Shown: positions 1 to 64,000 of the stretch, one piece after another
Position numbering within the stretch: the stretch's first letter is position 1
How the letters are laid out: every line of letters starts with the position of its first letter
NCBI RefSeq assembly: GCF_015169395.1
Contig: NZ_CP063458.1
Location: 5,580,001-5,644,000, forward strand
Length of the DNA stretch: 64,000 nt
Direction of reading: 5' to 3'
Source of the DNA: Humisphaera borealis
GTDB taxonomy: Bacteria; Planctomycetota; Phycisphaerae; Tepidisphaerales; Tepidisphaeraceae
Made by a program: the position numbers and the translations under genes
The notes under the pieces: model-generated
What the model saw: the letters and a program-made list of their open reading frames with translations, nothing else
Databases searched by the model: none
Told to the model about the DNA's origin: nothing

Positions 1-303
1 CACCTTGCCGGATTTGTCGTAGATCAGCACATTGTTCTTCGGCTGGTTCGTCAGCAGAAAAAGCCGACCGTCGGCGACCTGAACCATCTCGTGACAGTCG
101 TTGACCGGTGTTTTCGCCGGGTCGGCCTGGCTCCAGGTCAGATCGACCCTGTAGCGGAATCCGCCGTGCCCGATGATCGCATCCTGCAGCGGCGGTTTCG
201 TCTTGCTGTCGGCGATCACCATCGGCGCGCCGAGCAACGATGCGGCAGCGCCGAGGCCGGCATGCTTAAGTAGCGTGCGGCGAGAGGGTTTGGGCTCATT
301 CAT
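1..303 (-). CDS. Tat-exported protein, N-terminal part only (cut by window edge)
   Basis: This gene starts at 303 and runs off the left edge after 101 codons, so only the N-terminus is visible. It begins with a twin-arginine-like signal: residues SRRTLLK followed by a short Ala/Gly/Leu-rich stretch ending near a MVIA cleavage region. The mature part contains a His-Glu-Met-rich segment and a stretch reading LFLLTNQPKNNVLIYD, which resembles a strand of an NHL or six-bladed propeller blade. A secreted beta-propeller is therefore my guess, not a demonstrated identity. The start codon overlaps the stop of the PSCyt/DUF1549 gene upstream by eight bases (ATGAATGA), so the two are almost certainly cotranscribed and probably translationally coupled. 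Confidence 0.75.
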   Translation of the reverse strand, partial: MNEPKPSRRTLLKHAGLGAAASLLGAPMVIADSKTKPPLQDAIIGHGGFRYRVDLTWSQADPAKTPVNDCHEMVQVADGRLFLLTNQPKNNVLIYDKSGKV

Positions 304-3300
304 GGGTGATTGCCTCGTCGAGGTTGAGAATCATGCTTGCGGCGAGCATGTTCGCCGCGAGAGACGGAGCGTCGAGCGCCGGATCCGCCGCCTGCTGACC
401 GACCTTCAGAAACTTGTCGGCGTCGGTCGGATGTGCCTTGTAGTAGTCCGTCGCCCGGGCGACCTGCCGCAGGATGACACTGGTTTCGCTCTCCGTTGGT
501 GGCCGTGAAAGCACCCTGCGGTAGATGAACGCCACTCGCGCCGCCGGGTCAGCACTGTGTCGCATCGCCAGTTGCGCCAGCTCGCGCGACGCCTCTAGAT
601 AGCTCGCATCGTTCAGCAGTGTCAGTGCCTGCAGCGGTGTATTGGTGCGAGACGTGCGGACTTCGCAAACGCGCCGCTGGGCGGAGTCGAACAGGAACGT
701 CGGTGCGATCGCCCGCCGCCAGAACGCATAGAGCGTTCGGCGGTACTGCGCCGCGCCTTCGCTGGGTTCGTATTTGAACCGACCCATGAACATCTCTTCC
801 CAGACGCCGTCCGGCTGATAAGGCCGCACCGGCGGGCCGCCGATGGCGGGGTTGAGCAAGCCCGCCGACGCCAGCGGCGAGTCGCGAAGCATCCAGCTCG
901 GCAGCCGGTACCGCGCACCGCGGGCGAGCAGTCGATTCTCCGGATCACGCGCGAGCAGCGCCGGGCTGACGTCCGACCGCTGGCGGTAGGTCTGGCTGGT
1001 AACGATCAGCTTGGCAATGTGCTTGATATCCCAGCCGCTCTCCATGAACTCGACCGCGAGCCAGTCGAGCAGTTCGGGATGGGTCGGGTGTTCCCCCTGC
1101 AGCCCGAAGTCGTCGGGCGTGCGAACCAGCCCTGCGCCGAAGTAGAGCTGCCAGAGGTGATTGACCATGACCCGAGCGGTCAGCGGGTTGTCGCTGGACG
1201 TGATCCATTTAGCCAACCCGGCGCGATCGCGCGGCAAATCTTTCGGAAAGTTGGCGACGGCGGGGGGCACACCCGGCTCGACTTTCTCCCCCTTCTTGTC
1301 CCACACACCGCGGATAAGGATGTTCGTTTCCCGCGGCGTCTTGCGCTCGGCGAGGACCATCACGTTCACGCCGCCGGCGGCCTTCTTCGCTTCGTCCAGC
1401 TGCCGTTTGGCGCGATCGAGCGACGCTCGCGCAATGCCGTACGGCCCGTGATCGGCGAGGAACTGCTCGCGAAGTCTGTCACGCAGCTTGGCGGCAATGC
1501 CGGCGGGATCTGCGGCTCTCGACACCGCAAGCTCTTCCAGCGGCGCGGCGCCCACGCTCTGAACGGTCGGACCGGCCTGATCGGTCGCGGTCACACGAAA
1601 CCGGGCGATGCTCGCGTTACCGAGGGTTGAACGATGCCGCATCTCGAAGACGAGCTCTTCATCGGCGGCCAGGGTCAGGGAATCGGCCAGGGCAAAGACC
1701 GCGGTGCGCGGCTTGGTGATATCGCTGCCGTGGCTGCTCCAGCCATTGCGGGGGTCGTCGTCGAGGGTGTCCTTCACCGCGCCGTAGCCGCCGTTCTTCT
1801 TGGGGTCGGCCGAATAATCCGCCGCCGCAGTGGCGACAGAGATGTCGCGGATTTGCGAGCTGTTGCGACGGCGGACCTGCACCTTGATGTCGGTCAGCAT
1901 GAAGTGCTTCGCCTCGCCACGGGCAAAGCCGCCATCCTTGCGGACCGGGTCGGGCAACACTTCCAGCTTCAGGCCGGTGATGCGCGGCAAAGGCGTCGTC
2001 GCGATGATGCGGTAGTCGTCCTGCATCGGGCTCGGCCCGCCGGCGACGATGGTGTCATCCGGACTGCCTGACAGCACCGTGCCTTCGATCGATTCGAGCG
2101 TATTCACATGGAGCGGCTTCCACGCCTTGAAGTTCGACGGCGTGTCCTTGACGCGCAACGCAAGCCACGATTGGAACGGCGGCTCGGCGGCATTGCGGGC
2201 CGCCAGTTCCACCGCCGACCGCTCGTCCGCCAGGTGCTGCGCCTCGACCACCGCCCGCGATGCCAGCGGCGACTTGTACGACAGGTATGGTTTGGCGGCG
2301 CTACCCGCTTTTCCGTCTTCGTCGATGCTGTTGAAGAACGCCGACAGGCTGTAGTAGTCGTTGTGCGAGAACGGATCGAACTTGTGCGAATGGCACTGGG
2401 CACAGCCGACGGTCAGCCCGAGCCAGAGCGTGCCGGTGGTGTTCACGCGGTCGATGACATAATCGACACGCGACTCTTCCGGATCGCGGCCCCCTTCGCC
2501 GTTGGTCATGTGATTGCGGTGGAAGGCGGTGGCGAGCTTCTGGTCGGGGGTGGCGTTGGGCAGCAGATCGCCGGCGAACTGCTCGAGCGTGAACTGATCG
2601 AACCGCATGTTGCGGTTGAACGCGGCGACGACATAGTCGCGCCAGGGCCAGTTGGTCCGGGTGGCGTCGGCCTGGAAACCGTCGGTGTCGCTGTAGCGCG
2701 CCGCATCGAGCCACCACATCGCCATCCGCTCGCCGAAATGCTCGCTGCCGAGCAGCCGATCGACCAGGCGGGTGTAGGCCTGCGGCGAATCATCCTTCTC
2801 GAACGACTGGAGTACTTCCGGCGAAGGCGGCAGACCGGTCAGATCCAGTGCCACCCGCCTTGCAAGTGTGTGCCTGGCCGCCTCGGGCGACGGCTTAAGA
2901 CCCTCGCGCGACAGCCGATCGAGAACGAATGCGTCGATCGCTGTCGCCGCGCCGTTGGCCGGCACCTCCGGGCGGGTCGGCTTTTCCAGCGACCAGTGCT
3001 TCCCCCACGGAGCACCGGCGGCGATCCACTTCTTGAAGGTTGCCACCTGCGCGGGCGTGAGTCCCTTGCGTGACTTGGCCGGCGGCATCACCTCGTCCGG
3101 ATCGGTCGAGGTGATACGGCGGATGAGTTCGCTCGCGTCCGGCTTGCCGGGCACGATCGCGGCGACGCCATCCTTCAGCGCCGTCGCCGGCTCCTGCAGA
3201 TCGAGCCGCAGATCGGCCTTGCGGTGCTTCTCGTCCGGGCCGTGACAACTGAAGCAACTCTCGGACAGGATCGGCAGAATATCGCGGCCGAACGTCGGCG

Positions 3301-3418
3301 CTTCGTCGGCAAGGCTCTTGTTGCCCGCCGCAAGGGTCACCAGCAATACAGCCAGCAGATGGGCCGGCCGGATGGTGACAGGCAGACGGGGACGTGACGT
3401 TAAAACTGCACTCCACAT
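296..3418 (-). CDS. PSCyt1/DUF1549/DUF1553 planctomycete secreted protein
   Basis: This is a large exported protein of a family expanded in Planctomycetota and Verrucomicrobiota. I chose the internal start at 3418 (MWSAVL) because it gives a clean signal peptide (hydrophobic LLAVLLVTLAAG, about residues 21-32) and leaves a 71-base gap to the divergent AraC gene. A PSCyt1 haem motif CFSCH sits at about residues 55-59. The DUF1549 domain follows, with the typical WWLDAARYSDTDGF and CAQCHSHKFDPF segments. A linker then leads to a C-terminal DUF1553 domain (ARVMVNHLWQLYFG, TPDDFG, HPELLDWLA). The family's activity is not established; a role in polysaccharide breakdown or electron transfer is inferred in the literature. 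Its stop overlaps the next gene, the Tat-exported protein at the left edge. Confidence 0.92.
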   Translation of the reverse strand: MWSAVLTSRPRLPVTIRPAHLLAVLLVTLAAGNKSLADEAPTFGRDILPILSESCFSCHGPDEKHRKADLRLDLQEPATALKDGVAAIVPGKPDASELIRRITSTDPDEVMPPAKSRKGLTPAQVATFKKWIAAGAPWGKHWSLEKPTRPEVPANGAATAIDAFVLDRLSREGLKPSPEAARHTLARRVALDLTGLPPSPEVLQSFEKDDSPQAYTRLVDRLLGSEHFGERMAMWWLDAARYSDTDGFQADATRTNWPWRDYVVAAFNRNMRFDQFTLEQFAGDLLPNATPDQKLATAFHRNHMTNGEGGRDPEESRVDYVIDRVNTTGTLWLGLTVGCAQCHSHKFDPFSHNDYYSLSAFFNSIDEDGKAGSAAKPYLSYKSPLASRAVVEAQHLADERSAVELAARNAAEPPFQSWLALRVKDTPSNFKAWKPLHVNTLESIEGTVLSGSPDDTIVAGGPSPMQDDYRIIATTPLPRITGLKLEVLPDPVRKDGGFARGEAKHFMLTDIKVQVRRRNSSQIRDISVATAAADYSADPKKNGGYGAVKDTLDDDPRNGWSSHGSDITKPRTAVFALADSLTLAADEELVFEMRHRSTLGNASIARFRVTATDQAGPTVQSVGAAPLEELAVSRAADPAGIAAKLRDRLREQFLADHGPYGIARASLDRAKRQLDEAKKAAGGVNVMVLAERKTPRETNILIRGVWDKKGEKVEPGVPPAVANFPKDLPRDRAGLAKWITSSDNPLTARVMVNHLWQLYFGAGLVRTPDDFGLQGEHPTHPELLDWLAVEFMESGWDIKHIAKLIVTSQTYRQRSDVSPALLARDPENRLLARGARYRLPSWMLRDSPLASAGLLNPAIGGPPVRPYQPDGVWEEMFMGRFKYEPSEGAAQYRRTLYAFWRRAIAPTFLFDSAQRRVCEVRTSRTNTPLQALTLLNDASYLEASRELAQLAMRHSADPAARVAFIYRRVLSRPPTESETSVILRQVARATDYYKAHPTDADKFLKVGQQAADPALDAPSLAANMLAASMILNLDEAITHE

Positions 3419-3489
3419 GGAAACCAGTATGACGCGGCTCGGCACATGGGGAATGCCAAACAAAGCTCAAAAAGTTGTATTATTCGATC
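3419..3489. promoter_or_regulatory. Divergent promoter region between PSCyt gene and AraC regulator
   Basis: These 71 bases separate two divergently transcribed genes if the internal starts I chose are right. The right half is noticeably AT-rich (around 3460-3486) compared with its neighbours, which suits overlapping divergent promoters. The arrangement of an AraC-type regulator divergent from a secreted-protein operon is the usual one for local substrate-responsive control. I could not fix -35/-10 boxes with confidence. Confidence 0.5.
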
Positions 3490-4362
3490 ATGGCATCAAA
3501 ACCCAGGAGCAATCGGTTCGTGCGTTCAATCTTCGCAACGCCGAATCCGCTTCATCAGGAGGTGTTTTATACCGTTCACCGTGCCGGGCACCTGATCGCC
3601 GGCGTAGAGCACAGCATCCGCCGGAAGCATTACCCCGGCCACGAGCTGATTGTTTGCCTCAACGGCGCCGGATTCCTTCGCATCGACGGACGTGAACATG
3701 AGGTCGGCAAGCGTGACCTGGCGTGGGTCGATTGCCGGATGCCGCACCATTACGGTGCGGTTGTGGCCGACCCGTGGGAAGTCTACTGGGTGCGTTTTGA
3801 AGGCCCGCGGCTGACACGGCTGGGTGAACTGCTCGGCGTAGCGGCCGAGCCGATCTTTCGGCAGATCGATTTTGCCGACGCCAAGGCGACCTTCGAACAG
3901 ACCCTTGATGCCCTCGAAAGCGCCGACGCCGACGCCCCGGCGCAAGTCCACGCCAGCATTGCCCGCCTGCTCGCGATCGCGTTTCGCGGTCGGCGACTAC
4001 GGGCCGGCGAGGGACAGCCGGTGTACCCGGCGGAACTCGAGCCGGCCGTTCAGCGGATGAAACTGTTCTACTTCGAACGGTGCTCGGTTGCCGACCTGGC
4101 CGAGCGGTGCGGCATGAGCGGATCACATTTCGCCCGGCGGTTTCGCGCCGCGTTCGGCACCGGCCCGATCGACTGGCTCCGCCGGGAACGCATCAACCAG
4201 GCCAAGCGCCGACTGGTCGAGACCGATGACGCGATCAAGCAGATCGCCGAGCAGGTCGGCTATCACGACCGGTTCTTCTTCAGCAAGGACTTCCGCAAAC
4301 TGGCAGGTGTTCCGCCTCGCGAATATCGCCGGCATGAGGCGACTCGGGAGGCGGAGAAGTGA
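3490..4362 (+). CDS. AraC family transcriptional regulator
   Basis: This is an AraC-type activator of about 290 residues. The N-terminal cupin-like sensor half contains HYPGHELIVCLNGAGFLRIDG and a WVDCRMPHHY segment. The C-terminal half carries the two helix-turn-helix motifs, with the typical second-HTH signature IKQIAEQVGYHDRFFFSKDF followed by KLAGVPPREYR. The start at 3490 (MASKPRS) is preferred to an ATG five codons earlier because the earlier one would nearly abut the divergent gene. It is transcribed away from the PSCyt operon and probably senses a sugar or glycan fragment to regulate it. The ligand cannot be read from the sequence. Confidence 0.9.
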   Translation: MASKPRSNRFVRSIFATPNPLHQEVFYTVHRAGHLIAGVEHSIRRKHYPGHELIVCLNGAGFLRIDGREHEVGKRDLAWVDCRMPHHYGAVVADPWEVYWVRFEGPRLTRLGELLGVAAEPIFRQIDFADAKATFEQTLDALESADADAPAQVHASIARLLAIAFRGRRLRAGEGQPVYPAELEPAVQRMKLFYFERCSVADLAERCGMSGSHFARRFRAAFGTGPIDWLRRERINQAKRRLVETDDAIKQIAEQVGYHDRFFFSKDFRKLAGVPPREYRRHEATREAEK

Positions 4363-4373
4363 ACCCTCGATGC

Positions 4374-4534
4374 ACACAGATCTGCACAGATCAAGACAAA
4401 ATCAGTGACACGGGCTTCCAGCCCGTGCGAAATGCGCTGGAGTCTCGTTGTGTACGTCTTCCTACTCCAACCAATTCCGCACGGGCTGGAAGCCCGTGTC
4501 ACTGACATTGTCTTTACCTGTGCCGATCTGTGCG
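4374..4534. repeat. Long imperfect intergenic palindrome (about 160 bases)
   Basis: Two arms of about 60 bases (4374-4433 and 4474-4534) are near-perfect reverse complements around a loop of about 20-40 bases. The core of each arm is itself a small palindrome, CACGGGCTTCCAGCCCGTG. The element lies between two convergent genes, the AraC regulator and an alpha/beta hydrolase. It could act as a bidirectional terminator or be a remnant of a dispersed repeat. There is no U-tract typical of an intrinsic terminator. Confidence 0.85.
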
Positions 4535-4542
4535 TCCGTGGA

Positions 4543-5613
4543 TCACTTTGCCGCGGTTTTGCGCAGGTCTTTCAGGCACTTCGGATCCGAATCGACCGGC
4601 TGTCCCACGCTGTCGACCGGTTGCGTGAAGAGGTACTTCCAGACCGCCTCGTGGAGGTACTTGCCCGAGGCGTCCTTTACCGCCGCGCCGCCGGGCGTCA
4701 CGCTGCTGTGGGCCTTCTTGGCGTCTTTCTTGACGTCGGCGCTAGTGATCAGCCGTCGGCTGTTGCCGAACGGTGCGGCGCCCTGGTCCACGTTCACGAT
4801 CGCACCAAACTGCTGCAGCCCGAGTAGTTCCCACGAGCGGCAGTAGTGGCCGCCGGTCCAGCCGCCGTCCAGGACATGGCTGAAGCCGAAAAACCGGTTC
4901 TTCGGCGTCGCCGACGGCAGGCCCTGCCAGGTTTCATACTGATCGCGCGGACCGCAGAACATGACAACGCGGTCCACCTTCTGATGCAGCGCGAAGCGTG
5001 CGGCCGTCGTTGCCCCGTGCGAAGCGCCGGCAATGATCACGCGATCCCACTTCAATCCCTTGCCGTCGGCCGAGAGGAACATGTCCCACTTGCCCTGCGG
5101 GTTCTCCTTGGCCAGCCACTTCACGAACTGGTACGCCCGCTCCATCATGCCATCGGGTTTGGGGATGACGACCTGGTCGCTGAAGTCCTCTCCGGTGGCG
5201 GCCTCCAGGCGAATCTTGCCGAGGAATTTGTCATCGGCGGGCGGCGGCTCCTTGCCGAACTTTCCGAACCAGCCGTTGGCGTAATGAACGCGAATCGCGT
5301 GCAGGCCGTAGCTGTTGACGCGTTCGAACAGTGCCGGGCTGTTGCCCATCAGCCAGATGACCAGCTTTCCCTGCGGAGCGACGCGGGTATCGACCGACGC
5401 ATTCTCGGTGTCCTGCGGCTTGCCGTCCTTCTCGAGCAGGAACTCGATCTCCGGATGCGCCTTGACCCTCGGATCGATCAGGCTCGCCCGCGCCGTCAGT
5501 TCATAGCGCCGGGGCGAAGGGTCTTTAAACGCCAGCGGTGCCTCGGCCGCGGTGGTTGGGAGGCTGCACACACTTGCCAGCGACAGGATCACAGACAAAC
5601 TGAAAACACGCAT
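4543..5613 (-). CDS. Secreted alpha/beta hydrolase (BPSS1187-like)
   Basis: This exported protein of 356 residues has a signal peptide at residues 1-22 (hydrophobic VFSLSVILSLASV, cleavage near TAAEA). The nucleophile elbow is GASHGA with the serine at about residue 198, preceded by a typical strand VIIAG. A later LDGGWTGGHYCRSWE segment resembles the family often labelled BPSS1187. The catalytic His is likely near the GGHY segment, but I cannot assign it firmly. The substrate is unknown; an ester in plant or algal polymers is plausible. It heads away from the long palindrome and is followed upstream by two more exported esterases on the same strand. Confidence 0.8.
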   Translation of the reverse strand: MRVFSLSVILSLASVCSLPTTAAEAPLAFKDPSPRRYELTARASLIDPRVKAHPEIEFLLEKDGKPQDTENASVDTRVAPQGKLVIWLMGNSPALFERVNSYGLHAIRVHYANGWFGKFGKEPPPADDKFLGKIRLEAATGEDFSDQVVIPKPDGMMERAYQFVKWLAKENPQGKWDMFLSADGKGLKWDRVIIAGASHGATTAARFALHQKVDRVVMFCGPRDQYETWQGLPSATPKNRFFGFSHVLDGGWTGGHYCRSWELLGLQQFGAIVNVDQGAAPFGNSRRLITSADVKKDAKKAHSSVTPGGAAVKDASGKYLHEAVWKYLFTQPVDSVGQPVDSDPKCLKDLRKTAAK

Positions 5614-5658
5614 TCCATCTCTCCTTTGTACTTGCCGCGACAGGCCACTGCCGAACGT

Positions 5659-6798
5659 CTACTTCTCCAGTAATCCGTCGAGCCAGGGCGAAATCTTCTC
5701 AAACCAACGTGAAGCATGCTGCCGTAGGCCCGGCCCGCTGAAGTGCACGCCTTTTCCGTCGCGTTCACGCCACTCGGACTTCAGTGCGTCGGAGTCGGGT
5801 CCTTCGAGTGCGATTCCGTCTTTCCAGAGCGATGCCTGCGCGGACCGAATGTCGGGAGATGCTTCATCGCCGGGCACGTGATAACTCACCTGTGCTACGA
5901 ACCAAGGCGCTTCCCAGGCGATCTGCTTTCGCGAGTCGCGAATCAGCTTCTCCAGGTACTCCCGATAAAGTTTGCCGGGCAGCGTTCGGGTGGCGTCCCT
6001 CTGGTTGGCGTCGCTTTCGCCCTGATGCCAGAGCACGGCCCGGAACCCTCGTGGGCCCAGCTGCGACATGCGACCCGTGAACATCTCGAACGCCTGCCCT
6101 TTGCATTCCCATTGGCCGTCGGCGGATTTCTGAACGCGACTCTCGATCGTCGGCGGGTTGGGAAAGCGCATTCCCTTGGGCAGCCATTCGCGAACGCTGC
6201 TGGCACCGATACCGCATGCAACGAAACCCACCGGAACGCCGTACCGCTCGGCGATTGCGTCACCCAACGGCGGCATAAAGCTCCCACCACCGCCGCTCGC
6301 ACCGGGCTGAGGATCATTGGCCAACTGCCATCGTTTGCCGTCAAACGCCGTGACCTTGCCGGTCTTGGTGGTCTGCTTCTCCTGGCCGTGATTGGCGGAG
6401 TTCGACTGGCCGGCGACCACGAACACCTCGCCGACACCCACATGCTCGACCACCGATTCGGCGATGACCTTGCCATCGGCGACCGCCTTCACCTCCAGGC
6501 GATACCATCCACCGGCCGGCACTTCCAGTTGGCCCCGAAACCCGGCCGCGCCGCCGGTGATTGGAATTCCCCGCCATGGGCCTGCCTTGGCGTCGGCGAT
6601 CACGCGACACTCGATCTCGAACCTGCCGATCTCGCGATCAGCAATCCTGCCCGAAACCACCACCGGCCCGACCGACTTGGAGGTCCGTTGCATGACCTGA
6701 TACTCCAACGGTGCGTCGAGCACGAGCCCCGCGCCCTCGGCCGCTGAAGTCAGGGCCAGCAACAACAGAACGAGAAGTGTCGGGATGCAACGAACCAT
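5659..6798 (-). CDS. Sialate O-acetylesterase-family (SASA) exported esterase
   Basis: This is a 379-residue SGNH-fold esterase. A signal peptide spans residues 1-22 (LLVLLLLALTSAA). The first 120 residues form an Ig-like or beta-sandwich domain. The catalytic domain follows with block I GQSNS (Ser at about residue 132), a GxGASSVREW segment, the typical WHQGESDA block III region, and a C-terminal KGVHFSGPGL segment carrying the likely catalytic His. The family removes O-acetyl groups from sugars such as acetylated sialic acid or xylan. It lies 45 bases upstream of the preceding hydrolase on the same strand, so the two may be cotranscribed. Confidence 0.88.
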   Translation of the reverse strand: MVRCIPTLLVLLLLALTSAAEGAGLVLDAPLEYQVMQRTSKSVGPVVVSGRIADREIGRFEIECRVIADAKAGPWRGIPITGGAAGFRGQLEVPAGGWYRLEVKAVADGKVIAESVVEHVGVGEVFVVAGQSNSANHGQEKQTTKTGKVTAFDGKRWQLANDPQPGASGGGGSFMPPLGDAIAERYGVPVGFVACGIGASSVREWLPKGMRFPNPPTIESRVQKSADGQWECKGQAFEMFTGRMSQLGPRGFRAVLWHQGESDANQRDATRTLPGKLYREYLEKLIRDSRKQIAWEAPWFVAQVSYHVPGDEASPDIRSAQASLWKDGIALEGPDSDALKSEWRERDGKGVHFSGPGLRQHASRWFEKISPWLDGLLEK

Positions 6799-6877
6799 GG
6801 TTTAGGTGCTCTGTCTGATCGCCGGTCGAGACATTGTCCGGCGGTTATTGAATGGAGTTACCGCACAGCCGGGCGAT

Positions 6878-7864
6878 TCACTTGCCCGTTGTTGGCGTTG
6901 CCCCGGACGATTCCGCGGGCACAGCGGCGGGCATCAGCTTGAGGTCGGTCGCCCACTCCACAAACCGCTGATGCCATGTGCCGAAGGGGATGCCCTTGCG
7001 GGGCGAGATTGCTCCGCCGTGCGCACCAGCACCATAAATGTGCATCTCGATGTTCAGCGGCTTGGGCTTCATCGACTTACCGACCTCGAACAATGCGTTG
7101 TAGAACTCCACCGTCTGCTTGGCGTGGAAGACATCGCCGGTTCCAGCGCACACCAGGAATGTCGGCGGCAAGTCCTTGGGGACATTGCTCAGATCGAGCG
7201 ATCCGGGAACCCAGCCGGGGTAGACCAGCACCACCCAGTCGGGCCGCGAGCTGACGCGATCGATCGGATCGGCTGCATCGGCCTTGCCGGCGTCGAACGT
7301 CAACACAATCCGTGCGGTCTGCTCGCCGCCGGCCGAAAAGCCCATGTGCCCGATCTTGTTCGGGTCAATGTTCCACTCTTTGGCGTTGGCGCGGACCGTT
7401 CGGATGGCTCGCTGCGTATCCAGCAATGCGTCCGTCGCCGATCCGTACGGCTTGAGCCGGTAGCGATGGACGAAGCAGGAGACGCCGACCGAGTTAAACC
7501 AGGCGGCGATGTCGGTGCCCTCCGGGCCCACGTTGCAGGTGTTGTTCCCGCCGCCGGGCGAGAGGATGACCGACATCCCGTTGGCCTTGTCTGGCGGGGC
7601 CAGATAGAGCTCGATTGACGGGTTGTGAATGTTGGTGACGGCCGACACGCGACCACCGCCGGTGTTGAACTTCTCCTCCTGGTCGGAGCCCGGGCCGGCC
7701 TTCAATGCAGGATGTCCCGGCGGAAACAGCGCAACAACCTTGTGGCCCGCCGTCAGCGGCTTGGGTTCCAATAGCTTCACTGGCGCGTCCGCACCGGCCG
7801 CGACCGAGTGGGCGAACGTCGCGAAACCGACTGTCAGGCCGATCAGGCCAATGGTGTACCGCAT
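6878..7864 (-). CDS. Secreted alpha/beta hydrolase, acetyl-xylan-esterase-like
   Basis: The start at 7864 (MRYTIGLIGL) is chosen because it opens a signal peptide and is preceded by a GGAGAGGA ribosome-binding site about 9 bases upstream. The mature protein of about 305 residues has an oxyanion-hole-like SPGGGN segment, the nucleophile elbow GFSAGG, an acid-containing VCAGTGDVFH segment and a C-terminal GAGAHGG with the probable catalytic His. This order matches the BD-FAE/COG0657 esterases that deacetylate carbohydrates. It is the third of three tandem minus-strand exported esterases. Confidence 0.88.
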   Translation of the reverse strand: MRYTIGLIGLTVGFATFAHSVAAGADAPVKLLEPKPLTAGHKVVALFPPGHPALKAGPGSDQEEKFNTGGGRVSAVTNIHNPSIELYLAPPDKANGMSVILSPGGGNNTCNVGPEGTDIAAWFNSVGVSCFVHRYRLKPYGSATDALLDTQRAIRTVRANAKEWNIDPNKIGHMGFSAGGEQTARIVLTFDAGKADAADPIDRVSSRPDWVVLVYPGWVPGSLDLSNVPKDLPPTFLVCAGTGDVFHAKQTVEFYNALFEVGKSMKPKPLNIEMHIYGAGAHGGAISPRKGIPFGTWHQRFVEWATDLKLMPAAVPAESSGATPTTGK

Positions 7865-8051
7865 CTGCGAAATCCTCTCCGGAAAGAAACGACACCGCCC
7901 GCACGCTGCCACCGACGCGGCCGGCGTGACGTCTTACTTCACCGCAACGGTCGGTCGAAGGCAACGACGATGGAAGCGGCGCACCATCTGACGTATCCTG
8001 CTGCAGCCGGAGCAAACCCGGCTCATAGAACCAAGGCTGCATCACATGTTC

Positions 8052-8136
8052 GCCCCTGTGACGGAACGGCAGACGTAGCGGACTTAAAATCCGCAGACTC
8101 GAAAGGGTCGTGTGGGTTCGAATCCCACCTGGGGCA
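8052..8136 (+). tRNA. tRNA-Leu (anticodon UAA)
   Basis: This is an 85-nt type II tRNA with a seven-base acceptor stem containing one U-U mismatch. The anticodon arm is GCGGA-CTTAAAA-TCCGC with TAA at 8085-8087, the variable arm is long (GACTC/GGGTC), and the T arm is GTGGG-TTCGAAT-CCCAC. The discriminator is A and no CCA is encoded. The last bases are part of a 19-base tandem duplication. Confidence 0.96.
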
Positions 8137-8166
8137 TTGCAACGCTTCTGGGGCATTGCAACGCTT
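8129..8166 (+). repeat. Perfect 19-base tandem duplication of the tRNA-Leu 3' end
   Basis: The sequence CTGGGGCATTGCAACGCTT occurs twice back to back, at 8129-8147 and 8148-8166. The first copy includes the last eight bases of tRNA-Leu(UAA). It could be replication slippage or the scar of an excised tRNA-targeting element. Confidence 0.9.
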
Positions 8167-8245
8167 GTCGCATGGACCGCCTGGTTCGCAGCCTCTTCGA
8201 GCCGGTGCCTTCAGGCCTGAGTCGTGCTAAACTCCTGAAGGTCTC

Positions 8246-8319
8246 GCCCACGTAGCTCAGTTGGATAGAGCGGTGGTTTCCTAAACCACAGGTCACAGGT
8301 TCGAATCCTGTCGTGGGTA
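8246..8319 (+). tRNA. tRNA-Arg (anticodon CCU)
   Basis: This is a 74-nt tRNA with acceptor GCCCACG pairing to CGTGGGT (one G-U pair), a D arm GCTCAGTTGGATAGAGC, an anticodon arm GTGGT-TTCCTAA-ACCAC with CCT in the centre, and a T arm ACAGG-TTCGAAT-CCTGT. No CCA is encoded. It lies about 110 bases after tRNA-Leu on the same strand. Confidence 0.96.
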
Positions 8320-8362
8320 TTGTCTCGACGGTCCGACATCGGCGGGGCGTTGGCCGATCACT

Positions 8363-9088
8363 TCACAACGCGGCCTTGATCGACTCGACGACCTTCGTCG
8401 CCAGGAAGTTCGATCCTTCTTCGGAAAAGTGGACGTCCTTCGGGCGCTGCATCTTCGCCAGGTGCGGCGTGATGGCGGCATTCAGGTCGTCGATCGTTAC
8501 GCCGGTATCCTTCATCACCTTCAGCGCGATCTGGTTGTATTCACCGACATCGCCGAAGGTCCGCACCGGGTTCAGTTCGCCGGCGGGGATGGGGGTGGTG
8601 GTGGCAAAGATCACCTTCGCGCCGGTCTTCTTCATCTTCTCGACCAGCGTTCGCAGGTTCTTTTCGTAGTCGGCCGGTTCGACCTGCCGCTTGCCGTCGG
8701 GCATGTGCCTGAGGTCGTGAATGCCAAAGTTAAAGTGGATCACGTCCCACTTGCCGTCGCCGAGCCATTTGTCGATACCCGTGACCCCGTTCTTCGTCGG
8801 CCCGCAATTGGCGAGGGCGCGGTGGACGTTGGCCTTCCCTTCCAGTTGCTTGCGAACCGGTACGGTGTAGCCGATGGAGATCGAATCGCCGATGAGCAGC
8901 ACCCGCGGCAGGCCGGCGACATCTTTGATCGGAGCCATCGCCGGGTTGGGTGCAGCTTTCTTTGTCTCGGCGGCGGCGGGGGGCTTGGAATCCGCGGCCG
9001 ATGGCTTCGGGTCGGCGGCGATCGCCGTGGAAGCGAGACCTGCCGAAATCAGCAATGTTGCGACGGCGCGGGCGATGTGTTGGCTCAT
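8363..9088 (-). CDS. Secreted SGNH/GDSL-family hydrolase
   Basis: The start at 9088 (MSQHIARAVATLL) is chosen over one 15 codons earlier because it begins a normal signal peptide ending near STAIAADP. An Ala/Pro/Lys-rich spacer of about 35 residues follows. The catalytic domain shows block I GDSIS (Ser), the conserved Asn-Gly region, FGIHD, and block V DVHFSEEG with Asp and His. This matches SGNH hydrolases that remove acetyl or acyl groups from carbohydrates. It is convergent with tRNA-Arg and divergent from tex. Confidence 0.9.
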   Translation of the reverse strand: MSQHIARAVATLLISAGLASTAIAADPKPSAADSKPPAAAETKKAAPNPAMAPIKDVAGLPRVLLIGDSISIGYTVPVRKQLEGKANVHRALANCGPTKNGVTGIDKWLGDGKWDVIHFNFGIHDLRHMPDGKRQVEPADYEKNLRTLVEKMKKTGAKVIFATTTPIPAGELNPVRTFGDVGEYNQIALKVMKDTGVTIDDLNAAITPHLAKMQRPKDVHFSEEGSNFLATKVVESIKAAL

Positions 9089-9198
9089 GACATTTGGATA
9101 CCGCGCCCAGAGCGTTAAGTTGGCCGCAGACACATCGGTCGCTATTCTTTCCCTCTCGATATCCCCGATTCACTGAACCACGGAGGGTTCCCCCGCTC

Positions 9199-11568
9199 AT
9201 GAATGCCAACCACCTCGCGAAGATTTCCGTCGAACTGAACATCCGCCCGCAGCAGGTCGCCGCGACGGCGGCGCTGCTGGAAGAAGGCGGCACCGTGCCG
9301 TTCATCGCCCGCTACCGCAAGGAAGCAACCGGCACGCTGGACGAAGTCGCGATCACCGCCATCCGCGACCGCATGGCTCAACTCGCCGAGCTCGACACCC
9401 GCCGCGAGGCGATCGTCAAGTCGCTCGACGAGCGTAAACTCATGACCGACGACCTCAAAGGCAAGATCGCAGCCGCCGAGACGATGTCGGCCCTGGAAGA
9501 CATCTATCAGCCGTACCGCCCCAAACGGCGGACGCGGGCGATGATCGCCCGGGAAAAGGGGCTGGAACCGCTCGCGCTCGTGCTGATGGCGCAGAACCCC
9601 GCGATCGACCCGGCCGCCGAGGCGGCGAAGTTCGTCACGCCGGCCGAGTCGACCGTGACCGACGAGCTGAAGGTGCCCGATGCCGCCGCGGCATTGCAGG
9701 GCGCGCGGGACATCATCGCCGAGACGATCAACGACGACGCCGACGCCCGCGCGAAGATCCGCGATCTGTTCCTGAACGAAGGCATGCTCAAGAGCGAAGT
9801 GATCGCCGGCAAGGAAGAGGCGGGGGCCAAGTTCAAGGACTACTTCCAGTGGTCCGAGCCGATCGCCACCGCGCCGTCGCACCGTGTGCTTGCTGTTCGC
9901 CGCGGGGCGGCTGAAGAAGTGCTGTTTTTCCAGATTCGCCCGCAGGAAGAAGACGCCATCGGCATTCTCGAGCAGCAGTTCGTCAGGAACACCTCGCCCG
10001 CCGGCGAGCAGGTGAAGCTGGCCGTAAAGGATGCCTACAAGCGGCTGCTGTGCTTGTCGATGGAAACCGAGTGCCGGCTGGAATCGAAGAAGCGCGCCGA
10101 CGCCGCCGCGATCGAGGTCTTCGCCCAGAACTTGCGACAACTGCTCCTCGCGGCGGCCCTCGGCCAGAAGCGCGTACTCGCGATCGATCCCGGCTTTCGT
10201 ACCGGCTGCAAGATCGTCGTGCTCGACGCCCAGGGGCAGCTCATCCATAACGACGTCATCTACCCCGACCAGGGGCAGCACAAGACGCTCGAAGCGGTTG
10301 AAACGATCAAGCACCTGGTGAAAAAGCACGAGATCGAAGCGATCGCGATCGGCAACGGCACCGCATCGCGCGAGACCGAAACCTTCATCCGCAAGCTCGG
10401 CCTGCCGACGTCGGTCGCGATCGTGATGGTCAACGAGAGCGGCGCGAGCATCTATTCCGCGAGCGATATCGCCCGCGAAGAGTTCCCCGATCATGACATC
10501 ACCGTCCGCGGCGCGGTCAGCATCGGCCGACGGCTGATGGATCCGCTCGCCGAGCTGGTCAAGCTCGACCCCAAGAGCATTGGCGTCGGCCAGTACCAGC
10601 ACGATGTGGACCAGGACGCGCTCAAGAAATCACTCGATGACGTCGTCGTGTCGGCCGTGAACGCCGTGGGTGTCGAGGTGAACACGGCGTCCAAGCAACT
10701 GCTGACGTACGTATCCGGGCTGAACGCGACGATCGCTGACAACATCGTCAAGTTCCGCAACGAGAAGGGGGCCTTCAAGAGCCGTAAGGATCTGCTGAAG
10801 GTCGCCCGCCTTGGCGACAAGACGTTCGAACAGGCGGCCGGCTTCCTGCGGATTCGCGGGGCCGAAAACCCCCTCGACCAGTCGGCCGTGCATCCCGAGA
10901 GTTACGAGATCGTCGACCGCATGGCCAAGGACCTGGGCGTTACCGTCGCCGACCTGATGCGCGATGAAGCGCTGCGGAAGAAGATCGACAAGCAGAAGTA
11001 CGTGACCGCGACGGTCGGCATCCCCACGCTCACCGACATCATCAACGAGCTCGCCAAGCCCGGCCGAGATCCGCGCGAAAAGTTTGAGTTGTTCAGCTTC
11101 GCTGACGGCGTGAACAAGATCGAAGACGTCACTCCGGGCATGAAGCTGCCGGGCATCGTCACCAACGTGACGGCGTTCGGGGCGTTCGTGGATATCGGCG
11201 TCCACCAGGACGGTTTGGTTCACGTCAGCCAGCTCGCCGACCGGTTTGTGAAAGACCCCAACGAAGTCGTGAAAGTACAGCAGCGGGTGGAGGTGACGGT
11301 GGTGGAGGTCGATCTGGCCCGCAAGCGGATTGCGCTGTCGATGCGCAGCGCGCCCAGCGCTCCGCCGCAGCGGCGCACGGACGGCGAGCAGCACGCCGCC
11401 CCGCGAACGTCTCCCGCCCCGCAGCGGACCGGGCAAAGCGGTCCGACCCGCCCGGCCGGCCCCGCAGCACCGCCGCGACCGGTGCAGCAGCCCCAGCGCC
11501 GCCCTCAGCCTCCGCAACCGGCAAAAGAGGGTTGGTTTAGCATCGCAATCAAGGACGCGAAGAAGTAG
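9199..11568 (+). CDS. tex: Tex, RNA-binding transcription accessory protein
   Basis: This is a 789-residue Tex protein. The N-terminal HTH-like domain contains VPFIARYRKEATG, which is highly conserved. A YqgF/RuvC-like domain follows (VLAIDPGFRTGCK, with IGNGTASRETE), then helix-hairpin-helix elements (VGQYQHDVDQ, VSGLNATIADNIVKFR) and a C-terminal S1 RNA-binding domain (GIVTNVTAFGAFVDIGVHQDGLVHVSQ). The last 90 residues are a Pro/Gln/Arg-rich tail that ends in a short conserved-looking FSIAIKD. The start at 9199 (MNANHL) is preferred because the upstream extension is not conserved-looking. Confidence 0.95.
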   Translation: MNANHLAKISVELNIRPQQVAATAALLEEGGTVPFIARYRKEATGTLDEVAITAIRDRMAQLAELDTRREAIVKSLDERKLMTDDLKGKIAAAETMSALEDIYQPYRPKRRTRAMIAREKGLEPLALVLMAQNPAIDPAAEAAKFVTPAESTVTDELKVPDAAAALQGARDIIAETINDDADARAKIRDLFLNEGMLKSEVIAGKEEAGAKFKDYFQWSEPIATAPSHRVLAVRRGAAEEVLFFQIRPQEEDAIGILEQQFVRNTSPAGEQVKLAVKDAYKRLLCLSMETECRLESKKRADAAAIEVFAQNLRQLLLAAALGQKRVLAIDPGFRTGCKIVVLDAQGQLIHNDVIYPDQGQHKTLEAVETIKHLVKKHEIEAIAIGNGTASRETETFIRKLGLPTSVAIVMVNESGASIYSASDIAREEFPDHDITVRGAVSIGRRLMDPLAELVKLDPKSIGVGQYQHDVDQDALKKSLDDVVVSAVNAVGVEVNTASKQLLTYVSGLNATIADNIVKFRNEKGAFKSRKDLLKVARLGDKTFEQAAGFLRIRGAENPLDQSAVHPESYEIVDRMAKDLGVTVADLMRDEALRKKIDKQKYVTATVGIPTLTDIINELAKPGRDPREKFELFSFADGVNKIEDVTPGMKLPGIVTNVTAFGAFVDIGVHQDGLVHVSQLADRFVKDPNEVVKVQQRVEVTVVEVDLARKRIALSMRSAPSAPPQRRTDGEQHAAPRTSPAPQRTGQSGPTRPAGPAAPPRPVQQPQRRPQPPQPAKEGWFSIAIKDAKK

Positions 11569-11583
11569 AGAATCAGCAGCGGC

Positions 11584-11746
11584 GGGGCAGGCATTCTTGC
11601 CTGCCTCGGATGTTGGAGTGCCGGGCATTCCTGCCCGGCCGACGACATCCGAAGCAAGTGGTCAATCACATGGAATCCTGCGTTTCCGCTCAGGCCGGCA
11701 GGAATGCCGGCGTCGCGGAAACGCGGCAGACAAGAATGTCTGCCCC
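11584..11746. repeat. Nested palindromic dispersed repeat between tex and ettA
   Basis: An outer inverted repeat pairs 11584-11605 with 11725-11746 (each contains GGCATTCTTGCC or its variant), and each arm is itself palindromic. Inside lies a second family, GCCGGGCATTCCTGCCCGGC, and its inverted variant near 11695-11712. The stretch fills the tex-ettA gap and has no coding signal. Confidence 0.85.
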
Positions 11747-11790
11747 ACCGAATCCAATCGGTACGTACTTCCGGTACATTCTCCCCCCTC

Positions 11791-13497
<1,707 letters not shown>

Positions 13498-13498
13498 G

Positions 13499-13514
13499 GT
13501 CCGCCTTGGCGGAC
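13499..13514. terminator. GTCCGCCTTGGCGGAC palindrome directly after ettA stop
   Basis: A 7-base-stem hairpin with a TT loop begins two bases after the TAG stop codon. The same sequence in the same position is seen at 16160-16175 and 43004-43019. It could be a terminator or 3'-end stabiliser, although no U-tract follows. Confidence 0.6.
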
Positions 13515-13561
13515 GCGAGCCCCTAGGCTTCTCCGTTACGAACGCCTGCGATCCGGCAGGA

Positions 13562-13579
13562 GCAGGCTGGAAAGCCTGC
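13562..13579. repeat. Short palindrome GCAGGCT-GGAA-AGCCTGC
   Basis: An 18-base hairpin-forming repeat lies between ettA and the trypsin-FGE gene. It resembles the other small palindromes in this window's intergenic regions. Confidence 0.7.
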
Positions 13580-13661
13580 GCCACAAAGGATTCAATTCAT
13601 TTGCGTTCCCCGTTGCCCTATAATTTGTCCCAGGTATCCAGGTCCGACAACGGGAGGCATC

Positions 13662-16055
13662 ATGGGATTTCGGATCGTATTGGCACTAGCCCTGCAGGTG
13701 ATCTGCGCGTCAGCGTATGGTGCGGTCGAAAACGCACTGCTCGAATCAGGACGCCGGGCTACCGGCTATGTCCTGGTCGGCAACGAGAAGAGTTTCTCGA
13801 CCGGGTCGTCGTTCTGCGTCGATGCCACCGGTATTTTCATCACCAATCACCACGTCGTCGCCGACTTCAACGCCAAGACTGACCAGATTCGGATCGTCGT
13901 CGCCCCGGGGACAAAGGCCCAGAAGATCTTCGCGGCAACCATCGTCAAGACCGACGCTGCCAGCGACGTGGCGATCCTGCGGGTCGATCGGTCGGGCAAC
14001 CTGGAAGTGCTCGACCTGGCCTCACCGGCGTCGCTGGCGGGACTGAAGGAGACCACTCCCGTCGCCGCGTTCGGATTCCCGCTCGGGCAGAAGTTGTCGT
14101 TGAAGGCCGACAGCACCTACCCGGCGACCTCCATCACCGTCGGCCGGGTCAGCGCGTTGCGCAAACAGGGTGGCCAGCTCGTCGACATCCAGTTCGACGC
14201 CAACGTCACCTTCGGCAACTCCGGAGGGCCGCTGATCGACAGTTCCGGCTCGGTCATTGGCATCGTCCGGGGCGGGGTGCCGGGCAAGCCCATTAACTTT
14301 GCCGTGCCGGTGTCGTACATCCGCAGCCTGCTGTCGGCGGCCGGCATCACCCCGACCCCGCGGATGATGACCGACCCCGATGTCGCGGCGTGGTACATCC
14401 GCTGGCTATCGCGGGAGAAGTCCGTCGACAAGGCGGCGGTCCCTTCGCCTGAGGTTCAGAAGAAGAACCTGGAGATCGTCCGGGGGCTGATGGACAAGTC
14501 CTACGCCGACAAGACGCCCGCCGGCCGCTACAACCTGCTGATCGAGTTGCTCGGCCGGGCGACAGAGACGAAGGATGACCCCGACGGCCGCTACACGCTG
14601 CTGAACGAAGCCCGCGAGATCGGCATCTCGTCCGGCGACGTGATGGCGTCGCTCTACGCGTGCAGCCGAATCACCGACGCGTACGCCGTTCGGCCGGCCG
14701 ACATCGTCTTGGACACGCTCGAGCGCTCGGCACCCAAAGGGGCAAGTCAGCAGCAGGAACTGGCGTGGGTCTCGGCGACCGCGATGATGCTGGCCGAGGC
14801 CAAATCGCAGCGGGAAGAATACGCCGAAGTCCGCAAGCTCATCCCGCTGATCCGCTCGTCGGGGACGGCGTCGCGCAACCCGGCGGTTCTGGCACAAATG
14901 CGCGACCGCGTCGCCCGGCTGGAAGCCCTGGCGGCGGAGTTCACCAAGGTCGAGTCGTCGCTGGACAAGCTGAAAACCGCTCCCGAAGACCCCGACGCCA
15001 ATGCGACCGTCGGCAAGTACAAATGCCTGGTTCGCGGCGACTTTGACGCGGGCCTGCCGATGCTGGCCAAAGGCTCGGACGGCCCGCTGAAAGCCATCGC
15101 CGCCGCCGACTTGAAGAACCCCGCCACACCGGAAGCGCAGCGGGAACTGGGCGACCAGTGGTGGGACATGGCGGCCAAGCAGCCGCTCGCGGCCGACGGG
15201 TGCAAGGCTCGCGCGGGGTTCTGGTACGCCAAGGCCCAGCCGCAGCTGACCGGTCTGGTCAAGACGATGGTCGACCAGCGGCTGGCACAATTGCCGTCAA
15301 CGCTGAGACTGCAATCGCGAACAACGTTCACCAACAGCATTGGTGCGCGCCTGGTCTACGTGAAGCCTGGCACCTTTGCCATGGGAAGCGCCCAGACGGT
15401 CGCGGGGCGCGGTGCGGACGAGTTTCAGCACGAGGTGACGATCTCCCAGGGGTATTACATGGGGGCAACTGAAGTCACCCAGGCGCAGTGGCGTGCGGTG
15501 ATGGGCACTGAGCCAAGCCGCCTGAAACAGGACGATTTTCCCGTCGACGCTGTATCGTGGCACGACGCCGCTGAGTTTTGTCGGAGGTTGAGCCAGAAGG
15601 AGGGCAAAACCTACCGACTGCCGACGGAAGCCGAGTGGGAGTACGCCGCCCGCGCCGGGACGACGACGAAATGGAGCTTCGGCGATCGGCCCGAAGACCT
15701 GCACCGATTCGGCAATTACAGCGACGTGTCCAGCACCCAGAACCATCGATGGCAGGACAAGTCGGCCAATGACGGGAATGACAGGCTCGCGAGAGTTGGG
15801 TCGTACCCGTCAAACCCTTGGGGCTTGTACGACATGTATGGCAACGTCCATGAATGGTGTTCCGACTGGTATGGCGAGTATCCCCAGGTCGCGGTGACCG
15901 ACCCGGCCGGACCGAATACGGGGACAGAGCGCGTTGTGCGCGGGGGGTCGTATGCGAACGCAGCGAGCACCTGCTCAAGCGCCAAACGGGGAACGTTGTC
16001 TCCCGACAAGAGACAAGGAAGCTATGGCTTCCGCATCGTGATGGTCGAGAACTAA
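13662..16055 (+). CDS. Secreted trypsin-like protease fused to FGE/SUMF1-type domain
   Basis: This is a 797-residue exported fusion protein. A signal peptide covers residues 1-20. A trypsin-like domain follows with the triad in DegP-like context: TNHHVV (His64), ASDVAIL (Asp102) and GNSGGP (Ser187). Residues of about 230-540 form an alpha-helical, solenoid-like middle. The last 240 residues are a formylglycine-generating-enzyme-like fold (GTFAMGS, RLPTEAEWEYAAR, GNVHEWCSDWYG, RVVRGGSY). In human FGE two cysteines bind copper. Here the first position is Asn766 and only the second, Cys771, remains, so sulfatase-activating oxidase activity is unlikely. The start follows a GGGAGG site four bases upstream. 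It is flanked by two copies of the ettA 3' end. Confidence 0.92.
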   Translation: MGFRIVLALALQVICASAYGAVENALLESGRRATGYVLVGNEKSFSTGSSFCVDATGIFITNHHVVADFNAKTDQIRIVVAPGTKAQKIFAATIVKTDAASDVAILRVDRSGNLEVLDLASPASLAGLKETTPVAAFGFPLGQKLSLKADSTYPATSITVGRVSALRKQGGQLVDIQFDANVTFGNSGGPLIDSSGSVIGIVRGGVPGKPINFAVPVSYIRSLLSAAGITPTPRMMTDPDVAAWYIRWLSREKSVDKAAVPSPEVQKKNLEIVRGLMDKSYADKTPAGRYNLLIELLGRATETKDDPDGRYTLLNEAREIGISSGDVMASLYACSRITDAYAVRPADIVLDTLERSAPKGASQQQELAWVSATAMMLAEAKSQREEYAEVRKLIPLIRSSGTASRNPAVLAQMRDRVARLEALAAEFTKVESSLDKLKTAPEDPDANATVGKYKCLVRGDFDAGLPMLAKGSDGPLKAIAAADLKNPATPEAQRELGDQWWDMAAKQPLAADGCKARAGFWYAKAQPQLTGLVKTMVDQRLAQLPSTLRLQSRTTFTNSIGARLVYVKPGTFAMGSAQTVAGRGADEFQHEVTISQGYYMGATEVTQAQWRAVMGTEPSRLKQDDFPVDAVSWHDAAEFCRRLSQKEGKTYRLPTEAEWEYAARAGTTTKWSFGDRPEDLHRFGNYSDVSSTQNHRWQDKSANDGNDRLARVGSYPSNPWGLYDMYGNVHEWCSDWYGEYPQVAVTDPAGPNTGTERVVRGGSYANAASTCSSAKRGTLSPDKRQGSYGFRIVMVEN

Positions 16056-16100
16056 GTTTTATCTTCCGACGCGTCGCGTTGCCTATCAAGTCGGCCTCCA

Positions 16101-16179
16101 CTGGGCAAAGACGCCGACCCGCCGCGGCCGCCTCAAGTACCGTAATTTGACCAAGTAGGGTCCGCCTTGGCGGACGCGA
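16101..16179 (+). pseudogene. Duplicated 3'-end fragment of ettA
   Basis: These 79 bases repeat the last 57 coding bases, the stop codon and the following 21 bases of ettA (13441-13518), including the GTCCGCCTTGGCGGAC palindrome. A one-base insertion shifts the frame, and a handful of substitutions mark divergence. Nothing of the rest of ettA is present. It lies about 45 bases after the trypsin-FGE stop, so the two copies flank that gene as direct repeats. Confidence 0.85.
16160..16175. terminator. GTCCGCCTTGGCGGAC palindrome, second copy
   Basis: This copy is identical to the one after ettA and lies inside the duplicated ettA tail. It is 8 bases from the convergent LRR gene's stop and could end transcription from both sides. 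Confidence 0.55.
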
Positions 16180-16183
16180 TGTG

Positions 16184-17182
16184 CTAGTCACGGTTCGGAA
16201 ACCACGAGACGATGCCGATCTTGCAAAGTGGAAGCGCTCGTTTCAACTCCTGATACTCCGCATCAGTCAGACACTCTTGAGGAAGGGCTAATTGCGTAAG
16301 GTTCTTCAAGCCGTACAGTTCGCGCACTCCTTTGGACGTCACCTTGGAACATTCCGAGATATCGAGGCATTCCAAGTGGATCAGTTGGGCGAGTCGTCTG
16401 ACGCCAGCATCTGTCAGATCGGCCCCGCGCAAGTGAAGCTGCCGCAATTGACTGATCTTGGCAAGTTCTTCAGCACCGCCGTCCGTGATCTGCGAATCGA
16501 AGAGGAACAGGAACTTAAGATCCTTAAGGCCGACCAGATGCTTGACCCCAGCGTCTCCGATTGGACATTTGCCGAGGCCTAGCTCCTCAAGCTTCTCGAA
16601 AGCAGCGATGTCGGCCAGCGAGGCATCACCCACGTCCGTGCGGTAAAGATCAAGTTGCCGCAGTAGCTTAAGATGTTTGAGGTTCCTGAAACCGCTGCCG
16701 TTGATCGCGCATCCCGTCAGATCGAGTCGTTCCAGCTCCCTGCAGCCGACGAGATGCTTAAGCCCATCGTCCTTAATGCGCGTGAACCGCAGTTTGAGGG
16801 ACCGCAAATGTGGCAGTTTTGCGATGTGCAGCAAGCCCCGATCGTCGATCGAATCGCAATGGCTGAGATCAACCCGTACCAGTCGTGGAAGATCTGCAAG
16901 AAGTTTCAGACCCTCGCCTGTGATGCCGGAGCACTGTTCGAGACGCAGCTCTTCCAAATCCTTGAGCGCAGCGAGCAACGCGAGGTCACTGTCTCGTACG
17001 CGCGTGTTTCGGAAATCCACGGTAACGACCGGTTGACCGACGATGACATTATTCGAATGCGTTTCGCCATTGAGGCTGACGATCTTTCGTATTGCCGCTT
17101 CCTGGTCAGTCGCCATCGTCGCCAGACCACCTACAGTGGCGGCGAGAAGTATCACGAGGAAGGCTGATTGTCGCCGAGTCAT
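16184..17182 (-). CDS. Leucine-rich-repeat protein with N-terminal signal/anchor
   Basis: This 332-residue protein begins with a signal or anchor segment (FLVILLAATVGGLATMA). About nine leucine-rich repeats of roughly 24 residues follow, of the cysteine-containing or F-box-like subtype (LEELRLEQCSGITGEGLKLLADL, LVRVDLSHCDSID). It lacks any catalytic domain, so a binding role outside the cytoplasm is likely. Its third codon positions look more A/T-rich than those of its neighbours, suggesting different ancestry. It is convergent with the trypsin-FGE gene and divergent from the GatB/YqeY gene. Confidence 0.85.
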   Translation of the reverse strand: MTRRQSAFLVILLAATVGGLATMATDQEAAIRKIVSLNGETHSNNVIVGQPVVTVDFRNTRVRDSDLALLAALKDLEELRLEQCSGITGEGLKLLADLPRLVRVDLSHCDSIDDRGLLHIAKLPHLRSLKLRFTRIKDDGLKHLVGCRELERLDLTGCAINGSGFRNLKHLKLLRQLDLYRTDVGDASLADIAAFEKLEELGLGKCPIGDAGVKHLVGLKDLKFLFLFDSQITDGGAEELAKISQLRQLHLRGADLTDAGVRRLAQLIHLECLDISECSKVTSKGVRELYGLKNLTQLALPQECLTDAEYQELKRALPLCKIGIVSWFPNRD

Positions 17183-17308
17183 GTTTCATACCTTAGAATG
17201 TGATGGTAGGTAAAATCCGATCCCTTCCGGAGCTTACGGAATTTGTTACCCGTCCGCGATTGAATATTTCCTTAGCGTTTTCATATGTCTGCTCTCTTTG
17301 GAGCCACC

Positions 17309-17743
17309 ATGGACCTCTTATCCCGCCTCACCGAAGACATGAAAGCCGCCATGAAGAGCGGCCAGAAGGATCGCCTCGGCGTCATCCGCATGCTGATCAG
17401 CGAAGTGAAGATCATCGACATGCAGCCCAGCAAGCCGACGGCGGAGCAGGCGGTGGAGTCTTACGCCAAGAAGCTCCGCAAGAGCCTGGAGGAGTACGAG
17501 AAGCTCGGCAAGACCGCCGAGGTCGACAAGCTGAAGTTTGAGATCGGCGTCGCCGACGAGTACCTGCCGAAGAAGGCGTCGGCCGAGGAGACCGAACGGC
17601 TGGTCGATGCGTTCCTCGCCGCCAATGCGTTTACCGAGAAGCAGGCCGGCCAAGCGACGGGCGCGTTCATGAAAGCGCACGCCGGGCAGGTTGATCCGGC
17701 CCTGGTGAACCCGCTCGTGCGGAAGAAGCTGGCGGGGAAGTGA
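17309..17743 (+). CDS. GatB/YqeY domain protein
   Basis: This 144-residue protein matches the YqeY family, which resembles the tRNA-binding tail of GatB. The motifs are LTEDMKAAMKSGQKDRLGVIRML at the N-terminus, YLPKKASAEE in the middle and a C-terminal KAHAGQVDPALVNPLVRKKLAG. The start at 17309 is preferred over an in-frame ATG eight codons earlier because a GGAG ribosome-binding site lies about seven bases before it. The role is probably linked to tRNA-dependent amidation, but family function is not firmly established. Confidence 0.9.
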   Translation: MDLLSRLTEDMKAAMKSGQKDRLGVIRMLISEVKIIDMQPSKPTAEQAVESYAKKLRKSLEEYEKLGKTAEVDKLKFEIGVADEYLPKKASAEETERLVDAFLAANAFTEKQAGQATGAFMKAHAGQVDPALVNPLVRKKLAGK

Positions 17744-17783
17744 ACGCGGCGGGGGGCCTAAGTCACGTTGTCGGCCTCATGCT

Positions 17784-17878
17784 GGGTGGCATGGGCTGGT
17801 GTACTCGGTTGGTGCGTGGCCGGGTGACTGCAGTCAGCCGTCGCCACGGGCAGCGGAGTACCGCAGCCCATGGCACCC
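17784..17878. repeat. Palindromic dispersed repeat (25-base arms)
   Basis: Arms at 17784-17808 and 17854-17878 are near-perfect reverse complements. The loop contains a smaller palindrome, TGACTGCAGTCA. The arm core GGGTGCCATGGGCTG resembles a dispersed repeat family. It lies in a gene-free stretch. Confidence 0.85.
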
Positions 17879-18192
17879 GAGAGACACGCCAATGCCAATG
17901 ATCTGCGTTAGATAAGCGGCTTGGGTGGTTGTGTCTTTCTGCTTGCAATTCTGCGCAGCAAACTTAACATATACCGTACAAATAGTCTTGCTCTGGTCGT
18001 ACGCCTCCGGCGTTCGATCGGGTTGGATTAGCGCTGCCTGGTGCCTGGTGGCCGCGGGTGTGATCCGTTGGCGACTGGGGTGTCGGACTGGGTGGCGGGA
18101 GTGCGTGGTTCTTTCGGCGGGTCGTGTGGCTCGCCGCGGTGATGGCATTGGGTTGACTCGGACGATCCGCCCGCGCGTGTGGCTTGCCGAAG

Positions 18193-18261
18193 GAGCCGCG
18201 CACGAAGTAAGCGGGGAGGGACGCGGCATCGCGTTGCTCCCGCTTACTTCGTGCGCGGCTC
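18193..18261. repeat. Perfect 23-base inverted repeat
   Basis: The arms 18193-18215 and 18239-18261 match at all 23 positions (arm core GCGCACGAAGTAAGC), with a 23-base GC-rich loop. The perfect match suggests recent origin or selection for structure. Confidence 0.9.
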
Positions 18262-18355
18262 ACTCGGAACGTCATGGGCGTTGACGGGTCGGGCCGAGCG
18301 GTCTTGTTTTGGGAGGTGTGAGCGAAACGCAGGACGACGATCGGCCTGATGGCTT

Positions 18356-18645
18356 GGGTTCGTTCGGCGGAATCACGATCGCCTCGGGTTCGTTTGGCGG
18401 CGTGACCGTGGCATGAGCATGTACGCATGCCCGTGTCTCCTGGCGGCCGCCGTTCATGGGCAAGCGTGCTTTCCCATGCCACATGGCGATGGAGATCTCG
18501 GGTTCGTTTGGCCATCCTGGGTTCGTTCGGCCGGCACGTGAGCACCCGCTGTCCGAACCCCCACCCTAGCCCTCCCCGGAGTACCGCGGAGGAGGGGACT
18601 TAAGGCGTCTCTCGGGTTCGTTTGGCGATCTTGGGTTCGTTCGGC
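18356..18645. repeat. Six copies of GGGTTCGTTYGGC in three pairs
   Basis: Copies lie at 18356, 18386, 18500, 18519, 18614 and 18633. Each pair contains one TTTGGC and one TTCGGC variant. The second and third pairs have identical 19-base spacing and similar flanks, so about 36 bases were duplicated. It is not a CRISPR because the spacing is irregular and the units are short. Confidence 0.85.
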
Positions 18646-18672
18646 AGGGTGGTATGAACGTCGGCTGCGTGG

Positions 18673-20157
18673 CTACGGGATGATCTCTGAGTGGACCTTC
18701 GGCTCGACGACCGGGAAGGCGTGCTCGGCGAGATCCTGGCCGGCGAGTCGGCGGGCGCGGATCGCTTCGTCGAACATGGCGGGGTCGAACTCGCCTTCCC
18801 ATTTGCTGACGCAGATGGTTGCGATGCCGTTACCGATGAGGTTGGTGATGGCGCGGGCCTCGCTCATGAAGCGGTCTACGCCGACGAGCAGCGCCAGGCC
18901 CGCGACCGGCACCAGGTGTGTACTTTCGAGGGTCGCCGAAAGGGTTACCAGTCCGGCACCGGTGACGGCCGCGGCACCCTTGCTGGTGAGCATGAGGACC
19001 GCCATGACGCCCAGTTGCTGCCCGAGGCTCAATTCGACGCCCAAAGCCTGTGCGATGAACAGGACGGCCATCGAAAGGTAGATGCTGGTTCCGTCGAGGT
19101 TGAACGAGTAGCCGGCGGGAATGACCATGCCGACGATCGCGCGGCTGCAGCCAAGGCGTTCGAGTTTTTCGATCATCCGCGGCAGGGCCGACTCGCTGGA
19201 GCTGGTGCCCAGGACCAGCAGGATTTCCTCCTTGATGTACGCGAGGTACGTCATCAAGCGAAAGCCGAACAGGCGGCAGATGAGTCCGAGGACGACGAAG
19301 ATGAAGATCGCCATCGTCAGGTAGACGCAGACCATCAACTTGGCGAGCGGCAGCAGGGACCCGAGGCCGAACTTGCCGATGGTGTAGGCCATCGCGCCCA
19401 GGGCACCTAGCGGGGCGACCTTCATGATGATCGCGACGATGCGGAACATGACCTCGGTGAGGTTTTCCAACCCGGCGATCAACGGGCTGCAGCGCGGGCC
19501 GAGGCTCGCGATCGCGCAGCCACAGAGTACTGAGAAGACGAGGATCTGAAGAAGGTTTCCGTCGGTGAATGCCTTGAAGATGTTGTTCGGGATGACCGAA
19601 AGGAGGAATTCGACAGTCGTCTGCTTCTTGGCGCCTTCGGCGCTGGCCGGAACTTCCGCGGGCGTCGCAACCGCGACGCGCGGCGCAGGCGCGGTGACGG
19701 GCATCGTGGCAGGGCCAGTGGGTGCCAATGGCGCCTGTGTCGCGCTCGACTGCGTGGAAGGGAGCGTAGCGGGCGCCGTCGTGGACGTACTGCTGGTGAC
19801 GATGCCGTGGCCGGGTTTGGCGATGTTGGCGACCACCATTCCGATCAAGAGTGCGAGCGTGGTGACGACCTCGAAGTAGATCAGCGCCTTGACCCCGACG
19901 CGGCCGACCTTCTTCAGGTTCCCCATGGTGGAGATGCCGACCACGATGGTCAGGAAGATCAGCGGGCCGACCACCATCGTCACCAGCCGGATGAAGCCGT
20001 CGCCGAGCGGCTTCATCGCTTCGCCCCAGGCGGGTTTGACAGCACCGATGACGACGCCAAGTGCGATCGCCGTCAGCACCTGAGCCGTCATGTTCTTATG
20101 GAGTGCCTTTGGCAAGATGGCGGACTCGCGGTTGAGGTGTAGTCGATCGGCCGGCAC
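18673..20157 (-). CDS. DAACS-family dicarboxylate/amino acid:cation symporter
   Basis: This 494-residue membrane transporter belongs to the GltP/DctA group. Diagnostic segments are FIRLVTMVVGPLIFLTIVVGI, the serine-rich re-entrant loop GTSSSESALP, the substrate-site PAGYSFNLDGTSIYLS, and NLIGNGIATICVSKWEG near the end. It should import C4-dicarboxylates or acidic amino acids with sodium or protons. An unusual Thr/Ala/Pro-rich insert of about 60 residues lies between the third and fourth transmembrane helices (about residues 118-175), where family members normally have a short loop. The C-terminal tail of about 35 residues is soluble. Confidence 0.93.
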   Translation of the reverse strand: MPADRLHLNRESAILPKALHKNMTAQVLTAIALGVVIGAVKPAWGEAMKPLGDGFIRLVTMVVGPLIFLTIVVGISTMGNLKKVGRVGVKALIYFEVVTTLALLIGMVVANIAKPGHGIVTSSTSTTAPATLPSTQSSATQAPLAPTGPATMPVTAPAPRVAVATPAEVPASAEGAKKQTTVEFLLSVIPNNIFKAFTDGNLLQILVFSVLCGCAIASLGPRCSPLIAGLENLTEVMFRIVAIIMKVAPLGALGAMAYTIGKFGLGSLLPLAKLMVCVYLTMAIFIFVVLGLICRLFGFRLMTYLAYIKEEILLVLGTSSSESALPRMIEKLERLGCSRAIVGMVIPAGYSFNLDGTSIYLSMAVLFIAQALGVELSLGQQLGVMAVLMLTSKGAAAVTGAGLVTLSATLESTHLVPVAGLALLVGVDRFMSEARAITNLIGNGIATICVSKWEGEFDPAMFDEAIRARRLAGQDLAEHAFPVVEPKVHSEIIP

Positions 20158-20222
20158 GACGATGCCGGGTTAACGACGGGCGGCGGCGCTTTGAATCGGC
20201 AAAGCCGGTCACCGCGAAGCGA

Positions 20223-21038
20223 TCACTGACCCGTGACCTGCTTGAGATATTCGATGCTCTTGCGGGCGATGTGCTCGGCGCCGGGACGGAAATCGAACGC
20301 TTCGACGCTCAGCCAGCCGTCGTAGCCGACTTCTCTCAGGGCGGCGATGATCGGCTCGTACTTGACCTCGCCCATGCCCGGGCCGAGGAGGTTCGGGTCG
20401 TTCACCTGGACGTGGGCGATGTGGCCGGCGGTCTCGCGGATGATCTGCGGGATCGGCTTGGACTCGCTGCTCATCGCCTTGACGTCGAGGTTGATCTGGA
20501 AATTGGGACTGTTCATCCGGCGGACCAGTTGCATGGTCTGCTCGGCGGTGTTGAGGAAGTCGGTCTCCTGCGGGCCGAGCGGTTCCATGGCGAGCGTGAC
20601 GCCAAGCTGGGCAGCCGGGGTAAGGCAGGGTGCGAAGACTTCTTCGGCAAACGCCAGCGCCTGGTCGGTACTCACGCCGGGCAGAAGGTTCCGCTGCTTG
20701 GGCGACCCGATGATCAGCACCTTGCCGCCGAGATCGGCGCAAAGGTGGACCAGCGCGGTGAAGTAGTCGGCGGTCTTCTTGCGAATGTCGGCGTCGGTAT
20801 GGGTGATGTAGAGTCCGGCCGGCTTGACCAGAAGCCAATGCAGGCCGAGGACTTCCATGCCGCGCGACTCGGCCTGGGCTTTGAGTTCCTTGCGGCGATC
20901 GGGGGTGACGAGCTCGGCACGGTCGGCAAGGGTGAACGGAGAGACCTCCAGACCCGTATAGCCAAGTGAATGGGCGAAGGCGCAGGTCTTCTCCCAGGGC
21001 CAGCCTTCGAAGATTTCATTACAGATGGCGAATCGCAC
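20223..21038 (-). CDS. Sugar phosphate isomerase/epimerase-like TIM barrel
   Basis: This is a 271-residue cytoplasmic protein of the xylose-isomerase-like superfamily. Likely metal ligands sit in AMEPLGPQETDF (Glu), INLDVKAM (Asp), HVQVNDPN (His) and the last strand WLSVEAFDF (Glu). The N-terminus MRFAICNEIFEGWPW and GYTGLEVSPF are typical of this group. The reaction is an isomerisation or epimerisation of a sugar or inositol derivative; the substrate is not readable. It stands alone between a transporter and a small membrane protein. Confidence 0.9.
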   Translation of the reverse strand: MRFAICNEIFEGWPWEKTCAFAHSLGYTGLEVSPFTLADRAELVTPDRRKELKAQAESRGMEVLGLHWLLVKPAGLYITHTDADIRKKTADYFTALVHLCADLGGKVLIIGSPKQRNLLPGVSTDQALAFAEEVFAPCLTPAAQLGVTLAMEPLGPQETDFLNTAEQTMQLVRRMNSPNFQINLDVKAMSSESKPIPQIIRETAGHIAHVQVNDPNLLGPGMGEVKYEPIIAALREVGYDGWLSVEAFDFRPGAEHIARKSIEYLKQVTGQ

Positions 21039-21313
21039 GTAAGGTGTCCTCGCGGTGTGTTGGTCCTGGCGGACGTCGTTCTCAGAGGTAAGGCCTGAGT
21101 TTTGCTCTCTTCCGGGGCGTCAGACTACCCTCCGCCGCCGCGATGGCAAGGCGTAGCGCCGGATTGTTGTCGGACCGGATTGTCCTTCGGTGCCACACGC
21201 GGGAATCGCGATCCTGCGGGCGGCCTGGTCGAATCCGGAATCGGCGAGCAGGATTGATGGAAGCCGAGGCGGGTGCGGCGCAACTAACTTGAGGACAACC
21301 AGGCTTAACTACT

Positions 21314-21685
21314 ATGGAACAGCGTGCTTTCGGACATTGGTTTTTGGCGGTCATCTTTTGTGCCGCCTCGGCTGCATTCGCGTACTCGGTCGGCCATCAG
21401 GCCGGGGAGCGCGACGCGCAGGAAGCGCTGGATCGGTCCGCCACCGAGCGCCGCCTGGCGTCGATCGTGAATCGCGACCAGGAACTGTACATGGGGGACT
21501 ACGCCTTCCCGATGGAGGGGGACTACGAGTCCACCTTGCAATCCCCCGTTGAACACCCCGTGCAAACCTGCCCGACGAACCGCCCGGAGGGCGCCGGCCA
21601 TATGGCGGCCGATCGGGACGTGGTCGAACCGGCAGTCGCTGACGAAGCGACCGATCCGGTACAGACCACTCGTCCGCTGCCTTAA
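21314..21685 (+). CDS. Small single-pass membrane protein, unknown function
   Basis: This 123-residue frame starts with one hydrophobic segment (FLAVIFCAASAAFAYSVGHQAG, about residues 9-30) and continues with an acidic, polar, proline-containing tail. I recognise no domain. Its stop overlaps the stop of the large esterase on the other strand by four bases, a common tail-to-tail arrangement. Composition is plausible for a real gene, but no motif confirms it. Confidence 0.5.
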   Translation: MEQRAFGHWFLAVIFCAASAAFAYSVGHQAGERDAQEALDRSATERRLASIVNRDQELYMGDYAFPMEGDYESTLQSPVEHPVQTCPTNRPEGAGHMAADRDVVEPAVADEATDPVQTTRPLP

Positions 21686-23829
21686 CGTGCGTCGCGGAGT
21701 TGCACACGGTCGTTGCCCCAGCCGAGTTTAAGGCTGACGTCCGTGGGGTAGCTCCAGGCGGCAGCCGGCTGGGACTGCTCCCGATAGATCCGGACCTTCG
21801 ATCGTTCGGCCGCCATCGCGACCGCAGTGGGAATGTCGAGCACTTGAAGAACGTTGAGCAGGTCCGGGCCATTGCCGCCCTGGTCGTGGGTGGTCGGCAA
21901 GTGCCAGAGGTCGAGCCGTGCGATGTCGGGCTCGAATAGTGATGCGTAGAGGGCGATGCCGGCCATCCTGTCCTGTCCTTGAAGCCAGATTTTGGCACCC
22001 TTCATCCGGGGCAGACTGCGAACCGCCTGGATGGTTCGACGTACATCCCATACCCGCATGCCGTCGAGCGGTTCGCCGAGCAGGCTGAATCGCCGGGCGA
22101 GGTGGGTGAGTCGTTTTTCGTCGCCGCTCCATGCGGTCGGCCCGATGCCACGAACGGCAACATAGGCCATCGCCCACTTGGTGCCCTTAAGCATCTTCAT
22201 TGTCGATTCGATCTCACCCGGGATTGCATCAGGCAGCGTCAGGTCCTTGAGGCCGGCGAACGAAGGCTTGTACGTCGCAAGGGACGTCTCCCAGAGCTTC
22301 TGGTCGACGACGTTCACAACAACAAGATCGGGCTCGGCGACCTGTGCACCGATCGCGACATAAAGCCGAAGCGGGACGTGCTGTTGGCTTTCGATCTCGA
22401 AGCCGTGCAGCTCGACGCCGTTGGATGTCTCGGAGAACAGGTGCTTCGGAACTGCAGGTTTGTCGTCTGCGGGCCAGGCGGCGAACGTCTTTGCCTTTAA
22501 TGCTGTTAGCCACTGTTCGCGTTGTCGGGCCCAACCGGCGGCATCGGTCGGCATCGCGGGCGGGGGTGCCTTGGCGACGAATGTCTCCTGAATCCGGGTG
22601 TTGCGCTGATCGGCCGGTAGCTCTTTGAAAACCTTAAGCTGCTCGGGCTCGAAGAACTTGCTGGCGAAGTTGGGAACAGGTTCCAGGTCATTGCGGAGCC
22701 ACCGATTGAACCACTTGATCGCCGGCACCTGCAGCTCCTGGGTATCTTTGTGCGGGCCTTCGGTGATCAGCAGTCCCAGCTTATCGGCGGCGCCCTCGAG
22801 CTGGTAAATCCGACGCACCTGCTGGTGCAGCCGCACGACGCCGTCGAGCGGAAAGATGCTGTCCTTGTCGGTGTTGCTGAGCAGGAGCGGCCTGGGCGAA
22901 ATCAGCGCCGCGACTTTCGCGAAGTCCCACCGGTAGGTGTTGACCATGAACATGCAGTCGCAGTGTCCTTCGATGACGCCGTCAACGACGTGGTTCTGCA
23001 TGTCGGTGATGCCGGCGACGGGGACGGCGACCTTGATGCGGGTGTCGATCGCGGCCGTCCACCAGCTGTACGCACCGCCACCCGACCTGCCGGTGATGCC
23101 GAACTTTGTGGCATCGACCTCGGGGCGGGTTTCCAGGTAGTCCAGGGCCCTGATGGCATTCCACGCCTCGACGCCGGCCGGCGTGTGGCCGCGGCTGATC
23201 CACCACCACATTTTCTCGCGGTGCAGACCGTGATGGATTCCCTGGATCTCGCCGAGTTGCAGCGTGTCGATGACGAAGCTGACGTAGCCGTTGCGAGCGA
23301 ACCAGGCCGGATGATGCTGGTAACTGGTCTTCGATCCGTATGAGACGCCGTCCTTCACGACGTTTCCGTGGCCACAGACGTAGAGAATCGCAGGCGCTTT
23401 CGCCTTGAGATGCTTCGGAATGTAGAGGTTGCCGGTGACGTAGAGTCCGGGCATCGACTGGAACTGGATTTTCTCGACGGTGAAGTCTGGATGATCCAGC
23501 GTGCCCGTGGTGACGGCTTTGAGATCTGTCCGCGGCGGCTCCGGCCAGAGACCGAGCATCTCCTTGAGTTCCTGCCGGTACTGCTCCTTATGGCTTTTCC
23601 AGTGTTCTGCGCTGGTGACTTCAGCCAGGCATCGTTCGGAAAGCTCGCGGGTTCGTTGCTCGAAGTACTTCTCGAGCAGGTGGTCGCCGGGCAGTGGGCT
23701 CGCCGGAAGCCGGCCGTACTGGCGCGCGGGTTGAGTGGCTGGCGGTACGGGGGATTGCGCACTCGTCGGGTGATTCGGAAGAATCAGAAGAAGCAGCATG
23801 CACGAGACGGCCAGGGCGATGCTTCGCAT
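21682..23829 (-). CDS. Large exported acetyl-xylan-esterase-like hydrolase with two hydrolase halves
   Basis: This 715-residue protein has a signal peptide (ALAVSCMLLLLILP, residues 5-18). The first half is an alpha/beta hydrolase similar to carbohydrate esterases: GNLYIPKHL, CGHGN, and the nucleophile elbow GRSGGGAYSWW, with an acid-containing LLLSNTDKDSIFP and a probable catalytic His in EGPHKDTQE. The second half, from about residue 450, also looks hydrolase-like but has only WLQGQDRMAG where a nucleophile elbow would be, so it may be catalytically inactive. Substrate is unknown. A GGAGGA ribosome-binding site precedes the start. Confidence 0.88.
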   Translation of the reverse strand: MRSIALAVSCMLLLLILPNHPTSAQSPVPPATQPARQYGRLPASPLPGDHLLEKYFEQRTRELSERCLAEVTSAEHWKSHKEQYRQELKEMLGLWPEPPRTDLKAVTTGTLDHPDFTVEKIQFQSMPGLYVTGNLYIPKHLKAKAPAILYVCGHGNVVKDGVSYGSKTSYQHHPAWFARNGYVSFVIDTLQLGEIQGIHHGLHREKMWWWISRGHTPAGVEAWNAIRALDYLETRPEVDATKFGITGRSGGGAYSWWTAAIDTRIKVAVPVAGITDMQNHVVDGVIEGHCDCMFMVNTYRWDFAKVAALISPRPLLLSNTDKDSIFPLDGVVRLHQQVRRIYQLEGAADKLGLLITEGPHKDTQELQVPAIKWFNRWLRNDLEPVPNFASKFFEPEQLKVFKELPADQRNTRIQETFVAKAPPPAMPTDAAGWARQREQWLTALKAKTFAAWPADDKPAVPKHLFSETSNGVELHGFEIESQQHVPLRLYVAIGAQVAEPDLVVVNVVDQKLWETSLATYKPSFAGLKDLTLPDAIPGEIESTMKMLKGTKWAMAYVAVRGIGPTAWSGDEKRLTHLARRFSLLGEPLDGMRVWDVRRTIQAVRSLPRMKGAKIWLQGQDRMAGIALYASLFEPDIARLDLWHLPTTHDQGGNGPDLLNVLQVLDIPTAVAMAAERSKVRIYREQSQPAAAWSYPTDVSLKLGWGNDRVQLRDAR

Positions 23830-23997
23830 GATCAGGAGTCCTCCGCGAACAAAGTGAAGCCGACAGGCGCTTCGGCAGACGTGCGTACGATTTTGCTCTG
23901 CCTGTTGTACGCTCGCGATGGCACGATGTGGAAGCGGGGCGGCGCGGACTGCCTGTTGTTTAGCCTGAAATGATCAACCCAAGTAGACCGGTGCCAA

Positions 23998-24345
23998 ATG
24001 CTGCCGAGACGGACCGAACTGCCACTCCTGCTGCGAACGCCGACGAAGTTTGTCGGCCGTTACTGGCTACCGCTGCTGATTCTGCTGATCGGGGCGACCG
24101 CCGATGCCATCACGACGCATGCCAACTCGGTCGCTTATGGAGCCGGGATCGAAGTGCACCCGGTACAGCGGTGGATGTTTGAGCTTGTTGGAAACGACGT
24201 TGGTGTTCCGCTGGCCAAGTGCCTTCAGGTCGGATTCGTCGTTTTTGTCGCGGCGATCTGGAAGAGGTGGTGCCCGTGGGTACTCGGCGGGTGCGGCGGA
24301 CTCTATGGCCTGGCCGCCGCGAGCAACCACTTTCTGTGGCTCTGA
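23998..24345 (+). CDS. Small multi-pass membrane protein (DUF5658-like)
   Basis: This 115-residue protein has three predicted membrane segments (PLLILLIGATADAI, LQVGFVVFVAAIWK, GCGGLYGLAAASNHFLWL). The arrangement of an Asp-Ala-x-x-Thr segment followed by Gly-x-Glu-x-x-Pro in the first loop resembles the DUF5658 family, whose role is unknown. It lies divergent from the large esterase and convergent with the propeller protein, with a 24-base gap to the latter's stop. Confidence 0.7.
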   Translation: MLPRRTELPLLLRTPTKFVGRYWLPLLILLIGATADAITTHANSVAYGAGIEVHPVQRWMFELVGNDVGVPLAKCLQVGFVVFVAAIWKRWCPWVLGGCGGLYGLAAASNHFLWL

Positions 24346-24368
24346 GCGAGTGTCCGTCTTCCTGGGCG

Positions 24369-26267
24369 TCAGTCTTCCCGGGCGTCGTCGCCTTCGGGTT
24401 TTGCGATGTGTTTGCCGGCTGGCGTCTCATGCAGGCCCATTCCCAGCCCGACCTTCTCGCGGTAGACGCGCGAGGAAACGCCCTGAGGTTTCGCGCGGAG
24501 CAACGTAACGCGTTTGCCGCCGAATTCCGCGACGTAGAGATGGCCGTTCACCGGGTGCTGGACGAGGTCGAGCGGATCGGCGAATCCGAAAAGTCCGTCG
24601 ATGCCGGTGACCATTTCGCCGAAGGAGCCGTCGCGGCCGGGCAGGAACAGACAGACGTCCTTGCCGCCGGAGTAGCGGCAAACCATCAGCGCGCCGTCGA
24701 TGGGCAAAGTGCGGCCGGAACCCTTGTATTCGATGATGCCGCAGGGCGAGATGTTGCTGCCGAACTCGGCGACAGGCGGTTTCCAGCGCGACTGCGGCAG
24801 GATGCCCACCGGATAGCGATTGACCTCGATCGGATCGATCCCGTCGGTGGGATTTCCGCCCATTAACACGTATTCGCCGCGGGAAGGATTGGGATGTCCG
24901 TAGTACCGGCCGGGCTCGATCCGCGCCAGGTGGTCAGGAATGGTTAGACGAACGTTGTGCAGGGCAGGGATGTCGCGCTTGGGCGACTCCGGCGTGTTAC
25001 CGCCGGCCGCCGAACCATTGATCGGCGCCATGAGCTTGCCGTCGCGCGTCCAGACCAGGTCGTACGCGTTGCGGACGCCGGATGCGTAGACGGTGACAGG
25101 GGCACCCGGCGCGAACGGGTTGTACGGACCGCCACCGTCATCGGTACGGATATCGATCGTCCTCTGGCCGATCGCAGCCAGGTCGATCCGCATGACGCAA
25201 GCCGACAGCTTGCGCTCGGGGCGATTGCCCCAGGTGGCGTCGGCATCGCCCATGGCGCTGTTGCTACCGTTCGGCAGGTACAGCGCGCCGTCCGGCCCGA
25301 ACGCCGGTTGGTTGTTGAGGTGGTCCCGCGCCGCACGCGGGAAGCCCACCAGTACGTCCTGGTAATGATCGAGCGTCGCGCCTGTGAGGCGGCTCAGCTT
25401 GCCGGTCCAGTCGTCGGCAGCGGTACGCGTGGACTGTCCGTGACTGACATAGAGGACCGGTGCACCAGGCGTACTGTCGGGGTCGAAGCAGATGCCGGTA
25501 ATCAATCGATCGCCGCCGTTGGCGCGATGCACCGTCTCGATGACGTCGACTGAGGCGATCGTGCCATCGCTGTGGAGCGAACAGCGCAGGAGGTCGCCGG
25601 TGTAGGTGGCCGCGTAGAGGTCGCCATCGGGGCCGACCGCGACGGCGGTGTACATGCGACCCGCGGTGAGCGGCAGTTCGATCTTCTCGAACGCCACCGG
25701 CATCGTCGATGCTTCGCCTGCGCCACCGGTGGTGAAACCGGTTCTGAACGGTTTGAACGAAGCGCCCGCGGTATCCTTCAGCGCGGGGAGAATCTCGAAG
25801 CGGTAATACGTGTTTGGCGACAGGGCCTGCTCGGGCTGCAAGACCAGCGCGTCGCCGGCGGCGGACGTGTTCACCCTGGCGGGCACAATCCAACTGTCGA
25901 GCTTGCGAATCAGGCGCACGGACCCGGAGTTCACAGTGGCGGCGTCAACCACGTACCCGGCGTTGGGAAGCATGACGTCAACGGCGATGAAGCTGTTGCA
26001 GGAGATGACCCCTTCGGACGGGTTGGGCCTGGCCGTCGTCACGAAAGGGTGTTCAAGCTTGGCATAGCCGGGAACGACATTGTTCAGGACGGAGGTCTTG
26101 ATGCCCGAACCGCGCAAATAGAACAGGAAGGGGGCGACGATCAGGGACAATGCCAGTAGCACCGCAAGCGCTGCGATCCATAGCTTGCGTCGACGACCAC
26201 CGGTACGGGTCGGCTGTTCCCGCCCTTTTGAGGATTCGTCAGGTTTGCTTGGACTAAAGGCGGTCAT
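24369..26267 (-). CDS. Membrane-anchored Ig-like/beta-propeller protein (glucose/sorbosone dehydrogenase-like)
   Basis: The start at 26267 (MTAFSPSK) is preferred; the upstream frame is unlikely to be coding. A Lys/Arg-rich cytoplasmic segment of about 35 residues precedes a single membrane anchor (LWIAALAVLLALSLIVAPFLFYL). An Ig-like Big_5-type domain follows, with TYYRFEILPALKDTAG. A beta-propeller then starts around MYTAVAVGPDGDLYAATYTGDLLR and continues with GPDGALYLPNGSN, SGVRNAYDLVWTRDGKL and NGHLYVAEFGGKRV, typical of the PQQ-type GSDH fold. It may oxidise sugars or simply bind ligands; no haem motif is present. Confidence 0.83.
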   Translation of the reverse strand: MTAFSPSKPDESSKGREQPTRTGGRRRKLWIAALAVLLALSLIVAPFLFYLRGSGIKTSVLNNVVPGYAKLEHPFVTTARPNPSEGVISCNSFIAVDVMLPNAGYVVDAATVNSGSVRLIRKLDSWIVPARVNTSAAGDALVLQPEQALSPNTYYRFEILPALKDTAGASFKPFRTGFTTGGAGEASTMPVAFEKIELPLTAGRMYTAVAVGPDGDLYAATYTGDLLRCSLHSDGTIASVDVIETVHRANGGDRLITGICFDPDSTPGAPVLYVSHGQSTRTAADDWTGKLSRLTGATLDHYQDVLVGFPRAARDHLNNQPAFGPDGALYLPNGSNSAMGDADATWGNRPERKLSACVMRIDLAAIGQRTIDIRTDDGGGPYNPFAPGAPVTVYASGVRNAYDLVWTRDGKLMAPINGSAAGGNTPESPKRDIPALHNVRLTIPDHLARIEPGRYYGHPNPSRGEYVLMGGNPTDGIDPIEVNRYPVGILPQSRWKPPVAEFGSNISPCGIIEYKGSGRTLPIDGALMVCRYSGGKDVCLFLPGRDGSFGEMVTGIDGLFGFADPLDLVQHPVNGHLYVAEFGGKRVTLLRAKPQGVSSRVYREKVGLGMGLHETPAGKHIAKPEGDDARED

Positions 26268-26370
26268 GAAGGACTCAGATACAAGACGCACTCCTGGCAA
26301 CGGAACCAGAGCCGATACACACCGGCTGGAGGGCGACACCTGATTATCGGACTTTCGGGCCTTCCAAGTC

Positions 26371-26406
26371 CATGTGAGATTCACATGTTCCCGAGAAAAT
26401 CTCGGG
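26371..26406 (-). terminator. Two adjacent hairpins downstream of the methyltransferase gene
   Basis: CATGTGA-GAT-TCACATG (26371-26387) and CCCGAGA-AAA-TCTCGGG (26390-26406) are perfect small hairpins. They lie 90 to 125 bases after the methyltransferase stop on its downstream side, so they probably end that transcript, though a clear U-tract is missing. Confidence 0.6.
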
Positions 26407-26496
26407 CACTCGAGCTAGCGGAACTCCAGTTGCCTGTGCGACTTGATCGCCGACGTCTGCCTGACCGGGACGCTACTCGCGATGGAGGCGCGCCTC

Positions 26497-27312
26497 TCAT
26501 TTCGAAGGCACATCGCCTGCCGGTTTTGAAGTCGGGCGCGAAGGGTCGGGTTTCTCGAACACGAGCAAATGCTGTTGAGGAAGACCTTTTACATTCTCAA
26601 CAAAGCGCAACCCGACGGACTGCATCTCAAGCCGCGCCTGCGCCTCGCTCATTTTATGGAGCGGCTTTATGAAGACGCGAGGGTCCTCGGCGCGGTACTC
26701 AATCTGAATCACTCTTCCGCCAGGCTTGAGCGACTTAACGATGGCAACCATCATTTCCTGCGGATATTCGAACTCGTGATAAGCATCGACGAACAGAACC
26801 ACATCCACGCCGCCTTCCGGAAGCTTCGGATCGCTCTCCGCGCCGAGCACCGGCTCTACGTTTTTGACCCCCTTCTCCTTCGACTTCTTCCCAATGATGG
26901 CAAGCATTTCCGGCTGGATGTCGACGGCGAGCACCCGGCCCTGTGGCACCTTCTCGGCGATGCGGAAGCTGAAGTATCCCGAGCCTGCCCCAATGTCCGC
27001 CACGACGTCGGTGGGCTTGAGGTTCATCAGCTCGATCGCCTGGCGGGGACGCTCTTCCTTCTCGCGTTCCGGCCGTTCGAGCCAGTCGGCGCCCAGATGG
27101 CCCATCACCTTGGCGATTTCCCGCCCGTGGTACACCTTCCCGATGCCATCGATCGAAGGTTTCCGGGTCGTGTAGGCCGGCTGGGTCGCCGGTCGAGTGG
27201 CGGGGGCCGCGGGCTCGGCGGCTACCGCAACGATCCACCCCGCCCAAAGGCTCGTGACCGCAGCAGCAATCGAGCATACGCGCAAAGCGGAAAGGTGTAG
27301 TTTCGATGGCAT
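26497..27312 (-). CDS. Exported class I SAM-dependent methyltransferase
   Basis: This 271-residue protein has a clear methyltransferase core: motif I VVADIGAGSGYFSF, motif II GRVLAVDIQPEM, VVLFVDAYHEFEYPQEM, and LKPGGRVIQIEYRAEDPR. A signal peptide precedes it (CSIAAAVTSLWAGWIVAVAAEPAAP), with a Thr/Ala/Pro spacer of about 30 residues. An exported SAM enzyme is odd because SAM is cytoplasmic. Similar exported-methyltransferase annotations occur in Planctomycetota and may reflect their cell plan or a lipid-linked location; I cannot resolve it from sequence. Confidence 0.88.
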   Translation of the reverse strand: MPSKLHLSALRVCSIAAAVTSLWAGWIVAVAAEPAAPATRPATQPAYTTRKPSIDGIGKVYHGREIAKVMGHLGADWLERPEREKEERPRQAIELMNLKPTDVVADIGAGSGYFSFRIAEKVPQGRVLAVDIQPEMLAIIGKKSKEKGVKNVEPVLGAESDPKLPEGGVDVVLFVDAYHEFEYPQEMMVAIVKSLKPGGRVIQIEYRAEDPRVFIKPLHKMSEAQARLEMQSVGLRFVENVKGLPQQHLLVFEKPDPSRPTSKPAGDVPSK

Positions 27313-27554
27313 CTGTACACTTTATCCACTTATCCCACATCCAGACAGTCTTTCATCCCGCGACACAAATACGCGTTGTGTCTACAAAAGTACGTCGCGT
27401 GAGATCACACGGATAGGGATTGCCCGAATGCCTGTTTTTTGGCTACACATAAGGTGAAACGACGCTTACACTACGGCGCGAGCCTTGCACCTCGGCTCAT
27501 GTGTGGTGTTTTGAATCTGAATAGGAGCCGCCCTGACGGCGGCGAAAGTGAACT

Positions 27555-27806
27555 ATGGCAAAACGTGCAGTCATTCGGTTGCAGCTCGACGTCGCGGCAA
27601 AACAGCAGCTCGACAAGCTTTGTGAGCGACGCGGTATGACCCAGATTGCCGTTCTTTCGCGCCTCGTGAAGTGGTTCGGCCGGCAGGATGAAGTGGTCCA
27701 AGCCTCCGTCCTCGGACTCCTCTCCGATGAAATGCTGGGTGACCTGTCACAAGTCCTTCTCAAGCGACTTGCGGCAATCAGCGAATCTCACCGCAAAGGT
27801 GAGTAG
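27555..27806 (+). CDS. Small ribbon-helix-helix-like DNA-binding protein
   Basis: This 83-residue protein begins AKRAVIRLQLDVAAKQQLDKLCERRGMTQIAVLSRLVKWF. That resembles a strand-helix-helix DNA-binding domain like those of antitoxins and small repressors. The remaining 40 residues are helical. No partner toxin gene is adjacent. A hairpin-type terminator follows at 27851. It may be a regulator, but the target cannot be read. Confidence 0.75.
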   Translation: MAKRAVIRLQLDVAAKQQLDKLCERRGMTQIAVLSRLVKWFGRQDEVVQASVLGLLSDEMLGDLSQVLLKRLAAISESHRKGE

Positions 27807-27850
27807 GCGAGCGTCCAGGTTTCGTTCCTAATTCAGCGATCAGGTCACTG

Positions 27851-27878
27851 CCGCGAACCGGACTCATCCGGCTCGCGG
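27851..27878 (+). terminator. Hairpin after the RHH-like gene
   Basis: CCGCGAACCGGA pairs with TCCGGCTCGCGG across a four-base loop, with one mismatch. It is followed by a T-containing stretch (TGGTTCTATTTG), weaker than a classic U-tract. It sits 45 bases after the stop codon. Confidence 0.65.
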
Positions 27879-28008
27879 TGGTTCTATTTGGGGTGGTCTA
27901 ACGCGAGGTTCTGCAGGTCGGTTGGCCTGATGCCAGCCGATCCTGATTTCTCACCTTTGGCCAGCCCGGCGGCTTTCACGAGATTCGCCGCTGAGGTAAA
28001 AGTCGGCG

Positions 28009-28329
28009 ATGAGCTCAACCCGTCACTCGATCACCGTCGACGATGTCAGGAAAGTCGCCCGCCTGGCGCGGTTGTCCATTCCCGACACGGATCTGCCCGC
28101 GATCACCGCGAAGCTCGAGCCCATTCTCGGCTACATCGAACAACTCAACGAGGTGGACACTGCCGGCGTCGCCGCGATGGCCCACGTCGTGCCGCTGCAC
28201 AACGTGCTGCGCGAGGACACGATCGAGCCAGCGCTGGGACTTGAGGCGACCCTCCGAAATGCGCCTGAAACGGACGGTCCGTTCTTCAAGGTGCCGAAAG
28301 TGATCGGAGAGGAAGACTCCGCCGGATAA
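28009..28329 (+). CDS. gatC: GatC, aspartyl/glutamyl-tRNA amidotransferase subunit C
   Basis: This 106-residue protein has the GatC pattern: ITVDDVRKVARLARLSI at the N-terminus, LEPILGYIEQLNEVDTAGVAAMAHVVPL in the middle, and a C-terminal LREDTIEP...LRNAPETDGPFFKVPKVI. It is the small subunit of the GatCAB enzyme that converts Glu-tRNA-Gln or Asp-tRNA-Asn to the amide form. GatA and GatB are not adjacent in this window, so the operon is split. Confidence 0.95.
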   Translation: MSSTRHSITVDDVRKVARLARLSIPDTDLPAITAKLEPILGYIEQLNEVDTAGVAAMAHVVPLHNVLREDTIEPALGLEATLRNAPETDGPFFKVPKVIGEEDSAG

Positions 28330-28382
28330 CAACGGGCAGCGTCTGGGGCTTGAACGCCGGTTGATCCACGTTCCAAACGCAG

Positions 28383-28424
28383 GACACCAGGATCGGATGA
28401 CAAATGTCGTCCGATCCTGGTGTC
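28383..28424. terminator. Bidirectional terminator between gatC and the ThuA-heme gene
   Basis: Arms GACACCAGGATCGGATGAC (28383-28401) and its near reverse complement (28406-28424) form a 19-base stem with one mismatch around a four-base loop AAAT. TTTGCG follows the right arm. The two flanking genes are convergent, so one hairpin could serve both. Confidence 0.8.
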
Positions 28425-28476
28425 TTTGCGTCTCACACAACCCGCCGACGCGAGGCGGCAGTTTCTTGACGTCAAA

Positions 28477-31400
28477 TCAGTGTTTCACCTTGCTCGTCGC
28501 CATGTACTCCATCAGGTCGGTGAGATCCTCCGGCGGGAGGGCTTCAAACCCTTCGGGCATCACGGATTTCTCCGAGGCGGTCAGGCTCTTCAGCTGGCTC
28601 CGCTGGATGGCGTGAACGGCACCGGTGGCATCAATGATCTCGATCGAAGTCTGGCTTTCCGACATCAGCCTGCCGGTCAGCACGTCGTCCTCGGTCCGGG
28701 CCGACCACTGGCGGAAGTTGCCTTCGACCGACCGGTTGGGATCGAGCACGTCGATCATCACGTCCGATTTCGGGCGAGCGCCAATGCCCGTCAGGTCCGG
28801 GCCGACCACGCCGCCTTTGCCTTCCATGTGATGGCAGACCTGGCAGTTCTTCTCGAACACCAGTTTGCCCTTGGCAACGTCGCCGGTTTTCGACGCCAGG
28901 GGAATCAGCTTGTCGACGATCGCCTTTCGATCGGCGGAGACGGCCTGCCCGGTGCTCTTCTGGAGCTGCTTGGCAAGGTTTGAGATGTCGCGGTCAGGGT
29001 GTCCTGTTAGCGCTTGCCACTGTTGCGGCAGCACGTCCTTGGGGTTCACCGTGCCTGCCTTCACGCCGGCCAGCAGCGATCGCGTCCAGGGCTCGCGCCG
29101 CAGGAGGGTGGGCAGCACGATCTTCTGGGCCGTCGGGGTCATGCCGGTCCACTTGGCAATCAGTGCATCGCCGACGGCCGGACTGCGGCTGTCGCCGATC
29201 GCCTGCAGCAATGCCGTCTGGACGGCTGGCAGCGACTGCGGGTTGACGTGAGCAAGGATGGCGGCGACGTGATCGGGTGTATCGGACACCGCGATGAGCC
29301 TGCGGGCCGCCTCGGCACGTTGCTCGGGCTGGGCCTTGGCATTGTCGAGCGTGGATCGCAGCTCCTTGATGACCGAAGCGAGCGTGTCGCCGAAGACATC
29401 GGTCCTGCCCCACTTCACCGCCAGCGCGAGAAGTCGATCACGACCGGCCGGAGGCAACGCAGACATGACCGCCTGCAGATTTGCGGCATCATCGCCGGCC
29501 AGTTCCGGTGCCGAAGCCTTGCCTTCCGGCCAGCTCCCGGCCAGGGCATCGATCACGATCGTGGCGATCTGCGGCTGGGCAGTCCTGAGCGACGCCAGCG
29601 TGGCGACGACGGACTCCTTTGGTGCCCGCTGGGCGTAATGGGAGATGACCGCACTGAGGACTTCACCGGTCGCTCCAGGCAGTTTGGCAACACCGCCACC
29701 AACCTTGGTCAGCTCGATGTCGTCGTAGTACGCGACCCCGGTCGCGTGGCCCCATCCGCCGAACAGACAGTTGATGGAGACCGTATCGCGGGATCCGCTG
29801 TCGAAGGTGATTTCCACCTTCGTCCAGTCGCTGTTGCCAGCGACCGGCTTGGTCTTGAAGTCGCTTCCGTGAACGTTCAATAGCGCGCCCATGCCGCCGC
29901 GGACAGCTTTGACGTTCTCGGTCTTGATCCAGGCACTAAGGCGGTACTTGGCGCGCGGCTCCACTTTGACATCGACATACCAACTCGTATCGCTTCCCTT
30001 GTCGGACCGCAGGACCACGGAGTTCTTACCCGTACGCGCGACGGTGGTGGACAGTTCCTGCGTCGCTTCGCCGCTGTAGTGGCGAGCCCGCCAGCCGCGT
30101 GGCTTGCCGCCGGCGGTTTCTTCGAACGAGGCATTCGGGATGAGATTAACCGTGGCCACGGGCTTGGGTTCCACAGTTCCCTCAGGCAGTTTGAACGCCG
30201 CGACAGCGGACTGCAGGAAAAAGCTGTCGTGACGGGCCGCGGCGATTGTCGCCGCGTCGATCAGCCAGCGATCCTCACCCACGCCCGACCCGGCGACGGC
30301 TTCGTACACCGCTTGTGCGGCGGTGGCACTGGCGGTGGGGACTTCAGCAACCGCCAGGAGCGCGCTCTTGCGCACCTGCGGGGCCGGGTCAATCAGCAGC
30401 TTGCCCGCAAGCAGGGCGGCCAGGCCGGCTTCGTTGCGGGGAAACGCATCCACGGCGGCTTTGCGTACGCCGGCCGACGGGTGCCGAAGGGCGGCTACGA
30501 CGGCGGCCGTCGCATCGGGGTTCGACCCGTCCAGCAGCCCCAAGCCCTGCATTGTCCAAAGGCTGTGGATCGCGGCCGGGTTCAGGCCGATGGCGTCAAC
30601 GGTTCTGTCGCCGGCAAGCTTATACAGATGTTCCGCAATCGACTTGTCCCCTCGTTCCACGATCAGCCGCTGTGCCTGCATGCGCCAGAACTGGTTGTCG
30701 CTCATCAGCGCCGCGACCAGATCATCCGGTGTCGCCTTGGAGAGGTCGAACGTGCGGCTCGGCTTGCCGTCCTTTGCGACTAGGCGGTAGATCCGGCCGT
30801 GCGTCTTGTCGCGCAGGTTGGTCTCATAGGCGCCGCCCTTGCCGCGCTCAAAGCCCTGCGGGATCGGGTTGTGCTGGACAATAAAGTTGTACCAGTCGAT
30901 CACCCATAGCTGCCCATCAGGACCGACGTCGGCAAAGATGGGGGCAGTCCATTCATCGGTGCTCGCCAGGGTGCTTCCGTCATTGCGGGCGATGAACCCC
31001 GCGCCCTGCGGCTGCAACAGGAACTGGCCGACAATGTGGCCGGTGCCTTCGGTGACGAACGCGGTCCGGTTCCAGTAGTAGCTCGGCCATGTCCGGGCGG
31101 TGTACAGCGAATGCCCTGCGGCGGCGGTGTAGTTGCCGTGATGGTCGACCTGCCGCACCTGGTCGGTCGCGACGAACATCTTCGGCAGGTCCATGATCGG
31201 CTCCAGCCGCTTGACCGTCAGGCCGCGAACCGTCTCGTAAGCGCGGTTCGGGATGTGCAGGTAGAAGCTCGGGTGGCCGTTGGCGGTCGACGCGAACAGG
31301 TGGCCTTCCTCGCTGAAGCCCAGGCCCCACGCGTTATTCGTGAGCGACCCGAGGAACTCCAGCTTGGTGCCGTCCGGCTTCATTCGCCAGATGCCGTTGC

Positions 31401-32745
31401 CGAAGCGGAGCGACTTTCCGTCGATCACGCCGTTGAACCCGGAGTAACCGACGATGCCATAGACCCAATTGTCCGGGCCCCAGCGGAGGCTGCTCGGGCC
31501 GGCGTGCGTGTCGTTGGTGCCCCAGCCGGTGAACAGGGTCTGGCGTACGTCTGCCTTACCGTCGCCGTCGGTATCCTTAAGGAACAGCATGTCCGGCGCC
31601 TGGGCGACGATGATGCCGCCATTGAACGGGAGGATGCTGGTCGGGATCGACAGCTTCTCGGCGAACACAGTGAACTTGTCGGCGACGCCATCGCCATCGG
31701 TGTCTTCAACGATGCTGATGCGGTCGCGTCCCTTGCCGGGTTCCTGCAGTTCGTTCGGATAGTCGAACGTTTCCGAGATCCAGAGCCGACCACGCTCGTC
31801 CCAGTTCATCGCGATGGGCTTGAAGATCTTGGGTTCCGACGCGAACAGCTTGGCCTCAATGCCCGCAGGGGTGATGAGGTGCTTCATCGATTCTTCCGGC
31901 GGAACCGGCTTCTGAATCTTGGTGATCAGTGCCCCGGTCTGCCCCCACTGCTTGGCGGCGATGTAATTCGGTGCCTTGCCTTCGCCGTATTCGAACGGCT
32001 TGAGCTTTGTCGGCGGCTGCAACGCCCAGTCGCCAGCGCTCCAGCGCATCCCACGCTCGATCAGGTTGATGAAGTCGGCATTGCCCCAGGTCCGTTCGTC
32101 GTGCCCCCAGGCGGTGTAAAACACGCGGCCTTTGCCTTCGGTGCGGGTCCAGGTGTACGGCTCCTTGCCGTCCTTGTCCTCGCGGACCGACAGCACGGTA
32201 CGGCCGGCCTCATTGTGCATGGTGTGGACGTAGGTCTCGTCCCAGCTCTCGATGGGCTTGAGGTCCTTCAGCAGTTCGCTGTCGGGCTTGACGTGGGTCT
32301 CCTTGAAGACGCCGGTGCCGTGCTTCTGGAAACGCCCGCCGGTCAGCGCGGTCAGCGGAGCGGAGTTAAGGAAGCAGTAGCTGCCGCAATGCAGAACCGC
32401 GTAGCCGCCGCCGCTGCTGACATAGTCGAGAATCGCCTTCTCGGCTTCGGGGGTGACCTTGGTGATGTTGGCATAGAGCGCGATCGCGTCGAACCGCTTG
32501 AGGTTCTCGGGCGTGATCTGCGACAGTTCGTCGACGTACGTCATATCGACGCCGCGACGGGTCATCTCCGTGACGACCTGGCGAAAACGTTCCAGCGGCT
32601 TGTGATGACCGTCATCGCCGAGGAAGAGCACCTTCACCCGGCGGGGGGCCGCCTCGGTGGGGGCATCTGCGCGAACTCCGAGCAGAGGCATCAGCGCCAC
32701 AACACCCAGGAGACCCACTATGGTGAAAAGTTTGAATATCTTCAT
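28477..32745 (-). CDS. ThuA / beta-propeller / HEAT / CBM / heme fusion, secreted
   Basis: This is a 1422-residue exported protein with many domains. The start at 32745 (MKIFKLFTIVGL) opens a signal peptide ending near GVRADAP. A ThuA-like domain covers about residues 35-265 (VKVLFLGDDGHHKPLERF, GRVFYTAWGHDERTW). A long PVC-type beta-propeller follows (WDERGRLWISETFDYPNE, DTDGDGVADKF, GIWRMKPDGTK). HEAT-like repeats come next, interrupted by a CBM4/9-like domain at about 905-1055 (NLIPNASFEETAGGKPRGW). The C-terminus carries a haem motif CQVCHH (about 1301-1306) in the PVC-type heme-binding domain. Members of this family are abundant in Planctomycetota; a role in glycan breakdown is inferred only. 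Confidence 0.93.
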   Translation of the reverse strand: MKIFKLFTIVGLLGVVALMPLLGVRADAPTEAAPRRVKVLFLGDDGHHKPLERFRQVVTEMTRRGVDMTYVDELSQITPENLKRFDAIALYANITKVTPEAEKAILDYVSSGGGYAVLHCGSYCFLNSAPLTALTGGRFQKHGTGVFKETHVKPDSELLKDLKPIESWDETYVHTMHNEAGRTVLSVREDKDGKEPYTWTRTEGKGRVFYTAWGHDERTWGNADFINLIERGMRWSAGDWALQPPTKLKPFEYGEGKAPNYIAAKQWGQTGALITKIQKPVPPEESMKHLITPAGIEAKLFASEPKIFKPIAMNWDERGRLWISETFDYPNELQEPGKGRDRISIVEDTDGDGVADKFTVFAEKLSIPTSILPFNGGIIVAQAPDMLFLKDTDGDGKADVRQTLFTGWGTNDTHAGPSSLRWGPDNWVYGIVGYSGFNGVIDGKSLRFGNGIWRMKPDGTKLEFLGSLTNNAWGLGFSEEGHLFASTANGHPSFYLHIPNRAYETVRGLTVKRLEPIMDLPKMFVATDQVRQVDHHGNYTAAAGHSLYTARTWPSYYWNRTAFVTEGTGHIVGQFLLQPQGAGFIARNDGSTLASTDEWTAPIFADVGPDGQLWVIDWYNFIVQHNPIPQGFERGKGGAYETNLRDKTHGRIYRLVAKDGKPSRTFDLSKATPDDLVAALMSDNQFWRMQAQRLIVERGDKSIAEHLYKLAGDRTVDAIGLNPAAIHSLWTMQGLGLLDGSNPDATAAVVAALRHPSAGVRKAAVDAFPRNEAGLAALLAGKLLIDPAPQVRKSALLAVAEVPTASATAAQAVYEAVAGSGVGEDRWLIDAATIAAARHDSFFLQSAVAAFKLPEGTVEPKPVATVNLIPNASFEETAGGKPRGWRARHYSGEATQELSTTVARTGKNSVVLRSDKGSDTSWYVDVKVEPRAKYRLSAWIKTENVKAVRGGMGALLNVHGSDFKTKPVAGNSDWTKVEITFDSGSRDTVSINCLFGGWGHATGVAYYDDIELTKVGGGVAKLPGATGEVLSAVISHYAQRAPKESVVATLASLRTAQPQIATIVIDALAGSWPEGKASAPELAGDDAANLQAVMSALPPAGRDRLLALAVKWGRTDVFGDTLASVIKELRSTLDNAKAQPEQRAEAARRLIAVSDTPDHVAAILAHVNPQSLPAVQTALLQAIGDSRSPAVGDALIAKWTGMTPTAQKIVLPTLLRREPWTRSLLAGVKAGTVNPKDVLPQQWQALTGHPDRDISNLAKQLQKSTGQAVSADRKAIVDKLIPLASKTGDVAKGKLVFEKNCQVCHHMEGKGGVVGPDLTGIGARPKSDVMIDVLDPNRSVEGNFRQWSARTEDDVLTGRLMSESQTSIEIIDATGAVHAIQRSQLKSLTASEKSVMPEGFEALPPEDLTDLMEYMATSKVKH

Positions 32746-32842
32746 ATGAGGACTCGACTGTTGGCCAAACGATTGTCTGTTCCGAGCTCCGCTCCGTGTC
32801 GCGGCTGACCGCACAGCCGAGAGCGAAGCCGCGGACACTTTC

Positions 32843-34039
32843 CTATCTACCGCGGTGCTGCTTGCGATACTCGCGGGGCGTCATCCCCACGCGCTTTTTG
32901 AAAACAACGCTCAGGTACTCCGCGTGCGGGAATCCGATCTTCGCGGACACTTCCACCAGCGAGAGGTCGGTCTCCCGCAACAACTCCTGGGCCCGGTTGA
33001 TCTGCACGCGATCGATCTCTTCATGCGGGCTGCGGCCGACCAGCTTCTTGAATCGCGATTCCAGCACACGCCGACTCAGCGGCACCCGCTCGACGACATC
33101 GTTCACGTCGATCCCGTCGAGTGCGTGTTCCCGGATGAACCGCACCGCGGCCGTGATATCCGGATCGTCGATCGCCAGGACATCACTGCTCGCCCGGGGC
33201 ATCATGCCCAACGGCGGAACCAGGTGAGGTTTGGCCTCGACGATCTCGCCGCCCATCATCCGATCGAGCAGGGCGGCCGCCTCGTACCCCGTGCGATGGG
33301 CGTCGGGGACTACGCTGCTGAGCGGCGGGTCGGAGAGCTCGCAGATCAGTTCGTCGTCGTCCACGCCGATCACTGCGACGTCGTCCGGCACCGCCAGCGA
33401 CGCTTGCCTGCACGCTTCCAGCACCTGCCGTCCGAGCAAATCGTAGCAGGCCATCACGCCGACCGGTTTCGGCAGCCCGACGAGCCAGCGCGCCAGCCGC
33501 GTGCTCTCCTCGATCCATTCGTGGCCGGCACGCGGGACGACGGTCGCGTGCATGACCGCCGGTTCGATCTTTCGTTCCCGGGCAAGCCCGACGAACTGAT
33601 CTCGCCGCCAGTTCGACCAGTTGAACCGTTCGTCACCGACGAACGCGAGGCTGCGGAAGCCGCGTTCGATCAGGTGTTCAAAACCCGCTTTCGCGATCGC
33701 CTGGTCGTCCGTCTCGACCCACGGAATGCCGGGAACCAGGTTCGCGGCGCTGACATCCACCACGGGCAGTCCAGACCGCGTGACCACGTCGGCGATACGC
33801 GGGTTTTCAATCCGGGCGATAATGCCGTCGCCCTGCCAATGGTCCAGCCAGGCCGGCGGCTCATCCCCGCGCGCCTGCTCGGCCAGATAAGTGCTCCAGG
33901 GCCGATGCTCACGGACATACCCGACGATGCCTCGCAGCAAACCACGGGCGTACTCGTTGCTGGTCTCCACCAACAACGCGACGACCTTCCGGCGACGGCC
34001 GTTGGTCGGAGCGACGGAGGATCTTTGATTAGCGTTCAA
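32843..34039 (-). CDS. XylR-type transcriptional regulator (PBP-like sensor plus AraC HTH)
   Basis: This 398-residue protein has an N-terminal LacI-like sugar-binding domain (KVVALLVETSNEYARGLLRGI, PVVDVSAANLVPGIPWVETDD, GVMACYDLLGRQVLEAC, DVAVIGVDDDELICELSDPPLSSV). The C-terminal AraC DNA-binding domain contains FIREHALDGIDVNDVVERVPLSRRVLESRFKKLVGRSP and a second HTH ending REYRKQHRG. It probably senses a pentose or related sugar and controls the neighbouring minus-strand genes. It lies 97 bases upstream of the ThuA-heme gene. Confidence 0.94.
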   Translation of the reverse strand: MNANQRSSVAPTNGRRRKVVALLVETSNEYARGLLRGIVGYVREHRPWSTYLAEQARGDEPPAWLDHWQGDGIIARIENPRIADVVTRSGLPVVDVSAANLVPGIPWVETDDQAIAKAGFEHLIERGFRSLAFVGDERFNWSNWRRDQFVGLARERKIEPAVMHATVVPRAGHEWIEESTRLARWLVGLPKPVGVMACYDLLGRQVLEACRQASLAVPDDVAVIGVDDDELICELSDPPLSSVVPDAHRTGYEAAALLDRMMGGEIVEAKPHLVPPLGMMPRASSDVLAIDDPDITAAVRFIREHALDGIDVNDVVERVPLSRRVLESRFKKLVGRSPHEEIDRVQINRAQELLRETDLSLVEVSAKIGFPHAEYLSVVFKKRVGMTPREYRKQHRGR

Positions 34040-34091
34040 CGCAATCGTCCGTTCGCTTTTTCACCACGCGTCGCGTCGAACGGCGAGTTGC

Positions 34092-34119
34092 CCTCCGTGT
34101 CTCCGTGCCTCCGTGGTGA
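34092..34119. repeat. 28-base dispersed repeat (CCTCCGTG family)
   Basis: A sequence built of tandem CCTCCGTGnCTCCGTG units, ending CTCCGTGGTGA, sits just downstream of the Gfo/Idh/MocA gene. The same sequence occurs at 56384-56411 and inverted at 56148-56175, so it is a dispersed intergenic repeat. Confidence 0.85.
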
Positions 34120-34125
34120 TATCTT

Positions 34126-35250
34126 TTAGAGCTGCGGAATCGCCACCCGATCGCCGCCTTTCATGGCGCTTTCGTGGGCACAGATGCCGACGAGCGTCCA
34201 GTTTGCGCTTGTCGGAGCGTCCGGGAACGCCGGCTGTCTGCCTAGGCAGGCCATCAGGAAGTTGTGAGCCAGGTGCGGATGGCTGCCGCCGTGCCCGGCA
34301 CCTTGCAGGAAGCTCAGGTGCGTTGCGTCGTGGATCGCGCCGGTGTACTTGCGGATCGGGTCCGGGAGCCGGCCGGCAAAGTCGGGCACGCCGACGCGCT
34401 TGGGAATCTCATTCTCCGGCAGACCGCGCATGTGCAGCACCGGCTTTTCGTTCTCCAGTTGCTGCCACTCGAAGCTCACGTTGCTGCCGGTGACGTCAAA
34501 GCTCTCGCGGTACTGCCGGGCGGCGTCGAACAGCGAGCGGGTGACCTCGGCGACAACGTCTGAATCCTTGATCTTGAACGTCGCCGTCTCGATCGCGAAC
34601 GGGCTGTTGTACTTCTTGATCATCTCCTCGCGGATACGCCCCGAGCCGTGGCAGACCACGCTCTCGGCCATCGCAATTTGCCCCTTGGCGGGGTCCGACA
34701 GGATCGCGAGGCACGGGCTGACGCAGTGGGTCGCGTACCACATCGGCGGAAGCCCCGGCCAGTAGCCGGGCCAGCCGTCCATGTCCTGCACGTGGCTGCC
34801 GCGAAGGAACTGGATGCGGCCGAGCGTGCCGCGGTCGTAAAGGTCTTTCGCGAAGAGATACTCGCGGCTGTAGACCACGGTCTCCATCATAATGTAGACC
34901 TTGCCGCTGGCCTTCTGCGCTTCAATGATCTTCTTGCAGTCCTCGGCGCTGGTCGCCATCGGCACCGTGCACGCGACGTGCTTGCCGGCATTGAGGGCGG
35001 CGATGCTCATCCATGCGTGGTCAGGGATCGGGCTGTTGATGTGGACCGCATCGATGTTCGGGTCCTTCAGCATCTCCGCGTAGTCTTTGTAGCGGGCCTT
35101 GATGCCGAACTTATCGCCGCAGGCGTCTAGGCCGGCCTGATCGCGGCGGTTGATGGCGTACATCTCGGCGTCGGGGTGGTCCTGGTAGATGGGGATAAAC
35201 TCGGCACCGAAACCCAGACCGGTAATCGCGACGCGAATCTTCCTGGACAT
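34126..35250 (-). CDS. Gfo/Idh/MocA family oxidoreductase
   Basis: The start at 35250 (MSRKIRV) gives a normal 374-residue length and places the Rossmann motif GLGFGAEFIPIYQ at the N-terminus. Conserved segments are DAVHINSPIPDHAWMSIAALNAGKHVACTVPMATS and a catalytic-helix region ATHCVSPCLAILS; the usual EKP motif reads TVP here. The family oxidises or reduces sugars or sugar derivatives with NAD(P). It is upstream of the XylR-type regulator on the same strand, which points to sugar catabolism. Confidence 0.92.
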   Translation of the reverse strand: MSRKIRVAITGLGFGAEFIPIYQDHPDAEMYAINRRDQAGLDACGDKFGIKARYKDYAEMLKDPNIDAVHINSPIPDHAWMSIAALNAGKHVACTVPMATSAEDCKKIIEAQKASGKVYIMMETVVYSREYLFAKDLYDRGTLGRIQFLRGSHVQDMDGWPGYWPGLPPMWYATHCVSPCLAILSDPAKGQIAMAESVVCHGSGRIREEMIKKYNSPFAIETATFKIKDSDVVAEVTRSLFDAARQYRESFDVTGSNVSFEWQQLENEKPVLHMRGLPENEIPKRVGVPDFAGRLPDPIRKYTGAIHDATHLSFLQGAGHGGSHPHLAHNFLMACLGRQPAFPDAPTSANWTLVGICAHESAMKGGDRVAIPQL

Positions 35251-35467
35251 GTGCTCGTTCCCGAAAATCAGATGTTGTGGCTCACAGACTTGTCCCTCCG
35301 CCGAGAGGGTACCGAACCTTGCGAAACAGGTTGCGGTCGGGCCGCACGAGCCTTGAGTGCAGCGACTGATGATAAAGTACCGTGCCTCTACCCGTCCGCG
35401 ATGAGATTTTGCGAAGTATTCTTGAGATTTATCACCGAACCGAGGGCAATCGATGCTCATTACATCC

Positions 35468-35514
35468 ATGGACAGCAGTCCATGGGTTTCGAATGACCAC
35501 GGACTGCTGTCCAT
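35468..35514. repeat. Palindrome ATGGACAGCAGTCC ... GGACTGCTGTCCAT
   Basis: Two 14-base perfect arms (35468-35481 and 35501-35514) sit in the 370-base gap between the divergent oxidoreductase and sigma-factor genes. The rest of that gap shows no coding frame. The hairpin might be regulatory, or a dispersed repeat. Confidence 0.8.
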
Positions 35515-35570
35515 GGGCGTTGAACTGGAGCAATTGAATGAACTTTCGCGCGTCGATTCGGTTTTCCGGT

Positions 35571-35586
35571 GACCGTATCAACGGTC
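35571..35586. promoter_or_regulatory. Inverted repeat GACCGT-ATCA-ACGGTC upstream of sigma factor
   Basis: A perfect 6-base-arm inverted repeat lies 35 bases before the sigma-factor start codon. Its position suits an operator or an autoregulated promoter element, but no regulator is known to bind it. Confidence 0.45.
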
Positions 35587-35620
35587 GGTACGAATAAGTT
35601 GTGAACCGTCTGAAGCGCAC

Positions 35621-36160
35621 ATGGACGACCCCCAGAAGAAAGCTCGATTCGCCGAACTGCTTCGGGGCAGCCAGTCGCGCCTGCTCGGGTACATCCATGG
35701 CCTGGTCCGTGATGTGAATGACGCCGACGATCTGTTCCAGCAGACCGCGGTCATCCTGTGGAACAAGTTTGAAAGCTACGATCCGTCGCGGAGCTTTACC
35801 GCCTGGGCGTGCGGCGTGGCGAGGCTGGAGATTTCCAACTTCATCCGAAGTCGAAGCCGCAAGAAACTCTATCTGAGTGACGACCTGAATCTGCTGCTGA
35901 TCGAGGCGTATACGGAAGTTCCCGAGCAGCCGAACGACGATGAAGAACGCAAGGAGGCCCTGGCCGGCTGTCTGGCCAAGCTCCGCGAGCGCGATCGGGA
36001 ACTGCTGCTCACCTGTTACACCGGTGAGGACGACATCATCCGCATCGCCGACCGCATCGGCCGATCGAGCCAGAGCGTGCACAACTCGCTGCGGCGAATT
36101 CGCGAGGCACTGTACGAATGCGTCAGGCGGACCCTGGCGCAGGAAGCGCACCCGGCGTAG
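35621..36160 (+). CDS. ECF sigma-70 family RNA polymerase sigma factor
   Basis: This 179-residue protein has sigma region 2 (SRLLGYIHGLVRDVNDADDLFQQTAVILWNKFESYDPSRSFTAWACGVARLEISNFIR) and region 4 with a helix-turn-helix (IADRIGRSSQSVHNSLRRIREALYECVRR). It matches the group of sigma factors common in Rhodopirellula and Verrucomicrobia. It is followed 51 bases later by a FecR-type protein that probably modulates it. Confidence 0.94.
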   Translation: MDDPQKKARFAELLRGSQSRLLGYIHGLVRDVNDADDLFQQTAVILWNKFESYDPSRSFTAWACGVARLEISNFIRSRSRKKLYLSDDLNLLLIEAYTEVPEQPNDDEERKEALAGCLAKLRERDRELLLTCYTGEDDIIRIADRIGRSSQSVHNSLRRIREALYECVRRTLAQEAHPA

Positions 36161-36211
36161 TCGGCTGTGCAATTAGCCGCCACGTACAGCGCTGCGAAAA
36201 CTGAAAGAACC

Positions 36212-37855
36212 ATGAACCCGCATCCCGACAACCTCACCCCCGCGATCGACTCGATCTCCGAAGAGGTCAAGGTTCTCGTCGACGGCTACCTCACCGACAC
36301 GCTGAGTTCCACCGACCTGGCTCGCCTTGAGGCAATCCTGCGCGAAGATGTCGCCGCCCGCCGATTCTTCGCCCGATACGCCGAGATCGACCGGGACCTT
36401 TACCTGGAAGCACACGCCCGCTCGCAGGCGGATGCGGCACTTCGTCGGATCGGCGTCGCGAATGAAGTCGCGCCGCTGCCGGGCAGGGCAAGGATGTTTC
36501 AGATCCGACCGCTGCGCTGGCTCGCCGCCGCGGCAGCGATCGCCGTTGCACTTGGTGTCGGGTTTCTCGCCGCCCGTTCCCAGCAGAACACGCCGGGCGT
36601 TGCCGACAGGCAGCCCGTCTCAAGGCCGGCGTCGCAGCCCGCATCCGCCGACGTGGCCTGGCTCGTCAACGCGCAGAATTGCCTCTGGACGAGCGGTTCC
36701 GGACCGTCTGACCTGCACGCCGGTACCGTGCTTTCGCTCGATCGCGGCCTGGCGGAACTGAAGTTTCGCTCAGGCGCGGTTCTGTTGCTGGAAGGGCCGG
36801 CTATTCTGCAACTGGTGTCCGACAACAGCGCCCGGCTTGAGCGTGGCCGACTGACCGGCAAGGTACACGGCCCGGTCAAGGGTTTTGAGCTTCTTTCGCC
36901 GCGTGGCAAGGTCATCGATCTGGGGACCGAGTTCGGCGTTTCCGTTGCCGCTTCGGGCCGGACCGACGTCTACGTCTTCGACGGCAAGGTACAGGCGATC
37001 GCGGATGGTGCCAGTGGCAAGGTCACCGACCTGACCCACGACCAGTCCGCCCGCATCGAGGATGGCACGGTCACCCTTCGTCCGGTCGTCGCGTCGGCGG
37101 AGGAGTTTGTCCGGCAGATCGTCCCGGCGCCGGTCATCGAACCTCGGACCATGAATCTGAACTTCGGCAAGGGATACGATGGCACGCTTGCCGATGCCCA
37201 GGGGATGGGCAGCGGGCTGACCCACCGCCTTCCGGGCACGGGGACGGCCATCTCCCCGTACGACCCGAACCTGTTCGTCAATTCCCAGGAGAGCCAGCTC
37301 GAATTGACGACGACCAACAGCGACATCAATCACCAGGTCAACATGCCGACCGGCGAATACGCCGGTGTGCGCCTCGCCGATCTCGGGTTTACGGGCTCGG
37401 AAGACTTCGAAGTGCAGATGTTCGTTCCGAACATCCCCGCGCTTCAGAACGTCGGTCAGTTCGGACTCTACGCTGGTGCCAAAAGCGATCGAGTGATTCG
37501 AGGCGGGCTGATCAGCCGGAGTGCCGACGGGCAGTACACCCTTTTCATGACCAACAACGACGGCGGTCGCGACGCCAGCTCGCACTTTGTCGGGCTGTTT
37601 TCCATGGGGGACGATCTGAGAATTCGGCTGACGCGGACGAACGGCAAGTACGCTTTGACAGTAGCAAATGAAAAGACCGGCGCCAGCAGCACGCTCGCGA
37701 TCAAGCACCCCGACTTCCTCGACGCCGAAAATGACCTCTACGTCGGCCTGTTCGGCGCCAATACGCGGAGCGAAGTAAGAAAGACGCTGTTAATCAAAGA
37801 GTTTTCGGTGACAGTCTGGACGACTCGAACGAATCCCAGTGTCGCCGCCAGGTAG
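36212..37855 (+). CDS. FecR-domain membrane protein, putative anti-sigma or sigma regulator
   Basis: The start at 36212 (MNPHPDNL) gives a 547-residue protein. The N-terminal 95 residues are cytoplasmic and resemble a short anti-sigma-like segment (EEVKVLVDGYLTDTLSSTDLARLEAILRED). A single membrane helix follows (WLAAAAAIAVALGVGFLAA). A periplasmic FecR domain comes next (AGTVLSLDRGLAELKFRSGAVLLLEGPA, SPRGKVIDLGTEFGVSV), then a C-terminal beta-sandwich resembling a LamG/concanavalin fold (about residues 300-545). It is paired with the ECF sigma gene and lies before the PSCyt gene. Confidence 0.9.
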   Translation: MNPHPDNLTPAIDSISEEVKVLVDGYLTDTLSSTDLARLEAILREDVAARRFFARYAEIDRDLYLEAHARSQADAALRRIGVANEVAPLPGRARMFQIRPLRWLAAAAAIAVALGVGFLAARSQQNTPGVADRQPVSRPASQPASADVAWLVNAQNCLWTSGSGPSDLHAGTVLSLDRGLAELKFRSGAVLLLEGPAILQLVSDNSARLERGRLTGKVHGPVKGFELLSPRGKVIDLGTEFGVSVAASGRTDVYVFDGKVQAIADGASGKVTDLTHDQSARIEDGTVTLRPVVASAEEFVRQIVPAPVIEPRTMNLNFGKGYDGTLADAQGMGSGLTHRLPGTGTAISPYDPNLFVNSQESQLELTTTNSDINHQVNMPTGEYAGVRLADLGFTGSEDFEVQMFVPNIPALQNVGQFGLYAGAKSDRVIRGGLISRSADGQYTLFMTNNDGGRDASSHFVGLFSMGDDLRIRLTRTNGKYALTVANEKTGASSTLAIKHPDFLDAENDLYVGLFGANTRSEVRKTLLIKEFSVTVWTTRTNPSVAAR

Positions 37856-37933
37856 CTGGCCGCGCAGAAATACAACCCGTTGACGACCGCAACCGGTGGG
37901 CCGAAGTCCACCCCACATGAACCAAGAATCGAT

Positions 37934-41326
<3,393 letters not shown>

Positions 41327-41331
41327 TTTTC

Positions 41332-41506
41332 CCCTCTCCCCTGTACTCGGGCGAGAGGGTTTAGGGTGAGGGGCCGAACGTGAGGCGTCGCGATTCGCGA
41401 GAGAACCAAGCGATCGACGATGTTTGAGATGCCCTGCTCGCGATTGAACAACGCCCGACGTTCGGCCCCTCACCCCAACCCTCTCCCCCGAGTACAGGGG
41501 AGAGGG
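41332..41506. repeat. Long intergenic palindrome between DUF1549 and DUF1501 genes
   Basis: Arms of about 50 bases (41332-41381 and 41458-41506) pair nearly completely; each is made of CCTCTCCC, GTACTCGGG and GGGGCCGAACGT blocks. The loop is about 76 bases. It lies between two same-strand genes likely to form an operon, so it could process or stabilise the mRNA. Confidence 0.88.
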
Positions 41507-41526
41507 AGTAAGAAACGAGAACGACT

Positions 41527-43002
<1,476 letters not shown>

Positions 43003-43003
43003 G

Positions 43004-43019
43004 GTCCGCCTTGGCGGAC
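43004..43019. terminator. GTCCGCCTTGGCGGAC palindrome, third copy
   Basis: Here too the palindrome starts two bases after a TAG stop codon, now of the DUF1501 gene, and more than 25 kb from the ettA copies. It strengthens the view that this is a recurring 3'-end element rather than chance. Confidence 0.6.
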
Positions 43020-43135
43020 GTGATGGATCTGGTTGCGCCGCGGTTTGGCTTTGCGAAGTCCGAACGCGCCCAAGTACAGACGCAGTCTGACATCCGCTCA
43101 GCAGCTTCGTCGCTGGTCCCAGTCGCGGGCGGTAA

Positions 43136-45991
43136 CTATGCCAACTCCAGGTAGTTCACCCTCGTCAAGCCGCTGGCGGCGGAACCGATTCCGAGCGTTA
43201 GTCGCCCGTCGGCGACGTTGACGACGATCAGTTTGCTGCTGAAGACGTTCGCAGCGAGCTTGGCGTAGTTAAACAACTGGACGCCTTCGACCCAGATGTT
43301 GTTGGAGCTTGCCGCCCCGGCATCGCCGACGCTGACTTTGACCGTGTAGGTTCCGTTGGGGACCGACAGCTCCCATTTGCCGCCGGCTTTGATCGCGACA
43401 CAGGTATCGAGAAGTTGATTGGTGTTGAGGTTGCGATCGTAGACGGCATCGGCGTGGTTGGTCGTCCAGCCGTAGGTGCGGCCGTTTCGGCTGGCGTATG
43501 TCTGACCGCAGTCTACAAAATACGACGCCACGATCGGTGCGACCGCCGGTTGGAAGTTTACCTTGATGGCCGCGGTGGTCGGTGGGGGCGGTGGCGGCGG
43601 TACGACCTGACCGTCGGCGACTTCCAGGTAGTTGATTCGCACGGTACCCGCAGGCGCTGAACCGATCCCCAGCGTCAGACGGCCGTCTGAGACTACGATA
43701 GTGGTGGACTTCTGGGCAAAGACATTTGCCGCAAGCGACTGGTAGTTGAAGACCTGAACGCCCTCCAGCCAGACGTTGTTGCAGCTCGCCGCTGCGGAGT
43801 CGCCGACCGACAGCTTCACCGTGTATTTTCCGTTGGGAACGGCCAGTTCCCACTTCCCGCCGCCACCCACCGCGACATTGGTATCAAGCAGCTGATTGGC
43901 ATTGGCGTCGCGATCGACAACGGCGTTTGCACAACTGATATTCCAGCCGAACGACTGCCCGTTTTGAACGGAAAATGCCTGTCCCGAATCGATCAGGTAT
44001 CCCGCAACCGACGGTGCCGTGGCCGGTTGGAAATTGAAACGCAGCGTCGTCGTCACGGGTGGCGGAGGCGGGGGCGGAGATTGGGTCAGCCTGGTGAGGG
44101 TCAAGTACGTCAGCCGTGTCGCCAGGTTGGCCGAAGACCCCGCATCGATCGTGAGCCGACCGTCCGTTACGGTGACCGTGATGGGAAGGATATTGAACTG
44201 CAGTAATCGCAGCGACTGCCCGCTGAACAGCGATTTGCCTTCGACGTTCACCGTGTTTCTGCTGCTGGAACCTCCATCGCCGATTCCAACCTTGACCGTG
44301 TATGTTCCGTCGGGGACCGCTATCTCCCACTTGCTGGCAGACTTGACGGCGATCACGGTATCCAGCAACTGATTCCCGCTTTGATCGCGATCGAAGACGG
44401 AATCCTCGTGCGACGTGGACCAGCCGTATGTTTGACCATTGCGATTCCCGTAGACCTGCCCGGAATCAACAAGGTACCCCGGAACGACAGGGCTGGCGGC
44501 GGGCTGGAAATCGACCTTCACTACGCTCCCGGCAGGCGGATAGGTCGGCGCAAAACCGACCCGCGCCGCCGCGGCATCGTAGCGGGCGAGCATGTCCGAC
44601 TGCAGCACCGCGGCGGCAGGCTTGTTGTAAAGGTTGTTGATCTCGTAAGGGTCGTTGTCGAGATCGAAGAGCTGCGTCCAGTTTGAGTTGCCCGGCCATT
44701 TGATCAGTTTCGCGTGCGCCGTTCGCACGGCAAAGTGCTCAGGAGGGCTGAAGGGCGGGGGATAACCGTCGTCCTCGAAGTACTGGTAAAGGAAGTCGTC
44801 GCGCCACGGCGTTGCCTGCCCGGTCAGGAGCGGCGCGAAGCTTTTGCCGTCAATGGTGCTCGGTATCGCGGCGCCGGCCAGATCGAGAAACGTCGGCGCG
44901 ACATCGACGTTCAGGATCATCTGGTCGAGCGTTCCGCCACCAGTAACCTTCGACGGATAGCGCACCAGCATCGGGACACGGATGCTCTCTTCATAAGCCA
45001 GACGCTTGTCGCCCTGTCCGTGCTCGCCGCGCATGTACCCGTTGTCGCTTACGAAGACCAGGACTGTGTTCTGCGCCAGGCCCAGGTTATCCAGCGCGGC
45101 CGTCAATCGGCCCACCTCGGCGTCAACCGCCAGCACCGCACCGAAATAGCTGCGGGTGTCCTGAACGCTTGGCCCCATCCCCGCACGCTGATACGGCGGA
45201 TATGCCGCGGCATTCACGGCGGGATTAGGCGTTACGTTCGCGACTGCACTCACGAACTGGGCTGGCGCGGAATACGGGGCGTGCGGCGCTTTAAAGCCGA
45301 TCGTGAGTGAAAACGGTGTCTGGCTGACCTGGCCGGCGCGAGACTCCAGGTACTGGATCGCCAGGTCAGTGCTGACATCGTCGACCCATCCGGTCGTTGG
45401 AACGGATTTGCCATTCACCTCATAGACGTTGTTGTAGTAGACGCCTTGGCCGATGTAGCTTGCGCTATAGTCAAAACCCGGCCTGGGCCCCGACTGCAAC
45501 CCCATGTGCCATTTGCCAACGTACCCGGTGTGATAGCCTACCTGCTGCAGCAGCGAACCATAGGTCGTCGATGAGGCGGGGAAGGGGGTGAAGTTGCCCA
45601 TCACCCCGTTCTTGTGGTTATAGGCTCCGGTCAGGAACGAAGCCCGAGCCGGCGCGCATACAGAACTTGTAACAAAGGCGTTCCGGACCCAGATGCTCTG
45701 ATCTCGCAACTCATCAAGGTTCGGCGTCTTCAACCAGGGGAATCTTGCGGCCGATCCCTGTTGCTGCTGGACGAATCCCATGGCGTCGTAGCGAAAATCG
45801 TCGGCCATCACGAAGACGAAATTGGGCCTGCTGACTGCAGCCGCTGGCTGTGATGAGAGGTCAGCGGTGATCGCCGTCGGGGACGGCGCCAAGGGCTCAA
45901 GTGGCACCTCGGGCAGGGCCGCCGCAAGGCGTAGAAACACCCGGTTCTCCAACCGCTCCAACACCGCGCTCGTCTGTCTCCGCTTCATCAT
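43136..45991 (-). CDS. Polymodular sulfatase 1, Cys-type, with three malectin-like modules
   Basis: This 951-residue protein starts at 45991 or 45988; a GGAAGG site sits just before the paired ATG codons. A degenerate LEPR-like segment (LERLENRVFL, residues 11-20) lies at the N-terminus. The sulfatase domain spans residues 55-490: metal ligands DD (64-65), the maturation motif CAPAR (112-116) whose Cys becomes formylglycine, GKWHMG (Lys160, His162), and SDNG (Asp316, Asn317). Three similar modules follow (NFQPA...DSG..YGW...QLLDT...PNGTYTVKV), separated by Pro-rich linkers. These are probably carbohydrate-binding. It is downstream of the maturase on the same strand. Confidence 0.93.
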   Translation of the reverse strand: MMKRRQTSAVLERLENRVFLRLAAALPEVPLEPLAPSPTAITADLSSQPAAAVSRPNFVFVMADDFRYDAMGFVQQQQGSAARFPWLKTPNLDELRDQSIWVRNAFVTSSVCAPARASFLTGAYNHKNGVMGNFTPFPASSTTYGSLLQQVGYHTGYVGKWHMGLQSGPRPGFDYSASYIGQGVYYNNVYEVNGKSVPTTGWVDDVSTDLAIQYLESRAGQVSQTPFSLTIGFKAPHAPYSAPAQFVSAVANVTPNPAVNAAAYPPYQRAGMGPSVQDTRSYFGAVLAVDAEVGRLTAALDNLGLAQNTVLVFVSDNGYMRGEHGQGDKRLAYEESIRVPMLVRYPSKVTGGGTLDQMILNVDVAPTFLDLAGAAIPSTIDGKSFAPLLTGQATPWRDDFLYQYFEDDGYPPPFSPPEHFAVRTAHAKLIKWPGNSNWTQLFDLDNDPYEINNLYNKPAAAVLQSDMLARYDAAAARVGFAPTYPPAGSVVKVDFQPAASPVVPGYLVDSGQVYGNRNGQTYGWSTSHEDSVFDRDQSGNQLLDTVIAVKSASKWEIAVPDGTYTVKVGIGDGGSSSRNTVNVEGKSLFSGQSLRLLQFNILPITVTVTDGRLTIDAGSSANLATRLTYLTLTRLTQSPPPPPPPVTTTLRFNFQPATAPSVAGYLIDSGQAFSVQNGQSFGWNISCANAVVDRDANANQLLDTNVAVGGGGKWELAVPNGKYTVKLSVGDSAAASCNNVWLEGVQVFNYQSLAANVFAQKSTTIVVSDGRLTLGIGSAPAGTVRINYLEVADGQVVPPPPPPPTTAAIKVNFQPAVAPIVASYFVDCGQTYASRNGRTYGWTTNHADAVYDRNLNTNQLLDTCVAIKAGGKWELSVPNGTYTVKVSVGDAGAASSNNIWVEGVQLFNYAKLAANVFSSKLIVVNVADGRLTLGIGSAASGLTRVNYLELA

Positions 45992-46143
45992 GCGTCCTTC
46001 CACCCACGGCCAAAGATGCTACGACAGCACTACGCGGCGCGGCTGTAGTATTGCGAGCGTCCCCACCTGTAGGTCGAAGTCCTATTCCACACGTTGAATG
46101 CGATGCCGAATGACCCCGGATCAGATCGCGATCGAACAGCGAT

Positions 46144-47436
46144 TCACCGCGTTTGCAAGCGTAGAATTTCCATGATGCGCGCGGGCGGCTGCTCATCCTG
46201 AAGCAATCTCGCCATGGTCCGCATCAAAGGGTCGATATGGTTGAAGAAGTGCTTGTACCCAGCACAAAGGTAGTTCAGCCCCGCCTGGCCATCAGGCGTC
46301 GTCATGAACCGGTGCTTGGGGCATTCCCCGTTGCAGGCAAAGCGGACTTCGCACTGACGACAGTACTGCGGCAGGGTATCGGCTTTGTCGCCGCCGAACT
46401 TCCGCTGCTGCGGACTGGCGACCATGTCGGCAAGGGTCTGGCTCAGCACGTTGCCCAGCTTGTATTGCGGGTAGACGTAGTGGTCGCAGGAGTAGAGATC
46501 CCCATTGTGCTCGACGGCCAATGCGACGCCGCACTTCTCACTGAACACGCACAGGCTTGAAGGCAACCCACACCAGATACCGAGCATGACATCAAACAGC
46601 TGCACGAACGTTTCGCCGACGTCATTCCGCACCCATTCGTCGAAAATCGCCGAAAGGAACTGGCCGTATTGCAGCGGCCGCACGCTCCAGTCGGTAACCG
46701 CCGGCGATTCGGTCCGGCCGTCGAGGATCGGTGGCGCGGCCAGGTCCAGGTTCTGGCGCTTGGCGTCCGCGTCGGCAGGCCGTTCCACCAACGGAATGTA
46801 CTGATGAACGACCGACCCGATCGACTTGAGGAACCGATAGACCTCCAGCGGATGATCGCCGTTGCTTCTGCTGACGACGGTCAGCGTGTTGAACGCGGTG
46901 GCGTGCTTCCTGAGGAACGACAGGCCGCGCATCACGTCATCGAAGGTGTCGCGACCCTGCTTGTCGACGCGATAGCGATCATTCATCTCCCGCGGGCCGT
47001 CGACGCTCAGACCAACGAGAAAGTCCTCCTCGCTCAGGAACTGGCACCATTCGTCGTCGAGCAGCGTGCCGTTGGTCTGCAGCGCGTTGTGAATCTTCTT
47101 CCCGCCGGCGTACTTCCGCTGAAGCGCAACGGCCTTGCGAAAGAAATCGACGCCGAGCAGCGTCGGCTCGCCTCCCTGCCAGGCAAAGCTGATCTCGGGC
47201 ACGTTCTGCCCGTCGATGTATTGCCGGATGTACGCTTCGAGAACGTCGTCGGGCATACGCCAGCGGGCCTGGTCGGGGTAGAGGCGCTCCTTTTCAAGGT
47301 AGAAGCAGTACGTGCAGTTGAGATTGCAGATCGGGCCGATCGGCTTGGTCAGAATATGAAAGGATGGCACCCGCGTCGGGCCATTTGAGGCACCGGCCTG
47401 GACGGGTGAGAGTTCGGGAACGACTCGAAGATTCAT
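46144..47436 (-). CDS. Anaerobic sulfatase maturase (radical SAM/SPASM)
   Basis: This 430-residue protein has the radical-SAM motif CNLNCTYC (Cys37, Cys41, Cys44) in the context typical of anSME (SFHILTKPIGPICNLNCTYCFYL cannot be mistaken). A SAM-binding WQGGEPTL, LQTNGTLLDDEW and LSVDGP follow. The C-terminal SPASM region has cysteines in SLCVFSEKCG, LYSCDHYV and YCRQCEVRFACNGECPKHRF. It converts the Cys or Ser of sulfatase active sites to formylglycine without oxygen. It sits between two Cys-type sulfatases, its probable clients. No signal peptide is seen, so it acts in the cytoplasm. Confidence 0.95.
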   Translation of the reverse strand: MNLRVVPELSPVQAGASNGPTRVPSFHILTKPIGPICNLNCTYCFYLEKERLYPDQARWRMPDDVLEAYIRQYIDGQNVPEISFAWQGGEPTLLGVDFFRKAVALQRKYAGGKKIHNALQTNGTLLDDEWCQFLSEEDFLVGLSVDGPREMNDRYRVDKQGRDTFDDVMRGLSFLRKHATAFNTLTVVSRSNGDHPLEVYRFLKSIGSVVHQYIPLVERPADADAKRQNLDLAAPPILDGRTESPAVTDWSVRPLQYGQFLSAIFDEWVRNDVGETFVQLFDVMLGIWCGLPSSLCVFSEKCGVALAVEHNGDLYSCDHYVYPQYKLGNVLSQTLADMVASPQQRKFGGDKADTLPQYCRQCEVRFACNGECPKHRFMTTPDGQAGLNYLCAGYKHFFNHIDPLMRTMARLLQDEQPPARIMEILRLQTR

Positions 47437-47511
47437 CTTAGCATAGTCTACTCGCTGCCCCGCGAAACACCGCCCCTCTGGCGAGGCGGCGTCACGCGAC
47501 GTGAATCACTT

Positions 47512-50500
47512 TCAAGCGATCTCGATGAAGTTCAGACGCGTTTTGCCGCCGGCGATGGAGCCGATGCCAAAGGTGAGTTTGCCGTCGGTCACCGTGACGG
47601 TCAGCGATCTGGTGCTGAAGTTGTTGGCGTTGAGGCTGACGTAATTGAAGAGTTGCTGGCCTTCGATCCAGACGTTGTTCTGACTCGCCGCCCCTGCGTC
47701 GCCGACACCGACCGTCACGGTGTAAGTTCCGTTGGCAACGGCCATCTCCCATTTACCTGCGGCTTTCACGGCGACACTCGTATCGAGCAGCTGGTTGGCG
47801 TTGATGTTTCGATCGACCACGACATCGGCATGACTCGCAGACCAGCCGTACGTTCGACCGTTACGGGCCCCGTAGACAAGGCCCGAATCAACGAGATAGC
47901 CACTCACCACGGGCGCGGCTGCCGGCTGAAAGCTAACCTTCACCGCGCCGATCGACGGAGGCGGGGGCGACGTCGGGGGCGGCGATGTCGGCGGAGGCGA
48001 GGTCGGCGGGGGGGACACCGGGACGCCGGCCACCTCAATGTAGTCGACCCGCGTCTGGCCTGTCGGCGACGATCCCACACCCATCGTCAGCTTGCCGTCG
48101 GTCACGGTCACCGTCAGCGTCCGCGCGCCGTAGTTGTTGGCACCCAGGCTCAGGTAATTGAAGAACTGCGCTCCTTCAACGTAGACATTGTTCCGGCTCG
48201 ATGCGGCCGAGTCGCCTACGCCTACCGTGACGGCGTACTGTCCATTCGGAACGGCCAACTCCCACTTGCCGCCGGCCTTCACGGCGATGTGGGTATCCAG
48301 CAACTGGCTGGCGGTGGCATTGCGGTCGAAGGCGACATCGGCATGGTTCGTCAGCCACCCGTAGGACTGTCCGTTCCGCGCGGCATAGACAAGACCGCTG
48401 TCGGGCGCGTAGCCGGGCACGACGGGTGCCGACGCCGGCTGGAAGTTGAACTTCAGCGTTGTCGGCGGAGGCGGTGATGTCGGGGGAGGCGACGTCGGCG
48501 GTGGGGGAACCGTCGGCGGGGACGTGCCGTCCGTCAGCGTCAACTGGAACTCGGCGAATCCGCCAATCTCCCCGCTCTTGTCAGGGCCGGCGTAAGCCAC
48601 GGCGCGGATCGTGTGCGCGCCCGTGGGTCCGCTCCATGGCAGGATGTCACCGGTGATATCACCGCCGATGGTGTACGGGCCGTCGTTGTCGACGCGCGTC
48701 TCGACGCCGTCGATCAGGAACTGCACCGATCCGATCACACCCGTCGTGACGGCCGACAGGTTGATCGCCGGCGACGCCAGCGCGATCGACTGTCCGGCGG
48801 AGACGGCACCCAGCACGGCGTCGGTCTCGGCATTGACGAGGGAAAGCCCCGTCACGCCAAAAACCGGCGGCGGGGAAGGAGGTGGTGGCGGCGGAGGCGG
48901 TGGCGGTGGTGGCGGGGGCGGAGGAACGGTCGGGGGCGGCGAAACGCCGTCGGTCAGTGTGACGGAAAACTCCACGAACCCGCCCGCCACGCCGGTCAGG
49001 TCCGGCCCCGAATACGCCACCGCGCGAATGGTGTGAGTACCCAGCGGGCCATTCCACGGAAGCATGTCGCGGAGCGGGTCGCCGGCGACATCACCGCCGA
49101 TGGTGTAAGGCCCGCCGTTGTCAACGCCGACCTGCACACCGTCAACCAGGAACTGGACTGATCCAATCGTCCCGGTGGTAACTGCGGCGAGGTTGATGGC
49201 AGGCGACACAATACCGATCGACTGCCCGTTGCTCACTCGGCCGATCTCTTCGTCAGTGTCGGCGTTGTAGAGCGAAAGAGCCGTCACGCCGAACGTGATC
49301 GGCGGAGGTGGAGGTGGTGGCGGGGGCGACACCGGGCCGTCCGTGAACGTCAGGGACAGCTCGTACGCGGTGCCAACGTCACCGCTCAGGTTCGCCCCGC
49401 TGTACGGCACGACCCGGACGATGTGCGTGCCGAGCGGAGCGGCCCAGGCTAGAAAATCGGCACCCTCATTTCCGCCGATCGTGAACGGGGCCTCCGACTC
49501 CACGCGAACCTGCTGCCCGTCGATCAGGAACTCGACCGAACCGACGACGCCACTTGTTACGGCGAGCAGACTAATCGCAGGCGAAGAGCGAACGATCGAC
49601 TGGCCGGCGGTCGCCGGGCCCGTCTCCAGGTCGCTGTCGGCATTGACGAGTACCAGGCCGGTGACGGCCAGTGTTGCGGCAGGAGGCGGCGGCGGTGACG
49701 TCGGGGGTGGCGGTGGAACCGGTGGCGGCGATGTCGGGGGCGGCGGGGAGACCGGGAAGCCTGCCACTTCGACGTAATCCAGCCGGGTCGCTCCGGTCGC
49801 GGCCGATCCCACCCCCACGGTCAGCCTGCCGTCGGTCACGTTGACCGTGATCGACCTGTTGCTGAAAACGTTCGCCGCGTGCGCCTGATAGTTGTAAAGC
49901 TGAACGCCTTCGACCCAGACATTATTCGTGCTCGCCGCCGCCGCATCGCCGACGCCCACCTTCACGGTGTACTGCCCGTTGGGCACGGTCAGTTCCCATT
50001 TCGCGCCGGCCTTCACCGTGACCACCGTATCAAGCAACTGGTTCGCGTTGAGGTTGCGATCGAAGACGGCGTCGGTGTGATTGATCGTCCAGCCGTAGGT
50101 CTGGCCATAGCGAGCGGCGAACGTCTGACCCCCGTCCACCAGGTAGTCGGCGACGGTCGGTGCGGCGGTCGGTTGATAGTTAAACCGCAGCACGGCGGCC
50201 GGCGGCGGTGGGGGTGGCGGCGGCGGAGAACCGGGCAATCCCGAGACTTCCAGATACGTCAGCCGTGTCTGCACATTGCCCGATGCCCCGAAGTTGAGCG
50301 TCAGCCGGCCGTCCGTCACGGTGACCGTGGCAGACTGAATGTCGAACACGTAGCCGCGAAGAGACTGCTCGGAATAGATCGGCGTCCCTTCGGCAAAAAC
50401 CGTGTGCGTGCTGCCCCCTGTGTCGCCGATGCCTACCTTCACTTTGTAGGTGCCGGAAGGCACGGCCATCTCCCATGTGGCGCCGGCCTTGGGGATCGCG

Positions 50501-52299
50501 ACGGTATCGAACACCTGGTTCCCGTTTGCTTCGCGGTCGAAGACGGCATCGGTGTGTGAAACCGACCAGCCGAAGGCCTGGCCGTTGCGTGCGCCGTACA
50601 GCAAACCGGAATCGACAGCGAAGCCCGTCACGGTCGGCGCCGACGCCGGCTGGAAATTGACACGGAACACACTGCCCGGCGGCGGCAACGTCGGCGCAAA
50701 CCCCACCTGTTGCAGAGATGCCGTGTAGCGGGCTTCCATGTCCGACTGCAACGAACTTGCCGACGGATTGCCGTAAAGGTTGGTCTTCTCGTAGGGATCG
50801 TTGGCCAGGTCAAAAAGCTGTGTCCACTGCGGCTTGCCCGCCCATTTCACGAGCTTGGCCGTCTCGGTGCGGACGGCGTAGTGCTCGGGCGGACCGATGT
50901 TCGGCGGGTAGCCGTCTTCCTCGAAGTACTGATACAGAAAGTCCGACCGCCACTGCGTTGATTCCCCGGTCAGCAGCGGCTTGAAGCTTTTGCCGTCCAT
51001 GGTCGCCGGCGGGGCAATGCCGGCCAGGTCCAGGAAGGTGGGGGCTATATCCACATTCAGGATCATCTGGTCCAGCGTGCCGCCACCCTCCACGAGGGCC
51101 GGATACCGCACCAGCATCGGCACGCGCATGCTTTCTTCGTAGGCAAGGCGCTTGTCCCCCTGGCCGTGCTCGCCCAGGAAGTATCCGTTATCGCTGGTGA
51201 AAACGACGACGGTGTTCTCGTCCAGGTTTAGCTGGTCGAGCGAAGACATCAGCCGGCCGATGCTCTCATCAATGCCCAGCACCGTGCGGAAGTAGTTCCG
51301 CTGATCGGCCATGTCCGGACCGGTACCGCCGCTGGTGTAGGGCGCGTAGTTGGTGGCGTTGGCCGCCGGGTTGGACGTCACGTTGGACAGCGCCGAGGTC
51401 AGCCGGGGCGGAGGCGTGCGCGGCACGTGCGGCGACTTGTAACCGACCACCATCGCAAACGGCGGCGGTACCGCCGCCACAGGCGGGGGAGACAGCGGGT
51501 CCGGCGGTGACGTCGGTGGAACGACAGGCGGAGACTGCACCCGGGATTGCAGGTACTGAATCGCCAGGTCCGTAGTTACGTCGTCCACCCAGCCGGTCGT
51601 CTGCACCGGTGTACCGTTGATCTCGTACACGTTGTCAAAGAACGAGCCCTGCCCGATATAGCTCGCGCTGTACGAAAACCCCGGCCGCTGCCCCGACTGC
51701 ACGCCCATGTGCCACTTACCGACATACCCCGTGTCGTAACCCCCTTGCTGCAACAGGCTGGCGTAGGTCACGCTGTCGGTCGGCAGGCGGTCGGAGTTCC
51801 CCTTGATCCCATTCTTGTGGTTGTAGGTGCCGGTCAGGAATGAGGCGCGCGAAGGGGAGCAGAGCGAACTGGTAACGAACGCATTGCGAACCCAGAGCGA
51901 TTCGCTCCGCAGCCGATCGATGTTCGGCGTTTGAAGCCATGGGAACCGCGCGGCAGAACCCTGGGCCTGCTGGACGAACCCCATCGCGTCGTATCGCTGG
52001 TCGTCGGTGATGACAAAGATGAAGTTCGGCCTTACCGCCGCCGGGGGCGGAGAGGTCGGGGGCACCGTCGGCGGCACCGTTGTGACCGGCGGAGGCGGAG
52101 GCGGGGTGGGTGGAAGCGGTTCATCGGCGGTACCGCTGAGCAGTTCCCGAGACTCGAGCCGCTCGATCAAAACCGACCCGGTACTGGTACGTGACCCAGC
52201 CAGGGCCGTCGCGAGTCGTCGCGAAGCCGTCGATCTTCCCAAACCTGAACCCGAGCCTTTTCTGAGCGTGTGAGACAACGACTTAACCCCAATGCACAA
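47512..52299 (-). CDS. Giant polymodular sulfatase 2, Cys-type, with beta-sandwich and Ig-like modules
   Basis: This 1595-residue protein apparently starts at a TTG (52299); no in-frame ATG lies near. An LEPR-like motif IERLESRELLS (residues 45-55) is followed by a Pro-rich spacer. The sulfatase domain (about 90-540) has DD (99-100), maturation motif CSPSR (147-151), GKWHMG (Lys195, His197) and SDNG (Asp370, Asn371). A Pro-rich insert (residues 257-280) lies inside the catalytic domain. Then come two malectin-like modules, three Ig-like modules (VTGLVLVNADSD..., SVEFLIDGQQVRVE...), and two more malectin-like modules, all joined by PPPTSPPP linkers. It is exported, probably cell-surface bound. 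It is 75 bases upstream of the maturase. Confidence 0.93.
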   Translation of the reverse strand: MCIGVKSLSHTLRKGSGSGLGRSTASRRLATALAGSRTSTGSVLIERLESRELLSGTADEPLPPTPPPPPPVTTVPPTVPPTSPPPAAVRPNFIFVITDDQRYDAMGFVQQAQGSAARFPWLQTPNIDRLRSESLWVRNAFVTSSLCSPSRASFLTGTYNHKNGIKGNSDRLPTDSVTYASLLQQGGYDTGYVGKWHMGVQSGQRPGFSYSASYIGQGSFFDNVYEINGTPVQTTGWVDDVTTDLAIQYLQSRVQSPPVVPPTSPPDPLSPPPVAAVPPPFAMVVGYKSPHVPRTPPPRLTSALSNVTSNPAANATNYAPYTSGGTGPDMADQRNYFRTVLGIDESIGRLMSSLDQLNLDENTVVVFTSDNGYFLGEHGQGDKRLAYEESMRVPMLVRYPALVEGGGTLDQMILNVDIAPTFLDLAGIAPPATMDGKSFKPLLTGESTQWRSDFLYQYFEEDGYPPNIGPPEHYAVRTETAKLVKWAGKPQWTQLFDLANDPYEKTNLYGNPSASSLQSDMEARYTASLQQVGFAPTLPPPGSVFRVNFQPASAPTVTGFAVDSGLLYGARNGQAFGWSVSHTDAVFDREANGNQVFDTVAIPKAGATWEMAVPSGTYKVKVGIGDTGGSTHTVFAEGTPIYSEQSLRGYVFDIQSATVTVTDGRLTLNFGASGNVQTRLTYLEVSGLPGSPPPPPPPPPAAVLRFNYQPTAAPTVADYLVDGGQTFAARYGQTYGWTINHTDAVFDRNLNANQLLDTVVTVKAGAKWELTVPNGQYTVKVGVGDAAAASTNNVWVEGVQLYNYQAHAANVFSNRSITVNVTDGRLTVGVGSAATGATRLDYVEVAGFPVSPPPPTSPPPVPPPPPTSPPPPPAATLAVTGLVLVNADSDLETGPATAGQSIVRSSPAISLLAVTSGVVGSVEFLIDGQQVRVESEAPFTIGGNEGADFLAWAAPLGTHIVRVVPYSGANLSGDVGTAYELSLTFTDGPVSPPPPPPPPPITFGVTALSLYNADTDEEIGRVSNGQSIGIVSPAINLAAVTTGTIGSVQFLVDGVQVGVDNGGPYTIGGDVAGDPLRDMLPWNGPLGTHTIRAVAYSGPDLTGVAGGFVEFSVTLTDGVSPPPTVPPPPPPPPPPPPPPPPSPPPVFGVTGLSLVNAETDAVLGAVSAGQSIALASPAINLSAVTTGVIGSVQFLIDGVETRVDNDGPYTIGGDITGDILPWSGPTGAHTIRAVAYAGPDKSGEIGGFAEFQLTLTDGTSPPTVPPPPTSPPPTSPPPPTTLKFNFQPASAPVVPGYAPDSGLVYAARNGQSYGWLTNHADVAFDRNATASQLLDTHIAVKAGGKWELAVPNGQYAVTVGVGDSAASSRNNVYVEGAQFFNYLSLGANNYGARTLTVTVTDGKLTMGVGSSPTGQTRVDYIEVAGVPVSPPPTSPPPTSPPPTSPPPPSIGAVKVSFQPAAAPVVSGYLVDSGLVYGARNGRTYGWSASHADVVVDRNINANQLLDTSVAVKAAGKWEMAVANGTYTVTVGVGDAGAASQNNVWIEGQQLFNYVSLNANNFSTRSLTVTVTDGKLTFGIGSIAGGKTRLNFIEIA

Positions 52300-52432
52300 A
52301 CGGACCCCGACGAGAACGGCATCGAAGGGTTGCCAGAGTGTACCCCCGTCCGCGGCTTAACGGAAAACAAACCTGCAGATTATCGCGAAAAACCGCCGGA
52401 AGGTCGGCCGGGCGGGCTGCGTGTCCCCTCAT

Positions 52433-52459
52433 GCCCGGCCGTTCGGCGAACGGCCGGGC
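52433..52459. repeat. Perfect palindrome of 27 bases (GCCCGGCCGTTCG)
   Basis: A GCCCGGCCGTTCG arm meets its reverse complement around one central base. It lies in the 244-base gap between the ResB-CcsA gene and sulfatase 2, which are on the same strand. The rest of that gap has no coding signal. Confidence 0.8.
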
Positions 52460-52543
52460 TCTTGCGAAGCTTTATTGGACGCGGCCAAAGCCCGTCTATC
52501 CGAAGAAGCCTTGGCAGGTCACGGGCGGGTTGCCCGCGGACGA

Positions 52544-55500
52544 TTAACCCACGGTAGCAGCCGGGAGCTTGGGCGGTTTCGGCACGATATTCGCCGTTGG
52601 GATGGCGGCCTCTGCCGCATAGCTCCGCCAGAGCGACTTGGGCATCATGCCGCCGACGATGATTAGCCCCGACACCGCCCAGGACAGCAGCAATGCGAGC
52701 ACACCGCCGTCGATGAAGCCGTAGGCGTGCAGGCCGATGCCCATCAAGTTGGTGCCGAACCAGCTCCAGCCGGTGATGATGATGCCGACGACGCACAGCA
52801 CCATGAACCCGCGCTCCTTCACGATGCCGCCCCAGCGGGCGTGCAGGATGACGGCGTTCCAGAGGACGATGAGGATCGCGCCGTTCTCCTTCGGGTCCCA
52901 GCCCCAGAACCGTCCCCACGACTGATCGGCCCAGATCCCGCCGAGAATCGTCCCGACGAAGCTGGCGAACATCGCGAAGCAGACGATGCCGTAGCACATG
53001 CGGTAGAGCTCTTTGCGTAGGTTCGAGTCGAGCTCCTTGGTGAACAGACCGCGGATAATGAACACGATTGCGACAATGCCGGCGATAAAGGTGGCTGTGT
53101 ACCCTTTCGTGATGACAACCACGTGTGTCGCGAGCCACCAGTTGGTGTCTAGAACGGCCTGAAGCTGTGCCATGGTGTCGACGTCGCGGACATCGAGCGC
53201 GCCCGCGATCAGAGTCGTCGCGATGCCTAGGACGGCCGCCGTCAGGGCACTGACGCCATTGCGGAAGATCGCCTCGAGGATGAGGCAGATGAGCGCCGCG
53301 CCGAACCCGATGAAGACGGCGGACGAGTAGAGATTCGTGACGGGCGGGCGGCCCGAGATGTACATGCGGGCGATTAGGCCGTAGCTGTGAACGACGAGCG
53401 CGATGGAAAGCAGCACAATCGCCGACCGCCAGAGTGGCCGGGTGAAGCCGATCATCGATCCCAGCGACATGACGAGAACAGCAATATAGAACACCAAGGA
53501 CACCGTGAACGGGTCGAACCGGTTAAAGCCCATCTCAAAGCCGGCCTTCTGATGGCTGGCGGATTTCGGAGCCTGCGCCTGAACCGTGTTGATGTAGGAA
53601 GCCACGCTGGCATCGAAGCCGCTGACATCCTCGTTGCGCAACTGCCGCAACATGCCAAACCACGCGGTGGCCGATTCCATCTGCGTCGCGGGCATCTCGA
53701 CATTGTGGCCCAGCTCTGCCTCCCGCTCGGCGAGCGTCGCCTCGACCTCGTCGAAGTGGGCGACGATGTCGGCCTTGTCCGGCTCGTGCACCAGCACGTT
53801 ACGGACGTTGCCCAGCGTCGTGCGAAGCTGCCGCACGGTCACACGGGCCAGTGGCTGCCACTTCTGCCCGTCGGCCAGCGGGGCGATGAACAGCAGGTTG
53901 TCGGTGGCGCCACCTTCCGAGCCGAGGTAGTTCACCGTCCGGTCCAACTGCCGCAGCAACTGGTTGCCGAAGATCGCCTTGTGCTGGGCTTCGGACCGCA
54001 CGTCCGGCGAGACGAACACACCGGCCCGCAGCGCCGCGACCAGAAGTTCCACGCCTTTGCGTTCGTCGGCCAGGACGTCGTTGAGCACCGACTGTTCTGT
54101 CGCGTTCACCAGCCGGATGTAGCGCGAAATGTGCTGGTACAGCTTCACCACCGCCTGCTGGTACGGATCGCGCTGCTTGTCGGCGACCTTGCGGACCTGC
54201 GTGACCTGCTCCTGGAACTTGGACATGTTCCCGGGCTTGCCGGCGATGTCTTCCCAACTGAACAGCTTCTCTTCGGTCTTCAGACCGAGCAGGCTCTTGA
54301 CCTCGGGGTGGTCGATGCGGAAGACCTTGTACGTGTCCGATCGCGCGTTGCCGGCGAGCGTGTCGGCAAACCACTCGACGGCTTCGATCTTCGTCGCGCC
54401 CATCCCCATGAAGCCGCCGTCGTCGAGCTTGATCGACTCGCGGCCGCTGAGGATCTTCAGGTTGCCGCGGGCGACCGAGTCGATCGGCATCACGCGCCCG
54501 TCGAACGACACCGGAACCTCGGCGAACGCCGTCAGGTTCATGCGGTTCGCGGGGGTCTGCTTGGACTTGTAGTCGCCCTGGAAGGCGTGACCGATGACAT
54601 ACCATGCGGCGAAAACGGCAAGACCGATGGGGAGCCATTTGGAAGCCTGCGGCCAGCTGCCAACGGGTGCAAGCGAGTAGCCGCCATCAGGCGATTTGTT
54701 GCCTTTGCCGCGCTTGGGCTCCTTCGGAGGAGCGGGGGGCAGTGCGAAACCTGGCGGCGGTGCCTTGCTGCGCTTTCCAAGGAACCCGACAAGGTGAATG
54801 CCGAAGTGAATCAGCATGCCCAGGGCGCCCAGCCCGCAGGCGATGTACGGCATCAACCAGCCGGGGTTCTTCACCACCTGCAGAATGGTCGTCTTGTCGC
54901 CGCGGAAGCTCGCCTGGAAGAACGTCTCGCCGGCGTAACGCAGCGGCTCGTTCATCTTGATCGTGACTTCACGCGACACGCCCTTGGCCGGGTCGAGCAG
55001 TGTCACCTGGCTGGCGAAGTTCCGCGCCATCGCGGTGCCTTCGAACTTGTCGTGCGTGAACTTGTGCAGGTGAATCGCGAACGGGCGGAAGCCGCGTTCG
55101 AATCGCAACTGCATCTGGTAGGTCTTGCCGCCAGCCTCGACCGCCTGCGGCTCATTCAGCTTCGACAGCATGCCATCGGCCCAGACCGGCAGCGTGACGA
55201 GATAGGTGCCCAGCGCGTTGCCGCCTTTTTCCACCGGCGTCACGAACGCCGCCGACACGTCCACCTCGTTGGGGTCGATGCCGTTCACCCTCGGCTTGCC
55301 GATGATGCCCAGGTTTTTCCCCGCGCCGGCCGTCGCGAGCATGTTGCCCTGCGCCTGCGGCTGCTGAGGTCCGAGCGCTTCGGAGTTCCAGTGAAACCGG
55401 TCGATGCGGATATCAAACGGGAGCCGCGGGTCCTGAATGACGCCGCCCTTGGCCAGGCGTTCGCCGCCGATGACGACATGCTTATCGACCTTCGGGTCGG

Positions 55501-56110
55501 AGGTATCGACCACCGCCAGTTCGACCGCGCGAATGTCCTGCACCCAGTTGGCGGCCTGCCCCTCGGTGATGGGCATCTGCCCTTCCTTGGCGAGGTATCC
55601 GGTGACGCCTTCGCCCAGCAGCAGCAGGATGAGCGAGAAGTGGATGATGATGACGCCGGCCCGCTTCTTGTGGAGCAGGCAGGTGAGCACGAGCACGCCA
55701 AGGCCGACCAGCGACGCAAGCGTGATGTTCAGCGCGTTGGGGTTGTTCTGCGTGAGATAGACGACCGGGATCGAGACGGCCAGCAGTGGCACCAGCAGTA
55801 GGTCGCCGCGAACGAACTTGAACCGCATCGCGTGGGCGCAGAGCAGGTTGATCAGGATCGCGACAATGATCGTGTATCCGCCGGGGAACATGATCGTCCC
55901 GGGGATCTTGGCCGGGTCGGCGAAGGGGATCAGGTGCTTAATGGGGATGAACGCAACCCAGCAGCGGAAGTAGTCGCGAACCACCTGCCAGATGCCGTCT
56001 TCACGCTGCGCCAGGGTGCCCGCGAACACCAGCACGATCGCCAGGCTCAAAAGCACGACGGTGATCTTGAGGGAGGCGAGCGCGGTGGCGATGGACTTCA
56101 AAACCTTCAA
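52544..56110 (-). CDS. Fused ResB-CcsA cytochrome c maturation protein
   Basis: This 1188-residue membrane protein joins both halves of the system II haem delivery complex. The N-terminal half is ResB-like, with several membrane helices (SLKITVVLLSLAIVLVFAGTLAQ, IIIHFSLILLLLGEGVTGY) and a large periplasmic domain. A poorly conserved central part of about 350 residues follows. The C-terminal third is CcsA-like: LATHVVVITKGY (His), the WWD-type haem motif WGRFWGWDPKENGA, HARWGG, and GTNLMGIGLHAYGF (His). It would export and attach haem for the c-type cytochromes predicted nearby. Fusions of this kind are known in some bacteria. Confidence 0.92.
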   Translation of the reverse strand: MKVLKSIATALASLKITVVLLSLAIVLVFAGTLAQREDGIWQVVRDYFRCWVAFIPIKHLIPFADPAKIPGTIMFPGGYTIIVAILINLLCAHAMRFKFVRGDLLLVPLLAVSIPVVYLTQNNPNALNITLASLVGLGVLVLTCLLHKKRAGVIIIHFSLILLLLGEGVTGYLAKEGQMPITEGQAANWVQDIRAVELAVVDTSDPKVDKHVVIGGERLAKGGVIQDPRLPFDIRIDRFHWNSEALGPQQPQAQGNMLATAGAGKNLGIIGKPRVNGIDPNEVDVSAAFVTPVEKGGNALGTYLVTLPVWADGMLSKLNEPQAVEAGGKTYQMQLRFERGFRPFAIHLHKFTHDKFEGTAMARNFASQVTLLDPAKGVSREVTIKMNEPLRYAGETFFQASFRGDKTTILQVVKNPGWLMPYIACGLGALGMLIHFGIHLVGFLGKRSKAPPPGFALPPAPPKEPKRGKGNKSPDGGYSLAPVGSWPQASKWLPIGLAVFAAWYVIGHAFQGDYKSKQTPANRMNLTAFAEVPVSFDGRVMPIDSVARGNLKILSGRESIKLDDGGFMGMGATKIEAVEWFADTLAGNARSDTYKVFRIDHPEVKSLLGLKTEEKLFSWEDIAGKPGNMSKFQEQVTQVRKVADKQRDPYQQAVVKLYQHISRYIRLVNATEQSVLNDVLADERKGVELLVAALRAGVFVSPDVRSEAQHKAIFGNQLLRQLDRTVNYLGSEGGATDNLLFIAPLADGQKWQPLARVTVRQLRTTLGNVRNVLVHEPDKADIVAHFDEVEATLAEREAELGHNVEMPATQMESATAWFGMLRQLRNEDVSGFDASVASYINTVQAQAPKSASHQKAGFEMGFNRFDPFTVSLVFYIAVLVMSLGSMIGFTRPLWRSAIVLLSIALVVHSYGLIARMYISGRPPVTNLYSSAVFIGFGAALICLILEAIFRNGVSALTAAVLGIATTLIAGALDVRDVDTMAQLQAVLDTNWWLATHVVVITKGYTATFIAGIVAIVFIIRGLFTKELDSNLRKELYRMCYGIVCFAMFASFVGTILGGIWADQSWGRFWGWDPKENGAILIVLWNAVILHARWGGIVKERGFMVLCVVGIIITGWSWFGTNLMGIGLHAYGFIDGGVLALLLSWAVSGLIIVGGMMPKSLWRSYAAEAAIPTANIVPKPPKLPAATVG

Positions 56111-56147
56111 CGGTGTTTCCTCTTCTTGCGAACGGGAATCAAAAACT

Positions 56148-56411
56148 CACCACGGAGGCACTGAGACACGGAGGGCAGCCTGGGGAATGACACACATCTG
56201 TCATCCTGAGGTACTCCGAAGGACCTGGTAACGAAGGCCGAAGCACGATTCGAACGCCGTCACGCCCTCGCCGGCCGAGCGGTCAACGAACATTGTTTCG
56301 GCTTCGATACAAGGTCCTTCGGAGTACCTCAGCATGACAATTGAGAGCAGGTTCGCGAACGTCACATTGTTCGCCAGGTTAGCCTCCGTGTCTCCGTGCC
56401 TCCGTGGTGAT
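56148..56411. repeat. Nested palindrome of two dispersed repeat families (about 264 bases)
   Basis: The outer arms (56148-56175 and 56384-56411) are inverted copies of the CCTCCGTG repeat also found at 34092. The inner arms (56200-56227 and 56313-56340) pair at 27 of 28 positions and contain GAGGTACTCCGAAGGACCT. The middle has further weak pairing. It lies between the exported two-lobed protein's stop and the ResB-CcsA start. Confidence 0.9.
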
Positions 56412-56426
56412 CCCTCTTCTACAGTC

Positions 56427-57626
56427 TTATTTTCCAAACTCGACCGATTTCAGAAACTGATTGAACGCGTCCTTCTGGGCGGCCACCAGGCCGGCGTCGC
56501 CGATGATTTTGAAGAAATAGACGTCCGGGCCGCGCTCGCCGAGCGTAATGAACATCCGCTTGGTCGGTTCCTTGTCGTTCGGGCCGACGAACTCGAAGAG
56601 GTACGCTTCCTTCCCCGAGATCGTTACCTTGGGGATCTCTTTCTCGTTGATCTCGGCGATCGGCTGCGCACCCACCTGAGCCCGCCAGCGGTTCACATTC
56701 GCCAGCAGTGGCCCGATGTTGCCTGCGCCCAGCTTTAATACGGACACCTCGGCCTGTTTTTCACCGTCTTTCACGAAAAACGTCATGACGCGCATCATTC
56801 GTGGCGTCTTGTCTTCCGTCCAACCCTTGGGGGCGACGTACTTGGTGACCTTCTCGCCTTCGTCGGCCAGCAGGGTTGGCAGGGTCAGATTCGCGTTTTG
56901 CGTGATCGCCTGCACGGCCGAGAGGGCAGGGGCGGCGATCAATGCCGCAAGGCCGTCCATCGTCCCCGGCACGCGGCTCTGGGGCGCGCCGAAGCGGACC
57001 GACTTGATAAACAGATCGAAGTTCTCCTTCTGTGCCGCGACCTGATCGTCCGGCCCTTTGAGCTTGAAGAACCAGATCTGCCGGCCGCGATCGACCATTG
57101 CGGCGAGGGTGCGGAGCTTCGGCCCGCCGGGCGTCGGCCCGGGGCCGGCCAGGTCGACGACCTGACCCGGCGTTCCGCCGAAATCCTGCGTGCGGACGAG
57201 CGACTTCAGCTGCTCGGCCGACGAATGGGTCATTCCCACTTCGCCTTCCCAGCGGTTGATGTTCTCCAGCAGGGGCTGCGGCGGACCCAGTGGGATGACA
57301 GTCAGCACCAGTTCCGGGTTCTTTTCCGAGACCGAAATCGTCGCAAATCGCATCGTCGACCCGCCGGGCACCTGCTTCCAGCCCGATGGCAGGGCCCAAG
57401 TGGGCGCGTTGGGGTCGGCGGCGGGCTTGTCGGCGACGGCGGGTACCACCGAAGACGCCAGCGCCGGCTGCGGAGCGGCGGCCGTATCGGCCTTGGGCGC
57501 GTCGTAAGCCCTGATGTCTTCATGCTCTTTGCAACCCAGCCCGGCCAACATCGACACAGAAACGGCCGATGCCAGGATCGCGGGGCGAACGGCGGCGAGA
57601 GCGCGAGCGGTAGCAAATCTATGCAT
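56427..57626 (-). CDS. Exported two-lobed protein with internal duplication
   Basis: The start at 57626 (MHRFATARALAA) gives 399 residues and a signal peptide. An imperfect lipobox (LAGLGC, Cys32) suggests a lipoprotein. An Ala/Pro-rich spacer follows, then two homologous halves. Each runs from WxxPSGWK or PKGWTED-type starts, through VTVIPLG...LLENINRW and VSVLKLG...LLANVNRW, to AAQKENFDLFIKSVRFG and AAQKDAFNQFLKSVEFGK. So the gene arose by duplication. The function is unknown. It lies upstream of ResB-CcsA on the same strand. Confidence 0.8.
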   Translation of the reverse strand: MHRFATARALAAVRPAILASAVSVSMLAGLGCKEHEDIRAYDAPKADTAAAPQPALASSVVPAVADKPAADPNAPTWALPSGWKQVPGGSTMRFATISVSEKNPELVLTVIPLGPPQPLLENINRWEGEVGMTHSSAEQLKSLVRTQDFGGTPGQVVDLAGPGPTPGGPKLRTLAAMVDRGRQIWFFKLKGPDDQVAAQKENFDLFIKSVRFGAPQSRVPGTMDGLAALIAAPALSAVQAITQNANLTLPTLLADEGEKVTKYVAPKGWTEDKTPRMMRVMTFFVKDGEKQAEVSVLKLGAGNIGPLLANVNRWRAQVGAQPIAEINEKEIPKVTISGKEAYLFEFVGPNDKEPTKRMFITLGERGPDVYFFKIIGDAGLVAAQKDAFNQFLKSVEFGK

Positions 57627-57797
57627 AGGTTGGTTCCGTAAACGCGGATCAGGGTCCCGAGCAGCCCGTTGGTCGCCCGGTGTCCTGATGATAGTCGCCG
57701 ACGGGGGGTTTGTTATGTCGGTCGGGTGGATGATGAATCGAATTTCCGGACTTCGAGGCGTCCGGCGGCTCCCCAAGACGCGTGGCACACTTGTTGG

Positions 57798-57814
57798 GCA
57801 GGCGTCCCGCCTGC
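57798..57814. repeat. Short palindrome GCAGGCG-TCC-CGCCTGC
   Basis: A 7-base-arm hairpin sits between the zinc-ribbon membrane protein and the two-lobed protein gene. It resembles other small palindromes in this window (13562, 11584). Confidence 0.7.
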
Positions 57815-57848
57815 AATGCAGCCGGGACGACTGCACCACAACGGCCCT

Positions 57849-59159
57849 TTAGACCGCGTTCGCGTTGCGGGTTCGGGCGGCCTCTTCCCGCTCGCGCTGC
57901 CTGCGGCGGCGTTCTGCCTGGCGCTCCTCTTCGTGCAGTTCCCACGCCCAGTTGAACTCCGTGTGATGGACGCGCTGCAACCGGCCGAGCCGCCAGCACA
58001 CGCCGTGCGCGAGATACACACAGATGCACAGCAGCGGCATGGCAATCAGACCGCGGGCGAGCAGGCCGGCGGTGAAGTTGCCGATCTTCGACCCGCCGAT
58101 GAGGGGATCGATGTAGTTCACCCCCAGCGCCGTCCAGAGGTAGAGCGGCACAAGCGGAACGGTGATCAGCGCCAGCCGCCAGTAGGCCCAGCCGCAAACC
58201 CGAATGACGCGGAGAACACGATCGGGTCGGAGGTTCGCCAGCGTATTGCTTCCGCAGGCGCATAGCAGAAGGGCCGGGAAGACCAGTCCGCCGAACATCA
58301 GTCCCCCTGACAGCAGGATCCGGCGGGATTCATCGCTGTCGGCCAGCCGCAGGAGCAATGTCATTGGCAGGTAAGCCAGCGTGTATGCGACGATCGCCCT
58401 GAGCAGGGGGGCAAAAACGTCCTCAGAGAACGAGCCGTTACGGAGGGGTCGCGGCAGATCGTCGCGCTGTTCTTCTCCGGTGTCGAAGATCGTGTTCGCG
58501 TAGTGCGCCAGGACGAGCCAGAAGAGTAGGTTGAATGGCCAGGCGGGGATATCGATGCCGCCCGCCTTCTGGAGAACCGCCAGAAAATACCGAACGAAGA
58601 AGTCGACAATCGTCGCGCACAGGTGTGCGAACCAGATCACCACCATGACGAACGCATTGCCCGGCGTGAACAGTTCCATCCAGACGGAGGTGCGCGGGGC
58701 GAAGCTCGTCTTCCCCGGCGTCGCATAGCCGACCGTCGGCGGGCCAGACCTGCCGAGCGGGCCGAGGGGGACGGCCGGGATCGGTGCTTCACGCCGAATC
58801 TCAAGGGGATCGAGGCGTTCGCCGGTCTCGGGGTCGTAGCGCGGTGCCGGCCGCGACGGCGGCGGGGCGATCGGGGCCAGGTCGATCGCCTCCGGAAGCG
58901 TGCGGTTGTCGATCTCTTCGCCAGCGTCATCGACCCGCCGTCGGCCGAAGGACCGGACCAGACCCGCAAGCCGGTCGGCCTCCTCCCGTTCAACGACCGG
59001 TTGGACCGCGTGTGTACCGTCGGGGCGGAGATTGGGCAGATCAGACAGCAGCGGCACGGACGCCAGCCAGCCACAGGTGGGACATTGGATCTCGCCGCCG
59101 GCGAGGTCGGACGGAACGGACAGTTCCTCGCGGCAGTTGTTGCAGGGGAAAGTGATCAA
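57849..59159 (-). CDS. Zinc-ribbon multi-pass membrane protein (DUF4013-like)
   Basis: This 436-residue protein has an N-terminal zinc ribbon (CNNC at residues 6-9, CPTC at 26-29), then a Pro-rich acidic linker of about 120 residues. Five or six membrane helices follow (FVMVVIWFAHLCATIVDFF, WPFNLLFWLVLAHYANTIF, IVAYTLAYLPMTLLLRL, GLVFPALLLCACGSNTLANL, WRLALITVPLVPLYLW, LIAMPLLCICVYLAHGVCW). The C-terminus is Arg/Glu-rich and charged. It resembles DUF4013 proteins in layout. The function is unknown. Confidence 0.82.
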   Translation of the reverse strand: MITFPCNNCREELSVPSDLAGGEIQCPTCGWLASVPLLSDLPNLRPDGTHAVQPVVEREEADRLAGLVRSFGRRRVDDAGEEIDNRTLPEAIDLAPIAPPPSRPAPRYDPETGERLDPLEIRREAPIPAVPLGPLGRSGPPTVGYATPGKTSFAPRTSVWMELFTPGNAFVMVVIWFAHLCATIVDFFVRYFLAVLQKAGGIDIPAWPFNLLFWLVLAHYANTIFDTGEEQRDDLPRPLRNGSFSEDVFAPLLRAIVAYTLAYLPMTLLLRLADSDESRRILLSGGLMFGGLVFPALLLCACGSNTLANLRPDRVLRVIRVCGWAYWRLALITVPLVPLYLWTALGVNYIDPLIGGSKIGNFTAGLLARGLIAMPLLCICVYLAHGVCWRLGRLQRVHHTEFNWAWELHEEERQAERRRRQREREEAARTRNANAV

Positions 59160-59271
59160 GTGGGTGAGATTGTAACGTCAGATGGTACGACGCTCGGCGC
59201 TGATTCATCTTCTTCTGGTCGAAGTTCGGCGTTCGGTGTTCAGCAAACCGATGCTGAAACGTCCAGATAGG

Positions 59272-59308
59272 AACATCGAACATCGAACGCCCAACATCGA
59301 ACATCGAA
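59272..59308. repeat. Two 16-base copies of AACATCGAACATCGAA
   Basis: The unit occurs at 59272-59287 and 59293-59308, five bases apart. It is internally repetitive (ACATCGA twice). It lies between the zinc-ribbon gene and the terminator at 59350. Confidence 0.85.
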
Positions 59309-59346
59309 TCAGTGGAAGTTTGTCTTGTGTCGGCGTGCACCTCACC

Positions 59347-59393
59347 AAAACCAGAAGGCCCACGAAGTGACTCGCGACGTCACCGCGTGGGCC
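59347..59393 (-). terminator. Strong minus-strand intrinsic terminator
   Basis: On the minus strand GGCCCACGCGGTGAC (59393-59379) pairs with GTCACTTCGTGGGCC (59371-59357) around a seven-base loop, with one mismatch. It is followed by TTCTGGTTTT (59356-59347). This is a classical Rho-independent terminator for a transcript that comes from the right. Confidence 0.82.
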
Positions 59394-60170
59394 TGGCTCC
59401 GGGTTACCGTTCGATGCGGCTTCCCGATGTCGGCGGCTTCCGCCGCCTGTTCTGGTCTCGGACCGGTTCTACTGGCAACCTGCTCCCGGCCTGGCACTCG
59501 CCCCGGTCCGCTCGGCCGGGTCGGCGTCGTGAGACGACGACCCGACGGACGGTATGACCGCGACTGTTTCCGCCGCGGCCGCTCACCCAACGGGGTGGCG
59601 TGGCGATGTGCCGTACTGGACGGCCGTGGGATTTCGCGTGCGGCACGCGCTGGGGCGATAGAAGCCTGTTCGGTTTGACCCGTCGAGGCAGCACACCGCC
59701 TTAACACGCCCGCCGGAAGAGTTACTTCCGTTCCCGGACCCATTCCTAGGATCAGGCGTCATTCACCGGCCGTTACCAGCCGGCTGCGACACCCTGGGCC
59801 CGACGCCCGCTCGACGGAGGGATTTCCCCTCGCGGGAGCTGAAGCGCCACTGGCGGCGACGTTAACCCGGATTGCCACTAAGAGCCTTTTAAAGCCCATC
59901 AGTTACGGGTAGCCAAGGGGGCCGTGATGGCACGTTCCGCACGACAGCTTTCGCCGCCGCGCGTTGTTGCCACAAGGGCCCCTCACGTCGCAGGCCGCCG
60001 ACTCCCGCCCTGCCCGCACTCGGTTGCTTCGCAGGGTCTTCCGCGTAGGGGAAGCCGGACTTGGTATTTGGGAGCGTTCTCCGATTTCGCCGGTCGCTTT
60101 CGCGTCCGACGACGAAGGGAAATATACGCGCGGCAGTCTCATCCGGCCTAAAGAAACCGCTCACACGAAA
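59394..60170 (-). ncRNA. Possible structured non-coding RNA, unknown class
   Basis: About 780 bases with no convincing protein-coding frame lie upstream of a strong minus-strand terminator. Small stems are visible, such as CGGAAG-TAACT-CTTCCG and CCGGC-TGGTAAC-GGCCGG. A possible promoter sits near 60175-60205 on the minus strand (CTGAAC, 17 bases, TAAGTA). I compared it by eye with the conserved cores of RNase P RNA, tmRNA and SRP RNA and saw no match. The frames present are Arg/Pro/Ser-rich with no family. It might be an unknown RNA, an untranslated region, or a decayed gene. Confidence 0.35.
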
Positions 60171-60299
60171 TTTACTTATCCACCGGTTGTTGCAAGTTCA
60201 GAAAAGGCGTTGATTTGAGCGGTGGAGAACGCGGTGGAGAAGCCGTCCGAGTCGGCGAGAGAACCGTAAAACATCGTCGTAGACGCCTCTGGAATCTCA

Positions 60300-60479
60300 T
60301 CACACTTGATGCAGCTGCCGCCCGCAACGCCCGCAGTAGCACGCGAAATGGGGATGGTCGATCGCGCACGCCTCGCACCGTCGATCCGCGGTGCGCATCC
60401 TGAATCGCCGTTGCTGGTGGATCGAGCGAATCGCGATGCACGCAACCAAGCCGTAGAAGACAACAAGGAAAAACGTCAT
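60300..60479 (-). CDS. 59-residue membrane-anchored zinc-ribbon protein
   Basis: A short gene starts at 60479 with a TGGAG ribosome-binding site seven bases upstream. The predicted protein opens with one hydrophobic segment (FFLVVFYGLVACIAI) and a basic stretch. It ends with two Cys pairs, CEAC (residues 35-38) and CGRC (49-52), plus His42 and His44. The Cys-pair spacing and the final GRQL resemble small zinc ribbons. No neighbour indicates its role. Confidence 0.65.
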   Translation of the reverse strand: MTFFLVVFYGLVACIAIRSIHQQRRFRMRTADRRCEACAIDHPHFACYCGRCGRQLHQV

Positions 60480-60639
60480 GGCATGCTCCAGGCGGGGCGG
60501 AGGGGCCCGCGCTCCCGGAGATCATAGCCGACGTGAATTGCAGAAAATTCTACGCACAGTCCGAATCTTATGGGTAAGATACGGAGCGGATCGATATCAC
60601 CCCGCCCTGCGGTTTTGGGGCACTTTGGGAGTCCCACCT

Positions 60640-61089
60640 ATGCGATTGCACCCCGTCATCATGGCATTTGGTTCGTTGGCCGTGCTCGCTTTCGCCTCGG
60701 AGAGTCGGGCGCAGAACTTCTTCGGCGGGAATAACACCGCGTTCGATCCCGAGATCAGCATTGTCGAAAGCGGCGCGAATCTGGACGTACAGGCGACCGT
60801 CTCCCACGACCGCAAGTACGTCACGATGACCATGCGTCCGCAGCTGGCCACGCTGATCGCGCTGCGAGAGTTCACCTTCCAGGGCCCCGGCGGGATCGTG
60901 GGGCAGAACGGCAACAACGCCAACATCAACAACGGCCGCGACCGCAGCGGCCGACCGCTGCCGGCGATGGCCCGCCCGGCGGTGGCAACGCCGGTCCTGC
61001 TCCGCGAAGGTATGTACCGCGTGGACACCGCTGTCCCGACGCCCGTCGCCAAGCCAGAAGAAAAGCCGGCGACTCGACCGGCTAAGTAA
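60640..61089 (+). CDS. Small secreted protein similar to a secretin C-terminal segment
   Basis: The start at 60640 (MRLHPVIMAFG) opens a signal peptide ending near SRAQNF, giving 149 residues. The middle, DVQATVSHDRKYVTMTMRPQL, resembles the segment found near the end of secretin-like proteins in Planctomycetota, which normally are several hundred residues long. The C-terminus is Pro/Ala-rich. It may be a stand-alone derivative of that module, or a periplasmic protein of unknown role. Confidence 0.7.
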   Translation: MRLHPVIMAFGSLAVLAFASESRAQNFFGGNNTAFDPEISIVESGANLDVQATVSHDRKYVTMTMRPQLATLIALREFTFQGPGGIVGQNGNNANINNGRDRSGRPLPAMARPAVATPVLLREGMYRVDTAVPTPVAKPEEKPATRPAK

Positions 61090-61166
61090 GGCGAGTCACG
61101 GAGCATGAGCCGTGCGGCGTTGCTTAAACGACCCGCTTGATCGGCCGATAAAACCTGAAGAGATTG

Positions 61167-61194
61167 GAGGCGGCGTAACCCGTTACGCCGCCTC
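61167..61194. terminator. Hairpin terminator after the small secreted protein
   Basis: A perfect 13-base stem GAGGCGGCGTAAC/GTTACGCCGCCTC closes a two-base CC loop. It is followed by TATCATTT, a weak U-rich tail. It sits 78 bases after the stop codon and 110 bases before the next gene. Confidence 0.78.
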
Positions 61195-61303
61195 TATCAT
61201 TTGGCGAAGTGCGTGCCGCCCATCGGACCTGAACTCGGCGCACGCCGTTGAAGAGTGCACCTGCGGTGCGACCGCTAAACGTTAACCTCGGACCCAACCC
61301 GCG

Positions 61304-64000
61304 ATGACCACCGACAACGCTCCCGAACGCCTTGATAACCCCAAGAGCCCCGCGCCAGATAGCGCCGAAGCGACGCCGGCGCCGCGCCGCCGGCGCTGGC
61401 TGAAGGTTCTCGCCGGGGTCGTGATAGCGTTGCTTCTGCTGGTGCTCCTGACGCCGACGCTCCTCAGTACCTCCGTCGCCCGCTCGTTCGTCGTCGGCAA
61501 GATCAACGACAACCTCAACGGCCGCGTCGAAATCGCCGACTGGAAGATCTCCTGGACCGGCGGCGTCACCGTTACCGGCGTTCGCATCTTTGACGACAAG
61601 AACAGCCAGATCGCCCAGGTCGAATCGCTCTCCACCCAGCTTTCGCTGGTCAAGGCGATCGGCGGCGATCTGAAGCTGGGCGACACCGTCGTTCGCGGGG
61701 CGGACTTCACACTCATCCAGGACCCCGACGGCTCGATCAATTTCGCCAAACTCGCCAAGCCCAGCAACAAGCCCGATGCGCCGCCGTCCGACCTGCCCGA
61801 CGTCAGCGGCAACATCCGCATCGAAAGCAGTCGGGGCATGTTCGTCCGCAACAGCGGCGACCCGAGGACCTCGCAGAAAGTGAAGATGACCGACATCGCC
61901 GCCACGGTGGCGATCGCCGACATCAACCAGCCGATCGATCACAGCCTGTCGGTGACGGCGTCGGTCAATGACGGCCCGGCGGGCACGCTGAGCGTCAAGG
62001 GCAAGGCTTCGGTCATCGCCGCCCGGCGCGTGAACATCGATAACGCGACGCTCGACGAGACCGTCGAACTGAAGTCCATCGACGCCAGCGCGATCGCGGC
62101 GTTTCTCCCGCCAGCCGTCGTCCGGCAACTGTCCGGCCAGCTCAACGGCGGCGTGATCGCCAAGGTTGCCGGCGGCAAGTCGATTGAAATCCGCGGCGAC
62201 ATCGGCGGGAAGCAGATCACCTTCGCCAACGCCTCTTTCGCCCCCGGTGAAGCTTACCAAACCGACGAGCTGTCGATCCTGCTGCCGCTGACCATCAGCC
62301 TGCCCAAGGGGCTGGGCGACGTCGCGTCGGCCGTCGTTCGCACCGACGGTGCGATCGGGCTGAAAACGGGACAGGTCCAATTGTCCGTCGCCGTCGATGC
62401 CCCGCTGGCGTCGCTGATGTCGGCGGCAAAGAACCAGACCGTCGCGCTGCCCGGAAAACTCAACCAGACGCTCGTCGTCGATCTCGTCCCGCTGGCGGCA
62501 ATGCTGCCCAACACGATCGGCCTGAAGCCAGGGTCGTCGCTCAGCGGCGGACGGTTCGAGCAGACCGTCACCGCCGACCTGTCGCCGGGGCAATCCAATG
62601 TCGTGGTCACGGTTGACGTCAAAGACATCGCCGGCGAGGCGCCGATCGCGGGCGCTCAGGGTCAACCCATCAAACAGCCGTTCGCCGTCGAGCCCGTTTC
62701 GCTCAGCATTAACGCGATCAGTCGCGGCGGCGGATTGACCGCACCGGACGTGCGCGATCTGACACTGAACCTGACGAGTGGCTTTGCGACCGGAACCGTC
62801 ACCGCGCCCACCCTCGCGAGCCTGAAGGGCTCAATCGACGCCGACCTGGCCAAGCTCAAGCAGCAGCTCGGCCAGTTCCTGTCGTTGGACGAAACGCCGC
62901 TCGCCGGGAAGGTGAACATTGCCGCCGACAGCACCGGCGACCCGACCAAACCTTCGGAGCCGGCCAAGTTTTCCGTCATCGTCACCGGGACCGACATCGA
63001 TACGCTCGTCGGCGGCAAGGCGGTCAAGCAGGCGCTGGTCCGCGCCGGCATTTCCGGCACCGTGCTCCGAACCGAGACCGGCGACGTGAAGGAAGTACGC
63101 GACCTCAGCGTCTCGGCGATCGTCGGCAACCCGACATCGCCGACCGTCGATGTGCAGATTGCCGTCCCGGCAATGACCTACGTTCCGCCGACGTCCGCCG
63201 TTGCCGCCGGTCGTTATGACATCCCCGCGTTCACGATCACCAAGGTCAACGTCGCGCTGAAGCAGGCGATGGCCGACTTCGGTGCGTTCGTACCGGCGAT
63301 GAGGGAGTACGACCTCTCCGCCGGCGCGCTGAGCGTCAGCGGCACCGGTTCGATGGTCGACGGTGCGATGCGCTTCGACGGCGCGGTCGCGACGACCAAC
63401 GTCGATCTCGGCCGCTACCTGGCGCTGTCGGCCACCGGCCCGGCGGCGCGCATCCGCCAGCGGACCGAAGTTCTCGCCGGCTACTCCCTCACCGCCAACC
63501 TCGGTGCAACCTATCAGCCGCTGCCGGATGGCGGCGCGAAGCTGACCGTCGCAAAGCTTGATGTCGCCGACAACCGCAAGTGGCTCTCGCTGCGCAGCCC
63601 CGGCGAGCTGATCGTCAACCTGCCCAAGGCCGGCTCTCCGCAGGCGGCGGGCAAGCTCGCGCTCGATCTTGATCTGGCGCAAACCCACGACCTGAGCCGC
63701 CGGTTTATGGCATCAACCAAGGAAGTCATCGCCGAGGCCTCCAGCCCCGACAAACCGGTCCTGGTGAAGAAGGGCCTGCTCGTCGCGACGATCGACCTCA
63801 AGCAAAACGCCGACGGCAGCATGGTGCTGGCGCTCGACGGCGGGATCGACGCGCTCACCGTCGCCGGCAACAAGCCGGTGCTGACGGACGAGAAGCTGAC
63901 ACTAGCCGTCAAGGCATCAACCGGGCCCAAACTGGCATCGGCGGTGCTCGAACAACTGCAGCTCAAGAGCGGCTTGGCGAACGTCGATGCGAGCGGGCAG
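61304..64000 (+). CDS. AsmA-like/DUF748-like large periplasmic protein (cut by right edge)
   Basis: An open frame of 899 codons starts at 61304 (ATGACCACCGAC) and is still open at the window edge. After a polar N-terminus of about 30 residues and an Arg-rich stretch comes one membrane helix (VLAGVVIALLLLVLLTPTLL). The body then shows the repeated beta-strand style of AsmA-like proteins (VVGKINDNLNGRVEIADWKISWTGGVTVTGVRIFD, LVRGADFTLIQDPDGSINFAKL). Such proteins bridge the inner membrane to the outer envelope and are implicated in lipid transport or outer membrane assembly. The opposite-strand frames are shadows. Confidence 0.85.
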   Translation, partial: MTTDNAPERLDNPKSPAPDSAEATPAPRRRRWLKVLAGVVIALLLLVLLTPTLLSTSVARSFVVGKINDNLNGRVEIADWKISWTGGVTVTGVRIFDDKNSQIAQVESLSTQLSLVKAIGGDLKLGDTVVRGADFTLIQDPDGSINFAKLAKPSNKPDAPPSDLPDVSGNIRIESSRGMFVRNSGDPRTSQKVKMTDIAATVAIADINQPIDHSLSVTASVNDGPAGTLSVKGKASVIAARRVNIDNATLDETVELKSIDASAIAAFLPPAVVRQLSGQLNGGVIAKVAGGKSIEIRGDIGGKQITFANASFAPGEAYQTDELSILLPLTISLPKGLGDVASAVVRTDGAIGLKTGQVQLSVAVDAPLASLMSAAKNQTVALPGKLNQTLVVDLVPLAAMLPNTIGLKPGSSLSGGRFEQTVTADLSPGQSNVVVTVDVKDIAGEAPIAGAQGQPIKQPFAVEPVSLSINAISRGGGLTAPDVRDLTLNLTSGFATGTVTAPTLASLKGSIDADLAKLKQQLGQFLSLDETPLAGKVNIAADSTGDPTKPSEPAKFSVIVTGTDIDTLVGGKAVKQALVRAGISGTVLRTETGDVKEVRDLSVSAIVGNPTSPTVDVQIAVPAMTYVPPTSAVAAGRYDIPAFTITKVNVALKQAMADFGAFVPAMREYDLSAGALSVSGTGSMVDGAMRFDGAVATTNVDLGRYLALSATGPAARIRQRTEVLAGYSLTANLGATYQPLPDGGAKLTVAKLDVADNRKWLSLRSPGELIVNLPKAGSPQAAGKLALDLDLAQTHDLSRRFMASTKEVIAEASSPDKPVLVKKGLLVATIDLKQNADGSMVLALDGGIDALTVAGNKPVLTDEKLTLAVKASTGPKLASAVLEQLQLKSGLANVDASGQ

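Follow-up and report, generated by a model that had tools for sequence, protein, structure and literature searches.

What lies on the minus strand between positions 60170 and 59347 of the analysed window, a stretch of 64,000 nucleotides from the single 7.19-Mb contig of the Humisphaera borealis genome? An earlier note on this DNA had seen no convincing gene across about 0.8 kb, a minus-strand terminator at its end, and possibly a structured RNA, perhaps of an undescribed class. The first of these observations was borne out, as a protein gene was absent by every test applied. Open frames on the minus strand reach 133 aa at most, and the two longest had no match to any protein family in Pfam. 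Gap lengths within the RNA, compared pairwise between homologues, were overwhelmingly not multiples of three in every species pair, and the reading frame is therefore lost between species. With neither a kept frame nor a family match, a protein-coding gene was rejected. Folded as a single strand, the RNA region reached -424 kcal/mol, which is 6.1 standard deviations below dinucleotide shuffles. The minus strand from 60238 to 59347 is an independent noncoding RNA gene with predicted transcription, its start having been moved upstream to approximately 60238 because conserved promoter elements lie there. Judged from its sequence, the locus is almost certainly a real, undescribed structured RNA gene with a predicted transcript.

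A DNA search of 100 relatives yielded homologues in four further genera of the same family (genomes G007, G014, G020 and G021). With the GTGGATAA box and the tail taken as limits, the five RNAs measure 630-837 nt, and they share 66-80% identity over aligned columns. This conservation runs from the promoter through the terminator, and in almost every pair the flanks outside the gene scored no higher in local alignment than shuffled sequence, the exceptions being G007 and G014, which align on the AMMECR1 side, and two other pairs with marginal scores.

The fold of the RNA was assessed on the transcribed part of the five-sequence alignment, for which alifold gave -438 compared to -302 ± 9 in column shuffles (z approximately -15). 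A model of 147 pairs was assembled from the alifold structure by removing weak pairs and adding one helix (alignment columns 709-716/754-761) and one pseudoknot, both detected by searching exhaustively for helices that show compensatory change. The model pairs 97.1% of the alignment cells, versus 89.9% in shuffles and 35-44% when partners were slid. Changes on both sides were found in 39 of the 147 pairs and in 55 cells, as against 18.3 ± 2.9 pairs and 21 cells after shuffling, and 500 shuffles produced no value this high. Since the same alignment had contributed to the model, an independent helix control was added: helices of at least six pairs, canonical in all five species and with at least two compensatory pairs, numbered five in the real alignment and 0.017 per shuffled alignment. 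The sole control helix with seven pairs and three compensations was the pseudoknot GGCAAUC/GGUUGCC, which appears as AGCAAUC/GAUUGCU and GGCAGGU/ACUUGCC in other species; all seven pairs form in all five species, and an equal helix arose in none of 60 column-shuffled alignments. The pseudoknot crosses P16, a helix which covaries as well. The P1 outer stem, P5 and P7 are invariant, as is the terminator hairpin save for one G-U change, and because these show almost no variation among only five sequences, their pairing is a prediction. The homologues thus conserve one secondary structure with strong covariation, as is characteristic of structured noncoding RNAs, and together with the missing protein and Rfam matches this supports the structured RNA suggested in the earlier note.

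All five genomes also share an ordered promoter module, consisting of CACCG boxes at -111 and -99, TTGC at -68, GGTGGATAA at -56 to -58, TATA[T/G]T and helix P1 (coordinates in Table 1). Across 111 bp these distances vary by no more than 1-2 bp, even though the linkers are unrelated in sequence. A promoter had been proposed at 60175-60205; that interval does hold a conserved element, TTGCAACAACCGGTGGATAA (60195-60176), but the core -10 is placed by our analysis at TATATT. As the spacing between the two is fixed, TTGCAACAACCGGTGGATAA is better read as a putative upstream activator or operator site and TATATT as the putative core -10, an assignment made more plausible by a TATAAT identified by eye at a comparable place at the RNase P gene of the same genome. 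Transcription would then start a few bases past the -10, at approximately 60113-60116. The promoter is probably activator-dependent, with predicted activator or operator sites upstream of the -10, since TATATT is preceded by conserved boxes at constant distances and no -35 is present. Even where it could not pair completely with the left box, the GGATAA box is retained, which speaks for putative protein-binding DNA rather than an RNA stem. Within the 1.26 Mb of the host genome scanned, neither a second copy of the module nor one of TTGCAACAACCGGTGGATAA turned up, and the RNase P and tmRNA genes do not share this promoter. A reading of the TTATCCACC-like boxes as DnaA boxes of an origin was rejected, as the dnaA-type genes are located at 390 kb and 1.06 Mb, and the four copies of TTATCCACC seen in 464 kb, versus two expected, are close to the background frequency. 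The two host genes in question carry a DnaA C-terminal domain (G000:C1:390139-390345 and 1059792-1059998; L096 and L097).

Table 1. Positions in the window of the features assigned to the RNA gene and its promoter
Feature	Position	Strand	Observation
Direct repeat TCCACCGCGTTCTCCACCG, a pair of CACCG boxes spaced 12 bp	60220..60238	-	Every one of the five genomes: -111/-99 from TATAxT (-112/-100 here)
Element TTGCAACAACCGGTGGATAA, made up of TTGC and an inverted CGGTGGATAA box	60176..60195	-	All five genomes: TTGC -68/-69, GTGGATAA -56 to -58, relative to TATAxT
Putative -10, TATATT	60121..60126	-	TATA[T/G]T at same position in five genomes, 8-14 bases upstream of P1
Large structured noncoding RNA (predicted), ~770 nt here	59347..60116	-	Homologues in G007, G014, G020, G021; alifold z ~-15; 39/147 pairs with compensatory change
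P1 hairpin, UCGUCG/CGGCGA, inner stem with GAAA tetraloop	60087..60112	-	Helices 1-2; one inner pair covaries
P2/P3 domain, CCGGCUUCC/GGGAGUCGG around CCCUGC/GCAGGG	59997..60060	-	Helices 3-4; compensatory changes in both
P5/P6 domain, ACCCG/CGGGU, bears pseudoknot 5' strand	59865..59910	-	Helices 7-8; helix 7 invariant, pairing predicted
Pseudoknot strand 1, GGCAAUC	59870..59876	-	Partner 59474-59480; 7 bp, three compensatory
Pseudoknot strand 2, GGUUGCC, within P16 loop	59474..59480	-	Same pairing test as strand 1
P10, GGGCCC/GGGUCC, inner hairpin P11	59736..59801	-	Helices 14-17; compensatory changes
Invariant UCCUAGGA on P10 3' side	59751-59744	-	Unchanged in five genera
Variable insertion, approximate limits	59634..59730	-	By alignment also in G021 (shorter); absent from G007, G014, G020
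P13 and P14 hairpins	59556..59599	-	Helices 20-21
P15 hairpin	59512..59549	-	Helix 22; strongest covariation, 9/14 pairs
P16, CGGACCGG/CCGGUCCG, closes loop with pseudoknot strand 2	59459..59510	-	Helix 23; 8/8 pairs in all, two compensatory
Terminator-like hairpin, invariant UCGCGA loop core	59357..59393	-	13/14 pairs never vary
Tail TTCTGGTTTT	59347..59356	-	0-1 changes across five genomes

At the other end of the gene, the terminator noticed earlier proved to be a real hairpin, kept nearly letter for letter in five genera. It reads GGCCCACGCGGTGAC-GTCGCGA-GTCACTTCGTGGGCC on the minus strand (59393-59357), with 14 pairs and one mismatch, followed by TTCTGGTTTT. Its U-run is imperfect, and the hairpin was missing from the output of a simple terminator scan. 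Each RNA-bearing genome contains one exact copy, to which G020 adds one match with three mismatches, and no copy was found in the 21 family genomes without the RNA. Both arms are conserved beyond the need of termination, which suggests a second role for the hairpin, possibly in protein binding or loop-loop dimerisation.

Comparison with known RNA families was equally negative here and in the four relatives. At the gathering score, Rfam matched only two tRNAs in the whole window, 51 kb from the RNA; permissive filters on the RNA region gave no meaningful match, and the relatives gave none at the gathering score or in a permissive scan. Bacterial type A RNase P RNA (RF00010) and tmRNA (RF00023), both named as checks in the earlier note and comparable to this RNA in that these stable housekeeping RNAs, too, have promoters of their own, did not match the region and are located at 5985777-5986313 and 716728-717113 of the genome, respectively. 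Models of ROOL, GOLLD, OLE, HEARO and the other large RNAs in Rfam matched neither the window nor the four relatives. The RNA is thus a new family among the large structured bacterial RNAs, newness being judged against the Rfam 15 models. It resembles ROOL and GOLLD in size (approximately 600-850 nt), in a multi-domain fold with pseudoknots, in its patchy occurrence, in being noncoding and in carrying a variable insertion inside an otherwise conserved frame. Unlike these, it is chromosomal, has no tRNA island or phage context, and was seen in one planctomycete family only; it was not found in the viral, phage and plasmid collections. OLE RNA, which is linked to OapA, is likewise a long structured chromosomal RNA, but the RNA described here has no Rfam match and no membrane-protein partner gene conserved nearby across species. 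By description, it can also be likened to the smtA motif ('Soda Lake RNA', HRC-65-1), a noncoding RNA of more than 350 nt found only in Thioalkalivibrio upstream of smtA, in that both are large, confined to a narrow lineage, strongly covarying and of unknown function (PMC11109978).

The RNA was present in five of 26 genomes of the family, and in two of the 13 of good quality. A covariance model built from its 3' domain (R1) found a single copy in each of the five carriers (E 1e-35 to 1e-43) and no match in the other 21 family genomes, which represent the entire order sampled and include several draft assemblies as well as the sole same-genus genome, 65% complete. No match was obtained among the remaining members of a 397-genome sample of the class or, this genome excepted, among 392 genomes sampled from the phylum. 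When 84,980 species genomes were scanned with an exact pattern (CCCACGGCCGTCCAGT, 0-1 base, CGG), the four known relatives were recovered together with twelve chance matches, which the model rejected; the relatives with a matched public record (JAICTV, JAICIO, DBZL and PMAK) are metagenome bins assigned to Phycisphaerae or Phycisphaerales. The RNA was not found in phage, plasmid or viral collections, where candidate viral copies were discarded because two contigs share merely an 18-nt piece of the hairpin and a third has no profile match. A search for divergent copies next to AMMECR1 in other family members found none. A RecA tree favoured neither loss nor transfer as the origin of the patchiness, and G007 gave no true RecA match. 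The distribution is narrow, patchy and lineage-restricted, and the function of the RNA is therefore dispensable.

The genes surrounding the RNA vary as well. AMMECR1 lies upstream and divergent in G007, G014 and G020 only, a GH57 gene takes its place in G021, and AMMECR1 was not found in this genome; the AMMECR1 genes of other family members have no RNA beside them. In two RNA-carrying genera, AMMECR1 adjoins a CofH/MqnC-type radical SAM gene (L020 6654-8737; L021 9897-12303). Downstream, the five genomes carry T2SSE, DUF1275, an S13 peptidase, a convergent Fe-S protein and, here, a zinc-ribbon-like membrane protein, and no protein partner gene conserved beside the RNA was found. The membrane protein gene (window 57849-59159), whose N-terminal zinc-ribbon-like segment is a weak Pfam match below the cut-off, adjoins the RNA here and not in the relatives. 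Short ACATCGAACATCGAAC-type repeats lie just downstream of the RNA (window 59235-59310), outside its conserved part, and look like dispersed intergenic elements. Intergenic frames that resemble one another, with peptides such as HPEVLRG and RYSEGS, occur at window 56200-56430 and at 7700-7830 and 10480-10600 of L023, which suggests a dispersed repeat family common to this genome and the genus of G021.

In the probable course of events, a dedicated promoter would drive the gene and the terminator hairpin would end the transcript, which folds into several hairpin domains, with the loop-to-loop pseudoknot locking the 5' half to the 3' half. The tertiary fold would most likely enable the RNA to act in trans, scaffolding an RNP or an RNA-RNA complex. 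What the computations show is conservation, the secondary structure, the pseudoknot, the promoter spacing, frame loss and varied neighbours; transcription, termination and trans action are what we infer. We are fairly confident of the overall reading, i.e. a large RNA gene with its own promoter and terminator that acts in trans via its fold, encodes no peptide and does not control a neighbour. With some reserve, we favour a role as an architectural or RNP RNA. Only tentatively do we propose a new architectural class confined to one planctomycete family, which might form a kissing-loop RNA-only multimer or the core of an unknown RNP under a rigidly spaced activator-type promoter.

A special case of the architectural RNA would be a homo-oligomerising cage or dimer in which symmetric kissing loops join copies, as OLE, ROOL and GOLLD form symmetric RNA-only complexes partly via such conserved loops (PMC12286853). 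The size and pseudoknotted multi-domain fold do resemble the ornate RNAs with palindromic kissing loops (PMC12286853), the UCGCGA loop and the palindrome UCCUAGGA are invariant in five genera, and the excess conservation of the terminal hairpin would fit. However, chance alone would be expected to produce palindromes this long in an RNA as large as this one, so the two by themselves are no evidence of multimers; moreover, the RNA matches none of the three families in Rfam and is linked neither to phage nor to tRNA, and we regard this special case as unlikely. Less probable again is an antisense or sponge RNA that pairs with mRNAs or other RNAs via exposed conserved loops. Invariant unpaired stretches such as GAUCCUAGGA and the UCGCGA loop could serve that purpose, but 63% of paired columns are invariant compared to 46% of unpaired ones, and the compact pseudoknotted fold is unlike that of short trans-acting sRNAs.

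The patchy occurrence in the family and the partly different neighbourhoods could also point to what is left of a mobile element or of an intron-like ribozyme of the group II intron, retron or HEARO type. This is very improbable, given that each carrier genome has a single copy, that Rfam matches no intron, that the neighbours tested include neither a reverse transcriptase nor an endonuclease, that the RNA keeps a conserved promoter of its own and that three genera share an AMMECR1 neighbour. It is no more credible that the RNA controls the downstream gene in cis, as a leader of the long-riboswitch or attenuator type: that gene is on the same strand in four of the five genomes and here begins approximately 190 bp past the hairpin, but the downstream genes are unrelated to one another and the next gene in G007 is convergent, and such differing neighbours argue strongly against a dedicated cis-regulator. 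A short peptide gene concealed in GC-rich DNA, for which the open frames would leave room, has a negligible probability, as these lack a Pfam match, most indels shift the frame in each species pair and substitutions track base pairing.

Together, the observations favour an architectural or RNP RNA in a group that the general surveys of new structured RNAs consulted hardly cover. Planctomycetes are unmentioned in the main text of the recent surveys of new bacterial RNAs among these, and a survey from 2010 lists one ambiguous Proteobacteria/Planctomycetes motif, Rhodopirellula-1. Elaborately folded bacterial noncoding RNAs above 500 nt are few, and the ones characterised to date (ribozymes, RNA cages and membrane-associated RNAs) have brought surprises. 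Thanks to clear covariation, a pseudoknot, defined ends and a family that apparently has cultured members, the transcript, structure and partners of this RNA are directly testable.
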